NCBI GenBank assembly: GCA_013298565.1
Contig: JAAFIC010000002.1
Location: 1-64,000, forward strand
Origin: Alphaproteobacteria bacterium
GTDB taxonomy: Bacteria; Pseudomonadota; Alphaproteobacteria; Elsterales; Elsteraceae
Direction of reading: 5' to 3'
Length of the DNA stretch: 64,000 nt
Positions 1-64,000 of this stretch are shown here, piece after piece. Numbering within the stretch: position 1 is the first letter of the stretch; each line of letters opens with the position of its first letter. The notes below the pieces were generated by a model. The model had not been told where the DNA came from. It searched no databases and worked only from the letters and a program-made list of their open reading frames with translations. A program made the position numbers and the translations under genes.

Positions 1-28
1 GCAAAAACTTTGCTCTCATCAAGACGCT

Positions 29-190
29 CTAGTTTTATCTTAGCCCTCGCCGCCCGGTGCGTTTGACGCGCTAAGCGCATCGCCGGGCGCATCCGCGCCC
101 TTGGCCGCCGCCTCACCCGACACGCTGGCGTGTCAAACACGCCTGATGCGGCTTATAGAGCCGCGCCAGAGTTAAGGCGCGCGGCTCTAA
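29..190 (+). repeat. Dispersed hairpin-ended repeat, copy 1 (long form)
   Basis: CTAGTTTTATCTTAGCCCTCGCC...TAGAGCCGCGCCAGAGTTAAGGCGCGCGGCTCTA; nearly identical to the reverse complement of 46635-46796. Confidence 0.9.
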
Positions 191-636
191 TTCCCCAACG
201 GCACCCAAGGAATTCGGCCAACCTCGATGCCCTCTTCCGCCAGCGCTTCGCGGTCGGCTTCCGAGCTTTCGCCGTAGATGCCGTGGGCTTCTACTTCGCC
301 ATAGTGAATTTTGCGGGCTTCTTCGGCAAAGTTATCACCAACATAATCGCAATCGGCTTCAATCTTGCGGCGTATCTCCCGCAGGGCCTGCATCGCTACG
401 GCCTGGTGATCGGCCACTTCGGCGGTGGGAGTGGCGATGGCTTCTGCGGTTGGGGTTACGGCGGCCTTTGAGGATGGGCGAATGGCAGGGGCCATCAGGG
501 CTTTGCGGATGCCGGTATCGCCGCAGATTGGGCAGGCGATTGCCCCGCCCGCCGCTTGCGCGTCGAACGCGGCGCTATTGCGGAACCAAGCGTCGAACCC
601 ATGCTCCGCAGAGCACAGAAGGCTATACACAATCAT
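187..636 (-). CDS. DUF1178 family protein
   Basis: ORF 187..732 with likely internal start MIVYSLLCSAEHGFDAWFRNSAAFD; CPxCG motif; typical DUF1178 N-terminus. Confidence 0.8.
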   Translation of the reverse strand: MIVYSLLCSAEHGFDAWFRNSAAFDAQAAGGAIACPICGDTGIRKALMAPAIRPSSKAAVTPTAEAIATPTAEVADHQAVAMQALREIRRKIEADCDYVGDNFAEEARKIHYGEVEAHGIYGESSEADREALAEEGIEVGRIPWVPLGN

Positions 637-655
637 AAGAATTAAATAAGTCGGC

Positions 656-1486
656 TCATCGGGAAAAGGAAGGGGGTAGCGTAAACGGTCTATCATGGGT
701 AAGCGCCGGGATGCGTTGGCGGGCGTATGCAACCTCCGCCAAATCGAGATCGGCCAGCACTAGCCCCGGCTCGGTGCCCGCGTCGGCGATAATCTCGCCC
801 CAGGGGTTTACGATCAGCGAATGGCCATAGGTGCGGCGGCCTTCAGCGTGAATGCCGGTTTGCGCGGGGGCGAGCACGAAGCAGCCGGTTTCAATCGCCC
901 GCGCCCGCAATAAAATGTGCCAATGGGCGTCCCCGGTCGGCACGGTGAAGGCAGACGGAATGGTGAGAATATCGGCCCCCGCCTGGGCTAGCGCCCGAAA
1001 CAGGCCAGCGAAGCGCAGATCGTAGCACACGCTGAGGCCCAACCGCGCCACGGGGGTTTCCACCGTTACCGCCGTATCGCCGGGGGCGATCAGCGCCGAT
1101 TCGCGGTAGCTTTCACCGTTGGCGAGATCGACATCGAACAGATGGATTTTATCGTAGCGCGCGGCGATGCGGCCATCGGGGGCAAAAAGCAGCGATCGGT
1201 TGGCGAGTTTTCCGCCCGCTACCTGCACAGCAAGAGAGCCTGCCAGCAGAAAGGCCCCGGTTTCTTGCGCCAACTGCGAAAACAGCGGCGGCAGCGGGTG
1301 ATCTTCCTCGGTCAGCGCTTTGGCGCGGTGGGCGTCCCGATCCGGCTCCAGCATCGCGCAGTTTTCGGGGGCAAGAATGAGGCGTGCGCCCTCGGCGGCG
1401 GCATCCTTAATCTGCGCTTCGAGAAACGCGAGGTTCGGCGCGAAGTCCCGCGCGGCGGTCTGTTGGATCAGGGCGACACGCAGCAT
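656..1486 (-). CDS. Carbon-nitrogen hydrolase (Nit/nitrilase superfamily)
   Basis: Motifs LAPENCAM, YDKIHLFDVD and SVCYDLRFAGLFRAL (Glu-Lys-Cys triad). Confidence 0.9.
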   Translation of the reverse strand: MLRVALIQQTAARDFAPNLAFLEAQIKDAAAEGARLILAPENCAMLEPDRDAHRAKALTEEDHPLPPLFSQLAQETGAFLLAGSLAVQVAGGKLANRSLLFAPDGRIAARYDKIHLFDVDLANGESYRESALIAPGDTAVTVETPVARLGLSVCYDLRFAGLFRALAQAGADILTIPSAFTVPTGDAHWHILLRARAIETGCFVLAPAQTGIHAEGRRTYGHSLIVNPWGEIIADAGTEPGLVLADLDLAEVAYARQRIPALTHDRPFTLPPSFSR

Positions 1487-1491
1487 AGGGA

Positions 1492-1749
1492 TTAGGCGGC
1501 GAGCAGCGGATCAAGCCCGCCCTTGGCCTCAAGCGCGTGCAGATCGTCACAACCGCCGATGAGGGTGCCATTGATAAAAACTTGCGGCACGCTGTTCTTG
1601 CCGCCACTACGGGCGCGCATTTCGGCACGCAACGCGGGCTTTGCCATAACATCAAACTCTTCCCAAGTTTGGCCCTTGGCGGTCAGCAGGCGCTTGGCCT
1701 TGGCGCAATAGGGGCAGAACGGATCAGCATAAAGTTCAATCTTGGCCAT
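1492..1749 (-). CDS. grxC: Glutaredoxin 3
   Basis: 85 aa, CPYC active site, VPQVFINGTLIGGCDDL. Confidence 0.92.
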   Translation of the reverse strand: MAKIELYADPFCPYCAKAKRLLTAKGQTWEEFDVMAKPALRAEMRARSGGKNSVPQVFINGTLIGGCDDLHALEAKGGLDPLLAA

Positions 1750-1864
1750 GAAGGTCTCACTGGTTCAAACGCTATAGGTATAGTTAAGAAGAGTTCTAAA
1801 AAGATGCTAGGGGCAAGAATGGAGGTTGGCTATGCGGATTTGAAGGGGTTGGGGCGCGGGCCGA

Positions 1865-2038
1865 TTACCGTTCGTTCGCCTCACCGCGATCAAACGACCA
1901 GCCCGGCGGCAGCGGCTTCCGCAGCGCTCGAAGGCTTTCGAGCGCCTGGGCGCGGTCTGGGGCGCTGTTCGCGTCGAGGGCGCGGGCTTCGGCAGCCAAA
2001 CGAATGGCGAGGCTATTAGCCCGGCGCGAGACCTGCAT
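1865..2038 (-). CDS. Miniature AbrB/MazE-like antitoxin ORF (57 aa), possible remnant
   Basis: Manual translation MQVSRRANSLAIRLAAEARALDANSAPDRAQALESLRALRKPLPPGWSFDRGEANER*; N- and C-terminal motifs resemble AbrB/MazE antitoxins. Below the ORF-track length cutoff. Confidence 0.55.
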   Translation of the reverse strand: MQVSRRANSLAIRLAAEARALDANSAPDRAQALESLRALRKPLPPGWSFDRGEANER

Positions 2039-2052
2039 GATAGCTCCTATAG

Positions 2053-2706
2053 CTAATTATACCGCTCCACGGGCCGGTTGAAGAACTTTGGGTCGCGGAA
2101 TTCAAACACTTTGGCGTCGATGGGGTCGCCCGTGCGGGCATCAATCAGGGTAACGCGGGTCGAGCGGTTTTGGCTATCGAGCACGCTCCATTGTTCGAGC
2201 CGGAAGGGCGCTTCGCTGAACTGCAACGTAAGCTCCCCTTGCTCGGTATCATCGGTTTCACGCACGGAAACGCGCAGAACGCCGGGGCCGCGATCAATGC
2301 GCGTTACCGTAATGTCTTGGCTCAAGCGCACTTTGTCGCGCAGCAAAAAAGCGACCGGCGTGCTGCTGAGGGGTAGGGCCGTGGTCTCGTTCAACTCGCG
2401 ATCATGGTAGGTTAAGAACGAGCCATCGGCAACCATGACCACGGGGGAGGGCGGGGCATAGTCGAAGCGCATCTTGCCGGGGCGTTGAATAAACACCGCA
2501 CCGCGCGCAATCGCGCCCGTATCAGTTATTTGCAAGAACTTCGCCGTAAGGGTTTTTAGCCCGTCGAAATAGGTTTCGATGCGGGCAAGGTCGATCTTGT
2601 CTTGGGGCGTGAGCGGCCAGGGTTTGGCTTTCGCAGCCAGTGCCGGAGTAGAAAAAAACGCGAGCGCGAACACGGCAAGCAAAGCGCAGCGAGCAATCCC
2701 AAGCAT
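2053..2706 (-). CDS. lolA: Outer-membrane lipoprotein carrier protein LolA family
   Basis: Signal peptide, YFDGLKTLTAKFLQITDTG, GKMRFDYAPPSPVVMVADG, DPKFFNRP. Confidence 0.85.
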   Translation of the reverse strand: MLGIARCALLAVFALAFFSTPALAAKAKPWPLTPQDKIDLARIETYFDGLKTLTAKFLQITDTGAIARGAVFIQRPGKMRFDYAPPSPVVMVADGSFLTYHDRELNETTALPLSSTPVAFLLRDKVRLSQDITVTRIDRGPGVLRVSVRETDDTEQGELTLQFSEAPFRLEQWSVLDSQNRSTRVTLIDARTGDPIDAKVFEFRDPKFFNRPVERYN

Positions 2707-2740
2707 TGTTTATAATCCTTTAGTCCTAGGGCATCTCACT

Positions 2741-3922
2741 TTAACCCGGTGGGCGTGGCGAAATAAGGGCGAGCATACCGCGCGCTGCAACGACACCACT
2801 GGCTAGGCAGGCATTCAGCAGATAGCCGCCCGTGGGCGCGGCCCAATCCAGCATTTCCCCCGCCACGAACCAGCCGGGTCTTTCGGCGAGCATCAGCCCT
2901 GGAGTAAGACCGTTAAACTGAACCCCGCCCGCGCTGGAAATAGCTTCGGCGATAGGGCGCGGCCCAGTCAAGACGAGCGGCAGCGCTTTAAGGCGGCGGG
3001 CGAGTGCGGCGGGCGCATCCCACCCCGGCACGCGCCCGCCTTCGTTGAGCAGAGCGATGGCGGCGGGGGACAGGCGGAAACTCTTTTTAAGGAACGACCC
3101 CAGCGAGGCACTGCCGCGCTGGGCGAGCTTTTCTAGCACCAAGCGTTCGTCATGGTCCGGCAGCAGATCGACGCTAAGGGTTGCGCCCGGAGCAAGAGAG
3201 TGGGAGAGGGCATAGAGCGCGCTGCCCTCTAAGCCATAAGCGGTCAGAATAACTTCGCCACGCACGCGCTGAGTACCCGCCGAGAGCGCAACGGTTTTCA
3301 GCGGGCTTCCCGCCTTTTGCGTCAACACGTCCGACCAATTGATCTGCCAACCGCAGTTGAAGGGGCGTAGCGGCGCGATGGGCGTGGGCAGGAAGGGGGT
3401 CCACGCGCCGTCCGAGCCGAGATGCGGCCAGCTTGCCCCGCCAAGCGCCAGCAGCACAGCATCGCCACGCGCGACGATAGAGCCGTTTGGTGTCTCGAAG
3501 GTTAGCGCGCCGCCGTCGGCCTGTCCGGTCCAGCGGTGGCGCGTGTGCGTGCGTAACCCTAGGCCCCGCAGGCGCGTGAGCCAGGCGCGCAGCAGGGGTG
3601 CCGCCTTAAAATCAGTCGGAAAGATGCGCCCGGAGGTGCCGATGAACGTCTCGATCCCCAAATCCGTCGCCCACGCGCGGATCGCTTCGGGCGGCAGCGT
3701 TTCGATCCACGGGCGCACGGCCTCGGCTTCGGGGCCGTAGCGCTCCAGAAAAGCAGGCAAGGGTTCGGAATGAGTGAGGTTCAGCCCGCCCCGCCCGGCA
3801 AGCAGAAATTTCCGCCCGAGCGAGGGCATGGCGTCGTAAAGATCGACGGAGGCCCCGGCTTTCAGCAGCGTTTCCGCCGCCATCAACCCCGCCGGACCCC
3901 CGCCGACGATAAGGGCTTTCAC
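2741..3922 (-). CDS. BaiN/HI0933-like NAD(P)/FAD-dependent oxidoreductase
   Basis: KALIVGGGPAGLMAAETLLKAG Rossmann motif; GGYLLNACLASG C-terminus; likely GTG start inside ORF 2741..4006. Confidence 0.85.
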   Translation of the reverse strand: MKALIVGGGPAGLMAAETLLKAGASVDLYDAMPSLGRKFLLAGRGGLNLTHSEPLPAFLERYGPEAEAVRPWIETLPPEAIRAWATDLGIETFIGTSGRIFPTDFKAAPLLRAWLTRLRGLGLRTHTRHRWTGQADGGALTFETPNGSIVARGDAVLLALGGASWPHLGSDGAWTPFLPTPIAPLRPFNCGWQINWSDVLTQKAGSPLKTVALSAGTQRVRGEVILTAYGLEGSALYALSHSLAPGATLSVDLLPDHDERLVLEKLAQRGSASLGSFLKKSFRLSPAAIALLNEGGRVPGWDAPAALARRLKALPLVLTGPRPIAEAISSAGGVQFNGLTPGLMLAERPGWFVAGEMLDWAAPTGGYLLNACLASGVVAARGMLALISPRPPG

Positions 3923-3935
3923 GAAGCGTAGCGCT

Positions 3936-5651
3936 TCAAGAAAGCTGAGAAATGCGCCAGATACTGCTAGCAATATCGGCGAGTTTCTTTTGCCGTGCCG
4001 AGACACGTTCTGGTGTCCAATCAGTGTTCTCTTCAGCCAATTTCTGGGTCAATCCAAAATTACTCTCTCGCAAAACAGGCCGTTTCTGATCATATGACGT
4101 ATTCCCTAAGTCACGATTCGGCTTCTTCTCAAGCATCGTCATATTGCCAATCCGATAAACTAAAGCATGAGCTTCTTCATCACTAAAACTCTCCCAGCCA
4201 GAACTGGGGTTCTGTGGTAGAATATGTTCTATATTTAGAATAGCGTTCTCAAAATCATAAGCATTGTTGCTATCTTGCCGTTCTAATTCGCATAAAATAT
4301 ACCGAACAACCCGGTTGTTACGGGCATCCGTTGTGCGAATTATTTTATCAGTAAAAGATATCTTAAATGTATCATCTTTAGGGTATATGGTTTGCAAAGA
4401 TTCTAAAACTTGGCTTGCGTTATAAGAATCATGTGTATTTAGTTTTTGTGCGGTATTAGAATATATTTTCTCCTGCTCATGTGTTGGAAAGCTACCAATC
4501 ACATTATAGCGAAATGAAATCATTACGCAGGCACGTAAAACAGTAGCGAAATCGTCATCGTTGAGTTTACGGTGAGCTGCAAACAGAATAGAAAAAGGTT
4601 GCCGAACGCGAAACATACGCAGTTGCTGCGCCCAAGCTCTCCACTGAGGTGCCCAATGAGATGCTTCAGGATTTGTAAGGGCAAGATAAGTATCCATATC
4701 TTCTTCCATGCTACGAAGAAGATCAAGTACCCCGGATCTGTCAATTATTTTACTTCTAATTATCTTAAATAGCTCTGATTGCCTCACAAAACTTTTTCGA
4801 CTTATCCAGTGAATACGTAAAAAATCTGGAAAACTTTCTGCTCCGAGCTTAGAGACCATCGACTCCCAGCGATTTTCGAGAGATTGCATCTCTTCGACAT
4901 TGTTAGCGTTCTTACTGAGAACCGAAAATAGGTAATTTTTGAGTAAATTAGTAGAAGATAAGCGTACGCCGCGAGCGTTAAGAGTCTCAAAAACCTTATA
5001 GGCATTGAGTTCATCTGTGACGCTAATCACCGTAAAAAATAGCCTATCACTCATGGTTTCAAGGAGTGATGCAAGTGCAATGCCCTCTTCCCCATTTTCT
5101 TTTTTACTATAATCTTTGACTCGGCGATCATACCATTCAAATGCCTTGCGAAGACTGTGTTCGGAAGCACGAAGACCTCTTTGCGGCAAATGCCCCAGAG
5201 AAACAAGATGGGTCTGGTAATAATTATCGTTATTACGGTTTAGAGAAAGTTTGCTGCGCGTAATCAGCGTAACGGGGTCTAAATAACCTATGTAAGTTTG
5301 TCGGATTTGATCGAGGCGTCTCTGATTGTCGTCAGAGTTTTTTTTGTCCTCGATCAGACGTTGGAGATTTTTCAAAACGGCGAGAACGATTAAACTGAGT
5401 GTTGTTAGGCGTTGCTGACCGTCGATAACATCAAAGGTCTTCTCGTCTTGGGATTGCAGAACAAGATACCCCATATAATGGGCTGTCTCGCCGCCATCGC
5501 GAACCGATTCCAATATATCGGACCATAGATATTCCCATTCCTCATCCGTCCAACTATAATCTCGTTGGAAACGTGGAATACGATAAGTTAGGCCATTGCC
5601 AATCAGTTTTCGGTAAGTATTGTTCTCAGTTTTAAAGTTACTAGCGGACAT
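3936..5651 (-). CDS. GmrSD-type DUF262 + DUF1524 (HNH-like) protein, putative type IV restriction/defence
   Basis: IPRFQRDYSWTDEEW and IDGQQRLTTLSL (DUF262); IEHILPQNP...NMTMLEKKPNRDLGN (DUF1524). Visibly AT-rich versus flanks. Confidence 0.85.
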   Translation of the reverse strand: MSASNFKTENNTYRKLIGNGLTYRIPRFQRDYSWTDEEWEYLWSDILESVRDGGETAHYMGYLVLQSQDEKTFDVIDGQQRLTTLSLIVLAVLKNLQRLIEDKKNSDDNQRRLDQIRQTYIGYLDPVTLITRSKLSLNRNNDNYYQTHLVSLGHLPQRGLRASEHSLRKAFEWYDRRVKDYSKKENGEEGIALASLLETMSDRLFFTVISVTDELNAYKVFETLNARGVRLSSTNLLKNYLFSVLSKNANNVEEMQSLENRWESMVSKLGAESFPDFLRIHWISRKSFVRQSELFKIIRSKIIDRSGVLDLLRSMEEDMDTYLALTNPEASHWAPQWRAWAQQLRMFRVRQPFSILFAAHRKLNDDDFATVLRACVMISFRYNVIGSFPTHEQEKIYSNTAQKLNTHDSYNASQVLESLQTIYPKDDTFKISFTDKIIRTTDARNNRVVRYILCELERQDSNNAYDFENAILNIEHILPQNPSSGWESFSDEEAHALVYRIGNMTMLEKKPNRDLGNTSYDQKRPVLRESNFGLTQKLAEENTDWTPERVSARQKKLADIASSIWRISQLS

Positions 5652-5752
5652 TATTAAATCCCTTCTCCGCTCTGCAAAAATATCTCACGATATTCACTAT
5701 TTATCAGGTCTCAGGCGTTTTTGTCAAATAAGACCATGCCGCATTTCGCCCT

Positions 5753-6205
5753 TCACGGCACCAACGAAATATCATACCGCACAAAAGCTGAAAGTTTCGC
5801 CACGCGGTCGTAGAGTTTGCGTGCGGTGGCATTATCTACGTGCGTGTGCCAGTAAATCCGATACCAGCCGGATGTTTTGCCAATATCGACCAGGGCGTCA
5901 ATCAGCTTTTCGCCCGCCCGCTGGCCGCGTGCATCCGGGGCAACGAACAGGTCTTCAAGGTAGGCGACGTGCCGCGCGCTATTCGTGTGCAGGTGCGGGA
6001 TGTAGTGGAGAAGGCCGACCAGCGCGCCCGTCTCCGTTGCCGCCACCAACCCGTATAGCCCCACGGCAGGATCGTGCAGTCGCCGCCAATTGGCTTCGAT
6101 CAGCGCCGGGGTGTAGTCGGTCTTGTAGAATTTCCCGTAGGCGAGAAAAAGCGCTTCCCACCCGGCACGGTCGGTCAACGCTAATGGACGAACAGAGGTT
6201 TCCAT
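5753..6205 (-). CDS. GNAT family N-acetyltransferase
   Basis: YLEDLFVAPDARGQRAGEKLIDAL acetyl-CoA loop. Confidence 0.85.
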   Translation of the reverse strand: METSVRPLALTDRAGWEALFLAYGKFYKTDYTPALIEANWRRLHDPAVGLYGLVAATETGALVGLLHYIPHLHTNSARHVAYLEDLFVAPDARGQRAGEKLIDALVDIGKTSGWYRIYWHTHVDNATARKLYDRVAKLSAFVRYDISLVP

Positions 6206-6207
6206 GA

Positions 6208-7542
6208 TTACCGCCCCGCCAAAACCATGCCATCGACGCGCAAGCTGGGGCTATCGAGGCCGCGTTTGATCTCCAGATCGTCGGCGGGGGTGAGGGTCTG
6301 GTACATGTCCTTCAGATTGCCTGCGATAGTGATTTCGCTGACCGGATAGGCGATTTCCCCCTTCTCGATCCAGAAACCTGCTGCCCCCCGGCTATAATCA
6401 CCCGTGAGGCCATTAACGCCCTGGCCCATCAGGTCGGTCACATAGAGCGCGTTTTCCCCCGCATAAAGCTCCTGCGGCTTTAGCGTTCCTGCGTCCACGG
6501 TTAGGTTGCTCGCGGCGGGGCCGGGCGGGCCGGATGTGCCGCGCGCGGCGTGGCCTGTGGGCGCAAGGTTCAACTGCCGGGCCGAGCGCAGATCGAGCAG
6601 CCACGTCGTCAGTACGCCCTTATCGAACAGAGCGCGCGCTTGGGTTGGCAGCCCTTCGGCGTCATAGGGGCGGGAGCGCAACCCGCGTTTGCGGTGCGGC
6701 TCTTCACGCACGGTGATCTTCGGGCTAAACACCGGCTGGCCGAGTTTATCTTTGAGAAAGCTGGTGCCGCGCGCGATGCTGGGGCCGGAAATCGCGCCCA
6801 AAGCGTGCCCAACCAGGCCACCCGCCACGCGCGGATCGAAGATCACCGGCACTTTGGCGGTTTCCAGTTTGCGCGGATTGAGGCGGCGCAACGCCCGTTC
6901 GGCGGCGGATCGGCCAATCTGAGCCGGATCGTCCAAATCTTCGGCGTGCAGGGCGGATGAATAATCGTAATCGCGCTCCATGCCCGTGCCGGTTCCGGCA
7001 ACAGCGGTCATGGAGATGGAATGGTAGGTGCTGTGGTTTTCGCCCGCAAACCCGGCGGAGGTTACAAGGGCGCTGTAGCCCGAACCCCAGCCAGCGCTGG
7101 CCCCGTCGGAGTTCGTAATCCCGGCAATGCTCATGGCCGTTTCTTCGGCTAAAGCCGCGCGGGCAAGTAGGGTTTCAATATTAGGCTCATGGGGATCGAC
7201 ACTATCAAGCGTGGGGAAACTCCGGGCGAGAAGGTCCGCCCCGGCAATGCCGCAAAACGGGTCTTCCGGCGCAAGCCGCGCCATCGCAAGGGCGCGTTCC
7301 ACCATCGCCGCCAGCGCGTCTGGACGAAGATCGCTGCTGGAGACGATGGCTTGGCGCTGACCAATGAAAACGCGCAGGCCCAAGTCTTGGCCTTCCGACC
7401 GTTCGAGTTTTTCGATGCGCCCTAGGCGGCGTTCGATGGAAACCGACGTGCCGTGATGCATTACCGCATCGGCGCTATCGGCCCCTGCCGCACGGGCCTT
7501 GGCCACGAGATCGGAGAGAAGGTCTAAAGTGGGGGGTATCGT
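6208..7542 (-). CDS. pmbA: TldD/PmbA family metallopeptidase-like protein
   Basis: Family-wide similarity including VTDLMGQGVNGLTGDYSRGAAGFWIEKGEIAYPVSEITIAGNL. Confidence 0.9.
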   Translation of the reverse strand, partial: TIPPTLDLLSDLVAKARAAGADSADAVMHHGTSVSIERRLGRIEKLERSEGQDLGLRVFIGQRQAIVSSSDLRPDALAAMVERALAMARLAPEDPFCGIAGADLLARSFPTLDSVDPHEPNIETLLARAALAEETAMSIAGITNSDGASAGWGSGYSALVTSAGFAGENHSTYHSISMTAVAGTGTGMERDYDYSSALHAEDLDDPAQIGRSAAERALRRLNPRKLETAKVPVIFDPRVAGGLVGHALGAISGPSIARGTSFLKDKLGQPVFSPKITVREEPHRKRGLRSRPYDAEGLPTQARALFDKGVLTTWLLDLRSARQLNLAPTGHAARGTSGPPGPAASNLTVDAGTLKPQELYAGENALYVTDLMGQGVNGLTGDYSRGAAGFWIEKGEIAYPVSEITIAGNLKDMYQTLTPADDLEIKRGLDSPSLRVDGMVLAGR

Positions 7543-7711
7543 CATGCGTGAAGTCGCCAAACTGCTAGAAGCGGAGGGATCACAGAGTGGCGATCCCAAG
7601 CACGGCGGACAACCCCCAAAGCGCGGGTTTCCCTCAAACTAGGTCATATCTCCGGCAACCCCGGCGCGGTTGAGGCGCAACCGTGCCGGGATGAGTGGAA
7701 GCGTACCGAGC

Positions 7712-9526
7712 CTAGTTCGCTTGCCGACGCAGAAACGCCGGGATTTCCAACAGATCGTCATCGGCCTGGCTTGAGATCTGACGGGTTCCCGTATCGCCCG
7801 AACGCGGCGATGCGGCTGCCGTTGGCGCGGTCGGAGCCGAACCACCGCCCTGAACACGGCTGCCTGCCGACGGGGTGACGGCGGGCGCGGCTTCCGAGCG
7901 ACGCCCGGCGGACAGCGGGTTGGTAAAACGCTCGAACAGGCTGGGCGCGCGATTCTTGTCCTTCGCCGACGCCGGAGATGCGGCGGGGGTGGGAACATGG
8001 ATCGGCTGCATAGCGAGGGCGGCATTGCCCACGCTGGTTGGCTGGGTCATCGTCGGTTCCGATGAAGCGCTGGGAACGACGCGCTGGGTCATCGCCGGTT
8101 GCATCGAGGCCTCCACCGGGCGCGGCGGAATAAAGCCACCATCAACCGAAGGCGCTGCCGCCGTGTGAGACGGTGTTGCGTGAGCGGGTGCCAAAGCACG
8201 TGGTGCCGGGTTGAACGAGCCTGACATGGCGGTGCTCGGCCCTGCCTGCGGGCGCACGGGCGCGCTCAGGCTTTGAGTGACGACAGGTTGCGGGGCGACG
8301 GCAAGATTACCTTGAATGCCGAACGCCGGGCCGTTGGTCGGCGCGGTTTCGGTGCTCATGACTGGGGCGGCTGCCGCATAATGCGACGGGTGCATCGGCA
8401 CGCTGGTCATTGGTGAATAGCCGCTACCGATAGCCGCCGAGTTTTGCGAGACCGTATTGTGCTGGCCCGAGTTTTGACCCGAGTTCTGGTGCGGGGCGCG
8501 CGGCGTGGCGTCCGTCACGAGGGCGATTTGCGGGCGGCGCGGTTCGGCAGCGGCTTCCGACTCGATCCCCGTAGCGACGACCGACACGCGAACGCGGCCT
8601 TCCAGGCTTTCATCGAAGGTGGAGCCGAAGATGATGTTCGCGTCCGGGTCCACTTCTTCGCGGATACGGTTGGCGGCTTCATCGGCTTCAAACAGGGTCA
8701 TATCGAGACCGCCAGTGATGTTGATGAGCACGGCGCGCGCACCCTTCATCGAGGCATCGTCCAGCAGCGGGTTAGAAATGGCGGCTTCGGCGGCATCCAG
8801 CGCGCGGCGGTCGCCCGTGGCTTCCCCCGTGCCCATCATCGCCTTGCCCATTTCGCTCATAACCGTGCGGATGTCGGCAAAATCGAGGTTGATGAGGCCC
8901 GGCATCATCATAAGGTCGGTCACGCCGCGCACGCCCGCGTGCAACACATCGTCGGCCATTTTGAAGGCATCGGCGAACGTGGTGCGCTCGTTGGCGAGGC
9001 GGAACAGGTTTTGGTTCGGAATGATAATCAGCGTATCAACATACTGCTGAAGATCGAGAATGCCGTTTTCGGCAAGGCGCATCCGGTGCGCGCCTTCAAA
9101 ATGGAACGGCTTGGTGACAACGCCGACGGTCAGAATACCGCGCTCGCGCGCTGCCCGCGCAATCACTGGGGCGGCCCCGGTTCCCGTACCGCCACCCATG
9201 CCCGCCGTGATGAACACCATATTGGAGCCATCAAGCTGCTGCATGATTTCTTCGATGCACTCTTCGGCAGCAGCCCGGCCTATCTCCGGCTTCGCGCCCG
9301 CGCCTAGGCCCCGCGTTAGCTCGGTGCCAAGCTGAATGCGGCGCGAGGAGAGATTATGCCCCAGCGCCTGATTATCCGTATTGGTAACGACGAATTCGAC
9401 GCCTTGCAGATTGGCGCGGATCATATTGTTAACGGCATTCCCGCCCGCACCGCCGCAGCCCACGACCGTGATACGCGGGCGCAGTTCGTGATCGCTAGGA
9501 TTGCTCAAACCGATTTGCATAGCCAT
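7712..9526 (-). CDS. ftsZ: Cell division protein FtsZ with long C-terminal linker
   Basis: [16 protein letters not shown] and [13 protein letters not shown] tubulin motif; start MAMQIG with RBS ggaggc; C-terminal [16 protein letters not shown]. Confidence 0.98.
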
Positions 9527-9563
9527 TTTGTGCCTCCGCTTCGAAAAACTTTGATGATCGAGC

Positions 9564-10826
9564 TTAAAAGTTTTCTTTGAGCCATAACCCAAGCCGTCCG
9601 ATCATTCCGGTCGGCGGTGCGGCGGACGTTTTGCGTCCCCCTTTCGCAGGCTCGGATGTCGGTTGAAGGGCGTGGGCGATCAAACCTGTGCAAGTTGCAT
9701 AGGCTGGACCGGCAAAATCGACGGGCAGACCGTGAAACCCTTGGGGTTTACCCACACGAACCTGTTTGTCGAGAATATGGGCCGCAAGGTCGCGCACCCC
9801 GGAGAGTTGACTTGCCCCCCCGGAGAGAACGGCCCGTCGGCCCGCTATCTTGTCCAAGCCACTCGCCTCCAAGCGACTGCGGACAAGTTCAAAAGTCTCC
9901 TCCAACCGGGGTTGGATAATCCCGGTAAGAATGGACTTTGGAATATGGTGCGCGGTGAGGCGATCATCCTCGCCGACCAGCGGAACTTCGATGATTTCCC
10001 GCTCGTCGGCACTGGCGACCAGGGCCGCGCCATAGAGGGTTTTCATCCGTTCCGCATGGGCCAGCGGGGTTGAAAGCCCGCGCGCAATATCAGTGGTCAC
10101 ATGGCCGCCGCCGATGGGCACCGAATCGGTGAACACCAGCTTGCCATCGAAGAAGACCGCCATCGTGGTAACGCCGCCGCCAAGATCAATCAGCGTGCAC
10201 CCCATCTCCCGCTCATCGGGTACCAGCACGGACATACCGGCGGCGTAAGGGGCGGCAACAACGCCATCAAGTTCCAAATGGCAGCGGGCAATGACCATCG
10301 CCAAGGTTTTCAGCGCCGAGGTAGAGGCCGAGACGACGTGCATATTCACGCCCAAACGCTGCCCGTACATACCGCGCGGATCGCGGATGCCTCGGCTACC
10401 GTCGATGGTAAAGCCCACGGGGATGGTGTGCAGCATCGTGCGGTCGGTTGGCTCCATATTCTGCCGCCCGGCTTCCAGCACGCGGCGCACGTCCGCATCG
10501 GCAATCTCGTGATTATCAATGGACAGTTCGTGCTGCGCCACGCGCGACGACAGGTTCCCGCCCGTCATGCTCACAATAACGCCCTGAATGGTTTCGCCCG
10601 CCATTTGCTCGGCGGCATGAACAGCAGAGAGGATATTTTTTTCGGCGGCATCAATGTCGGCAATCGTGCCGGCTTTAATGCCTTTCGAGCCGATCATACC
10701 AATGCCGGTCACGCGCGGCACCCCGCCATCCACCCGCGCAATCAGGCAAGTGGTTTTGGTCGTGCCCAGATCGAGCGTCGCCACAATGCCGTTACGGGCT
10801 TTGGTCGATCCCTTCCGTATGCTCAT
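9564..10826 (-). CDS. ftsA: Cell division protein FtsA
   Basis: [19 protein letters not shown]2/actin-fold FtsA; next to ftsZ. Confidence 0.97.
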
Positions 10827-10827
10827 T

Positions 10828-12021
10828 CTAGCCGCTCCCCCCGTTTGCCTGCTTTTGGACCGCCGCTGCGGGACTGAGTTGCACGATCATGCGGTCGGCT
10901 TGTCGCAAGTCGATGGCGACAATATCTCGGTCCAACAGCTTCTGCTGTCGGTGCAGATCGGCGAGCACCCCTAAAGCGACCGCCGGATTTTCTTCCGGCA
11001 AGCGCACGTCGATACCGTTGGTAAGCCGCAGGTTCCAGCGCCGGTCCCCCACCCGAACAATGGCGGCGACGAGCGGCTTTATCTGCGGTTCCCCCTCCAG
11101 CAGCAGCAGGATTTCTTCCGCTCGCTGGGGCGCCCCCTCGCCGACAATCACCGGCAGTTGGGCAAATTCACCGCTTGGGTCCGTGAGGCCCCGATCCGCC
11201 AAAATGGTTACGCCTCTGGAATCCACCAGGTGGAACCGTCCACCGTTTTGCCACAGGGCAAAGGGCGACCGCTCCGTGAGACGGACATAAACCGTATCCG
11301 GCAGACGCCGTTCTACGACTGCGGACAGGATCCAGGGAAGCGCTTCTAACCGCTGACGGGCGGCTTCAGCATCGAAGCCTAGAATCGCTTCTCCGCGCCG
11401 AGTTTGCAAGGATTCCATGATCGTTTCGGAAGCGGAACGAATGCGGCCCTCAACAAGAACTTCCTGAACGCGGAGGCCAAAACCCGCACCAACCTGCGCG
11501 AAAAAGCCGGGCCGGGGGAGAACAGGGCCGGAGGTATTTTGCACAGGAGATGCTGGATGTAGCGCAATTGTCACACCGAGACCGGCCACGAGCGCCAAGG
11601 TGAACGTGCCACCGAGGCCCCACAGGGCGGGCCGCAGCCATTTATTTGGCGGGCGACGCTTCGGCGGGTTCGGCACGACGATCAAGGCCCTGCCCGGAAC
11701 CTTCGGCGCGACAGGGGGGTGCGCTTTCCGGCTGGGCGAAGTGATGGGCTGGTTGGGGGAAATCAGCCGCGCTTGAAGTTTCGGTTCAATCGGCGTTACC
11801 GGCGGCGGTGCCGTGGGGGTAACGCTTGGCCCCATCAACAGGCGCTTTGGATCGGTGATTTTCTGGGGCGCTTGCGTTTTGCCCGCACGCTTCGGCAGCC
11901 AACTGGTTAGGGCTGCCCGCAGGCGCGCGCCGGCGCGGGGCTGCGCCTGCTTCGGGGCCAGCAGAAAGCTCGGCAGGTTGGGCCGGTCGAGCGGATCGAG
12001 GTGCAAATCGCTCATCCCCAT
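10828..12021 (-). CDS. ftsQ: Cell division protein FtsQ
   Basis: POTRA domain (VLVEGRIRSASETIMESLQTRRGEAILGFD), syntenic. Confidence 0.93.
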   Translation of the reverse strand: MGMSDLHLDPLDRPNLPSFLLAPKQAQPRAGARLRAALTSWLPKRAGKTQAPQKITDPKRLLMGPSVTPTAPPPVTPIEPKLQARLISPNQPITSPSRKAHPPVAPKVPGRALIVVPNPPKRRPPNKWLRPALWGLGGTFTLALVAGLGVTIALHPASPVQNTSGPVLPRPGFFAQVGAGFGLRVQEVLVEGRIRSASETIMESLQTRRGEAILGFDAEAARQRLEALPWILSAVVERRLPDTVYVRLTERSPFALWQNGGRFHLVDSRGVTILADRGLTDPSGEFAQLPVIVGEGAPQRAEEILLLLEGEPQIKPLVAAIVRVGDRRWNLRLTNGIDVRLPEENPAVALGVLADLHRQQKLLDRDIVAIDLRQADRMIVQLSPAAAVQKQANGGSG

Positions 12022-12947
12022 CGGGCTTGCTCCACCATGATCGTGACCAGTTCAACGAAGGAAATACCCTGGCTGCGCGCGGCATCGGGCACCAGCGAGG
12101 TCGGCGTCATGCCCGGCTGTGTATTGGTTTCGAGTAGCCAGACGGTGCCGGGCGCGCGTTGCGTGTCGTCATACCGAAAATCCGAGCGCGACACGCCCCG
12201 GCACCCCAGCGCCTGATGCGCGCGGACACCCATATCGTACAGCTCCGCCAGCACAACGCTCGGCACATCCGGCGGCATGATATGCTCCGCCTCGCCGCCC
12301 TTGTATTTGGCCTCGTAATCGAAGAAGCCGTGAGCATGGACAATCTCGATGGCCCCCAGCGCGCGCGGTTGGCCGGTTTTGGGATCGTCCATCACGGCAA
12401 CCGTGAGTTCCCGCCCGGCGATATAGGGTTCAACCAGCACCTGATCGCCAAACCCCCACTCGGCAAGAGCGGGGCCATTATCGCCAACGCGGACGATTTG
12501 CACGCCAAAGCTGGAGCCTTCGGCGGGCGGCTTCACCACATAGGGGCGCGGCAGCACGTCGCTTGCCAAAACCTCGGCCTTAGAGAACAGCCCGCCTCCC
12601 GGCACCCGCAGCCCTTCGCCCGCGAACAGCTTTTTCGCGACGGGTTTATTCATCGCTAGGGCAGACGCCAGCACGCCGGAGTGGGTGTAGGGAATTTGAA
12701 GTAAATCGAGCAGCGCTTGCACCGTGCCGTCTTCCCCGCCCGTGCCGTGCAGAGCGTTGAACACTGCGTCCGGTTTCGGCGTAAGCGCGGCGATGAGGGC
12801 AGCGGGATCGCGCGATACGTCGATTTCGGTGACGGCAAAGCCCGCCTCTCGCAACGCCGCCGCAACCGCAGCCCCAGAGGCTAGCGATACCGGGCGCTCT
12901 GCCGACCAGCCACCCATGAGCACGGCGATATGGCGGGGGGCGCTCAT
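12012..12947 (-). CDS. ddl: D-alanine-D-alanine ligase
   Basis: ATP-grasp; [33 protein letters not shown]. Confidence 0.97.
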
Positions 12948-13882
12948 GCAGCCTCTCCTGCGGTAAGGCCGATGCGTTTGATTTCCCAGTCCAGCGCCAC
13001 GCCAGAGGTTTCCACCACCCGGCGGCGGACTTCTTCACCCAAGGCTTCAATTTCGGCGGCGGTGGCCGTGCCGGTATTGATGAGGAAGTTCGTGTGTTTT
13101 TCCGAAACCTGCGCGCCGCCCAGCCTCAAACCCCGGCACCCGGCTTTATCAATGAGTTCCCAGGCTTTCTGGCCTAGCGGGTTCTTAAAGGTCGAGCCGC
13201 CAGTTTTGGCGCGGATCGGCTGTGCGGCCTCGCGGTTGGTACGGATTTCAGCAAGACGCAGGCCGATGCTCTTCGGGTCGGCGTCCGTCCCGCGCAGGGT
13301 CGCTTCGGTGAAAATCCAGTCGGCGGGGGCTGCGGAATGGCGGTAGGTCAGGCCCATCTCGGTCAGTGTTGCGGTCTGCGGGATGCCCTTCCGGTCAAGC
13401 GCGCGCGCTTCCAGCAGCACTTGCGCCATATCGCCGCCATAGGCCCCTGCATTCATCCGCAGCGCGCCGCCAATCGTGCCGGGAACGCCGGAGAGAAACT
13501 CCAGCCCGGCAATCCCCGCCTCAGCAGCGGTCAGCGCGACGTTCAGATCGAGCGCAGCGGCCCCGGCCTGAACGTCGGTGCCGTGGGTCGAAATTCCGGC
13601 AAAGCCCTTCCCCAAGCGCAACACCACGCCGGGAACGCCGCCATCGCGCACCAATAGGTTCGAGCCGACGCCGATGACCGTTACGGGCACGTCGGGCGGC
13701 AGACCCGCGAGCAGGGCGGCAAGATCGTCTTCATCCGCCGGACGCACTAAGACTTCCGCCGGGCCACCCACAGCAAACCAGGTGATCGCGCTCAACGGCG
13801 CGTTCGCCGTCACGCGCCCTCGCAAAGCGGGGAGGCGTTCGGCGAGCGGAACCGTAATGTCGGGGCGGACGAGCGCGATCAT
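12944..13882 (-). CDS. murB: UDP-N-acetylmuramate dehydrogenase
   Basis: [39 protein letters not shown]; start MIALVRPD within ORF. Confidence 0.97.
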
Positions 13883-15309
13883 ACGGTCGCCTCCGTCAAG
13901 GGTTCGCCGTAAAGGTCTGCGAGGTGCGCGGGCAGGGCGTTCGCCCAATTGGTGATGGTGCCTGCGCCGAGGCAGACGACCATATCGGACGGGCGGGCCA
14001 TTTCCTTAATCAGCGTCGGCAGATCGTCCGGGTTTTCGAGCGGGCGAACGAAACGGTGGCCGTGCTGCTTTATCCCGGCGATCAGGCTATCGCGGGAAAT
14101 GCCCTCCATCGGCGCTTCCCCCGCCGCGTAAATATCGGCGACGATCACCGCGTCGGCATCGTTGAAGCAGGTGCAAAAATCCTCGAACAGGTCGCGGACG
14201 CGGGAATAGCGGTGCGGCTGCACGACGGCAATCACGCGGCCCCGGCAGCCGGAGCGGGCGGCCTTCAGCACGGCGGCGATTTCCACCGGATGATGACCGT
14301 AATCGTCGATCACAGTAATGCCGCGCACTTCGCCCGTGCGGGTAAAGCGGCGCTTAACGCCTTTGAACCCGGCAAGGCCCCGGCGAATGGTATCGTCGTC
14401 GATACCCATTTCGAGCGCGACGGCAATGGCGGCCAGCGAGTTCTGGACGTTATGAGTGCCGAGCATCGGCAGTTGCACGTTCCGCAGAACCCGCGTCGGC
14501 CCGCCCATGCGGTCACGGATTTCCACATCGTAGCGCGCGCCCGTCGGCTGCATCATCAGGTTCAACCCGCGCACATCGGCCTGTGGCGAAACCCCGTAGG
14601 TGACGATGCGCCGGTCGAGCTTCGGGATCATCGCCTGCACGCCGGGATGATCAATGCAGAGCGTGGCGAAGCCGTAGAAGGGGATGTTCTCGACAAAGGT
14701 GCGGAAGGCTTCCTGCACTTTATCGAAGGTGCCGTAATGATCGAGATGCTCGGGATCAATGTTCGTGACCACGGCGATCACTGAGGGCAAGCGCGTAAAC
14801 GTGCCGTCGCTCTCATCGGCTTCCACCACCATCCAATCGCCCGCGCCCAGGCGTGCATTGGTGCCATAAGCGTTGATGATACCGCCGTTGATGACCGTGG
14901 GGTCAAGCCCTGCCGAATCGAGCAGGGCCGCGATCATCGAGGTCGTCGTCGTTTTGCCATGGGTGCCACCAACCGCGACCGACCATTTGAGGCGCATGAG
15001 TTCGCCCAGCATTTCGGCACGGCGCACAACGGGCAGCAGACGTTCGAGCGCGGCCACCACTTCCGGGTTATCGCGCTTGACGGCGGAGGAGATGACCAGC
15101 ACTTGCGCGTCGGCCAAATTTTCGGCGCGGTGGCCGATTTCAACCGTAATGCCCAGCGAGCGCAGGCGCTTCACATTGGCGTTATCGGCTTGGTCCGAGC
15201 CGCGCACTTTATAACCGAGGTTATGCAGAATCTCGGCAATGCCCGACATGCCAATGCCGCCGATCCCGACAAAATGCAGGGTTCCGATTGATAGCGGCAT
15301 CGCTCTCAT
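13879..15309 (-). CDS. murC: UDP-N-acetylmuramate-L-alanine ligase
   Basis: [30 protein letters not shown]; start MRAMPLSIG. Confidence 0.97.
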
Positions 15310-16418
15310 GAGGCATCTCCAGAAACAACGGTCAAGGGCAGCGCGGCGCAGGTCAACACAAGGTCGGCAAGGCGGGCTGCGGCATCGGGTTTGGCAAGCG
15401 CACGGGCGGCTTTCGCGGCGTCTGCCAGCCCGGCGGGATTCGTGAGAAGCTCCGTTACGCGGCGGGTAAGGCCACCATTCGAGAGTTCCGCTTGCTCCAC
15501 CAGCCACGCCGCGCCGTGATCCGACAGGGCGCGGGCGTTAACGGTTTGATGATCGTCGGCAGACCCCGGCAGCGGCACCAGAATCGCGGGCCGCCCGGCA
15601 GCGGTGAGTTCCGCCACAGTCGAGGCCCCGGCGCGGGCGATCACTAAATGCGCCAACGTGAGCCGTTGCGCCATATCGCCGAAGAAGGGCGCGCAGTCGG
15701 CCATGATCCCGGCAGCGCGGTAGGTTTCTTGGGCGGCAGCAACCGCTTCGGCCCGCACCTGATGGGAGACGCTGAGGAGGTCGCGCAAGACCTGCGGTAA
15801 GGCGGCCAGCGCGCGGGGAATGGTCTCGCCGAATACGCGCGCGCCCTGACTGCCGCCGGTAATGAGAATATGGAAGCGTTCCTGCGGCAGCGCGAACTCC
15901 GGCACCCCGGCAATGGCAGCGCGCACGGGGTTGCCGAGCCAAGTGACGGGCGGCGTTTGGGGGGGGAGCGCGAGCGTTCTGGCAAAGCTGGTGGCGAGCG
16001 CCTTCGCCCGGTCGAGCAACAGTCGGTTCGAGCGCCCAAGCACTGAGTTTTGTTCGTGCAGCACGGTCGGCAAGCCCAAGCGTTGCGCTGCCAGAACCGG
16101 CGGAACAGAGGGATAGCCGCCGAAGCCCACGCACACGGCAGGCTTCAGGCGCTTCAGCAGGGCGCGGCTGGCGACAAAGCCGCGCGCCAGAGTGAGCGCG
16201 CCGCGCGCCCTGCCCCAGAACCCCTGCCCCAGCAGCGCCGCCGAGGGCACGACGTGTAGATCGAGCCTAGCTTGAGTGATGCCCAAGGCTTTGCCGCGCG
16301 CATCCGTTACCAAGGCAACGCGGTAGCCGCGCGCAATGAGGTCGCCTGCCAAGGCTTCCGCCGGAAACACATGACCGCCGGTACCGCCTGCGGCAAGAAG
16401 GATTAAGGGCGCGCTCAT
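15306..16418 (-). CDS. murG: UDP-N-acetylglucosamine transferase MurG
   Basis: [40 protein letters not shown]. Confidence 0.97.
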
Positions 16419-17548
16419 AGGTCGCTCTCCCCGAACCTGCGGCGCGTGAGGCCCAGCAACATCCCCATCCCCAACGCAATCGCGAACAGCGACGACAGCC
16501 CGTAGGAAATGAGCGGCAGCGTCATGCCTTTCGTCGGGATCATGTGCAGGGTCGAGGCCATGTTGATGAAGGCTTGCAGGCCGAACTGCACCAGCAGCCC
16601 GGTTCCGGCCAGCAGCACGAACAGGTTCGATTCTTGCAAAAGTTTGGCAAAGCCGCGCAGCACAATAAGGGCAAACAGCGTGACGATGATAAGGCAGGTA
16701 ATCAGCCCATATTCTTCGCCTGCGACGGCAAAAATGAAGTCGGCATGGACATCGGGAATAAAGGCTTTGGCGATCCCCTCGCCGGGGCCGCGCCCGAACG
16801 CGCCGCCGTTGGCGAACGCATCCATCGCCTTATCCACCTGATAGCGGTCGCCTGCGGCGGGATCGAGAAAACGGTCGATCCGGCTCGCCACGTGGGGGAG
16901 CAGGAAATAGGCCCCGATTAGCCCCGTCACTGCGCCAAAACCGCCGATCAGCACAAAGATCATCGGCAGACCGGCCAGGAAGAACTGAATGAGCCAAATC
17001 GCCGTGATAACAACGGTCATCCCCAAGTCCGGCTGTTTTAGCAACAGCGCGATAACGACGAGATAGAGCGCGGTGCAAATCAGAAACCCTGGCACCCCTC
17101 GGCCCTTGCGCTGTTCGGCGAACATCCAGGCCGCGACCACGGCAAAGCAGGGTTTGACGAATTCGGACGGTTGAATCGACTGGCCAGCCAGCGAAATCCA
17201 GCGCCGCGCGCCCTTAATCTCTTGGCCCGCCACCAGCGTCAGCGCCAGCATCGCCAGCCCGCCAATAAAACCAACGACCGCCAAGCGGCGAATATTGCGC
17301 GGCGACAGCAGGGAAATGGCGATCATCACCAGCAGGGCCGCAGGCAGTACGATCAACTGGCGTTTGACGAAGTGGAAACTGTCGGGAATGCCGATGCGGG
17401 TGGCAACCGCCGGGCTTGCCGCCAGAATCAGCATCGCGCCAATCCCCGCCAGCACCAGCAGGGCCACGAGGCTCATGCGGTCCACTGTCCACCACCAGCG
17501 CCCAACGATGGAGCGGTCGGCGCGGGAAAAGCTCGATAGCGCGGTCAT
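16415..17548 (-). CDS. ftsW: SEDS peptidoglycan glycosyltransferase FtsW
   Basis: SEDS family; QPSEFVKP; HADFIFAVAGEEYGL; PTKGMTLPLISYGLSS. Confidence 0.96.
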   Translation of the reverse strand: MTALSSFSRADRSIVGRWWWTVDRMSLVALLVLAGIGAMLILAASPAVATRIGIPDSFHFVKRQLIVLPAALLVMIAISLLSPRNIRRLAVVGFIGGLAMLALTLVAGQEIKGARRWISLAGQSIQPSEFVKPCFAVVAAWMFAEQRKGRGVPGFLICTALYLVVIALLLKQPDLGMTVVITAIWLIQFFLAGLPMIFVLIGGFGAVTGLIGAYFLLPHVASRIDRFLDPAAGDRYQVDKAMDAFANGGAFGRGPGEGIAKAFIPDVHADFIFAVAGEEYGLITCLIIVTLFALIVLRGFAKLLQESNLFVLLAGTGLLVQFGLQAFINMASTLHMIPTKGMTLPLISYGLSSLFAIALGMGMLLGLTRRRFGESDL

Positions 17549-18930
17549 TGCGCGTCCTCCCCTTCGCTCAAGGCCCGGACCAGATCGCGGAAATGGTCGC
17601 CGCGATGCTCGAAGCTCTTGTACTGATCGAAGCTGGCGCAGGCGGGGGAGAGCAGTACGATGTCGCCGGGTTTTGCAGCAGCCATCGCGGCGCGCAGGGC
17701 CACATCGAGAGTGCCACAGAGTTGGGGCGTAATGCCGCTATGGCTGAGGGTTTCGGCAAAGGCTTCGCTCGCCTCGCCAATCAAATAAGCCCCGCACACA
17801 CGCGGGAAGTGGGCCACCAGCGCATCAATCCCGCCCGATTTGGCGACGCCGCCCAAAATCCAATGAATAGCCGGGTAGCACACCAATGCGCGTTCAGCCG
17901 CATCGGCATTGGTGGCTTTGCTGTCGTTGATATAGGCAACACCGCGCACGCTGCCCACCAGTTCTTGACGGTGGGCGAGACCGGGGAAGCGTGTGATCGC
18001 CGCACAAATCTCGGCAGGCGCGAGGCCCGCGTGGCGGGCGGCGGCATAGGCGGCGCAGATGTTTTGGGCGTTATGACGGCCCGGCAGGCGGGCGGCGCGA
18101 TCAAGGCTCAGAACCTCTACGGCGGCCCCGTCGAGATCGTCGATCAAATGACCGTCGAGGGCATAGACGCCGCCCGCGACCGGGGCCAGCACCGAAATCG
18201 GCACAATGCGCGGCGCGCGTTCGCCCCGCACCAGCTTATCGGCCAGACTGCGGCTGGGGGCATCGTCCATCCCGACGATGGCCCAGTCGGTTTCGCCCTG
18301 GTGCTGAAACACGAGGCTTTTTGCTTGAATGTACCCATCCATCCCGCCGTGGCGGTCCAGATGATCGGCAGTGATGTTCAGCAGAATGGCGGTTTGGGCG
18401 GATAGGCTCGGCACCCGCTCCAATTGATAAGACGAGAGTTCGAGCACATAGGTGCCCTCCGCCCCATAGGCGGGCAGCGTGAGGGCGGCCACGCCGATAT
18501 TGCCGCCCATCGACACGATGCGCCCGGCTTCGGTGAAAATATGGTGGATCAGCGCGGTCGTGGTCGATTTACCGTTGGTGCCGGTAATAGCGATGACGGG
18601 CGCTGCGGTTTGCGTGGAGAGCAGCAGATCGACATCCACCAAAATCGGCACGTCCGCGCCGCGCGCCAAATCGGCAGCAGGATGCGGCTTTGGGTAGGAA
18701 TGGGGAATGCCGGGCGAGAGAATAAGCGCCGAAAGTTCCGCCCACGGCATCGCCACAACAGGGGTTAGGGGAATGCCTATCGCCAGCGCGGCATCCCGTG
18801 CCGCAGGTGTATCGTCCCACGCGCACACGATGGCGCCAGCGCGCGCGAGGGCTTCCGCCGCGACCAAGCCGGAGCGGGCGAGGCCGACGACGGCCACCTG
18901 TTTGTTGCGGTAGGCGGTGGGCAGAATCAT
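17545..18930 (-). CDS. murD: UDP-N-acetylmuramoylalanine-D-glutamate ligase
   Basis: ITGTNGKSTTTALIHHI; YINDSKATNADAAERAL; LLSPACASFDQYKSFEHRGDHF. Confidence 0.97.
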   Translation of the reverse strand: MILPTAYRNKQVAVVGLARSGLVAAEALARAGAIVCAWDDTPAARDAALAIGIPLTPVVAMPWAELSALILSPGIPHSYPKPHPAADLARGADVPILVDVDLLLSTQTAAPVIAITGTNGKSTTTALIHHIFTEAGRIVSMGGNIGVAALTLPAYGAEGTYVLELSSYQLERVPSLSAQTAILLNITADHLDRHGGMDGYIQAKSLVFQHQGETDWAIVGMDDAPSRSLADKLVRGERAPRIVPISVLAPVAGGVYALDGHLIDDLDGAAVEVLSLDRAARLPGRHNAQNICAAYAAARHAGLAPAEICAAITRFPGLAHRQELVGSVRGVAYINDSKATNADAAERALVCYPAIHWILGGVAKSGGIDALVAHFPRVCGAYLIGEASEAFAETLSHSGITPQLCGTLDVALRAAMAAAKPGDIVLLSPACASFDQYKSFEHRGDHFRDLVRALSEGEDAQ

Positions 18931-18937
18931 GGGCGAC

Positions 18938-20026
18938 CTACCGCAGTTTCAAGGTTGAAAGGCCAATCAACGCCAGCACCGAGGCGATGATCCAGAAGCG
19001 GATAACGATGGTCGGCTCGGCCCAACCCTTCTTCTCGAAGTGATGGTGCAGCGGGGCCATGCGGAACACGCGCTTGCCGGTCAGCTTGTAGCTGGTCACT
19101 TGCACGATCACGGACACGGTTTCGAGCACGAACAGCCCGCCGATAATCCCCAGCACAATTTCATGCTTCGTAATAACGGCGACCATACCGAGCGCGCCGC
19201 CCAAGGAGAGGGAGCCGGTATCGCCCATGAACACGCGCGCAGGCGGCGCGTTGAACCAGAGAAAGCCTAATCCCGCGCCCGTTAGCGCTCCACAGAACAC
19301 GGCCATTTCCCCCGCGCCGGGAACGGAGGGGATTTGCAGATAGCCCGAGAACACCGCGTTCCCGACGAGATAAGAAATGAGCGCGTAGCACCCTGCCGCG
19401 ATCATCACCGGCACGATGGCCAGCCCATCCAGCCCATCGGTGAGATTCACCGAATTGCCCGCGCCGACGATAATGAAAATCGCCACCGGCACGAAGAACC
19501 AGCCGATATTGATGAGCACAGCCTTGAGAAACGGAATGGCGATACTGGTTGAAAGCGGGTCGCGGGTAAGGCTCATCACCCAAATGACGGCCACGGCGGC
19601 AATGCCGATTTCAAACGCGAGCTTGATGCGTCCACTCAACCCTTTGGGGTTCTTCTTGCTGACCTTCAGAAAATCATCGGCAAAGCCAATCAGCCCATAG
19701 CCGATTGTCACCATCAACACGGCCCAGACATAGCCGGAGGTAAGGTCGGCCCACAGCAGCGTGGAAATGGCGAGCGCTAACAAAATCAAGAACCCGCCCA
19801 TCGTGGGCGTGCCTTTTTTGGTCAGCAAATGCCCTTCTGGCCCATCGCTGCGGATCGGCTGGCCCTGGCCCTGTTTGGTTCGTAGCCACAAAATCAGCTT
19901 CGGCCCGGCAAACAGAGCGATGAACAGTGCGGTTAAAATCGCCCCGCCGGTTCGGAAGGTGAGATACCGGAACAGGTTGAACAGGGCGAACTCATCCGCC
20001 AAGGGGGCCAGAAGATTGAACAGCAT
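18938..20026 (-). CDS. mraY: Phospho-N-acetylmuramoyl-pentapeptide transferase
   Basis: [30 protein letters not shown]. Confidence 0.98.
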
Positions 20027-21396
20027 TAGGACAAACCCTTCTGGGATGCGGCGCGAAGCGCCTCGACGAGCGGGCGCATTTTCATCCCCAACGAGCCTTT
20101 CACCAGCACGGCATCGCCGGGGGCGAGATCGGCGGTGATCGTCTCGATAAGATCAGCGGTGCGCGCGGCGTGGCGGGTTACGCGGCCTTCCGGCAGCGCC
20201 CGTGCCAGCGCTTCGGTATAGGGGCCAGCGAGATAGAGGCGGGCAAGGCCGGTTGCTTCCACCGCGTCGGCAAGGCCGGCGTGCAGCGCGTCGGCCTCGG
20301 CCCCCAACTCCAGCATATCGCCCAGCACCAGAATGCGGCGACCGGGCACCGTGGCGAGCACCGAAAGGGCAGCGCGGACGGCAGCCGGGCTAGCGTTATA
20401 GCTTTCATCGAGCAGAATGATCGTGCCGCCCTGCCACGGCAGCGTAAGCCGCTCGCCCCGGCCCGCGATGGGGCGAAGGGTTGCGCCAGCAGCGCAAGCG
20501 GCATCAAGATCACCGCCAAGCAGCACCAGCGCCGTGAGGACGCCCAGGCTATTCAACGCCTGATGACGGCCCGCAAGGCCCCAGCGGTAGCGGCGGCGCT
20601 GGCCGAGAAGGGTGGCTTCGATTACATCAATCCCATCAGCACCCGGTTGCCAATCGAGCAGACGGCTATCGGCTCCCGCGTCGGCCCCGAAGCTTAGGAT
20701 TGTCGGATAGGCTGTCCGCATCGCCGCGAAATGCACAGAATCGCGCGGCAGAATCAGCGTGCTGCCCGGCTCCAGTCCTTCGGCGATACTGGCTTTTTCG
20801 CGCGCGATACCCGCTTCCCCATCGGCGAAAAACTCGACATGGGCCGGGGCAATCGCCGTCACGAGGGCCACATGGGGGCGCACTTGCCGGGCGAGCGGCG
20901 CGATTTCGCCCGCGTGGTTCATCCCCAACTCGAACACGCCGAACCGCGAGGCTTCCGGCAGCCGCGCCAGCGACAGTGGCACGCCGAAGTTATTGTTGAG
21001 GTTGCCGTGCGAGCCGTAGGTGGGGGCTTGGGCGGCGAGAAGCTGCGTGAGCGCTTCCTTGCTCGACGTTTTGCCAACACTGCCGGTGATCGCCGCGATA
21101 CGAGCGTCGGTGCGGGCGCGGGCGAAACGGCCTAAATCTTCCAAAGCTCGCATTGTATCGGGAACCAAAAGGTGCGGCTCCTCGACAATGCGGTCCACCA
21201 CCGCTGCGACCGCTCCGGCCTGAAGCGCTTGGGCGACGTAAGCGTGGGCGTCGTGAGTGTCGCCGCGTAAGGCCACGAACAGATCGCCCGGCTGAACCGT
21301 GCGGCTGTCGATGCTCACCCCCGTCGCGGTCCAGGCCCCAACGGCAAGACCGCCAGTTGCACGCGCGGTGGTTTTTTGTGTCCATAGTCCGATCAT
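20026..21396 (-). CDS. murF: UDP-N-acetylmuramoyl-tripeptide-D-alanyl-D-alanine ligase
   Basis: [32 protein letters not shown]; start MIGLWTQKT. Confidence 0.96.
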
Positions 21397-22865
21397 AGCG
21401 CTGCCTTCCACAGGGGGGTGCCGCCTGCGGCCTCAAGGGCGCGTGCCGCCACCTCTCGATCATCGAACGGCAGGGTTTCCGTCCCGACGATCTGGCCGGA
21501 CTCATGGCCCTTGCCCGCGATAATCAACACGTCATCGGCCTTCAGGGCTTTGATCCCGGCGGCAATCGCCGCCGCCCGGTCGCCAATTTCGATCACCGCG
21601 CCGGGGCCGTTGCAGCCCGCCAGCACGGCTTTACGAATAGCGCCAGCGTCTTCGCTGCGGGGGTTATCGTCGGTAATAATGGTATAATCGGCGAGGCGAG
21701 CGGCGAGGCCGCCCATAATTGGGCGTTTGCCGGGGTCGCGGTCGCCGCCGCAGCCAAGGATTACGTGCAGCTTGCTGCGCGCGGTCATTGTGCGGCGGGC
21801 GGCGTTCAACACTTCTTCCAACGCGCCGGGCTTATGTGCGTAATCGACGATAACGGTCGCGCCGTTCAACGCGCCAACGGTTTCCATTCGGCCCGGTACG
21901 GGACGCAAGCGGGGAATAGCGGCGATGGCGGCATCGACCGAAACGCCTGCGGCAACGGCAAGCCCCAGGGCGGCCAGCAGGTTTTCGGCCTGAAAACTGC
22001 CGAGCACGGGAAAAATCACCTCAGCCGACTGGCCCAAGATCGAGAGCGACAGGGCTTGCCCACCCGGGACGATCGTTCGGCCCGTCAACGCAAGATCGGC
22101 GTTCTTTGTACCGTAGGTTAGGCAGGTCTGAGCGCGCTGGGCCATCCGGTCCCGCAACACTTGGCCCCATTCGTCGCCGATATGGACTACGGCAGTGCCG
22201 TCTTGCGGCAGTAAATCCGTGAACAGCCGGGCTTTGGCCTCGAAATAGGCTGCCATCGTTGCGTGATAATCGAGATGGTCGCGCTGAAGATTGGTAAAGG
22301 CGGCGGCTTTCAGCCTCACCCCATCAAGCCGCCGCTGGTCGAGACCGTGGGAGGAGGCTTCGAGCGCAAAATGGGTCACGCCCGCTTGCGCCGCATCGGC
22401 AAGGTAGGCGTGCAGTGCCACCGGGTCCGGCGTGGTCAATGTATATTCGGGGGCAAGACCGGGCGCGAGCAGACCGAGCGTGCCGAGATAACCCGCCGTA
22501 AGCCCGGTTTCGGCGAAAATACCTTGCGTGAAGCAGGCAGTAGAGGTTTTACCGCTGGTGCCGGTAACGGCAACAATGGTTTCCGGCTGCTGACCGTAAA
22601 ACGCGGCGGCGATCAGCGCCAACTCCCGGCGCGGGTCCGGCGAGATCAGCACGGGGATGGGCGCATCAATGCCTTCCGCTCCCAAGATCACCGATGCACC
22701 CATGGTGGCCGCTTGCGCGATATAGGCTCTGCCATCGGCCTTGGCCCCAGACAGCGCGGCGAACAGATAGCCGGGGCGCACCGCGCGGCTATCCGCCGTG
22801 ATGCCGGTCACGGTCACGTCGGCGAGGGGGCCGGGCAGGCCTATTAGCAGATCACCGAGCCGCAA
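21393..22865 (-). CDS. murE: UDP-N-acetylmuramoyl-tripeptide synthetase
   Basis: VTGTSGKTSTACFTQ; DNPRSED motif; VDYAHKPGALE. Confidence 0.97.
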   Translation of the reverse strand: MRLGDLLIGLPGPLADVTVTGITADSRAVRPGYLFAALSGAKADGRAYIAQAATMGASVILGAEGIDAPIPVLISPDPRRELALIAAAFYGQQPETIVAVTGTSGKTSTACFTQGIFAETGLTAGYLGTLGLLAPGLAPEYTLTTPDPVALHAYLADAAQAGVTHFALEASSHGLDQRRLDGVRLKAAAFTNLQRDHLDYHATMAAYFEAKARLFTDLLPQDGTAVVHIGDEWGQVLRDRMAQRAQTCLTYGTKNADLALTGRTIVPGGQALSLSILGQSAEVIFPVLGSFQAENLLAALGLAVAAGVSVDAAIAAIPRLRPVPGRMETVGALNGATVIVDYAHKPGALEEVLNAARRTMTARSKLHVILGCGGDRDPGKRPIMGGLAARLADYTIITDDNPRSEDAGAIRKAVLAGCNGPGAVIEIGDRAAAIAAGIKALKADDVLIIAGKGHESGQIVGTETLPFDDREVAARALEAAGGTPLWKAAL

Positions 22866-24717
22866 GATTGGAGCCTCCTGTGGGCGAAACGGGCAGGGGG
22901 GCCGGGCGCGCGCTTGCTTGTGGGCTAGGCGCGCGGACTGCCATTGGGGCCGAGGCGGGCGGCGCTTGCAGCGCGGCTGCGGCGGGCGTTGCCTGCGGGG
23001 TGGGTTTGGCCACGCGCGGGCCGGTTCCGGCGAGATCGACCGCGAGCGCGGCCTTCACGTCGGGCGCGTTCGCGTCGTAAGGTTCAACCCCTAGGAGCGG
23101 ACCAATGCGCGCGATTATCTTGCCGCCCGTGGGGGCCGCGTTCCAGCCGGAGGTGGAAAAATTATAGGTTTCCTTCAGCCCCTTCGGCTCATCCAGCATG
23201 GCAATCACCAGATAGCGCGGGTTGTGCATGGGGAAGCCTGCAACGAGCGAAGTGATGTTGGCGTTCTTGCGGTAGCCACCGCGCGCACCGATTTTCTCCG
23301 CCGTCCCGGTCTTGCCGCCAATCAGATAACCCGGCACTTCCGCTTTTCGGGCCGTCCCGCCCGTGACGACGAGGCGCATCAGCTTTCGCATTGTGTCCGA
23401 CGTTTTGGCGCTCATCACGCGGGTGCCTTGGATGATGGCCCCCTCTTCGTGCTTGATCAGGGTTGGGCGCACGTAAAAGCCGCCGTTCATCACCGAGGCG
23501 GCGGCACCCGCCATTTGCAGCGCACTGACCGAGATACCGTGCCCGAAGGCAATCGTCATTAAGTTGATCGGACGCCACGGTTGCGGCACCTGGGGCCGCC
23601 CGATTTCCGGCACTTCAAACTTTGGCGGTGTCAGCAACCCGAGCTTATCCAAAAAGGCGCGCTGGCCCTGCACGCCAACGTCTTGCGCCATTTTGATGGA
23701 ACCGATGTTAGACGAGTACATGAAGATTTCCGGCACCGACAGCCAGCGCGGAATCGGGTGATCGTCCTTAATCGTGAACCTGCCAATGGAAATTGGCCGT
23801 GCGGCATCGTAACCGCCGTTCACCGAAACCGTGCCGTAATCGAGCGCCATCGCCGTGTTAAAAATCTTAAAAGTCGAACCCATTTCATAAACGCCGAGGG
23901 TAATGCGGTTGAAGCGCGCATCATCTGGCGAGCCGCCCAGATTGGTTGGGTCGAAGTCGGGCATCGAGATCATGCCCAGCACTTCGCCCGTGTAAATATC
24001 CATGACGATCCCAGCCGCGCCAATGGCCTGGAACTTCTGCATTGCCGCATCAAGCTCTTGGCGCAGGATGTGCTGAATGCGCGTGTCGATGGACAGGGCC
24101 ACCGGCTCCCCGCCCGCGCGCAAGCGTTCGTTTAACCCCTTTTCAACACCCGCAAGCCCATTGCTATCCACATCGGAAAAGCCGAGGACATGGGCGAGCA
24201 GACGGCCCTGCGGGTAGAGGCGGCGGTCTTCCTGCTGGAACTGAATGCCGGGAATACCCAGCCGATTGATCTCATATTGTTGGCGGGGCGTTACATTGCG
24301 GCGAATGTACACAAAGCTACGTTCCGGCGCGGCCAAGCGTTCACGGATCTGCTTTTCGTCGATGTCCGGCAGCACCGAGGCAAGTTTGCGCGCAACGCCC
24401 GCTGGATCCGAAATTTCCTTCGGGTTGGCGTGGGCCGAGGCAGTTTGGATCGAGGTTGCCACCAGCAAGCCGTTGCGGTCCACAATATCAGCCCGGTCCA
24501 GCTTCTCTGGGCGGGCGGCGCGGGCTTTGCGCGTATCGTTGGCATGGGGAAACAGCGTGACATCGGCCAAGCGCACCCCAATCGCACCAAAGGCCAGCGC
24601 GAAGAACGCACTGGTCACGATCAAACGAGTATGGGCGGTTTCCACGGCGTGCTTGCCGGGACCGCCCAGAGTGTAAGTGGAGCGCAGCGCGCGCAGCAGG
24701 GCCGTGCCAAAGCTCAT
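22852..24717 (-). CDS. ftsI: Peptidoglycan D,D-transpeptidase FtsI (PBP3)
   Basis: EMGSTFKIF (SxxK), YSSN (SxN), GGKTGTAEK (KTGT). Confidence 0.96.
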   Translation of the reverse strand: MSFGTALLRALRSTYTLGGPGKHAVETAHTRLIVTSAFFALAFGAIGVRLADVTLFPHANDTRKARAARPEKLDRADIVDRNGLLVATSIQTASAHANPKEISDPAGVARKLASVLPDIDEKQIRERLAAPERSFVYIRRNVTPRQQYEINRLGIPGIQFQQEDRRLYPQGRLLAHVLGFSDVDSNGLAGVEKGLNERLRAGGEPVALSIDTRIQHILRQELDAAMQKFQAIGAAGIVMDIYTGEVLGMISMPDFDPTNLGGSPDDARFNRITLGVYEMGSTFKIFNTAMALDYGTVSVNGGYDAARPISIGRFTIKDDHPIPRWLSVPEIFMYSSNIGSIKMAQDVGVQGQRAFLDKLGLLTPPKFEVPEIGRPQVPQPWRPINLMTIAFGHGISVSALQMAGAAASVMNGGFYVRPTLIKHEEGAIIQGTRVMSAKTSDTMRKLMRLVVTGGTARKAEVPGYLIGGKTGTAEKIGARGGYRKNANITSLVAGFPMHNPRYLVIAMLDEPKGLKETYNFSTSGWNAAPTGGKIIARIGPLLGVEPYDANAPDVKAALAVDLAGTGPRVAKPTPQATPAAAALQAPPASAPMAVRAPSPQASARPAPLPVSPTGGSNLAAR

Positions 24718-25217
24718 GGCACTCTCCTAGGCGCAAGCGCGGGCGCGCGGACGGCTAAGGGCGGGCGCGCATTTTGGCCAGCGTTAGGAAGGGTGGGGGC
24801 GGGGAGAGTTTGGGCGTCGGCATCCGCATCGAAGTCGTCCGGCAACGCGCCCGCGCCTTCTTCAAACGGCAAATCCGGTTCCGCTGGTTCCGCAGTCGTG
24901 CGGCGCGGGCCGTTCGCGGGTGGGGCTATGGGCGGCAGGGGTTGGGCACGCATCGGCAGGGCCGCGAGCTTAATGATCTGCTTTACCCCTAGCGGCTCCA
25001 GGCTTAAGTGCGTGCGGGCTTTTTCTTCAATGCGGTGCGGCTGATTGAGAAAGCTCCACTCCGCCTTCAACACCTGCATCGATTCTTGATCGACAAGAAT
25101 CTGGCGATTGAGCTGAGTCAGCACTCGCTCTTTCCGCGCCACTTCGTACTTCAGATGATAAACCGCATAGCCCACCGAGCTTGCCAACACGAGCCAGACG
25201 AGAAAGAAGCGCCACAT
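24714..25217 (-). CDS. ftsL: FtsL-like division protein
   Basis: Short single-TM coiled-coil protein between rsmH and ftsI; syntenic. Confidence 0.8.
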   Translation of the reverse strand: MWRFFLVWLVLASSVGYAVYHLKYEVARKERVLTQLNRQILVDQESMQVLKAEWSFLNQPHRIEEKARTHLSLEPLGVKQIIKLAALPMRAQPLPPIAPPANGPRRTTAEPAEPDLPFEEGAGALPDDFDADADAQTLPAPTLPNAGQNARPPLAVRAPALAPRRVP

Positions 25218-25219
25218 GG

Positions 25220-26185
25220 TTAGGCTCCTTTCGGCGTATGGGCGGGGGCATTCGTGCGTTCGGCGATTCGCAGCTTGGCCGACCGGGCGCGCGGGTTGGC
25301 CGCCAATTCATCGGGCTGGGCCGTAATCGCTTTGCGCGAGATTAGTGTAAAACTAGGCGCATCCACATCTTTTGGCGGCGCATAGCGCGAGACCGAGGCG
25401 CTTTTGCCACTGCGATCAGCGAGGAAGTTTTTGACGATCCGGTCTTCAAGCGAATGAAAGGACACAATCGCCAGCCGCCCGCCGGGGGCAAGGCAACGCT
25501 CTGCTGCCGCAAGCCCGCGCGCGAGTTCGCCCAACTCATCGTTCACGGCAATGCGAAGGCCCTGGAACGTGCGCGTTGCTGGATGGATACCGTCTTTGGA
25601 CTTCGGCACGGCAGTACGAACGATGTCGGCGAGACCCAAAGTGCTCGTGATCGGGCTTTCCGCCCGCGCCCGCAGAATGGCTTTTGCCACGCGGCGGGAA
25701 AGCCGTTCTTCGCCGTACTGATAAATGATGTTCGCGAGGTCTTCTTCCCCAAGGTTATTCACCAAATCCGCTGCGCTGGGGCCGGATAGGCTCATTCGCA
25801 TATCGAGCGGCCCATCGGTGCGGAAGGAGAAACCGCGTTCGGGCGTGTCGATCTGGGGGGAGGAAACGCCGATATCGAGCGTAACCCCATTGATGGGGCT
25901 AAACCCCGCTGCCGCCGCCAGGCTATCGAGATAACCGAAGGTTCCCGCGACGGTGTGCAAACGCCCGCCGAAGTCCTTAGCCATCTCGGCCCCGTAGCTT
26001 AGGGCTTCCGGGTCGCGGTCAATGGCCAACACTGTGCAGTCTGCCGCCTCCAACAGCCTGCGCGTATAGCCCCCGCGCCCGAACGTCCCATCAAGATAGC
26101 GCCCCCCGTCCCGAGGGGCGAGCGCCGCAACCACTTCCCGCATTAGAACCGGAAGATGCTGGCCGACCATCCGTTCTGGCATCAC
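25220..26185 (-). CDS. rsmH: 16S rRNA (cytosine-1402-N4)-methyltransferase
   Basis: [36 protein letters not shown]; syntenic. Confidence 0.97.
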
Positions 26186-26664
26186 TCCCTCCGAGGGGAG
26201 GGCGCCGGACGGATGGTTTCTTTGGTCTTTTTCGCCTCCAGCCGGCTGGCAATCGTCGCCTCTACGATTGACAGATGCTGGGACGGATCCCGGATTAGAA
26301 AAAACTTACCCTGGCCGACAAAGGCGGCTTCTTCGCCAATCCCGGCATACTCCAGGAGCGGTTGGGGGAGTAGAACCCGTCCGCCCTCATCCCACGCCAG
26401 TTGAAACGTCTCGCCCAACAGGGCGGAGAGCAATGTGTAGCGTTCAGCCTGATCGGGCTGGTCAGGATCGAGCCTTTCTAGCTCGTCCGAAAATTTTTGC
26501 AGGCGGTCAATCCCTGCCGCCTCGATCCACGGACCCTGCAACGAGCGGTAGGCCAAAATCCCCCCATAGGGTTGATCCGCCAAGACCGCACGAAACTGTG
26601 CCGGAACCGACACGCGGCCCTTCTTATCAACCTTATTCGTGAATGTGGTCAGGAATAAATTCAT
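26182..26664 (-). CDS. mraZ: Transcriptional regulator MraZ
   Basis: [25 protein letters not shown]; internal start of ORF 26182..26757. Confidence 0.95.
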
Positions 26665-26830
26665 TCCCGATCCGCAGCCCCTTCGCCCGCGCGCCCAAGG
26701 TTGCCCTTTGACGCCATCCCACCGTGTTTGTGCCTCCGCGCCGGGAATGCTTGTCATACAGCGTGTTACGCCTCAGTAACACTGTACGCCCGCACCCCTG
26801 ACCCCATCCCCCACGACACGAAGATACGGG

Positions 26831-26900
26831 TGGGCGTATCTGGTTCCGCATGGGATGATTTGGGATAACATGGGATAACATGGGCGTCAATGGAGCCAAG
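26831..26900 (+). promoter_or_regulatory. MraZ-box-like array: 10-bp-period TGGGN direct repeats upstream of mraZ
   Basis: TGGG at 26831, 26851, 26861, 26871, 26881 with degenerate TGG at 26841 and 26891. Confidence 0.75.
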
Positions 26901-27307
26901 GAGTAAAAAACTCGATAATTCAAGGCATCACCCGCTTAGCTTCTCATGGACTATAAATGGCCAGACTCTTGCCACAATGCTAATGTAATAAATTAGGATA
27001 AGTGCTTATCACTCTGTTCAGTAATCATTATTTTTAATTGTTCATTTTATGTTCTGAGAATGGATTTTGCGTGTGTGAACGGGAAGCGAAGAACGCTGTT
27101 CAGGCCCTCAGAATCCGAGCAAAACCCGAGGCTCTGGCAGGCTTTTTCGGCTGATAGAGGGTGTGATGAGCGAGCTTGCGTTTGTCGTATTGCTACAGAA
27201 ATGTGACAAATTCTGTGCCGCACTACAGGGGAATTAACTTAACATGAGGCTATCTGAGACAGGCTTGTCTCTTCCCGATAGCCCTCCATTTTTCCACTCT
27301 GAGGAAT

Positions 27308-27698
<391 letters not shown>

Positions 27699-27741
27699 CG
27701 CAGGCTTAGACGGCGAGAGGGCGGGGGTCAAGAGCGAAAGG

Positions 27742-28704
27742 TTAACCGAGATAGGTGCGAATCTGATCCGGTGTCATATTCCCGCCGCATAGCACCGTCG
27801 CCACGGGTTGCCCCGACAGAAGCGCAGAGTGTTCTAAGACCGCTGCTACCCCCGCCGCGCCCGCAGGCTCCACCACTAAGCCATAGTGAGTTTGACAGAA
27901 GCGCATGGCGGCGCGGATTGAGGCTTCCGACACGCTCCAGACGGCATCGACGGTTTGCGGCATACAGGCGAGGGCGTAAGGCACCGGCTCGCGCACAGCG
28001 ATACCATCGGCAATAGTAGGGGCGATCTCGGTTGCAATCAGGCGTTTTTCTGTCCACGACAACAGCATCGCCGGGGCCGTTTCGGCAACGATGCCTATCA
28101 CCTTTACCTGGGGCCGTTCAGCTTTCAGCCACGCACCAATCCCCGTGAGCAAAGCGCCATTACCGAGCGGCACTAGCACGGTCTCGAACGGAACGGAGCT
28201 TTGCGTCATTTCGAGCGCAATTGTACCCGCGCCTTCGGCGATGCGGGGATGGGCACCGTCTTCCACCCACAATCCGCCGACCTCCGCCGCAAAGGCGCGG
28301 GCGGCGTTCTTTGCGGCGTCGAAATCATGGCCCTCCAGCCGCACATCGGCCCCGAGGCACCGCATCGCCTCGATTTTGAGAGGATTGGCGGTGGTTGCGG
28401 CGAATAGCGTTACCCGGCGGCCTCGGCGGCGCGCGGCATAGGCGAGACCCTGGCCGAAGTTTCCAGCAGAGGCTGATACCAAAAGCTGATCGGAGGGATC
28501 AAGCCCCGCAACAAACCAATCAGTGCCGCGCCCTTTGAACGCGCGAGTCGGGTTCAACCCTTCGACCTTCACCGAGAGTGGCAGCCCCAGGGATGCATCA
28601 GCAGCAGGATGCGACCAGAAGGGCGAGTTGAGAAATACCGGATCAATCGCGGCATAGGCGGCGCGAATTCCGGCGGGGCGGGGCGGGGGCGGGATCGTGT
28701 TCAT
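27742..28704 (-). CDS. PLP-dependent threonine/serine dehydratase-like enzyme
   Basis: LNPTRAFKGRGTDWF (PLP Lys), SAGNFGQGLAYAA, PLGNGALLTG; start MNTIPPPP. Confidence 0.8.
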   Translation of the reverse strand: MNTIPPPPRPAGIRAAYAAIDPVFLNSPFWSHPAADASLGLPLSVKVEGLNPTRAFKGRGTDWFVAGLDPSDQLLVSASAGNFGQGLAYAARRRGRRVTLFAATTANPLKIEAMRCLGADVRLEGHDFDAAKNAARAFAAEVGGLWVEDGAHPRIAEGAGTIALEMTQSSVPFETVLVPLGNGALLTGIGAWLKAERPQVKVIGIVAETAPAMLLSWTEKRLIATEIAPTIADGIAVREPVPYALACMPQTVDAVWSVSEASIRAAMRFCQTHYGLVVEPAGAAGVAAVLEHSALLSGQPVATVLCGGNMTPDQIRTYLG

Positions 28705-28791
28705 GGGAGAAAGTTTAGTGAATCGGTGCGCGTAAATTTTCCGATTATTGGTTAGTATCGGGTAGTTTTTGCAGCGGCACGCGGTTTTGCG

Positions 28792-29265
28792 ATGAATTTT
28801 CCCGAACTTCTCTCTGCCTCGGACACAGCCCTGTTGGCGGCGGTGCAAGAGAATGCCGATTTGACCTTGGAGCAACTCGCTGACCGGGCGGGTTTATCGC
28901 CCTCGGCAGTTCAGCGGCGGCTTAAAAAACTGCGCGAGGCCGGGGTTATTCAGCGCACCGTGACGCTCCTCGACCCGAAAGCCGTCGGGCAAAGCCTTAG
29001 CCTGATCGTCGAGTTGGAGTTGGAGCGCGACCGGCACGATCTACTCCCACCGCTTCAACAATGGATTGCGCGGGAAGGGGCGATCCAGAACGCTTGGTTT
29101 GTCACCGGGCGCGGCGATTTGGTGCTGTCTATGACGGCGGTGAGTATCGAGAGCTTCGACGCTTTTATGGAACGAATGCTGGCGGAGCACCGGGTGATCC
29201 GAAAATACACCACCAGCGTTGTGCTCAAAACTTTGAAGCGCAGCTTGGCGGTTGCGCTTGACTGA
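28792..29265 (+). CDS. Lrp/AsnC family transcriptional regulator
   Basis: LTLEQLADRAGLSPSAVQRRLKKLREAGVIQRTV; divergent from the dehydratase-like gene. Confidence 0.92.
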   Translation: MNFPELLSASDTALLAAVQENADLTLEQLADRAGLSPSAVQRRLKKLREAGVIQRTVTLLDPKAVGQSLSLIVELELERDRHDLLPPLQQWIAREGAIQNAWFVTGRGDLVLSMTAVSIESFDAFMERMLAEHRVIRKYTTSVVLKTLKRSLAVALD

Positions 29266-29273
29266 AATCGCTC

Positions 29274-31082
29274 CTAACCCGCCCGCAGTTTCGTTAACAA
29301 CGCCGAAACATCTTGCTGTAGATGCGTAGCGTTCTGGGCGAGTTGATCGGCGAGGCTTTGCACTTCGGCGGCGTTTGTGCCGGTCACGCTGGCTTCCTGT
29401 TGCACATCGCTGATCGTGCTCGAAACGCTCTGCGTGCCCTGAGCGGCCTGCGTGATCGTGCGCGCGATTTCGGAGGTCGCGGCACCTTGCTGCTCCACCG
29501 ATCCGGCAATAGTGGTGGTGATTTGGCTCATGTCGCCGATTGTGCTAGCGATGCCGTTGATCGCCGACACCGCTGCGCCCGATTGGTTTTGAATGGCCAG
29601 AATTTGCACTTGAATATCATCGGTGGCTTTCGCGGTCTGCGCCGCTAGGTTCTTAACCTCGCTTGCCACGACGGCAAAACCCTTGCCAGCATCGCCAGCG
29701 CGCGCGGCTTCAATGGTAGCGTTGAGGGCGAGCAGATTGGTTTGGCTGGCGATAGCGTTGATGAGGGCAACAACTTCGCCAATGCGTTGCGAGGCGGTCG
29801 CCAGCCCTTGCACAGTGGTTCCGGTTGCCTCGGCTTCGTGTACGGCGCGCTCCGCCACCACACGCGCCCGGCTAACATCCCGCGTGATTTCAAGAATCGA
29901 GGCGGAAAGCTCTTCGGTAGAAGCCGCGACGGACTGCACGCTGGCGGCGGCCTGTTCCGATTCTGCGGCGACGTGATTGGCTTTGCGGGACGTGTTGCTG
30001 GCAATGCCTGTCAGTTGTTTCGACGCTCCACGCAATTGGTCGGCAGCGGCAGACACAGACCGGAGCGTTGCCCCCACCCCTTGTTCAAACTGATCGGCGA
30101 ACGTCAGCAGCCCCTGTTTGCGGGCGGCTTCGGCTTCGGTACGAATCCGCTCCTGTTCAGTGCGCGCGGTTTCTAACTGCGCGCGATCATCGCGGAAAAC
30201 GACAACGGCGTTCGCCATGCGCCCCAGTTCGTCCGCCCGGTTCGCCCCCGGAATTGCGCCCACTGGGCGATTGGCGACCAAATCGGTCATCACGATTTCA
30301 AGCTGATGAAGCGATTTGAAAACCCGCAACCGCAGGCCCACGGCCATAAGGCTCAAGAGAACGAAGAGCGCGGCAGTGGCTGCGATCACAAGAGAAAACC
30401 AAAACTTAACCTGGTGATCGGCACTCTTCGCCTCAGCGCTCGTGCGCTGATCGAGGGCAACGAAGAATTTATCGACCGGGGCCATAATTTGGCTTTTGTA
30501 AACATGGTACTCCGCCGAATGCATCAGCTTTCGTGCCAGGTCCATATCCGGCGCTCTACGCTCGGTAAACTCTTTTCCGGTGCCGCGAAACAGCCCCTTT
30601 ACGGCATTCATCGCAACCACTTCAAGATCAACCAAGCCATCGGAATTGGCCTGCGCCTCCCGAAGCAAGGCAAATTCGGCATCGGTGAATCCGGCTTTGG
30701 TCATAAGGGCCTGAAGAGGGATTGCGGCACCATCAGGCCGGGGCTTATCCGGCTTTGCCGCCAAAAAATCCCAGTAGATGCGGCTATATTCTTGTGGGCG
30801 CGGTTTTTTGCCGTTCCGAATATCGAGCACAGCCATATACTGCTCTTCCCACTTGGCCTCGCCTGTGACCACATAGGTGCGGGCGAGGCGGGTGAGATCA
30901 TCGGAGCTTTGCCGCAACTCATCGGCTAAAAGATACGACTGATAGCGGTTGTCGTAGGCGGCACGCGCCCCTACTTCGGCGCTTTGGAACTGATAAAGCG
31001 CAAAAATTAAAAGGGCCATCAGCAGGCCGACAACGAACAACAGGCCCGCGAAAGCAGCTCTCAGCGATTTTATAGCGATCAT
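29274..31082 (-). CDS. Methyl-accepting chemotaxis protein
   Basis: HAMP plus signalling domain [37 protein letters not shown]. Confidence 0.95.
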
Positions 31083-31285
31083 TATTACCTCAGCAAAGCT
31101 CTTATCAAAGCAATGTCAGCCTAGCATCAGTATTACGGAAATACAACTGAATTATCTTAAATTTTTTATCCGTTTTCGGCCTGGAGCGGCGCTTCTAATG
31201 CTAAGTCCGCATGTATTCCTCATACGTAAGCTTAGTGTCGTAAGACTTCTGATTTTCCCGAAACGTCAGCGTAAACTCTTTGAAG

Positions 31286-32167
31286 TTAAGCCTTTGGCGG
31301 GCGGCGCACCAGCGTTAGCAAGCCAACGCCCCCCAACGTCAGAGCGGCTCCGAACGCGGCTTTAAGCGTAAAAGGCTCGCCCAACGCGATCACACTGGCA
31401 AAAACGCCGAAAATCGGGGCCGTTAGCGCGTAGGGCGAGAGAGTGCTGAGGGGGTAGCGCTGCATTAGCGTGTACCAGCCGCCATAGGCAAACAGCGTTG
31501 CGCCGACAATCATGTAAGCGAGCGCGCCTGCCACAACCCAGCCGCTGTTCGCCAGTGCCGGGATCTGCCCGGTTTCGAGAAAGAAGGAGAGCAGCGCTAA
31601 CTGCGGGGCGGTCAGCAGGGCCATCCAACCGGTCATCGCCAGTGGGTGCAGAGAGGTCAGCCGTTTCGAGACGAGGTTGGAGCACGACCAGACGAAGGCG
31701 GCGAACACTACCAAGCCGGCGGCGAAGGCCGAACTGGGGCCGTGCGGCTCGCCGAACACAATCGCAACCCCCACCAGCGCAATCGCCATGCCGATCAGTG
31801 TGATGCGCGACGGGCGCTCTTTGAGAATCACAATACCGAGCAGCGTTGAAAACGGCACCTGCGCTTGAATAAGCACTGCCGCCAAAGCACTATCGACCGA
31901 GCGTAGAGCGAAAAACAGTATGCCGAAATGCACAACACCCAACATACAGGAAAGCAGCAGCAGCCAGCCCCACTGACGGCGCGGGCGCGGAAAAAACGGA
32001 ATCACCAATAGCCCGACGACGGCAAAACGGATCGCGAGCAAAAACAGCGGCGGCACTGCTGCCACACCGATCTTAGCAACGGGGAAATTCACGCCCCACA
32101 CCAGCATAATGGCGAGCACGTAAAACAGATCTCGAACGGTAAGCCGGGTCGCAAGGGGCATAGACAT
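31286..32167 (-). CDS. EamA/DMT family transporter
   Basis: Ten-TM duplicated EamA pattern; LVWGVNFPVAKIG. Confidence 0.85.
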   Translation of the reverse strand: MSMPLATRLTVRDLFYVLAIMLVWGVNFPVAKIGVAAVPPLFLLAIRFAVVGLLVIPFFPRPRRQWGWLLLLSCMLGVVHFGILFFALRSVDSALAAVLIQAQVPFSTLLGIVILKERPSRITLIGMAIALVGVAIVFGEPHGPSSAFAAGLVVFAAFVWSCSNLVSKRLTSLHPLAMTGWMALLTAPQLALLSFFLETGQIPALANSGWVVAGALAYMIVGATLFAYGGWYTLMQRYPLSTLSPYALTAPIFGVFASVIALGEPFTLKAAFGAALTLGGVGLLTLVRRPPKA

Positions 32168-32305
32168 AGCCTTACGCTAGCCGCCCTCTCTGCTGACGAG
32201 AAACGCCGCTTTAGCACAGGGGGGATGCAGGCACAGCGCAAGAAACGGAGAGATAGAACAAGAACGCTCGGGTAAGCTACTCGAAACTTCCCCCCGGAGA
32301 CGCCG

Positions 32306-33214
32306 ATGTCCACCCCTGCTTCTACTGCTATGACAGGCCGCGACTGGCTTATTCTCGGCATTTTATCGTTACTTTGGGGGGGATCGTTCCTGTTCGGGCG
32401 GGTTGCGGTGGCAGAATGGCCGCCGTTCACAATTGTCTTCTGTCGGGTCGCCGGAGGGGCCGTGATTTTGGCGATAGCGGCGCGGGCGATGGGGCTAGCC
32501 TTTCCCACCAATCGGGGCCTGTGGGGCAGTTTCATTGTTCTGGCGCTGCTGAGTAACGTCATTCCCTTCTCGCTGATCGTGTTTGGGCAGCAGCAGATTG
32601 GGGCCGGGCTGGCCTCCATTCTTAATGCCACCACGCCGCTGTTCGCGCTGCTGGTCACTCATTTTATGACGGAAGACGAAAAGCTCACGCCGCTACGGTT
32701 GGGCGGCGTCGTGTGTGGTTTTCTCGGTGTCACCATCATGCTGGGGCCGAGTGCGGTTACCGGATTAAGCGGCCCGTTGCTGGCTCAGGCCGCCATTCTC
32801 ACAGCGGCTTTATCTTATGGGTGGGCGGTTTGGTACGGGCGGCGGTTGAAGAAGGTAAACCCAATCCAGGCGGCGCTTGGGCAATTGACCGCCGCTTCGC
32901 TGCTCATGGTGCCCTTGATGCTGTTCGCCGACCGGCCCTGGAGCCTGCCGCCATTGTCCTGGCCGGCGATTGGATCGCTGGTTGGGTTGGCGACACTCTC
33001 CACCGCTCTGGCCTATGTGCTCTATTTTCGCCTGCTGGCGCGGGTAGGGGCGGGGAATTCCTCGCTCGTAACCTTCCTCATTCCGCCGAGCGCGCTCCTA
33101 ATGGGCATTCTGTTTCTAAACGAAAGCCTAACGCTGTGGCAGGTTGCAGGAATGGCGGGCATTGGGCTTGGGTTATCTTTGGTCGATGGGCGGTTGTTTC
33201 GCCGGGCTGGGTGA
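32306..33214 (+). CDS. EamA/DMT family transporter
   Basis: SLLWGGSFLFGRVAV; NATTPLFALLVTHF; divergent from previous EamA gene. Confidence 0.87.
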   Translation: MSTPASTAMTGRDWLILGILSLLWGGSFLFGRVAVAEWPPFTIVFCRVAGGAVILAIAARAMGLAFPTNRGLWGSFIVLALLSNVIPFSLIVFGQQQIGAGLASILNATTPLFALLVTHFMTEDEKLTPLRLGGVVCGFLGVTIMLGPSAVTGLSGPLLAQAAILTAALSYGWAVWYGRRLKKVNPIQAALGQLTAASLLMVPLMLFADRPWSLPPLSWPAIGSLVGLATLSTALAYVLYFRLLARVGAGNSSLVTFLIPPSALLMGILFLNESLTLWQVAGMAGIGLGLSLVDGRLFRRAG

Positions 33215-33246
33215 TCCTGGCTGGGTGATCCGGGCTGGGTGATCCT
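33205..33246 (+). repeat. 3 x 14-bp tandem repeat across the EamA stop codon
   Basis: GGCTGGGTGATCCT / GGCTGGGTGATCCG / GGCTGGGTGATCCT; stop TGA at 33212-33214. Confidence 0.95.
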
Positions 33247-33377
33247 GTAACACCACGTAACAAAGCGTGAATTGCTGCAAGCCATTGCCCTTGCTATCTC
33301 TAAACTTGGATTAGATCGCGATGCGGGGAAGAGGCACCCCGCGCGTGATGGCAAGGATCAGCAGCGTGGAGGCAAGC

Positions 33378-34331
33378 ATGAGCGATCGGCGAGGTAAGGC
33401 AGCGGCGGTGCCGACTGCGTCGCGTCGAACAATCGTGCAGGCTATTCGCTGTGAGGGCATTGGTCTTCATACGGGCAAGCCGGTTGCGATGACGCTGGTT
33501 CCGGCGGCCCCCGGCACGGGCATCGTGTTCCGCCGCACCGATGTTCCGGGCGATACGGGCGTGTTGCCCGCGCGCTGGGACCGGGTGACGCAAACAATGC
33601 ACGCAACGCTGCTGTCGAACGCGAATGGCGTGACCCTCTCAACCGTCGAACATGTTATGGCCGCATTGGCGGGCCTGGGGATCGACGATATTCTGGTCGC
33701 CGTCGATGGCCCAGAACTACCGATTATGGACGGATCGTCCGAACCTTTTGTGTTTCTGCTGGAAAGCGCGGGCCTGCGCGACAGTGAGCAGCCGCGCCGT
33801 TACCTGAAAATTCGCCGCACCGTCTCGATCACCGAAGGTCGCAAAACCGCGAGCCTGTCGCCCGCCGATCATTTTTCGGTGTCGGTCGAAATCGACTTCG
33901 GTGATACCGCCGTTGCCCGCCAAAGTGGGGCCGTGGTGGTCAATCCTACCAGCTTCAAAACCGAAATTAGCCGCGCGCGCACCTTCGGTTTCTTGGAAGA
34001 GGTTAATTACCTGCGCGCCAATGGCCTTGCGCTTGGCGGCTCGCTCGATAACGCCGTCGTCGTTTCCGGCCAAAGCGTGATGAACCCGGAAGGGCTACGC
34101 TTTGCCGACGAGTTCGTGCGCCACAAAATTTTGGATTGCATTGGTGATTTGTATCTAGCGGGTGGCCCTGTTTTGGGGGCTTTCCACGGCGTGCGCTCCG
34201 GCCATGCGCTGAACAATAAGCTCCTGCGGGCGGTATTCGCCGATCCGGCTAACTACGAGTGGGTCGAAGCCATCCCCGCCGTCGCCGTCGGTGCGCCGAT
34301 GGACCTGCCAGCGGTAGCAGCGCGGGCTTAA
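33378..34331 (+). CDS. lpxC: UDP-3-O-acyl-N-acetylglucosamine deacetylase
   Basis: RTIVQAIRCEGIGLHTGKPVAMTLVPA; TVEHVMAALAGLGIDD; HKILDCIGDLYLAG. Confidence 0.97.
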   Translation: MSDRRGKAAAVPTASRRTIVQAIRCEGIGLHTGKPVAMTLVPAAPGTGIVFRRTDVPGDTGVLPARWDRVTQTMHATLLSNANGVTLSTVEHVMAALAGLGIDDILVAVDGPELPIMDGSSEPFVFLLESAGLRDSEQPRRYLKIRRTVSITEGRKTASLSPADHFSVSVEIDFGDTAVARQSGAVVVNPTSFKTEISRARTFGFLEEVNYLRANGLALGGSLDNAVVVSGQSVMNPEGLRFADEFVRHKILDCIGDLYLAGGPVLGAFHGVRSGHALNNKLLRAVFADPANYEWVEAIPAVAVGAPMDLPAVAARA

Positions 34332-34334
34332 AGG

Positions 34335-34383
34335 CGGCTTTAGAGCCTCGTGCGTCAAACTATGACGCACGAGGCTCTAAAGC
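34335..34383 (+). terminator. 22-bp perfect inverted repeat, probable bidirectional terminator
   Basis: GGCTTTAGAGCCTCGTGCGTCA-aacta-TGACGCACGAGGCTCTAAAGCC between convergent lpxC and the hydratase gene. Confidence 0.85.
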
Positions 34384-34416
34384 CTTTATCATAGACGAAT
34401 GTGACTAAAAAACGCT

Positions 34417-36099
34417 CTAAACAGCATTGAGCCAGGGGATAGCCTTATTTTTGGCTTCGTCTTTGGCCTCGTCGTAGCCTGCGTCGGCATAGCGCATGAC
34501 GCCGAGAGATGTATCGTTGTTCAAACTGAGCGTGAGCCGTTGTGCCGCAGCTTCAGTTCCGTCCGCGATTAATGTTACGCCAGAGCTTGTCATGAAACCG
34601 GCGTAACCGCCGCCGCCGGAATGAACGACGACGAGATCGGCCATAGAAGCGCACAAGGTCATAGCGTTAATCAGCGGCCAATCGGCAATGGCGTCCGAGC
34701 CATCGCACATGTTTTCAGTCATGATATTAGGGTGAGCCATAGCCCCCGCATCAAGATGATCGCGCGAAAAGGCGATGGGGCCGCTCAATGTGCCATTTCG
34801 GACCATTTCGTTGACGGCCAGGGCCAATTCGGTGCGAACACCATGCCCAAGCCAAGCGATGCGTGAGGGCAAACCCTCGAAGGGAACGCGCTCGCGCGCA
34901 AGCCTTATCCAATTCGAGACAATTTGATTATCTGGAAAGCGCTGCAAGACGAAATCATCAATCTTGCAAATATCTTGCGGATCACCGGATAAAGCCATCC
35001 ACCGGAAGGGGCCAATCGCACGGCAAAAAAGTGGGCGCAGATAGGCTTCGGTAAAAATGGGAATATCGAAAGCTCGGCTAACCCCGCCCTCCAACGCATG
35101 AGTGCGGATAAGATTGCCATTGTCGAAGGCTATTGCTCCGCGCGCCTGCATTTCCAGAATGGCAGTGACATGCGCCACGATTGATCTACGCCCTTCAACC
35201 ATCAAGCGGGCAGGATCGGTCTGTCGCAACGCCTTGACGTCATCCAAGCTGAAGCCCGCAGGTACATAGCCATAGACGAGATCGTGGGCGGCAGTCTGAT
35301 CGGTTACGATATCGGGGGTTATCCCACGGGCTACAATTTCAGGATAGATTTCCGCCGCGTTGCCAATAACGGCAACAGAAACCGCCGCACGCGCGGCGCA
35401 CGCCGTTGCGATCAACGCCAAAGCATGATCAAGGTCGTCGGCTATATGATCTAGGAAACCGATTTCTTTACGCATTGCTGCGCGGTCGGGGTCAACTTCG
35501 ACGGTAAGAATGGCCGCATTCGCCATTGTCCCTGCCAACGGTTGTGCGCCGCCCATTCCGCCCAGACCAGCCGTCAGAATAAAACGGCCTCGTAAATCGC
35601 TATCGAAATAACGCTCGGCAATACGCATGAAAATTTCATACGTTCCCTGAATAACACCTTGGCTGCCAATATATTGCCAAGCCCCTGCCGTAAGCCCTCC
35701 CCAGCAAATAAGCCCTTTCTTTTCAAGCTCATAGAAATTTTCAGCCGTTGCCCATCGCCCCACTAAATTGCAATTGGCCATAATAACCAACGGCGCGTTC
35801 ACATGGGTTTTTAGCAGCCCGATGGGCTTGCCGGATTGGATGATGAGGGTCTGATCTTCCTCCATCGTTTTCAGGGTTTCGACGATCACCCGATGCGCCG
35901 CCCAATTCCGCGCGGCTTTGCCGAGGGCGGCATAGACGATCAGCGCATCAGGGTTTTCACCGACGGACAACACATTCTCAAGCAAGCGCAGCAGCGCTTC
36001 CTGCCGCCAGCCTTTGCAGCGCACTTCATCTCCGCCGGGAATCGGAAAGCCTGCGTGGCGCGGTAAAGCGGGTTGATACAGGGTCGCTTCGTTCATCAT
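34417..36099 (-). CDS. Urocanate hydratase homologue, predicted thiourocanate hydratase
   Basis: Urocanase motifs (ILTAGLGGMGGAQPLAGTM, SGGGGYAGFMTSSGVTLIADGTEAAAQRL); assignment to the thio-substrate from gene context. Confidence 0.8.
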   Translation of the reverse strand: MMNEATLYQPALPRHAGFPIPGGDEVRCKGWRQEALLRLLENVLSVGENPDALIVYAALGKAARNWAAHRVIVETLKTMEEDQTLIIQSGKPIGLLKTHVNAPLVIMANCNLVGRWATAENFYELEKKGLICWGGLTAGAWQYIGSQGVIQGTYEIFMRIAERYFDSDLRGRFILTAGLGGMGGAQPLAGTMANAAILTVEVDPDRAAMRKEIGFLDHIADDLDHALALIATACAARAAVSVAVIGNAAEIYPEIVARGITPDIVTDQTAAHDLVYGYVPAGFSLDDVKALRQTDPARLMVEGRRSIVAHVTAILEMQARGAIAFDNGNLIRTHALEGGVSRAFDIPIFTEAYLRPLFCRAIGPFRWMALSGDPQDICKIDDFVLQRFPDNQIVSNWIRLARERVPFEGLPSRIAWLGHGVRTELALAVNEMVRNGTLSGPIAFSRDHLDAGAMAHPNIMTENMCDGSDAIADWPLINAMTLCASMADLVVVHSGGGGYAGFMTSSGVTLIADGTEAAAQRLTLSLNNDTSLGVMRYADAGYDEAKDEAKNKAIPWLNAV

Positions 36100-37191
36100 T
36101 TAGGCTTTCGGCAGAAACGGGGTGATTGCCAAGTTCATGGCTTTTTCGACCGGCGGGTACACGCTAGGGTCCAGCACGCCTGCTGAAAGTGGCAAGCGGC
36201 TATGGGGAACGTGCAAAACTTTAATCGCCATGCCGACGTGTAACTGCCCAACGCTTAACGGCTCGCCTTGTTCATCGAGAGTGGTAATAACATCCGGGAA
36301 GGTGGCAAGCCGCTGCCCGTCGTTATCCTCCACGGCCATATACTCATTCATAACGTGCAGTTTTCGGGCGGTATGGCCGCTGCCGATAAAAATAGTACCA
36401 ATATCAAAGGCTTCTTTTGTGTAAACGACATCAATCGCGGTGATTTGACCTTCGACGAGAATATACCCCTCGGTCGTTGTGCAAATGGCATCAATGACCG
36501 CACTTACGCCTTTAGGTTCGGCTTTTACAATAGCCTCTCCCAGAGCCAAAGCGCGCGAAATTCCCCCCAGCGCGGCGTGGGTTTTGACGTAGGAGGCGCG
36601 CACCGGATTGCGGCACGAGGCAATAAATCCACCCGACATATCGGAAGCCGTCCGCAAAATCGGCGAAACTTTTGCCGTCGCGCCGCGTACAACCAACTCG
36701 ATATAGCGGTTTTCGGCACGGTTTCCGCCAACAGCGGTTTGAATCATTGGCTCTGGCGATCCGGCTAGCCCGATTGATCCCATATCGCCCGTCGGATGGG
36801 CGCGGATATCGCCGACAGCATCCAGAACCTTGGTGCCTAAAACTGCCGACGGTAGCCAACCGTTCAAAGTAGAAGAGCGGCCATTTTGGCCAACCATGAG
36901 GGCAGCCAAAGGCTCGCCAAGCGCCTCTTGCAGTAACGAAGTCGCTTTTACGTAGTCAACTCCCTGCATTTCCCAAGCGGTTGTGCCAGCGGGGGCACCA
37001 ATTGCGGCGGCTGTTGCAACCCAATCTTCCGGCGCAAGCTCGTCAATACTCACTAATTCCGGTGCGCCGATGGTAACGGCGGCGGTTCCCAGCATCCGGC
37101 CATGGTCCGCCCATCCGCCCCCTCCGGCAGCGTAGATGGAGCCGCCCCGAACGGCGAATTCCACATCCTGAAGCGTCAGGCGTCTTTTCAT
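36100..37191 (-). CDS. DUF917 protein, predicted thiohydantoin (5-oxo-2-thioxoimidazolidinyl propionate) desulfhydrase
   Basis: DUF917 pattern (AAGGGGWADHGRML; VGGNRAENRYIELVVRGATAKV); function from gene context. Confidence 0.72.
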   Translation of the reverse strand: MKRRLTLQDVEFAVRGGSIYAAGGGGWADHGRMLGTAAVTIGAPELVSIDELAPEDWVATAAAIGAPAGTTAWEMQGVDYVKATSLLQEALGEPLAALMVGQNGRSSTLNGWLPSAVLGTKVLDAVGDIRAHPTGDMGSIGLAGSPEPMIQTAVGGNRAENRYIELVVRGATAKVSPILRTASDMSGGFIASCRNPVRASYVKTHAALGGISRALALGEAIVKAEPKGVSAVIDAICTTTEGYILVEGQITAIDVVYTKEAFDIGTIFIGSGHTARKLHVMNEYMAVEDNDGQRLATFPDVITTLDEQGEPLSVGQLHVGMAIKVLHVPHSRLPLSAGVLDPSVYPPVEKAMNLAITPFLPKA

Positions 37192-37202
37192 GGCAATCTC
37201 AC

Positions 37203-38474
37203 TTATTCGCTGGGGGTCGTTTGCGCTAAGCGCCGGTCGGCCCGCAGGAGAGTTTCAAAGAGAACATCGGTGCCTTTGGCGACGGCATCGCGGTCGGCCC
37301 ACTCTTCCGGGCAATGACTACGCCCCCCCAAGCACGGCACAAAAATCATTGCCGACGGGGCAATATGGGCGAACCAAGCCATATCGTGCCCCGCGCCCGA
37401 GGCCAAATCCCGCTGCTTCAATCCGAGTTCGTCGGCAGCGTGACGAAAGTCGGCCATAAGCTGTGGATCGCTGGGGGCGGGCGGATTGTCTGAGACGGGC
37501 TTTAGAACCGCCGTTACGCCGACATGGTGTGTGGCAATTGCCGCGACATCGCCCTCAAGGGCCGCAAGAAACGCTGTGAGATCGGCCCGTACTTCTGAGC
37601 GAATATCCAGCAGTAAAGACATGAACTGCGGCACAACATTGGCCGCATTGGGGATAACCCGCGCTTCCCCAACGGTTGCCACAAAATGCCCGAGGCCGCG
37701 TGCCGATTGGCTCTCGGCCCGACGCCGAACCGCTAAAACTAGCTCCGCGCCGGCAACCAGCGCATCCGCGCGCGAAGCCATAGGCGTCGTTCCGGCATGA
37801 TCGGGGCGGCCCGTGACTTCGATCAACACGCGGGTAACGCCTGAAATTGCCGTCACCACGCCAATTTCTAACGTCTCATCTTCCAGTACCGGGCCTTGCT
37901 CGATATGGAGTTCTAGGAAAGCCGCAATGTTGGTTCGTTTAGCATCGGTCAGTCGTGTGCTATCCCCGCCCATACGGTCGATACCCGCCTGTAGGGTTTC
38001 ACCCGTATCGTTGGTTCGCGCGAGCATAGCATCGGTGAGCGTGCCAGCCACGGCACGGCTGCCCACGCAGGATAACCCGTAGGGGCTAACCTCTTCGGCC
38101 AAGCAATCGTAAATCTCAAGCGCATGGTCCAGTTCAATCGCCCGTTCTTGCAGAACACGGGCTACTTCTAACCCGGCGGCAACGCCCAGAATGCCATCGA
38201 AACGCCCGCCCTCCGGCACTGTATCGCTGTGCGAGCCAATAACGAGTGTGCCCAAACCGGTACGGCGGCCTTCTTTGCGGCCAATCAAGTTCCCTGCGGT
38301 ATCAAGCCGTACCGTTAGCCCCGCCGCGCGCATTCGGTTGGCGATAAGATCGCGCCCGGTGAGATAGAGGGCGGAAAAGGCACGCCGCGTCCACGGGCGA
38401 CCCGGCTCGGTAATATCCGCTAAATCCATCAGGTCGGCCCAAAGCCGATCAGCATTGATCGGGCGATTATCCAT
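37203..38474 (-). CDS. M20 family hydantoinase/carbamoylase, predicted N-carbamoyl-L-glutamate hydrolase
   Basis: VIGSHSDTVPEGGRFDGILGV; LELHIEQGPVLEDE; GRPDHAGTTPM. Confidence 0.82.
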   Translation of the reverse strand: MDNRPINADRLWADLMDLADITEPGRPWTRRAFSALYLTGRDLIANRMRAAGLTVRLDTAGNLIGRKEGRRTGLGTLVIGSHSDTVPEGGRFDGILGVAAGLEVARVLQERAIELDHALEIYDCLAEEVSPYGLSCVGSRAVAGTLTDAMLARTNDTGETLQAGIDRMGGDSTRLTDAKRTNIAAFLELHIEQGPVLEDETLEIGVVTAISGVTRVLIEVTGRPDHAGTTPMASRADALVAGAELVLAVRRRAESQSARGLGHFVATVGEARVIPNAANVVPQFMSLLLDIRSEVRADLTAFLAALEGDVAAIATHHVGVTAVLKPVSDNPPAPSDPQLMADFRHAADELGLKQRDLASGAGHDMAWFAHIAPSAMIFVPCLGGRSHCPEEWADRDAVAKGTDVLFETLLRADRRLAQTTPSE

Positions 38475-39852
38475 GAATCGGGGCCTCCAGGCCAAGAGTG
38501 CGAAGCGGACGAATAAATTGCCCTGCGCCCGGCTTCGCTAAAACGCGCTGGCCATCGAAAATGGGCTGCCCCCGGTTCCAAGCCCCTGCCACTGTCCAGG
38601 GTAGCTTTAGCCCGTTATACGGACTCCAGCCGACAATCGTGTGCCCGCTGGCGGCGGCATCATAGGTTTTTGCATCCGGCAGCAGCACGCAAATATCGGC
38701 ATCGCGCCCGATCTTGAACGCCCCCTTGCGATCTGACAGGCGAAAATGCCGTGCGGGATTTTCGCTTAACAGCCGTGCGGCCATTGTTAAGGGAATCCCC
38801 CGCTCAACCAGCCCCTTAACCAGAAGCGGTACAAGCACTTCAAGCCCTGGCACCCCGGAACTGTTGGTGAGCATATCTGGGCGGGTTTTGCGGTCTTCCG
38901 ACCAGGCCACATGGTCGGTTGAGACCATTGTCACTTTGCCTTGCGCCAACCGCTGCCAAAGGGCTTCCACTTCGGCACGTGGCCGAATTGGCGGATTGAT
39001 TTTGGCTTTACCGCCCAGGCGGGCAACATCGTTTTCCTCATCAAGCGTTAGGTAATGAATGCAGCATTCGATGGTTGCGGCATACCCTTGCGCCCTATAG
39101 GCGGCGGCCATGTCGTAGCCCCGCGCCAAGGAGCAGTGAACAATATGTGCCGCGCACGCCGTGAGCGCGCCAATTTCATACACTTCCGCCGTTGCCAGAA
39201 CTTCGGTGAGGGGCGGACGCGATAGGCCATGCGCGCGCCAATCGGTAATGCCGTGCGCTTTTACCTGCGCGATATAGGCCTCTACGGTTTCATGATTTTC
39301 GTTGTGAACACCGGCGCTTAAGCCGAAAGGGGCAATCGCTGCGAAACATTCCGCCATCAATTTTGGCGGGATGCGGGGGAAGCGTTTGGGGTCGGTCCCA
39401 AAAGTAGAGAATTTGAATGCAGCAACCCCCGCGTCAACCATTTCGGCGATGCGTGAGGCACCTTCGGTTGGGTCGATTGTGCCGTAAAGCGCAAAATCAA
39501 CCCGCGCAGTCTGGCCTGCCGCTGCTGCTTTACTCTGCACAGCCTGCGCCGAAGCAATGAGTAACCCCTCATCATAGGGCATATCGACAATCGTCGTCAC
39601 CCCGCCCGCCGCAGCGGCATTGGTGGACCAAGCGAACCCTTCTTGGTCCTTTTGGCTTAGGGTGTGGGTTTGCGCGTCGATTGCACCGGGCATAATCAAT
39701 GCGCCTGGCAAAACATGGCGCGTGCGGGCTGCCGGTGCCTCGCCCTGTCCGATCAGGGCGATTGTCTCCCCGCGAACGGCAACGAAACCGTTTGGAATCA
39801 AGCGTTCTGGCGTAACAACCGTGCCCGATAAAACGAGATCGAAATCACTCAT
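38467..39852 (-). CDS. Dihydropyrimidinase/allantoinase-like amidohydrolase, predicted hydantoin-5-propionate hydrolase
   Basis: VLPGALIMPGAIDAQTHTLSQ; GVTTIVDMPYD; VSTDHVAWSED. Confidence 0.82.
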   Translation of the reverse strand: MSDFDLVLSGTVVTPERLIPNGFVAVRGETIALIGQGEAPAARTRHVLPGALIMPGAIDAQTHTLSQKDQEGFAWSTNAAAAGGVTTIVDMPYDEGLLIASAQAVQSKAAAAGQTARVDFALYGTIDPTEGASRIAEMVDAGVAAFKFSTFGTDPKRFPRIPPKLMAECFAAIAPFGLSAGVHNENHETVEAYIAQVKAHGITDWRAHGLSRPPLTEVLATAEVYEIGALTACAAHIVHCSLARGYDMAAAYRAQGYAATIECCIHYLTLDEENDVARLGGKAKINPPIRPRAEVEALWQRLAQGKVTMVSTDHVAWSEDRKTRPDMLTNSSGVPGLEVLVPLLVKGLVERGIPLTMAARLLSENPARHFRLSDRKGAFKIGRDADICVLLPDAKTYDAAASGHTIVGWSPYNGLKLPWTVAGAWNRGQPIFDGQRVLAKPGAGQFIRPLRTLGLEAPIHG

Positions 39853-39857
39853 GTGTT

Positions 39858-40610
39858 TTAGTCTCCAGAACCGGTTAAACCTAAGCGGCGTTTCAGGAAA
39901 TTTTCAAAATAGCCCATCAAATCGTAAAACAAGACCGCCATTAAACCAACTATCAGGCCGCCATGTAAAATGAATGCCATATTATCGGATAGAAGACCTG
40001 CAATAATTACTTCGCCCAATCCTTTGGCTGCAACGGTCGATCCGATTGTTGCTGTGCCGATATTGATAACCATAGCAATTTTAATACCCTCAACAATCAG
40101 CGGCAGGGCGAGGGGTAAATCGACTTTTCGCAAGCGCTGTCCAGCCGTCATGCCCATGCCATCAGCCGCTTCGGTGATCTGTTCCGGCACGCGCTGCAAA
40201 CCGGCTACGGAGTTTTCAAAAATCGGCAGCAACCCATAGAGGAAGAGGGCGATGAGGGTTGGTGCAACGCCGAAACCTACCGCCGGTACGGCCAGTGCTA
40301 GAACGGCAACCGGCGGAAAAGTCTGGCCCGTATTTGTCAGAACGCGCGACAGCGGCAGAAACTCCGCTCCGCTTGGACGGGTTACAAAAATTGCAGCCGC
40401 AATGGCGACGATCGCCCCGGCACTGGTTGCAATCAACACGAGGCCAAGATGGGAGACCGTCAGCCAGAGCAGACTGTCGTAGGGATAAATCGGTGGCGCA
40501 TCAGGCCGATTGAGCCACCGAAACAGCCCGATAAAGAGTTCCGGCGCTAAGATAAGAACCCCGAGACAGCCCGCTAAAACGGCTCGGAACAACAGCGCGC
40601 CGCCCTTCAT
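39858..40610 (-). CDS. ABC transporter permease, quaternary-amine (YehW/OpuC) type
   Basis: BPD-transp permease; EQITEAADGMGMTAGQRLRKVDLPLALPLIVEGIKIAM. Confidence 0.88.
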   Translation of the reverse strand: MKGGALLFRAVLAGCLGVLILAPELFIGLFRWLNRPDAPPIYPYDSLLWLTVSHLGLVLIATSAGAIVAIAAAIFVTRPSGAEFLPLSRVLTNTGQTFPPVAVLALAVPAVGFGVAPTLIALFLYGLLPIFENSVAGLQRVPEQITEAADGMGMTAGQRLRKVDLPLALPLIVEGIKIAMVINIGTATIGSTVAAKGLGEVIIAGLLSDNMAFILHGGLIVGLMAVLFYDLMGYFENFLKRRLGLTGSGD

Positions 40611-41545
40611 GGCCGTCGGCCTTGGGCGAGTAATGCGTCGAGCGTGATTTGGCCTAACTGGCGTCCGTCCGAATCAACAACGGACGCTACTTTAAGCCCG
40701 CGCCAAACAAACTCTGCCAAAGCATCGCGCAGGCTTAAGGTTGCTGGTAGCGTTTCCGCCCCGATAGTATCCCCAGGCACAGCAAAGTCGGCCAGTTGTT
40801 TCAACGACATGAGCTTGAGAGACCGATCTAGGGTTCCGGTTAATTGGCTCGTAAACGGGTCTTTTGGCTCAGTCAGAATGGTGGTCGGGCTGCCAAAATC
40901 GACCAGTTTTCCCTGCTTCATAACGGCAATGCGATGACCGAGGTGAAACGCCTCGTCCATATCGTGCGTCACCAACACAATTGATGTGCCGAACCGACGT
41001 TGAATATCGAGAAGATCATCTTGCGCCTTGGCGCGAATAACAGGATCGAGCGCGCCAAACGGTTCATCCATCAGCAAAAGTTCTGGCTCTGCGGCCAAGG
41101 CTCGGGCCACGCCAACCCGTTGTTGCTGCCCGCCCGACAGTTGATGGGGGTATTTATGAGCAAAGGTTTCTGGGGGTAAGTGAAACAGCGTTAGCAATTC
41201 TTCTACACGACCAGCAATGCGCGCCTTGGGCCACCCGAGCAAGTTCGGAACAGTGGCGATATTATCGGCAACCGTGTAATGCGGAAAAAGCCCATGCCCT
41301 TGAATAGCGTACCCGATGCGACGACGGAGTTCGGTTGCCGGTAAACTGGCTGTATCCAGCCCATTAATCAATATCCGCCCCGATGTTGGTGGGATCAGGC
41401 GATTGATCATGCGGAGCAAGGTAGATTTACCCGACCCTGACGTGCCGACAATGACAGTAATACTATTAGGCTCCAGTGACATCGACACATGATCGACCGC
41501 CACCATAGTCCCATAGATTTTTGAAACGTCTTCGATTGTAATCAT
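40607..41545 (-). CDS. ABC transporter ATP-binding protein, betaine (YehX/OpuCA) type
   Basis: VGTSGSGKSTLLRMINRLI Walker A; LSGGQQQRVGVARAL; C-terminal CBS-like segment. Confidence 0.92.
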   Translation of the reverse strand: MITIEDVSKIYGTMVAVDHVSMSLEPNSITVIVGTSGSGKSTLLRMINRLIPPTSGRILINGLDTASLPATELRRRIGYAIQGHGLFPHYTVADNIATVPNLLGWPKARIAGRVEELLTLFHLPPETFAHKYPHQLSGGQQQRVGVARALAAEPELLLMDEPFGALDPVIRAKAQDDLLDIQRRFGTSIVLVTHDMDEAFHLGHRIAVMKQGKLVDFGSPTTILTEPKDPFTSQLTGTLDRSLKLMSLKQLADFAVPGDTIGAETLPATLSLRDALAEFVWRGLKVASVVDSDGRQLGQITLDALLAQGRRP

Positions 41546-42696
41546 GGTGCGGATGACCTCGTAATATCGACGATAGCGTCGAGTAACACGGCGGCGGTAA
41601 AGGCAAGAACAACCGTTGGAATAGCACCGAGGAGCACAAGATCAGTCGCGGTTTGATTGATGCCTTGGAAAACAAAGGCACCAAAGCCGCCGCCACCAAT
41701 CAAGCCTGCAATCGTCACCATACCGATGCTTTGCACAAGTACGATCCGAATGCCGGTTAAAATTACGGGCAATGCTAACGGTAAATCGACCTTAAATAAA
41801 ACCTGGCGCGCGCTAAGGCCCATGCCAAAAGCCGCATCGCGCACAGTGGGAGTTACGCCCTCAAGCCCAACCACTGTATTGGCGACAACTGGCAATAGCG
41901 CATACAGAACGAGTGCGATCAGCGCCGGTGTTGCCCCAATTCCTCGAATTCCAAGTTCAGCGGCCAACGGCACATGAGTTGCCAGATAGGTGAGGGGCAG
42001 CATCAGCAACCCGAACAGCGCAATGCTGGGAATAGTTTGAATAAGACTTAAAGTCTGCAAAACCGCTGCCCGAACGCGCGGAACGAGCGCGCAAAAAACG
42101 CCTAACGGCAGCCCCAAAACCAACGCAATTGCAAGCGACCCAAGGGATAATCGAACATGCTGAGCCGCTTCCCGCCAGAATTGGTCCGAGCGCCCGGCAA
42201 ACTCCCGCATGACCGACAAATCATTCAGCCAACCGCTGGCAAAGAAGGCAATGAAACACACCGAAAACCCGCCAAAAACCATCAATCGGCGCGCAATCGT
42301 TAGTTTAACGCGCACTAAGGCATCCGCCATCATCAAGAGGGCGAAGGTTAAAAGCACCCAAAAACTTCCGCCAATAGAAACGCGCGCCGCCGGGCTACCC
42401 TGCACAAGCTGAGTGGCAATCATCCCAAGAGTCAGGGGCAGGCTCAGAATTAATAGGCTTGCAGCAGCAAACCGAAATCGGGGCGCTATCTTAAATGTTG
42501 CCGCACTGGCCGCTATGAGCAGCACAATAAGTAAAGCCAAGCCGGGTCCAGACTCGAGGAACCACGCAAGCGAGCGGTTCTGCCCTGCCGCAATACGATT
42601 AGCTTTGTGAACAACGAGCGGCATCCAAAAGATTGCGCCCGCGCCTAGGACGGTTAGAGCCGTTCCCAGCCGATCAATTCGGTTTGAAAAGACCAC
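41542..42696 (-). CDS. ABC transporter permease, long N-terminal extension (YehY-like)
   Basis: 384 aa; VTPTVRDAAFGMGLSARQVLFKVDLPLALPVILTGIRIVLVQSIG. Confidence 0.88.
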   Translation of the reverse strand: MVFSNRIDRLGTALTVLGAGAIFWMPLVVHKANRIAAGQNRSLAWFLESGPGLALLIVLLIAASAATFKIAPRFRFAAASLLILSLPLTLGMIATQLVQGSPAARVSIGGSFWVLLTFALLMMADALVRVKLTIARRLMVFGGFSVCFIAFFASGWLNDLSVMREFAGRSDQFWREAAQHVRLSLGSLAIALVLGLPLGVFCALVPRVRAAVLQTLSLIQTIPSIALFGLLMLPLTYLATHVPLAAELGIRGIGATPALIALVLYALLPVVANTVVGLEGVTPTVRDAAFGMGLSARQVLFKVDLPLALPVILTGIRIVLVQSIGMVTIAGLIGGGGFGAFVFQGINQTATDLVLLGAIPTVVLAFTAAVLLDAIVDITRSSAP

Positions 42697-42769
42697 AGGC
42701 GATACCTTCCAAAATGGGAGTAAGTGACCTTACTCCCCGTTGATAGGGTAGGGTTATTGGGCGATAAGG

Positions 42770-43675
42770 CTATTTTATAAAGCCGTTCGAGGTTAAGAAA
42801 GATTTCGCGACCGCCCGGCTTGTTTCCCCCTCGACTTGAATGCGCGCGTTCAGCTTACGCAGCATATCGCCGTCCAGTTTTGCAAAAACCGGCGCTAGAA
42901 TTTCAGCAATCTTCGGGTTTGCCTTCAGCACCGCCTCACGCACGAGCGGGGCAGGAGCATAGACTTGCTGAACATTCTTATCGTCGCTCATCACGACAAG
43001 CCCTGCGGGTTCAATGGCCCCATCGGTACCATAAACCATGGCGGTATTAACGCCGTTGGTTTGATCGGCGGCGGCCTTAATCGTTGCTGCCGTGTCGCCA
43101 CCCGACAAAACAACCATTTGTTCAGGCTTCAGGGCAAAAGCATAGGTCGTCTGGAAAGCAGGCAGCGCACCCGCCGAGGTAACGAACTCGGTTGAAGCGA
43201 CGAGCTTAACCTTGCCGCCGCCTGCAACCCATTTTCCGAAGTCACTCATCGTCTTGATTTTATTGGACGTTGCAACTTCTTTGCGAATTGCAAGTGCCCA
43301 GGTATTATTTGCGGGTGCGTTGGGGAGCCACACGATTTTATTGGCATCGTAATCGAGCTTTTTTGCAAGCTCATAGCCCTTTTTCATGTCGCGCCAAGAA
43401 TCGTCGGCAGCCTTATCGAAAAAGAAGGCGGCATTCCCAGTGTACTCAGCGTAAATATCAATTTCGCCCGCCGTAATAGCTTTCCGAACAACGGGCGTTC
43501 CGCCAAGAGAAATACGATCCGTAACACCAACACCATTCGCTTGAAGGGCTAGAAAAATTACATTTCCCAATAAACCCCCTTCTGTGTCGATTTTGGAAGA
43601 AACAACGATGTCTTTCGCAAAAGCAGACAGTGACGTTGCCGCAAGAAGTGTTCCAATAAGCAAAGATTTCAACAT
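42770..43675 (-). CDS. ABC transporter substrate-binding protein, OpuC/YehZ (OsmF) type
   Basis: Signal peptide; KIDTEGGLLGNVI; AGEIDIYAEYTGNAAFFF. Confidence 0.88.
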   Translation of the reverse strand: MLKSLLIGTLLAATSLSAFAKDIVVSSKIDTEGGLLGNVIFLALQANGVGVTDRISLGGTPVVRKAITAGEIDIYAEYTGNAAFFFDKAADDSWRDMKKGYELAKKLDYDANKIVWLPNAPANNTWALAIRKEVATSNKIKTMSDFGKWVAGGGKVKLVASTEFVTSAGALPAFQTTYAFALKPEQMVVLSGGDTAATIKAAADQTNGVNTAMVYGTDGAIEPAGLVVMSDDKNVQQVYAPAPLVREAVLKANPKIAEILAPVFAKLDGDMLRKLNARIQVEGETSRAVAKSFLTSNGFIK

Positions 43676-43751
43676 TTTATTTCCCCTGTTCTTGCAACGG
43701 TTTTGGCATTCAGTTTGTCGTTGTTGCATTGCAACAAACCTACGGTCATGG

Positions 43752-45311
43752 TTAGGCTAAAGTACGCAACGGCAAGGTGGTGCCGAAGCGGCTCCACTGG
43801 CTCTCGTGTTGCTTGAGGCTGCTTATAACAGCTTCAACAACGCCCGTTATCGGCTGATCGTTTGGCGCAAAGGACAAATGTTCACGGACGGCATTTTTTA
43901 AGGCACCTTGCGCTTCGGGAAGAGAATGGCCGTTCAAATCGGCTGCCTGCGCCCCCAAAATGGCGAGCGCCGCTGCCATTCGCTCCCCGAGTTCTATTTG
44001 CCGATCCAGTCGCCGCAAAGAAAGGCTGTGATGCAAGGCCTCATCCTCCAGCCCATCAGCAAGCACAAGCGGCATCATCGCCACCGGGTCGCAGTTGGCC
44101 ATAGCCTCGCTCACGGTTGCCCCGCATAATTTAAGGAAAGGGCCGAAACCGGTCATAGTTGCGCCAGGAACGACCAAATTTGCCGGTAAACCGGCCCGGC
44201 GACCATTGGTTAGCTGCACCGCGTGGTTGAAGCCATTGCGGATGGCGTGCGCCAGGGCCGAGCGAACGGTTTCCAAATGGAGCGCCAAACTGAGCAGGTG
44301 CGAGCCACCAGACGTGCATATGCTGCCGTTCAGAACCAAAGGATTTTCATCGGGTTCCGCGCTCAACGCTTCGATTTCGTCGCATAGCGCCGCCAGTCGA
44401 TCGTAGATTGGACCGAAAATCTGAGGAATAAACCTAAGCGCTAGCGGATCGTGGACCGTCGGTTCCAGCGGCCAAGTCAGTTGAACCGCATGGTCGGCAA
44501 GCCAAGCCCCAACTTTAGCCGTTCCATTCCGCCCTAACTGCGCCGCGCCCTGCCACGGTTGGGGAGACGCCTTCAAACTAATAGCGGCCAGGCTGATTGC
44601 CAGCAGCAATCGGTCCAACATCTGTCGGGCTGCGCGGGCGGAGACCAGCGCGTGAGCAACGGTTACTGTATTGTGGCTAATCATGGCGATCACATCTTTG
44701 CCCTGCCACACGTGCGGAACAAGGCCGCTGTTCGCCAGCAAAGTTTGCATCGGCCAGCGCTCACCCTCCTGCCAGCCATACCCTTGCCCCGCCAGCGCGC
44801 CACCAAGCTGGCCGTTCGGTAAAATGTCGCCGCATCCGATAGATCCCTCTTGCTGAACCTCGGGGGTGATGCCAGTTGACAGCAGTTTACTCAAATAGTC
44901 GGCCAGCGCTGGGGACGCTCCTGATCGGCCTGTTAGTAGTGTATTGAGTTTTAGGATCATCGCCAGACGCACGGTTGCGACGGGGTAGGCTGCGCCGAAA
45001 GCGGCCATATGCGCCGCTAACATGCCGCGCGTCATTGTTTCTTGTTGTTCGATAGAAAAGCAACTCGATTTCAGCGCGCCAACGCCGCGTGAAACGCCAT
45101 AAATTGCTTGCCCTGCTGCGATTGAATTTTTAATGATTTCATAGGCTTGCGCCACTTGCCAAAGCGCCATCGGGTCAACATAAATCGGAACGGGTTTCCC
45201 GGCTAATGCTAATAGCCTGTGGACGGGAATAGGGTGCCCTCTCAAGCATCCGATCTCGGTCATCGGACCCTGATGGTGCGCGATATCAAGAGCGGCGGGA
45301 GTGCGTGACAC
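43752..45311 (-). CDS. Aromatic-lyase-fold enzyme without canonical MIO triad, predicted ergothionase
   Basis: HAL/PAL-fold homology (AIYGVSRGVGALK; LNGSICTSGGSHLLSLALHLETVRSALAHA), with EGSIGCGDILPNG where HAL has GSVGASGDLAPL. Confidence 0.75.
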   Translation of the reverse strand: MSRTPAALDIAHHQGPMTEIGCLRGHPIPVHRLLALAGKPVPIYVDPMALWQVAQAYEIIKNSIAAGQAIYGVSRGVGALKSSCFSIEQQETMTRGMLAAHMAAFGAAYPVATVRLAMILKLNTLLTGRSGASPALADYLSKLLSTGITPEVQQEGSIGCGDILPNGQLGGALAGQGYGWQEGERWPMQTLLANSGLVPHVWQGKDVIAMISHNTVTVAHALVSARAARQMLDRLLLAISLAAISLKASPQPWQGAAQLGRNGTAKVGAWLADHAVQLTWPLEPTVHDPLALRFIPQIFGPIYDRLAALCDEIEALSAEPDENPLVLNGSICTSGGSHLLSLALHLETVRSALAHAIRNGFNHAVQLTNGRRAGLPANLVVPGATMTGFGPFLKLCGATVSEAMANCDPVAMMPLVLADGLEDEALHHSLSLRRLDRQIELGERMAAALAILGAQAADLNGHSLPEAQGALKNAVREHLSFAPNDQPITGVVEAVISSLKQHESQWSRFGTTLPLRTLA

Positions 45312-45449
45312 GGGGGTAATCTCTCCACGTCAACTGAAGTAAGTTATTAATTATAGCGCTCATTTTTCGCGGCTTGACATATCCCAAAATTCGGACACCA
45401 TATGCACATAGAGCATATGTGATGATACTTTTGAGAGATCGGTCAGAAA

Positions 45450-46637
45450 TTGCTGTCTTCCACACTCGCGATTGCCCACTGCGTTGTCGCTGAAGGGGGA
45501 ATTCGGCCTGCTGCGCGTCGTTTGGCAGCATCTCCGCAAACCTTATCCGAAGCGCTACGTCGTTTCGAAGCCGAAACAACATTGACGCTGTTGGAGCGCA
45601 CTGCGGGCGCAGGGGTTCTGCGGCTTTCGGGTTTTGCCGTGGATGAGACTCTCAGCATTGCTTTCAGGCTTTTGTGCGAACTTGCTCAAATTTGCAATGT
45701 TGGCTATAGCCCCTCAGAGCAAGAGCATTGGGCTGCAACGACAGGGTTAAATATCGACGCCTTGCAGCGGTTGGTTTTAGTTGTGCAAATGGGCAGTATT
45801 CGCGGCGCAGCGTTAGCCGTTGGCATAAACCAGCCGCAATTATCGCGTCAGCTTAAGCATATTGAGGAAAAATTAGGCGTTTGTTTGCTGCATCGTTCCG
45901 TTAAAGGCGTGCAACTTACAACCGTTGGCCATCTTCTCTTGCCCCGTTTGGAGCAGCTCACAAATTTATGGGCAACGCTGCAAGGAACGGGGGATGTTCG
46001 GTTTCGGCGCATGTCCCGCGCCGTTCGCATCGGTTCGATTTTGCAAACAAGCCCGGAAAGCTACATAACGCAAGCGCTTAGTCAGGTCGTGATTGAATGG
46101 ATGGAAGCGCACCCCGAACGCCCGATTTCAGTAAGAGCGATGCCTGCGGATACTCTGCGAGAGGCGCTGCGGGCGCGGCGACTAGATGTCGTGGTGATTG
46201 ATGCGGTGGAGGATTTAGACGAGTTTTCAGTTAAAACCGTTTTGCAGACGGATCTGGTGGCAATCGTGCCCGCCACAAGTATGGGTACATGCTTTGCCGA
46301 TTTTCTCAAAACACATCCGCTGTGCCTTACATCGGAACGAACGGGCCTTGGTCAAGCCTTCGCACAGTTGGCAGCGGAACTTCCGCACGGTATAGCGCAG
46401 ATGCCTATGGTTGAAATTGAATCGCTTCCAGTATTGGTTAACCTCGTTGTGCGGCACGGATTTATATCTCTTCTCGGAAGGCTTTCGGCTGAATATTTAG
46501 GTAATCAGGTAAGAATAGTTGAATTGCCGCGCAAAGTACCATTTAGTTTTTATGTTGTTCATAATGGTATGCCGTCCGCCGTTGAGGTTTCTCAGCGGCT
46601 TGTGTCTATCTTCAAAAGACAATCTTCCTCATCCTAG
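45450..46637 (+). CDS. LysR-type regulator with two tandem N-terminal HTH modules
   Basis: HTH 1 ~ IRPAARRLAASPQTLSEALRRFEAETTLTLLER; HTH 2 ~ SIRGAALAVGINQPQLSRQLKHIEEKLGVCLLHRS; then effector domain. TTG start; divergent from the catabolic operon. Confidence 0.85.
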   Translation: MLSSTLAIAHCVVAEGGIRPAARRLAASPQTLSEALRRFEAETTLTLLERTAGAGVLRLSGFAVDETLSIAFRLLCELAQICNVGYSPSEQEHWAATTGLNIDALQRLVLVVQMGSIRGAALAVGINQPQLSRQLKHIEEKLGVCLLHRSVKGVQLTTVGHLLLPRLEQLTNLWATLQGTGDVRFRRMSRAVRIGSILQTSPESYITQALSQVVIEWMEAHPERPISVRAMPADTLREALRARRLDVVVIDAVEDLDEFSVKTVLQTDLVAIVPATSMGTCFADFLKTHPLCLTSERTGLGQAFAQLAAELPHGIAQMPMVEIESLPVLVNLVVRHGFISLLGRLSAEYLGNQVRIVELPRKVPFSFYVVHNGMPSAVEVSQRLVSIFKRQSSSS

Positions 46638-46796
46638 AGCCGCGCGCCTTAACTCTGGCGCGGCTCTAAAAGCCGCATCAGGCGTGTTTGACACGCCAAG
46701 CGTGTCGGGTGAGGCGGCGGCCAAGGGCACGGATGCGCCCCGCGATGCGCTTGGCGCGTCAAACGCACCGGGCGGCGAGGGCTAAGATAAAACTAG
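46635..46796 (-). repeat. Dispersed hairpin-ended repeat, copy 2 (long form)
   Basis: Reverse complement of 29-190 with only a few differences. Confidence 0.9.
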
Positions 46797-46915
46797 GTGT
46801 TTGGTCCCGGCGTTTGATGGTGCGGATTGAGTGCAAACCGTTCTGGTTCGGTTTCCCAGATTTTGCAGATATAGTCATAGGGTGTGAGGTCGCGCCGGGT
46901 CTTTAGCTGGCGACC
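46793..46915 (-). pseudogene. C-terminal remnant of IS481-family transposase
   Basis: Minus-strand frame reads GRQLKTRRDLTPYDYICKIWETEPERFALNPHHQTPGPNT*, resembling IS481 transposase ends (TPYEYICK-W-SEP-RF---P-HQMPGLN); upstream in-frame stop. Confidence 0.78.
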
Positions 46916-47083
46916 TTAGCTTCTATAGTTTTTTTGGGTTGATGCATTGGAATGCACCCCCCCTACATTCGGGAGGGCATTCGGGAATTTTCGTGCTCTA
47001 CGCACCGTGATAACGTAGTCGGGTTGTGCTGTAGCCGAGACGAGACTATCTGCTTTCGATACAGAGACTTGAGGAGGCGCACC

Positions 47084-47653
47084 ATGACCGACCCCCATTC
47101 CTCCCTTCTGGTGGACCCCCACGCCGATGCCCCCCCTCCGGCGCGGCGGAGAACAGAGGTGCAGACGCTGGAGCTGTCGCCGGACGGCCCCAGCATTCAC
47201 GCTACCTGCGTTGCCTTGCACGGAGTTGGTTTGCTGCTGCGGGGGCCGTCGGGGTTGGGGAAATCCGATCTGGCGTTGCGCTTGATTGATGGCGGCGCGA
47301 CCTTGGTGGCCGATGATCGCACGCTGCTGAGTACGGCGCTTACGGCGGCCGGGCTGATTTTGGTCGCCTCCCCGCCGCCCGCGCTGGCCGGGTTGTTGGA
47401 GGTGCGGGGCCTTGGGGTTGTGCGCCTGCCCTATCAAAGCCTCTGCCCGGTGCAGATGGTGGTGGACGTGCTGGCAGCCGATGACCGGCCCGACCGCTTG
47501 CCCGATCCCGATACGGAAACCTTCCTGGGCGTCACCTTGCCGCGCTGGTGCCTCAATGCACTGGAACCCTCAGCCCCGGCGAAGGTGCGTTTGGCCGTGC
47601 GAATTTTGACCGAGCGTAGCCCGAAGCGCTTGGCCCCGCCCGATCCGATCTAA
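47084..47653 (+). CDS. hprK: HPr kinase/phosphorylase, short alphaproteobacterial form
   Basis: GVGLLLRGPSGLGKSDLALRLIDGGATLVADDRT (P-loop); start MTDPHSS after gaggagg. Confidence 0.9.
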   Translation: MTDPHSSLLVDPHADAPPPARRRTEVQTLELSPDGPSIHATCVALHGVGLLLRGPSGLGKSDLALRLIDGGATLVADDRTLLSTALTAAGLILVASPPPALAGLLEVRGLGVVRLPYQSLCPVQMVVDVLAADDRPDRLPDPDTETFLGVTLPRWCLNALEPSAPAKVRLAVRILTERSPKRLAPPDPI

Positions 47654-47691
47654 ACCCCGATCCGATCTAAACCCCGATCCGATCTAAACTC
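47641..47691 (+). repeat. 3 x 17-bp tandem repeat across the hprK stop codon
   Basis: CGATCCGATCTAAACCC x2 plus CGATCCGATCTAAACTC; first TAA at 47651-47653 is the hprK stop. Confidence 0.95.
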
Positions 47692-47833
47692 AGTCAGGCG
47701 CACGAGCGAGCGCTTTTGCCCGGCCCGAGAATCGGCTATTGTCGGCACCTATTACGGCACGAGAGTTGGGCATGACCGCATCTTCCAGGATTTCAGAGGT
47801 AGGCCGAGACCAAATGCGACTGAGGGAGACGTT

Positions 47834-48751
47834 GTGAGCCGCAGCGCATCCCCCATTCTTCTCGTCTCGGGCATGTCGGGGGCGGGGAAATCCACGGCCC
47901 TACGCGCGCTCGAAGATATCGGCTATGAAGCCGTCGATAATCTGCCATTGCCGCTGCTGCCGATGGTGGCCCAACTCCACGACCGAATTGCCGAGCCGCT
48001 CGCTATTGGCATTGATATTCGCACGCGCGGCTTTTCTGTCGATGAACTCTTGCTGGCGCTCGACCAGATCGAAACCGACACAGGCACCCGCCCGCAGTTG
48101 GTGTTTCTTGACTGCGACGATGACGCGCTGGTGCGCCGCTTTACCGAAACCCGCCGCCGTCATCCACTAGCCGCCGACCGCCCCGCTGCCGATGGCATAG
48201 CGCTTGAACGCGCGCTCATCGGCCCCCTACGCCAGCGCGCTGACGACGTGATCGACACGACAGTGCTAGCGCCCGGCGAGTTTCGGCGGTTGATGCAGGA
48301 GTTGGTGCAAGTGACGGACGGGCGTAGCCTGCTCACCGTCACCGTGCTCTCCTTCTCCTTCCGGCAAGGCTTGCCGCGCGAGGCCGATTTGGTGCTCGAC
48401 GTGCGCTTTCTGCGGAACCCCTACTACGATCTTACCTTACGCGCTTTCGACGGGCGCACCGCCAGCGTTGCGGCGCATATTCAGGAAGACCCCGCTTTTA
48501 GCCCGTTTTTTGCGAATTTTAAGCAGCTTTTAACACCGCTGCTGCCACGGTATCAGGAAGAGGGTAAAAGCTACCTTACGATCGCTTTCGGCTGCACCGG
48601 CGGCAAACACCGTTCAGTGTTTCTGGCGGAAAAAACGGCGGCGTGGTTGACCGAAACGGGGTGGGATGCCGGCATCCATCACCGGGAACTCAAAGATAAT
48701 CGCCCCGCCAAGGGCCGGCGCGACCCCGGCGGGCGGGACGGGGTGGGTTGA
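47834..48751 (+). CDS. rapZ: RNase adapter RapZ / YvcJ family nucleotide-binding protein
   Basis: VSGMSGAGKSTALRALEDIGYEAVDNLP; FGCTGGKHRSVFLAE. Confidence 0.95.
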   Translation: MSRSASPILLVSGMSGAGKSTALRALEDIGYEAVDNLPLPLLPMVAQLHDRIAEPLAIGIDIRTRGFSVDELLLALDQIETDTGTRPQLVFLDCDDDALVRRFTETRRRHPLAADRPAADGIALERALIGPLRQRADDVIDTTVLAPGEFRRLMQELVQVTDGRSLLTVTVLSFSFRQGLPREADLVLDVRFLRNPYYDLTLRAFDGRTASVAAHIQEDPAFSPFFANFKQLLTPLLPRYQEEGKSYLTIAFGCTGGKHRSVFLAEKTAAWLTETGWDAGIHHRELKDNRPAKGRRDPGGRDGVG

Positions 48752-48839
48752 TTGTCTTGACAGCGCCGCGCCCTCAATCTTTTGTACAGCCTCGCGTTTT
48801 CGGTCCCCGGAAGCGCACTAACACCGGGGAAAGGCAAGC

Positions 48840-49244
48840 ATGATCGGTCTGGTCCTCGTAACCCACGGGCGTCTCGCGGCAGAATTTATCGCGGCGCTCG
48901 AACATGTCACAGGCCCGCAACGCAATTGCGTTGCGGTCTGTATCGGCCCCGAAGATGATATGGAGCGGCGGCGGCAAGATATTCTCGATTTCGTCGCTCA
49001 GGTTGATGAAGGCGATGGTGTTGTGGTGCTCACCGATATGTTCGGCGGAACCCCGTCTAATCTGGCCATCTCGATCATGGATAAAGCGCCGGTAGAGGTG
49101 ATTGCGGGGGTGAATTTGCCAATGCTCATCAAACTCGCCTCCTTGCGCGAAACGATCAAGCTGCCCGAAGCGGTGGCCAAAGCGCAGGAAGCTGGGCGGA
49201 AATATATTGCAGTCGCTTCGCGGTTGCTGGCGGGTGAGGCGTAA
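48840..49244 (+). CDS. PTS mannose-type EIIA domain protein
   Basis: MIGLVLVTHGRLAAEFIAALEHVTG; VLTDMFGGTPSNLA. Confidence 0.92.
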   Translation: MIGLVLVTHGRLAAEFIAALEHVTGPQRNCVAVCIGPEDDMERRRQDILDFVAQVDEGDGVVVLTDMFGGTPSNLAISIMDKAPVEVIAGVNLPMLIKLASLRETIKLPEAVAKAQEAGRKYIAVASRLLAGEA

Positions 49245-49248
49245 CGGC

Positions 49249-49551
49249 ATGAGTGTGGAGCACGACCATTCGGTGCAGGTTCTCATTACCAATAAGCGCG
49301 GCTTGCACGCGCGGGCGGCGGCGAAATTCGTTAAGACCGCCGAAATGTTTGATGCCGATGTGCTGGTCTGCCACGCCGAAACTGAGCCGGGCGAAGAGGT
49401 GGAACAAGTCTCTGGTCGCTCGATCATGGGGCTGATGATGCTCGCGGCCTCCCCCGGCACGCGGCTTATGCTCACGGCTTCGGGCGTCGAGGCCGATGCG
49501 GTGCTGGATGCGCTGGCAACGCTGGTCGCCGAAAAATTCCATGAAGAGTAA
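49249..49551 (+). CDS. ptsH: Phosphocarrier protein HPr
   Basis: ITNKRGLHARAAAKFVK; SIMGLMMLAASPGT. Confidence 0.95.
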   Translation: MSVEHDHSVQVLITNKRGLHARAAAKFVKTAEMFDADVLVCHAETEPGEEVEQVSGRSIMGLMMLAASPGTRLMLTASGVEADAVLDALATLVAEKFHEE

Positions 49552-49615
49552 CCCCGGATGAAGAATGCCCCGGATGAAGAATGCCCCGGATGAAGAATGC
49601 CCCGGATGAAGAATG
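49552..49615 (+). repeat. 4 x 16-bp perfect tandem repeat at the ptsH-ptsI junction
   Basis: CCCCGGATGAAGAATG four times, from just after the ptsH stop through the ptsI start. Confidence 0.97.
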
Positions 49616-51414
49616 ATCGAGCGGAAAGCCCGCCGCCCGGTCGCGAGCGGATATTTCAGGGTCTCGGCGTCGCGCCCGGTATCGCCCTCGGCACGGCCTG
49701 GGTTTCTGACGACACGGCCCCATCGACCCCGGAATATATGATCGAGATTGATGGTTTGGCCGCCGAATCTCAGCGCTTGAAAGACGCGGTGGCGCTGGCG
49801 ACCAAGCAGCTTCGCAAACTGAAAGTAAAGTCCCAATCCTTGCCCCCAGCGGCGGCGGAAGAGTTGGGGTATTTATTGGATGCCCGCCTGCAAATGCTGG
49901 CAGGCTCCCGTCTTATTCGCACGGCAGATAAGCTGATAGCGGAATTACGCCTGAATGCGGAAGCGGCGGTGCGTGCCACCGTGGCCGAAATCAGCGACGG
50001 GTTCGCGCGGATGGGCGATGCCTATTTGGCCGCGCGGGGGGAAGACGTGCGGGAGGTGGGCGAGCGGCTTATTCGCTGCCTCATGGCAACGCCTTACGTG
50101 GCGCTCAAGCATCTGCCCGAAGGCTGTATTCTGATTGCGACCGACCTTACCCCAGCGGATACGGCGCTGCTCGACCCGAAGCTGGTGCTAGGCTTTGCAA
50201 CCGAACAGGGCGGCAAGGAAAGCCACACCGCGATTATGGCGCGCTCCTTGGGGGTGCCGGCGATTCTGGGGATTGCCCATCTGGTCGAGGGGCTAAAAAC
50301 CGGCGATCCGATCATTCTCGATGGGCACGCGGGCAAGCTCATCGTTCATCCAACGCCCGAAACCCGCGATCGCTACGAGGCGCAAGGGGTGGCGCTGAAG
50401 CAGGAGCGCAAGCGCCTCTCCCGCCTGCGCGACATGCCTGCGGTCACGCTTGATGGGTTCACCATTAGCCTGAACGCCAATATCGAACTGCCGCGCGACC
50501 TTGAGGGCGCGCACCGGGTGGGCGCGGAAGGCGTTGGCCTACTCCGCACCGAATTTCTTTACATGAACCGCGACCAAGCGCCCGACGAAGACGAGCAATA
50601 TGAGTTTCTGCGCGAGGTCGTGGACGGGATGGACGGGCGTCTCGTTACCATTCGCACCATCGACATCGGCGGCGACAAATTAGCCCCGGCCTTGCGCGAA
50701 CAAATCGGGGAGCCTATCGAAGAAGCGCCGAACCCGGCCTTGGGCGTGCGCGGCGTGCGCCTGTCCCTCGCTCATCCGCGCTTGTTCGAGACACAGCTTG
50801 CCGCTATTCTGCGCGCGGCGGTGCATGGGCCAGTGCGGATTTTGCTGCCGATGATCTCCCACATTGGCGAAGTGCATCAGGCGCGCGAAACTCTAGAGCG
50901 CGTGCACAAGCGCCTGAAGCGGCGCAAGGTCAATGTGCCAGAAAAATTGCCGCCCTTGGGCGTGATGATCGAAGTGCCGGGCGCGGCCTTGTCGGCAGAT
51001 GGCCTCGCGGCGGTATCGGATTTTTTCGCCATCGGCACGAATGATCTGACCATGTACACCCTGGCTATCGACCGAGGGGACGAGCGGGTAGCCGCGCTGT
51101 ATGAGCCTTTGCATCCGGCAGTGCTTCGCCTCATTCAGTTCACCGTAGAAGCGGGCTTGCGCTACCGCATTCCGGTGAGCATCTGCGGCGAAATCGCGGG
51201 CGATCCGCGTTTCGTGCCGTTGCTGCTGGGGATTGGCGTGCGGGAGCTTTCCATGTCCGCGCCCAAACTCCCCAGCGTGAAAGAGCGTATTCGCGCCCTC
51301 AGCCTCACCGAAGCCAGCCGCCGGGCGCGCACGATCATGGATCAAGCCGACGCCAAACGCATCGGCGAGTTGCTTGATGATTTCATCGCCAATCTCGGTG
51401 TTCACTCGGTCTGA
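49597..51414 (+). CDS. ptsI: PTS Enzyme I
   Basis: GGKESHTAIMARSLGVPAILG; EGVGLLRTEFLYM; FAIGTNDLTMYTLAIDRGD. Start ambiguous (49597 or 49606). Confidence 0.95.
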   Translation: MPRMKNDRAESPPPGRERIFQGLGVAPGIALGTAWVSDDTAPSTPEYMIEIDGLAAESQRLKDAVALATKQLRKLKVKSQSLPPAAAEELGYLLDARLQMLAGSRLIRTADKLIAELRLNAEAAVRATVAEISDGFARMGDAYLAARGEDVREVGERLIRCLMATPYVALKHLPEGCILIATDLTPADTALLDPKLVLGFATEQGGKESHTAIMARSLGVPAILGIAHLVEGLKTGDPIILDGHAGKLIVHPTPETRDRYEAQGVALKQERKRLSRLRDMPAVTLDGFTISLNANIELPRDLEGAHRVGAEGVGLLRTEFLYMNRDQAPDEDEQYEFLREVVDGMDGRLVTIRTIDIGGDKLAPALREQIGEPIEEAPNPALGVRGVRLSLAHPRLFETQLAAILRAAVHGPVRILLPMISHIGEVHQARETLERVHKRLKRRKVNVPEKLPPLGVMIEVPGAALSADGLAAVSDFFAIGTNDLTMYTLAIDRGDERVAALYEPLHPAVLRLIQFTVEAGLRYRIPVSICGEIAGDPRFVPLLLGIGVRELSMSAPKLPSVKERIRALSLTEASRRARTIMDQADAKRIGELLDDFIANLGVHSV

Positions 51415-51429
51415 AAGAATCCGTGAAGC

Positions 51430-52293
51430 ATGTTGGGGGAAGCCTCGGCGCTGATGGCGTCGCTGTGTTGGACCTTGGGTCCGCTCATCGCAACGCCGGT
51501 CATCAAGGAAATCGGCTCGGTCGCCTTCAGCCGCAGCCGAATGATTGTGTTTGTGATATTGCTCGGTGCAGCGGCCAGCCTGTTTGCCGATTGGAGCCGC
51601 CTGACGTGGGACGCGAGCTTCTGGGCCGTGCTGTCGGGCCTCATTGGCTTGTCGTTGGGCGATGTGGCGCTCTTCCAATGCTATAAAATGATTGGCCCCC
51701 GCCTCGGCAGTCTTATTTATATGAGTGCCGCGCCGTTTACCGTTGTGCTGGGGTGGGCGTTTTTGGGGGAAGCCCTGCCGTTTCAAGCGCTCGTTGGCGG
51801 GGCTTTGGCCCTCAGCGGCATTGCGCTAGCGGTAGCCCGAAAAGAAAAAGAAGCCGCCAGCCTTGCGCCCGAACCGGGGGCTATCGGGGTGGGTATTCTC
51901 TTCGGTCTGCTCGGCGGTTTGGGGCAAGCGGGCGGCTCCTTGCTGCAAAAACCAGCGCTGGTGGCCGGGATTGATCCCATTCTGGTGGCGTTCTTGCGCG
52001 CCTTGGGGTCGCTCGCGCTCTTTCTGCTCATCACCCGCCCTAGCGCCTTTCGTCAACCGGGGCGGTTGTGGAAGCGGATTGCGCTGGCGGGATCAATCTC
52101 TGGTGGCGGGGTGTTCTTTGTCTCTTATGCCATCGCCCATGTCGAAACTGGCTTGGCCGCGATCTTGAGCGCGCTGCCACCGATTCTGATGCTGCCAATT
52201 TTGCGGATTTTCTTTGGCGTCCGCCTAAGTTGGGTCTCCTGGGCCGCAACCGCGCTGGCCTTGTTCGGCGTTGCGTTGATTCTCACGCGCTGA
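51430..52293 (+). CDS. EamA/DMT family transporter
   Basis: Ten-TM EamA pattern; SLGDVALFQCYKMIGPRLGSLIYMSAAPFTVVLGW. Confidence 0.85.
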   Translation: MLGEASALMASLCWTLGPLIATPVIKEIGSVAFSRSRMIVFVILLGAAASLFADWSRLTWDASFWAVLSGLIGLSLGDVALFQCYKMIGPRLGSLIYMSAAPFTVVLGWAFLGEALPFQALVGGALALSGIALAVARKEKEAASLAPEPGAIGVGILFGLLGGLGQAGGSLLQKPALVAGIDPILVAFLRALGSLALFLLITRPSAFRQPGRLWKRIALAGSISGGGVFFVSYAIAHVETGLAAILSALPPILMLPILRIFFGVRLSWVSWAATALALFGVALILTR

Positions 52294-52329
52294 TTTCTTT
52301 GCGCCGAAAAACACCGTAAACTGCCGCCC

Positions 52330-53091
52330 ATGCTTCAAATCACCCTTCTGCCCGCGCGCAGCGATAACTACATCTTCCTCGGTCTCGATACTGCCACAGG
52401 CTTTCGGTTCGTCGTCGATCCTGCCGATGCGGCGTTGGTGTTGGGCGCGCTCCAGGGTGGCACGCTCGATGCGATTTTGAATACGCACCACCACGACGAT
52501 CACGTAAGCGGTAATCTGGCGCTGAAAGCCGCGACGGGCTGCACCATCATCGGCCCTGCGGCGGACCGCGACCGGATTCCGGGGATCGACCGGGCGGTGG
52601 CGGAGGGTGAGACGGTCGCGCTCGGTGCGTCCGTAGCCGTGGTGATGGACGTGCCGGGCCACACGCGCGGCCATATCGCCTATTATTGCGCCGAAAGCGC
52701 CGCGCTGTTCTGCGGCGATACGCTGTTTGCCTTGGGATGCGGGCGCTTGTTCGAGGGCACTCCCGCTCAGATGTGGGCCGCGCTAAAACGCTTTCGCGCG
52801 TTGCCTGCGGAGACGCGCATTTATTGCGCCCATGAATATACCGAGAGCAACTTACGGTTTGCCGAACACCTGCTGCCCGGCGATGCGGCGCTTACGGCCT
52901 ATGGAGCGGAAATTCGCGCAAAACGGGCGCAAGGTTTACCAACCGTGCCGCCCTTGATGGGGCAGGAAGCGCGCACCAATCCCTTCCTACTTGCCGACGC
53001 GCCGGGCATGGCCGCAAGGCTCGGGCTTGCAGCGAATGCAGAGCCGGTTGCAGTTTTTGCAGAGATCCGAGGTCGCAAGGATCGCTTTTAG
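52330..53091 (+). CDS. gloB: Hydroxyacylglutathione hydrolase (glyoxalase II)
   Basis: THHHDDHVSG metallo-beta-lactamase motif; CGDTLFALGCGRLFEGTPAQMW. Confidence 0.93.
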   Translation: MLQITLLPARSDNYIFLGLDTATGFRFVVDPADAALVLGALQGGTLDAILNTHHHDDHVSGNLALKAATGCTIIGPAADRDRIPGIDRAVAEGETVALGASVAVVMDVPGHTRGHIAYYCAESAALFCGDTLFALGCGRLFEGTPAQMWAALKRFRALPAETRIYCAHEYTESNLRFAEHLLPGDAALTAYGAEIRAKRAQGLPTVPPLMGQEARTNPFLLADAPGMAARLGLAANAEPVAVFAEIRGRKDRF

Positions 53092-53129
53092 GTAGTATCG
53101 TCTTGTTTCAACAGTTTAGAGGAATAATC

Positions 53130-53726
53130 ATGCTCCAGCTCCGGTATTCGCCCGCCTCGCCCTACGCGCGTAAGGTTATGGTGATTGTCCATGAAACTGG
53201 CTTGTCGGACGAAGTGAGCATTGTTACAACCAATCCCCACCAAGAAGAATCCCTTCGGGTGCACAACCCGCTGTGCAAAGTGCCAACGCTGGTGTTGGAG
53301 GATGGCGAGGCGCTGTTCGATAGCCCAGTGATCGTCGAATATCTGCTGGCGCTCGCTAGCAATACCGATTTGCTGCCGCTGGGTGGCCCCGCGCGCTGGT
53401 CGGTACTGCGGCTGCAAGCGTTGGGCGATGGGATTTGCGACGCGGCGTTCGGCACGCGCATGGAGACCTTGCGGGCTGATGGCGAAAAATCGCCCAGTTT
53501 CATTGCACGTCAAGAGGCGGCGATGATGGCTGCGGCGGATTGGTTGGAGGGCCAAGCGCGGCAGTTGGAGCCGATCACGCTGGGCAGCTTAACGGTTGCG
53601 TGCGGTCTGGGATATATGGATTTTCGCCTGCCCCATCTTGATTGGCGCACGGGCCGCCCGCGTTTGGCAGCGTGGTATGCGGCTATCGAAACGCGCCCCT
53701 CTCTGGTCGCCACGCGCCCCGCATAG
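53130..53726 (+). CDS. Glutathione S-transferase family protein
   Basis: LRYSPASPYARKVMVIVHETGL; KVPTLVLEDGEALFDSPVIVEYL. Confidence 0.9.
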   Translation: MLQLRYSPASPYARKVMVIVHETGLSDEVSIVTTNPHQEESLRVHNPLCKVPTLVLEDGEALFDSPVIVEYLLALASNTDLLPLGGPARWSVLRLQALGDGICDAAFGTRMETLRADGEKSPSFIARQEAAMMAAADWLEGQARQLEPITLGSLTVACGLGYMDFRLPHLDWRTGRPRLAAWYAAIETRPSLVATRPA

Positions 53727-53768
53727 AGTTCATATCACATATAACGAATGTTGTTTGTGATATGAACT
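53727..53768. promoter_or_regulatory. 13-bp perfect inverted repeat (operator or terminator)
   Basis: AGTTCATATCACA-N16-TGTGATATGAACT between the GST gene and the ABC operon. Confidence 0.7.
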
Positions 53769-53824
53769 TTACACGCGGTTACGAGTGTGGTTCTGTGAAT
53801 TCCAGATTTTCTGGAGGATTTCCT

Positions 53825-54856
53825 ATGCGCTCTTTGGTCTCCCGTCTCAGCCGCCGCGCTGCCCTTATCGGCGTTACCGCCAGCCTTGCGGTCATGGCCC
53901 TGCCTGCTGCCGCGCAAGTAAAGTTGCAAGTCGGCTATATCCCCGTGCTCGGCGTCTCGCAGTTGTTTGTGATGGAAGGCGAGGGTTGGGCGAAGGCGGC
54001 AGGGCTGGACCTGCAAATCACCCGCTTCGATAGCGGCCCCGCGATGATTCAGGCGCTGGCGTCTGGCAAGCTCGATGTGCTGTATGCGGGCGTTAGCCCC
54101 TTCATCGTCGCCAAAGCCAATGGCATCGGCGTTACAGTATTGGCGGCGACCGCGACGGAAGAAATTGCGCTGGTTGGGCGCGGTAAGTTTGCCGATTTGG
54201 TGGCGAAAACCGGTTCTGCCGCTGCCGCTGTTCCGGTTTTCTTTAAGGAAACTGGCCAGAAGGTGAAAATCTCTACTCAGCCTGCGGGGTCGGTGCCGGA
54301 TACGGTAACGCGCTATTGGGCGCAAGAAGTGGGTAAGCTCGATCCGAACCAGATCGAGATTCTGCCAATGGGGATTGAAAAGACCCAGCAAGCGCTGCTG
54401 GCCAAAGCCGTCGATGTGGCGGCGGTGCGCGAGCCGGTGATTACCATTATCCGCGATCTCGACCCGGAGGTGAAAATCGTCGGCCTTGGCGGCGAGATTT
54501 TTCCAGGGCAACCCGGCTCGGTGTTGGCGGTGCGCGATGACGCGCGCAAGGCGAACCCGGCGGCGATCGACACGCTTGTGGCCCTGCATGTTCGGGCGAC
54601 CAAGCTGCTGGCGTCCGACCCGAAGAAAGCCGCCCCGGCAGTGCATAAGTTCATCGGCGCGGGCTTAACCGATCAGAGTACGATTGAGCGCGCGCTGTCT
54701 TCGCCCTCGTCGAAATTCGAGGCTAATCCCGATATTATCCGCGCTTCAGTCGAAAAAATGCAGACTTTCCAGGCGAAAATCGGCACGTTGCCTCAAACCG
54801 TTCCGCTCGATACCTTGTTCGACGTTGGCCCCTATAAGAAAGCCGCTACCCCGTGA
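53825..54856 (+). CDS. ABC transporter substrate-binding protein, NitT/TauT (SsuA-like) family
   Basis: Signal SRRAALIGVTASLAVMALPAAAQ; VGYIPVLGVSQLFVMEGEGW. Confidence 0.88.
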   Translation: MRSLVSRLSRRAALIGVTASLAVMALPAAAQVKLQVGYIPVLGVSQLFVMEGEGWAKAAGLDLQITRFDSGPAMIQALASGKLDVLYAGVSPFIVAKANGIGVTVLAATATEEIALVGRGKFADLVAKTGSAAAAVPVFFKETGQKVKISTQPAGSVPDTVTRYWAQEVGKLDPNQIEILPMGIEKTQQALLAKAVDVAAVREPVITIIRDLDPEVKIVGLGGEIFPGQPGSVLAVRDDARKANPAAIDTLVALHVRATKLLASDPKKAAPAVHKFIGAGLTDQSTIERALSSPSSKFEANPDIIRASVEKMQTFQAKIGTLPQTVPLDTLFDVGPYKKAATP

Positions 54857-55656
54857 CCGACAAGGCGACCGCTGCCGCGCCTGCGCTTCCCCTTCTGAAA
54901 GATCGAACCCAGCTTCACCGATTGATTCTGTCTCTCGTCGGCTTGGTTGTTTTCGTAGGTTTGTGGGAATCGCTGGCACAAACCGGGCTTATGTCCCGCA
55001 CGCTCGCGCCGCCGCCGTCAATGGTGCCGGCGGCAGCCTTGCGGGAATGGGCGAGCGGTCACTGGTGGAAGGCAGTTCAGGGCAGTTTCGGGCACTATGC
55101 GGCTGGGTTGCTGGTCGGCTCCGGTCTTGGCATCGCGCTGGGGATTTCCGCCGGTTTGTCGCGGACCTTCGAGGCGTTGCAACTCGGTATCGTGCGGGTA
55201 TTGCGCCCGATACCGGGGATTGCCTGGATACCGTTTGCGGTCATATGGTTCGGCATTACCGAAGCGGCGGCGACCTTTATCATCGCGATTGGCGTGTTCT
55301 GGATTAACTATTTTGCGGCGTTTGCAGCGGTGCGCGGCGTCGATCCCGATTTGCTGGAAGTGGCGGAGGCTTTCGGGCATCGCTCGCGCTTGGCGAAGCT
55401 GTTCAAGATCGTGCTGCCCGCAGCGGCTCCCGGCATTTTTAATGGCATTCGCATTGCCTTGGGCCAAGGCTGGATGGCGGTGGTCGCCGCCGAACTGTTT
55501 GGCATTCCCGGCATTGGCGCGCGGATGATGGAAGCCTCCTCCCTGCTGGCAACCTCTGTTGTTGTGCTCTACATGCTCACCATTGCCGGGCTTTATAGCC
55601 TTACCGATATTGCGTTTGGCCGCCTGACGGCCCTGGTGCTGCAATGGCAACGCTAA
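54853..55656 (+). CDS. ABC transporter permease, NitT/TauT family
   Basis: RVLRPIPGIAWIPFAVIWFGITEAAATFII; GTG start overlapping upstream stop. Confidence 0.92.
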   Translation: MTDKATAAAPALPLLKDRTQLHRLILSLVGLVVFVGLWESLAQTGLMSRTLAPPPSMVPAAALREWASGHWWKAVQGSFGHYAAGLLVGSGLGIALGISAGLSRTFEALQLGIVRVLRPIPGIAWIPFAVIWFGITEAAATFIIAIGVFWINYFAAFAAVRGVDPDLLEVAEAFGHRSRLAKLFKIVLPAAAPGIFNGIRIALGQGWMAVVAAELFGIPGIGARMMEASSLLATSVVVLYMLTIAGLYSLTDIAFGRLTALVLQWQR

Positions 55657-56420
55657 ACCCGCCGATCATCGAGATTTCCGGCCTGCAACTGGCCTATCCG
55701 CAAGCCGATGGCGGGCGAACGGTGGTGCTTGAGAATCTCGATCTTACGCTCAACCGGGGTGATTTCGTTGCTATCGTCGGCGCGTCGGGCGTCGGGAAAT
55801 CCACCCTGCTGCGCGTGCTGGCCGATCTGTCGAAACCCTCTGCCGGAACCGTTATCAGCCGTCTTACGCCGCGCCCGAACAGTCGCCCTAGCGCGCTGGT
55901 GTTCCAAGAAGCGCGCCTGCTGCCGTGGCGGCGCATTTTGGGGAATGTGATGTTCGGCCTCGAAGGTTTGGGCCTCTCGACAGCCGATCAGCGCCGCCGG
56001 GCGGAAGCGGCTTTGGCCCTCGTTGGGCTGTCGGAGTTTCACGCCCGCTGGCCCTATCAGCTTTCCGGCGGGCAGCGCCAGCGCGTCGGCCTTGCGCGCG
56101 CGCTGGCAGTGGAACCCGATCTGCTGCTGCTGGACGAGCCGTTCGGCGCGCTCGACGCCATCACCCGCGCGCAGTTGCAAGACGAAGTTCTGCGTATCTG
56201 GAAAGCCAGCGGCACAACCATTCTGATGGTCACGCACGATATTGATGAAGCCGTCTACCTCGCCGACCGAGTGATCTTGCTGGGCGGCAAACCCGCGCAT
56301 ATCACCGCGAGCCACCCCATTCTCGACCCGCGCCCGCGCCAACGCGGGGTCGCGCTTGCGATCGAACGGGTGCGGAGCGACCTCGGACGGGCGATGAGCG
56401 TGGAAGGCGAGGGGATTTAG
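55644..56420 (+). CDS. ABC transporter ATP-binding protein, NitT/TauT family
   Basis: GASGVGKSTLLRVLADL; LSGGQRQRVGLARAL; DEPFGALD. Confidence 0.94.
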   Translation: MATLNPPIIEISGLQLAYPQADGGRTVVLENLDLTLNRGDFVAIVGASGVGKSTLLRVLADLSKPSAGTVISRLTPRPNSRPSALVFQEARLLPWRRILGNVMFGLEGLGLSTADQRRRAEAALALVGLSEFHARWPYQLSGGQRQRVGLARALAVEPDLLLLDEPFGALDAITRAQLQDEVLRIWKASGTTILMVTHDIDEAVYLADRVILLGGKPAHITASHPILDPRPRQRGVALAIERVRSDLGRAMSVEGEGI

Positions 56421-56559
56421 AGCGGTTGTAAAGTTGGTACTGATTGAGGGGCGCAAGCCTTTTTTTTCTTCTCTCTCATTAATGGCATAGAGATTGCGTA
56501 ATTTATATGCTGAATATGATTATATTATGCCAATGGGCTGGCATAGGGGGGAGATAGTG

Positions 56560-58239
56560 ATGAAGATCGGTCATAAGGTTGTTGGCGTTGTTATTTTTCT
56601 CTGCGTGTTGATCGGCGGTATGGTTGCCCTTGCGGTGACAACTCTGCGCGATGCAACGGGGCGGTTCGAGAGCGTTGCCCAGGTGACGCAGCAGGTCTAT
56701 TCCTCTGGCAGGGCCACCTCTAACCTGCTGTCCTTCGCGCGTTCGGTGGAATATCTGCCGCTGGACCTGCCGAGTGGCGATAGGGCTGCGATTGAAGCGG
56801 CTGCGAGCGACGAGCTTGGGCGTTTGCGCGAACGGCTGGAGCAGTTGGAACGCAATGCCGCTGATCCCGAGGATAAAACAGCGGTGAGCGATTTCCGTAC
56901 GCGCTTGGATGGGTATGAGAAAGCCTATTTATTAATCATTTCCCTTACGAAGGACGGAATCGCCGAGGGCCGCGCGAAGGCCCTGGAAGAGGTTTTGGGG
57001 CAACGGCGGGTTGTCGCAGCCCTGCGGCGTAAACTTATTGAAATAGAAGACCGCAATAATAAGGTCGTGAATGAGTCGAGGGTCGATTTTGGCGTCTATG
57101 CTAGCGATGCGGACACTGCGCTGAAAGGCATTGGCATTGCAGGCGTTGCCATTGGTTTACTCGGCTCGCTGCTGGTCGCCCGGCGTGGCATTACTGGCCC
57201 GCTCGGGCGGATTACCGACGCGATGGCGCGGGTTGCTCAGGGCGATCTCACGCTTGAAATCCCTGGCCTGAAACGCCGGGACGAGTTGGGGCGACTGGCC
57301 GGCGCGCTGAACCGCTTCAAAGCTCAAGCTGAAGCCAGCCTAAATCTTGAAGCCGAACGGCGCGCGGCGGAAGAGCGGTCAGCGGACGAAAAACGCCACA
57401 CTATGCTTGCCCTTGCCGAGCGGTTCGAGGCCAGTATTGGCGATTTGGTGCGGGAGACTCTCGCCGCTTCCGAAGGGTTAGGCCAACGCGCGCAAGCCCT
57501 GTCGCAAACAGCGGAAAGCACGGCCCTGCAAGCTTGCGAAGCTGCCTCGGCGGCGCATCAAACCACAGGTAATGTTCAAACCGTGGCGGCGGCGACCGAA
57601 GAGTTAAGCTCGTCCATTTCCGAAATCACTCGGCAGGCCAGCCAATCGGTCATCTTGGCAGACGAAGGCGTGCAGGCGGCAAATGCCACCAGCGAGACCA
57701 TCGGCACTTTGGCGGCAAGCACCAGCCGTATTGGCAATGTTGTGCGGCTCATTCAAGAAATCGCCGAACAAACCAATCTGCTTGCGCTGAATGCCACCAT
57801 TGAAGCCGCGCGCGCGGGGGACGCCGGGCGCGGCTTTGCCGTGGTGGCGGGAGAGGTGAAATCACTGGCCAGTCAAACCGCGCACGCTACCAGCGAGATT
57901 CAAAGCCAGATCGCGGCAATCCAGTCCGAAACCGGCTCGGCTGTGGCGATGGTAACGCGCATTTCCGATGTGATTCTCCGTATGAATAATCTCAGCACGA
58001 CAGTCGCCGCCGCAGTTGGTCAGCAAGGCGCGGCCACGGGGGAAATTGCGCGCAATGTGCAGCAGGCTGCGGCGGGAACCGACGTGGTGACGGATAATGT
58101 AAGCCGGATGCAAGGATCGGCTAACGATACCGGCGCGGCAGCCCAAGCTGTGAGCGCGGCTGCAAGCGGGTTGAACCGCACCGCCTCCCATCTCGATCAA
58201 GCGGTCGCGGCGTTTCTAGCGTCCATCCGCGCGGCATGA
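56560..58239 (+). CDS. Methyl-accepting chemotaxis protein
   Basis: HAMP plus [37 protein letters not shown]. Confidence 0.95.
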
Positions 58240-58295
58240 AGCCAATCTTGTCGATAGTCTCGATATTCGCTGCGGTTGGGTCTTATCAGGCCCTT

Positions 58296-58331
58296 AGGGC
58301 GTCTTGCGTTAACCTTTACGCAAGACGCTCT
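58296..58331 (+). terminator. Stem-loop downstream of the MCP gene
   Basis: AGGGCGTCTTGCGTTAA-cc-TTTACGCAAGACGCTCT with one internal mismatch; abuts repeat copy 3. Confidence 0.75.
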
Positions 58332-58432
58332 AGTATTATCTTAGCCCTCGCCGGGCGGGCGCATCCGCGCCCTTGGCCGCCGCCTCAATGGCGGCTTTTA
58401 GAGCCGCGCCAGAGTTAAGGCGCGCGGCTCTA
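58330..58432 (+). repeat. Dispersed hairpin-ended repeat, copy 3 (short form)
   Basis: Same ends as copy 1 but lacking two internal hairpin-rich segments. Confidence 0.88.
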
Positions 58433-58439
58433 ATGGCGC

Positions 58440-59714
58440 TTGTGTTTTGAGAAACGCCCGCCTTTCAGAAAAATATCGAGACGGATCAGAGCATTGACTT
58501 CGCTTTTACAGCGTCTCTCGCTAAAAATAAATTTTGAAAATCTTCCTGAGTGCTTGATTATTGCATTTTTCGGAATGCTCATTCTGTCCTTGAATGGGTA
58601 CTTAGATTTTTTCTTGGATATTTTTCGCTTCAACAGAATGACGCCGATTTTTGCCGATTTACGCACGGTCCCAACCGCCGAGTTTTACGCGGCGAACCTA
58701 ACCCCGCGCGGCGCAAATAGTTTCGATCCCTGGGGGCGGGCGTTCAACTATCCTGAGATTTGGATTTTTCTGTTCGACTTCCTGCGCGCCCTTTGGCTCG
58801 ATCCTGTGCTGGTGGTCGGGTATGGGCAAATCCTGGCCCTCGCTGGCGCGGCCCTGATGACTGTCCGCAGGTTAGAGCGCGCGGGCGAACGATGGCTCCT
58901 CACAGCGCTCCTCTGTTCCCCGCCCATCGTGCTGCTGCTGGAGCGCGGCAATAGCGATACGCTGATCTTTCTGCTCTGCCTTTTAAGCCTGCGCGGGCAC
59001 TCTGTAGGCCGAGGAATTGCGGTAGGACTTGCCGCCGCCCTCAAGCTCTATCCGCTCGTCTGGTTCTTGCCGCTGTTGGCGCTGACGGGCAAGCGCGCGC
59101 CGCTCGTACTCGGATTAAGCCTGACCGCGCCGCTATGGGGCTGGACGTTGCTGCAAAGTACCGCGATTCTAACGGCAACCCCCCACAGTGGCGATGGCTC
59201 TACAGCGTTTGGCCTGCGGGCAACCCGCAATAGCCTTGGTTGGTGGGCGGAACATCTCTACGGCATTACCCTGCCGTCGCCGGTTCTGCTTGCGGGCAGC
59301 CTCGTGAGTCTGTTTCTCATCGGCCTCGTGTTTTACGCCTTCAACCGCCGCGATATTACCCAGATCACCGACGATATTGCCGCGTCTTCCCGATGGCCGC
59401 TGTTGCTCGCGTTTGGCTTTCTGCACCTCGCGCTTTTTTGTGCGGCATCGAGTTGGGCCTATCGGTTGATTTTTTTCGCGCCGGTGGCCTTTAGCATTCT
59501 CCGGTTCAGCCTGTGGACGACAAAGCCGCTCGGCCCCTGGTTCCGGGCGTTTCTGGGGGCCGCGTTCGGGCTGCCCTTCGTTGTGCCTTTTCTGCCGTAT
59601 GGTTGGATGCTGTTTAGTCTGGCAGTCTCTCTCTCCATCCCAATCTTAGTGATTTTGCTGGGCGGCTTGATATGGCAACGTCAGTCTGCCGTCTCAAAAA
59701 TCCCAACATTTTGA
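58440..59714 (+). CDS. Multi-TM protein, DUF2029/GT87-like glycosyltransferase candidate
   Basis: Many TM segments; FADLRTVPTAEF...NSFDPWGRAFNYPEIWIF and AALKLYPLVWFLPL resemble GT-C mannosyltransferases; start uncertain. Confidence 0.55.
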   Translation: MCFEKRPPFRKISRRIRALTSLLQRLSLKINFENLPECLIIAFFGMLILSLNGYLDFFLDIFRFNRMTPIFADLRTVPTAEFYAANLTPRGANSFDPWGRAFNYPEIWIFLFDFLRALWLDPVLVVGYGQILALAGAALMTVRRLERAGERWLLTALLCSPPIVLLLERGNSDTLIFLLCLLSLRGHSVGRGIAVGLAAALKLYPLVWFLPLLALTGKRAPLVLGLSLTAPLWGWTLLQSTAILTATPHSGDGSTAFGLRATRNSLGWWAEHLYGITLPSPVLLAGSLVSLFLIGLVFYAFNRRDITQITDDIAASSRWPLLLAFGFLHLALFCAASSWAYRLIFFAPVAFSILRFSLWTTKPLGPWFRAFLGAAFGLPFVVPFLPYGWMLFSLAVSLSIPILVILLGGLIWQRQSAVSKIPTF

Positions 59715-59724
59715 AAGGTCGCCC

Positions 59725-60309
59725 ATGTCCAACGCCGACCTACGCCGTGCCGTTCTGATCGTTGCCCTCGCTAATCTCGCTTATTTCGGCGTGGAGTTTG
59801 CCGTGGCGCGCCAAATCGGCTCGGTCTCGTTGCTCGCTGACAGTATAGATTTTCTGGAAGATGCCGCGATCAATCTGCTGATTCTGCTGGCTATCGGCTG
59901 GTCTGTCGCCAAGCGGGCGCGGGTTGGAATGCTGCTTGCCGGTATTCTGCTGATCCCCGGCCTTGCAACGCTGTGGATGGCTTGGGAGAAATTTTCAACA
60001 CCCGTGCCGCCCGATCCCTGGTTGCTATCGGCAATTGGTATCGGCGCGCTGGCGGTGAACCTTGGCTGTGCGCTGCTGCTGGTAAAGTTCCGCAACCTTG
60101 GCGGCAGCTTGACACGCGCGGCCTTTCTGTCGGCCCGGAATGATGCCGCCGCCAATCTCGCGATTATTGTGGCGGGCTTGGTTACGCTGGTTTGGGCTTC
60201 CGGCTGGCCCGATTTGATCGTCGGCATTGGCATTGCGGCGATGAATGCCGATGCCGCCAAGGAAGTGTGGAAGGCAGCGCGTGCAGAGCAGCGGAGCGCG
60301 GAGGTGTAA
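59725..60309 (+). CDS. Cation efflux (CDF)-like transporter
   Basis: VALANLAYFGVEFAVARQIGSVSLLADSIDFLEDAAINL; six-TM CDF pattern. Confidence 0.8.
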   Translation: MSNADLRRAVLIVALANLAYFGVEFAVARQIGSVSLLADSIDFLEDAAINLLILLAIGWSVAKRARVGMLLAGILLIPGLATLWMAWEKFSTPVPPDPWLLSAIGIGALAVNLGCALLLVKFRNLGGSLTRAAFLSARNDAAANLAIIVAGLVTLVWASGWPDLIVGIGIAAMNADAAKEVWKAARAEQRSAEV

Positions 60310-60349
60310 TCGCCCCTCTTCCCATCTGCCCCCTAATCACCTATATAAG

Positions 60350-60640
60350 AAGTGTCGGGCAACCGACTATAGCGATAAACGCTGCGTGGAATAGACGTTA
60401 CGGACCCGGGGGCGGTACCCGGCGTCTCCACCATTTCCGGCCCGCATCTCTTGGGACGGCGTTTGGGGACGAAATAGGATCGACGTGCGTAATAAAGACC
60501 CAGTTTTCGCCCGGCATGGTACCACCGTTATCGGGCTAAACTCAGAAGTGCCAACGACAATCGTGTAGCACTCGCTGCCTAACCATTAGGCAAGCGCGGT
60601 TCGGGGGGCACCGGGCAACAGAAGCCCCCCACTTCCCTTC
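60350..60640 (+). ncRNA. ssrA: Permuted two-piece tmRNA
   Basis: Acceptor half ACCCGGGGGCGGTACCCGGCGTCTCCACCA precedes coding half GGGGACGAAATAGGATCGACG; 7-bp acceptor stem GGGGACG/CGTCTCC; tag ORF GCC AAC GAC AAT CGT GTA GCA CTC GCT GCC TAA (ANDNRVALAA) at 60550-60582. Outer ends approximate. Confidence 0.92.
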
Positions 60641-60761
60641 GGTTCTTATTCGCATTCTTGACCCTTGCCCCCCGCCGGGCTTTTGTGGTCTGTGATGGAA
60701 AAGAGCGGCGCACTTTACGCGGCGCAACCGCGACGGTTTTTGAAAATAGGAGGCGTAGAAC

Positions 60762-61352
60762 ATGCCCATCAATCTGCTTCGCTACGACCGCATGATCGAA
60801 GAAGCATTGCGGGGGGTTGTACGCCGGGCGCTCCGCATGGTGGCGGCCACGGGCCTGCCAGGTTCGCACCATTTCTTCATCTCGTTCCGCACGGCTGCCG
60901 AAGGGGTGCAGATTGCCGACTATCTGCACGAACGCTACCCGGATGAAATGACCATCGTCATTCAGCATCAATTCTGGGGGCTGGACGTAACGTCGGAACA
61001 GTTCGGCATAACCTTGAGCTTCAACGATGTTCACGAGCGGCTGGTCGTTCCGTTCGCCGCCATTACCTCCTTCGCCGATCCGGCAGCGCAGTTCGGCTTG
61101 CAGTTCCAGCAGGCTACCGCCGCGTTGGATGGTGAAGAGGCTGAGGATAAGACGGCTAAAACCGCAAAACCGCTTGGCCCCCTCACCGAACCGACCCGCC
61201 TGCCCATCCCCACGGCTAAAACTGACGCCAAGACCGACGCGAAAGCCGATGCCGCCGCTCCGGCGGAAGGCGAAACACCCGCCGAAGACGGTAAAGAAGG
61301 CGAGCCTAAGGAAGGCTCGGTCGTGTTCCTCGATCAGTTTCGGCGCAAGTAA
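60762..61352 (+). CDS. sspB: ClpXP adaptor SspB, alphaproteobacterial type
   Basis: HHFFISFRTAAEGVQIADYLHERYPDEMTIVIQHQFWGLDV; low-complexity tail. Confidence 0.9.
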   Translation: MPINLLRYDRMIEEALRGVVRRALRMVAATGLPGSHHFFISFRTAAEGVQIADYLHERYPDEMTIVIQHQFWGLDVTSEQFGITLSFNDVHERLVVPFAAITSFADPAAQFGLQFQQATAALDGEEAEDKTAKTAKPLGPLTEPTRLPIPTAKTDAKTDAKADAAAPAEGETPAEDGKEGEPKEGSVVFLDQFRRK

Positions 61353-61378
61353 GCTTGCCGCAGTAAAGCTCTCTAGCG

Positions 61379-62560
61379 ATGACGAACCTCGTGCGGATGC
61401 GCGTGTTCTTCACGTTTGCGGCGGGCTATTTTCTCTCCTACCTGTACCGCACAGTCAATGCCGTGCTGTCACCGGACCTCACGCGCGATCTGGCGCTATC
61501 GCCCGCCGATTTAGGGCTGCTGACCTCCGCTTATTTCATCACTTTCGCGCTGTTCCAAATTCCGCTGGGGCTGCTGCTCGATAAGTTCGGGCCGCGCCGG
61601 GTGCAGGCGGGGCTGTTGATTTTTGCGGCCTTGGGGGCGGCGGGGTTCGCGGTTGCTCAGACCGTGCCGACGCTCATTCTCGCCCGCGCTCTTATCGGCC
61701 TTGGCGTGTCGGGCTGCCTGATGGCGGGGTTCAAGGCGCTGGTGCTGTGGTTTCCGCGCGAAAAACTGCCGCTGTGGAACTCGCTCTACATGGTTGCGGG
61801 CGGGCTTGGGGCGATAGTGGCCGCCACCCCGGTCGAACTCGCGCTGCATGTTACCGATTGGCGCGGCGTATTCTGGGGCCTCGCGGGCCTCACGCTTCTA
61901 GCGGCCCTCGCCATTGCCACGCTGATCCCCGCGCCGCCTGCCGACACGAACATTCCGCCGCCGCAAGAAAGCCTAACAGCCGGGTTCAAAGCCATTTACG
62001 GCTCGGCGCTGTTCTGGCGCATCGCCCCCATGACCGCCCTCTGCCAAGGGGTCTATCTCGGCTATCAAGCCCTGTGGATTGGCCCCTGGGTGCGCGAGGT
62101 GCAGGGGCTAGACCGGCTCGCCGCCGCCAATGTTGTGACCAGTGCCGCGATTGGCATGGCTCTAGGCTATTTCCTGCTCGGCCTGATCGCCGAAGCCGCC
62201 CGCAAACGCGGCATCGGCCCGCTCACCGTCGGGCAAATCGGTATGAGCCTGTTCCTGCTGGTGCAACTCGCCCTTCTGCTCCGGTTGCCCCTGCCCCCCG
62301 CCGTGCTCTGGGGCCTGTTCGGCGCGGTTGGCAGTGCCAGCATGATGGGCTACGCTTTCCTCTCGCAAACCCTCCCGGCCTATCTCGCTGGGCGCGTGAA
62401 TACCGCTATCAATATGCTGGCCTTCAGTGCCGCCTTCCTCGTGCAAACCGGCGTCGGCGCGCTGGTGAACGAGCTTGGCCTCGACGGGCAGATTTGGGGT
62501 TTGGCGCTGTGCCTCGGCGCGCAGGCGGTTGTGCTGGCGTGGGGGATGCTAGGACGATAA
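61379..62560 (+). CDS. MFS transporter
   Basis: Twelve-TM pattern; IPLGLLLDKFGPRRVQAGLL. Confidence 0.9.
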   Translation: MTNLVRMRVFFTFAAGYFLSYLYRTVNAVLSPDLTRDLALSPADLGLLTSAYFITFALFQIPLGLLLDKFGPRRVQAGLLIFAALGAAGFAVAQTVPTLILARALIGLGVSGCLMAGFKALVLWFPREKLPLWNSLYMVAGGLGAIVAATPVELALHVTDWRGVFWGLAGLTLLAALAIATLIPAPPADTNIPPPQESLTAGFKAIYGSALFWRIAPMTALCQGVYLGYQALWIGPWVREVQGLDRLAAANVVTSAAIGMALGYFLLGLIAEAARKRGIGPLTVGQIGMSLFLLVQLALLLRLPLPPAVLWGLFGAVGSASMMGYAFLSQTLPAYLAGRVNTAINMLAFSAAFLVQTGVGALVNELGLDGQIWGLALCLGAQAVVLAWGMLGR

Positions 62561-62583
62561 CACGGCTACCCGTGCCATTGCGT

Positions 62584-62656
62584 CGGCGGCCAAGGGCGCG
62601 GATGCGCCCGGCTAAGCGCTTGGCGCGTCAAACACGCCGCCCGGCAAGGGCCAAAA
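62584..62656 (-). repeat. Dispersed repeat, copy 5 (partial, inverted relative to copy 4)
   Basis: GGCGGCCAAGGGCGCGGATGCGCCC...CTTGGCGCGTCAAACACGCCGCCCGGCAAGGGC matches the internal part of the repeat on the minus strand. Confidence 0.75.
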
Positions 62657-62690
62657 TCATCGTGCGCCATAGGTGACGCTCGATGCTCTC

Positions 62691-62790
62691 GCTTTATTTT
62701 AGCCCTCGCCGGGCGGGCGCATCCGCGCCCTTGGCCGCCGCCTCAATGGCGGCTTATAGAGCCGCGCCAGAGTTAAGGCGCGCGGCTCTA
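62691..62790 (+). repeat. Dispersed hairpin-ended repeat, copy 4 (short form)
   Basis: TTTTAGCCCTCGCCGGGCGGGCGCATCCGCGCCCTTGGCCGCCGCCTCAATGGCGGCTTATAGAGCCGCGCCAGAGTTAAGGCGCGCGGCTCTA, nearly identical to copy 3. Confidence 0.9.
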
Positions 62791-63393
62791 AGGCGCGTCC
62801 ACACTCCGCCGGGCCGCGAAAGCCGCCATTAGGGTACCGTCGTCGAGGTAATCCAACTCGCCCCCAACGGGAACGCCGTGGGCGAGGCGGGTGAGTTTGA
62901 TGCCACTGTCCGCCAAGGCTTCGGTGAGGTAATAGGCGGTCGTTTGCCCGTCGAGTGTAGCATTTAACGCTAGGATGACTTCGCTCGCGCCGCCTCCCTT
63001 CAGCCGCGCCAGCAAACGCGGCACGCCCAGCGCCTCTGGCCCGACGCCTTCGAGCGCCGAGAGCGTACCGCCGAGGACGTGATAGCGCCCGTGGAAGCTA
63101 CCCGTGCGCTCAATCGCCCACAAATCCCCCACCTGCTCGACAATACAGATTGGCCCGTGCGCTCGGCTGTCGTCGCTGCAAATACGGCACGGATCGGCGC
63201 TATCGAGCGTGCCGCAGACCGTGCACGTTTTGATCGTGCGGGCGGTTTCGCTGATCGCCTCGGCCAACGGCAGCATCAGCGCGTCGCGCCGTTTCAGCAA
63301 ATGCAACGCCGCCCGCCGCGCCGACCGGGGGCCAAGGCCGGGTAAGCGGGCGAGCAGGGCAATCAGCCCCTCCAGCGGCGTCTCGATGCTCAT
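62788..63393 (-). CDS. recR: Recombination mediator RecR
   Basis: LARLPGLGPRSARRAALHLLKR; zinc-finger CTVCGTLDSADPCRIC; TOPRIM. Confidence 0.96.
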   Translation of the reverse strand: MSIETPLEGLIALLARLPGLGPRSARRAALHLLKRRDALMLPLAEAISETARTIKTCTVCGTLDSADPCRICSDDSRAHGPICIVEQVGDLWAIERTGSFHGRYHVLGGTLSALEGVGPEALGVPRLLARLKGGGASEVILALNATLDGQTTAYYLTEALADSGIKLTRLAHGVPVGGELDYLDDGTLMAAFAARRSVDAP

Positions 63394-63403
63394 GAAAACG
63401 CCC

Positions 63404-63727
63404 TTAAAACGGTAGTTTGATCCCCGGTGGCAGTTTCATCCCACCAGTGAGGGCGGACATTTGCTCGGCGGCCAGCGCTTCGGTCTTGCCCTTAGCGTCA
63501 TTGATCGCTGCCAGAATCAAATCTTCCAGCATTTCAACTTCGTTGGGATCGCACAGCGATTTGTCGATGCTGATTTTCTTAAGATCGCCCTTGCCGTTAA
63601 CGCGCACTTTTACCATGCCGCCGCCGCTTTGGCCGTCCACGTCCGTGCTTTCCAGCTTGGCCTGCATTTCGGCCATTTTGGTTTGCATCTGTTGGGCCTG
63701 CTTCATCATCTGCCCAAAATTCTTCAT
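63404..63727 (-). CDS. YbaB/EbfC family nucleoid-associated protein
   Basis: MKNFGQMMKQAQQMQTKMAEMQAKLES; between recR and the dnaX-like end. Confidence 0.94.
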   Translation of the reverse strand: MKNFGQMMKQAQQMQTKMAEMQAKLESTDVDGQSGGGMVKVRVNGKGDLKKISIDKSLCDPNEVEMLEDLILAAINDAKGKTEALAAEQMSALTGGMKLPPGIKLPF

Positions 63728-63756
63728 CGGGGAACTCCCTTCGGTCAATCAGCCGG

Positions 63757-64000
63757 TTAGAACGTGTGATCCAGAAAATCGCCATTATCGACGCTAAAAT
63801 CGCCGGTCTCGTCAAGCATTTCGGCATCGGGGTCGAGTGCGGCAAGGGGGGCGCTGGGCAGAAAAGACTGGCGGGGGGTGACGATCATCTCTTCCAGTGT
63901 GCCGCCCAAGGCTTTTGCTACCTGCTGCACGAGCGCGTGCTGCGCCAAGCGTTGCCGCCGCGCCGAGGCTTCCGACTGTTCTTGCTCGCGCAAGGTTTGC
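63757..64000 (-). CDS. dnaX: C-terminal part of DNA polymerase III gamma/tau subunit (runs off window)
   Basis: C-terminal tail immediately upstream of ybaB-recR, conserved synteny; no diagnostic domain inside the window. Confidence 0.6.
   Translation of the reverse strand, partial: QTLREQEQSEASARRQRLAQHALVQQVAKALGGTLEEMIVTPRQSFLPSAPLAALDPDAEMLDETGDFSVDNGDFLDHTF

Follow-up and report, generated by a model that had tools for sequence, protein, structure and literature searches.

A fourfold exact 16-bp repeat at the ptsH-ptsI junction of an Elstera lineage: a likely recent, lineage-specific amplification of the ptsI start region

This study analyzed a 64,000-nucleotide stretch of DNA (hereafter, the window) from an alphaproteobacterium of the family Elsteraceae, the source assembly of which comprises 126 contigs and 3.02 Mb and is 97% complete. 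The window contains an operon of PTS-related genes, and Pfam searches confirmed the HPr, EI, EIIA-Man, RapZ, and HPr-kinase domains in this operon. Two exact tandem arrays are located within it, one at the end of the hprK-like gene and the other between ptsH and ptsI. The features are as follows.

46952..47653, + strand: hprK-like gene (HPr kinase C-terminal domain, Pfam), the real start of which is probably ATG 47084
47639..47689, + strand: second exact array, three copies of the 17-bp unit CCCGATCCGATCTAAAC, with the hprK stop codon in the first copy
47834..48751, + strand: rapZ-like gene (Pfam)
48840..49244, + strand: gene for an EIIA of the PTS mannose/fructose IIA type (Pfam), upstream of ptsH
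49249..49551, + strand: ptsH, encoding HPr (Pfam PTS-HPr, 2.7e-24), with its stop codon TAA at 49549-49551
49541..49561, + strand: mini-ORF of 6 codons (ATG AAG AGT AAC CCC GGA TGA), the TGA of which overlaps the ATG of repeat copy 1
49552..49615, + strand: tandem array, four copies of CCCCGGATGAAGAATG, with units starting at 49552, 49568, 49584, and 49600
49597..51414, + strand: ptsI, encoding enzyme I (EI), 605 aa from ATG 49597 or 602 aa from ATG 49606

Repeats of other types were also observed. At 33205-33247, the window carries a 14-bp tandem array of 3.1 copies with 93% matches. A dispersed element of approximately 165 bp, which comprises two strong hairpins (DNA fold z = -4.0), has copies at 46630-46800, 1-190, 58295-58430, and 62584-62790, and one copy is located between a LysR-like gene and hprK. 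Dozens of copies of this element exist in the genome (at least 45 matches); they differ by internal indels, and several contigs end in the element. The E. litoralis genome (G002) exhibited 12 matches, which were mostly partial, and the genome of a second congener (G001) exhibited only fragments.

The tandem-repeat search revealed that positions 49552-49615 consist of 4.0 exact copies of a 16-bp unit (100% matches, score 128) placed directly 3' of the ptsH stop codon, which bears out the four perfect repeats described in the initial annotation of this DNA. The unit matched the 3.02-Mb assembly four times, each time within this array, and the unit read backward, which served as a control, yielded no match in the assembly. 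Because a 300-kb Markov-1 resample of the genome contained no exact array with a period >10 bp, a chance origin of the array was excluded. The ptsI frame opens at ATG 49597, at the end of copy 3, or at ATG 49606, in copy 4. Translation from ATG 49606 yields the N-terminus MKND, which is homologous to the N-termini in G001 (MKND) and E. litoralis (MKSD). One detail deviates from the initial annotation, in that ATG 49606, and not the upstream ATG 49597 (MPRMKND), is the homologue of the start codons in relatives. The ATG at 49558 was, as had been claimed, in the ptsI frame and stopped at TGA 49591 inside the array.

We located ptsH and ptsI in the loci of relatives, turned the minus-strand loci, and took the first plausible in-frame codons as the predicted ptsI starts. 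Two loci (L037 and L038) were left out of the junction count because they probably duplicate L036 and L013, and the count comprised 20 distinct relatives with neighbouring ptsH and ptsI. An array resembling four copies of CCCCGGATGAAGAATG was found at the junction in none of these 20 relatives (G001, G002, and 18 further loci); one locus (L021) carried a 9-bp repeat of 2.1 copies close to the junction. The most common ptsI start, observed in nine of the 20 relatives (L006, L008, L009, L010, L012, L014, L018, L036, and L039), was an ATG at -11, within the last ptsH codons. Four other relatives overlapped by other amounts, six started within +10 nt, and one started at +78. An overlap or a distance of at most +10 nt was therefore present in 19 of the 20 relatives, compared with +45 (ATG 49597) or +54 (ATG 49606) in the window. 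As far as can be judged from the sequences, the out-of-frame overlap of ptsH and ptsI at -11, conserved in relatives, suggests a tight coupling of HPr and EI.

The 3' end of ptsH in the window carries an ATG, at 49541, in the position of the -11 ptsI start of the relatives, and the 7-mer ATGAAGA at this old start position is found again in the repeat unit. The mini-ORF at 49541..49561 probably represents a remnant of the overlapping start that ptsI used ancestrally. At the junction in G001, a single overlapping ATGAAGAATGA was found. In E. litoralis, the same dead -11 ATG is followed by a new ptsI start 5 nt past the ptsH stop. Elstera litoralis is among the genomes closest to the window, which accordingly derives from a species of Elstera. 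E. litoralis is nearer to the window than G001 is, with identities of 92% versus 89% for EI and 92% versus 85% for HPr; the EI value for E. litoralis (L035) refers to the best segment. In the simplest history, the start region would first have been duplicated in an event shared with E. litoralis, which shifted the ptsI start beyond the end of ptsH; amplification in the window lineage would then have expanded 16 bp to four copies. The array would be tolerated because its last unit keeps the authentic ptsI start.

Exact arrays with a period of at least 12 were more frequent in this genome than in its congeners: 20 were identified in 797 kb, compared with one in 677 kb of G001 (binomial p = 7e-5) and none in 170 kb of E. 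litoralis. The contigs of the 797-kb sample were picked by number and not by content, except the window's own contig and contig C105. The contrast was kept when a 40-bp array located in the dispersed element was removed (19 versus 1, p = 1.3e-4) and when the two arrays of the pts operon were removed (18 versus 1). The 17-bp array at the end of hprK was absent from both congeners. Two contigs end inside mutL (the end of C109, L123, and the start of C87, L124) and overlap by 113-131 nt; the sole difference in the aligned stretch was an 18-bp indel located between direct repeats, a probable polymorphism which suggests that the source population is variable for repeat-mediated indels. Compared with G001, mutL also carries a GSFQG/GSFQA duplication. 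Loss of mismatch repair or of RecJ was considered as a cause of the excess and rejected: mutS and recJ were intact, and mutL was split by the contig break with both parts in frame.

The exact copies, their absence from relatives, and the genome-wide excess of exact tandem duplications support the slipped-strand type of origin that had been proposed for the array. The array is most likely one among many recent short duplications of this genome, and it is probably nearly neutral. We consider it likely, on balance, that the complete description applies, namely that the array is a recent, lineage-specific, slippage-type amplification of the ptsI start region that belongs to the genome-wide excess and is nearly neutral. 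A 64-bp array without a mismatch fits recency and also fits homogenisation or selection. Selection could, as an alternative, be the source of the clustering of a four-copy and a three-copy exact array less than 2 kb apart in one operon. Arguably, the more general point is not the array itself but the genome-wide surplus of exact tandem duplications in this Elstera lineage.

Junctions carrying 0-8 copies were reconstructed in silico, and all ATG, GTG, and TTG codons in them were traced. The simulation revealed that the ptsI start falls in the last units at any copy number from 1 to 8. With one copy, ptsI starts with MKND, and with two or more copies an extra in-frame ATG adds an optional Met-Pro-Arg; only the difference between one copy and two or more alters the protein. 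Reading from the earlier array ATGs ended after 8-14 codons, and the final array ATG opened an out-of-frame stretch of 42 codons. Because each upstream ATG meets a TGA two copies on or at the array end, these ATGs provide no frame switch or phase variation, and the array cannot, from its sequence, work as a reading-frame switch. A change of copy number would still be predicted to alter how far the ptsI start lies from the ptsH stop, how many decoy starts intervene, and the parity of the ATGA overlaps described below, and may conceivably tune ptsI quantitatively.

The main effect of the array would be a lengthening of the ptsH-ptsI gap from 6 nt, with one copy, to 45 or 54 nt. This longer gap should weaken the direct termination-reinitiation coupling of ptsH and ptsI, and with weaker direct coupling ptsI would therefore depend to a greater extent on independent initiation or on a relay through mini-ORFs. 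In reporter experiments, a 38-nt gap decreased reinitiation by 80-100% in three E. coli gene pairs (PMC10666635). The same article also cites some synthetic-operon studies in which coupling occurred across long gaps. By extrapolation from other species, the ancestral overlap would permit coupling, whereas a gap of 45-54 nt would be expected to do so only with a relay of ribosomes. The array is a clear natural example of a tandem duplication of a start region that separates two probably coupled genes and leaves both proteins undamaged.

Such a relay can be traced along the array, where the TGA of a mini-ORF overlaps, in the form ATGA, the ATG located two copies downstream. ATGA overlaps in general support termination-reinitiation (PMC6728339, PMC10666635), and the old -11 ATG also terminates in an ATGA on copy 1. 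According to the sequence logic, which is exact for 1-8 copies, an odd copy number yields a chain from copy 1 to copy 3, copy 5, and so on to the full-length ptsI start. With an even copy number, as in the present array of four, the chain leads to copy n-1, which is out of frame and reaches a TGA located 8 nt beyond the start of ptsI, and a restart is possible only at an internal Met (558 codons). Ribosomes crossing the array through these overlaps would couple ptsH and ptsI strongly when the copy number is odd and weakly when it is even. However, passage over several mini-ORFs of 8-11 codons would cost ribosomes each time, ribosomes that initiate at copy 2 or de novo in copy 4 would circumvent the relay, and the present even number would represent the weak state. 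We therefore regard the relay as unlikely. That copy-number parity, and not the frame of one ORF, would act as a quantitative switch, driven by slippage, for the ratio of EI to HPr appears less likely still. If true, the relay would constitute a new way of turning repeat copy number into an expression level.

The initial annotation had suggested a different use of slippage, in which a change of copy number selects another in-frame upstream ATG and thereby tunes or switches ptsI initiation. The unit length is no multiple of 3 and perfect repeats are prone to slippage, both of which agree with this model, but no upstream array ATG read into ptsI for 1-8 copies. The context of the ptsI start was, moreover, constant for two or more copies, and the predicted anti-SD pairing upstream of this start was weak and unchanged for 2-6 copies (-3.3 kcal/mol; -2.4 for one copy), which renders the model very unlikely. 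The array could instead present protein or RNA binding sites that control ptsI, for example repeated GGA motifs for CsrA, and four evenly spaced GGA motifs were indeed present. Against this explanation, CsrA was found neither in this genome nor in eight relatives, with E. coli and B. subtilis controls positive; the array folded no better than shuffled sequences (z = 0.14); Rfam yielded no match in 46500-49800; the unit CCCCGGATGAAGAATG occurred in no relative and nowhere else in the genome; and 16 bp corresponds to about 1.5 helical turns. Control by such sites is consequently highly improbable, and a CsrA-regulated leader was rejected, csrA not being found in the 97% complete assembly. Promoter and terminator searches of the array gave no match on the + strand, with counts near the shuffled expectation; one terminator-like match was located nearby, at 49618-49639 on the - strand. 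An assembly or sequencing artefact in the copy number, for which the fragmentation of the source assembly into 126 contigs might speak, seems just as improbable: the 64 bp are shorter than the usual read length, the array has a single unambiguous place in the assembly, and the exact arrays in open frames elsewhere in the genome have periods that are mostly multiples of 3, as real duplications under coding constraint would have.

Literature searches for tandem repeats that carry start codons retrieved none and gave only unrelated chloroplast papers; we compared the array with four known systems. Similar to bacterial minisatellite (VNTR) loci, the array consists of short, exact head-to-tail copies beyond chance, is lineage-specific, with no array at the site in close relatives, and presumably has a copy number changeable by slippage. 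It differs from these loci in that it carries start codons yet cannot switch the frame, and it was seen here in one genome. With frame-switching contingency loci it shares a repeat near the start and a unit that is not a multiple of 3; in contrast to these loci, in which copy number moves an upstream start into or out of frame, no upstream-ATG frame ran through the window array into ptsI at any copy number tested (1-8). The array also resembles the MIRUs of the M. tuberculosis senX3-regX3 operon, which likewise stand in tandem between two operon genes of the same direction. MIRUs are about 50-100 bp in size and carry small ORFs, the ends of which overlap neighbouring genes. The MIRUs in the senX3-regX3 intergenic region have been reported to drive senX3-independent regX3 expression (PMC4213456). 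They differ from the window unit in sequence and are larger and dispersed, whereas the window unit is present at one locus only (four matches, all in the array) and is without a promoter-like match. Termination-reinitiation at ATGA overlaps (Huber et al. 2019, 2023) involves one overlap between two genes, whereas the window, read from its sequence alone, presents a series of mini-ORFs; as in that system, a stop and a start codon overlap in an ATGA, which each unit contains and where the mini-ORF opened two copies upstream terminates.
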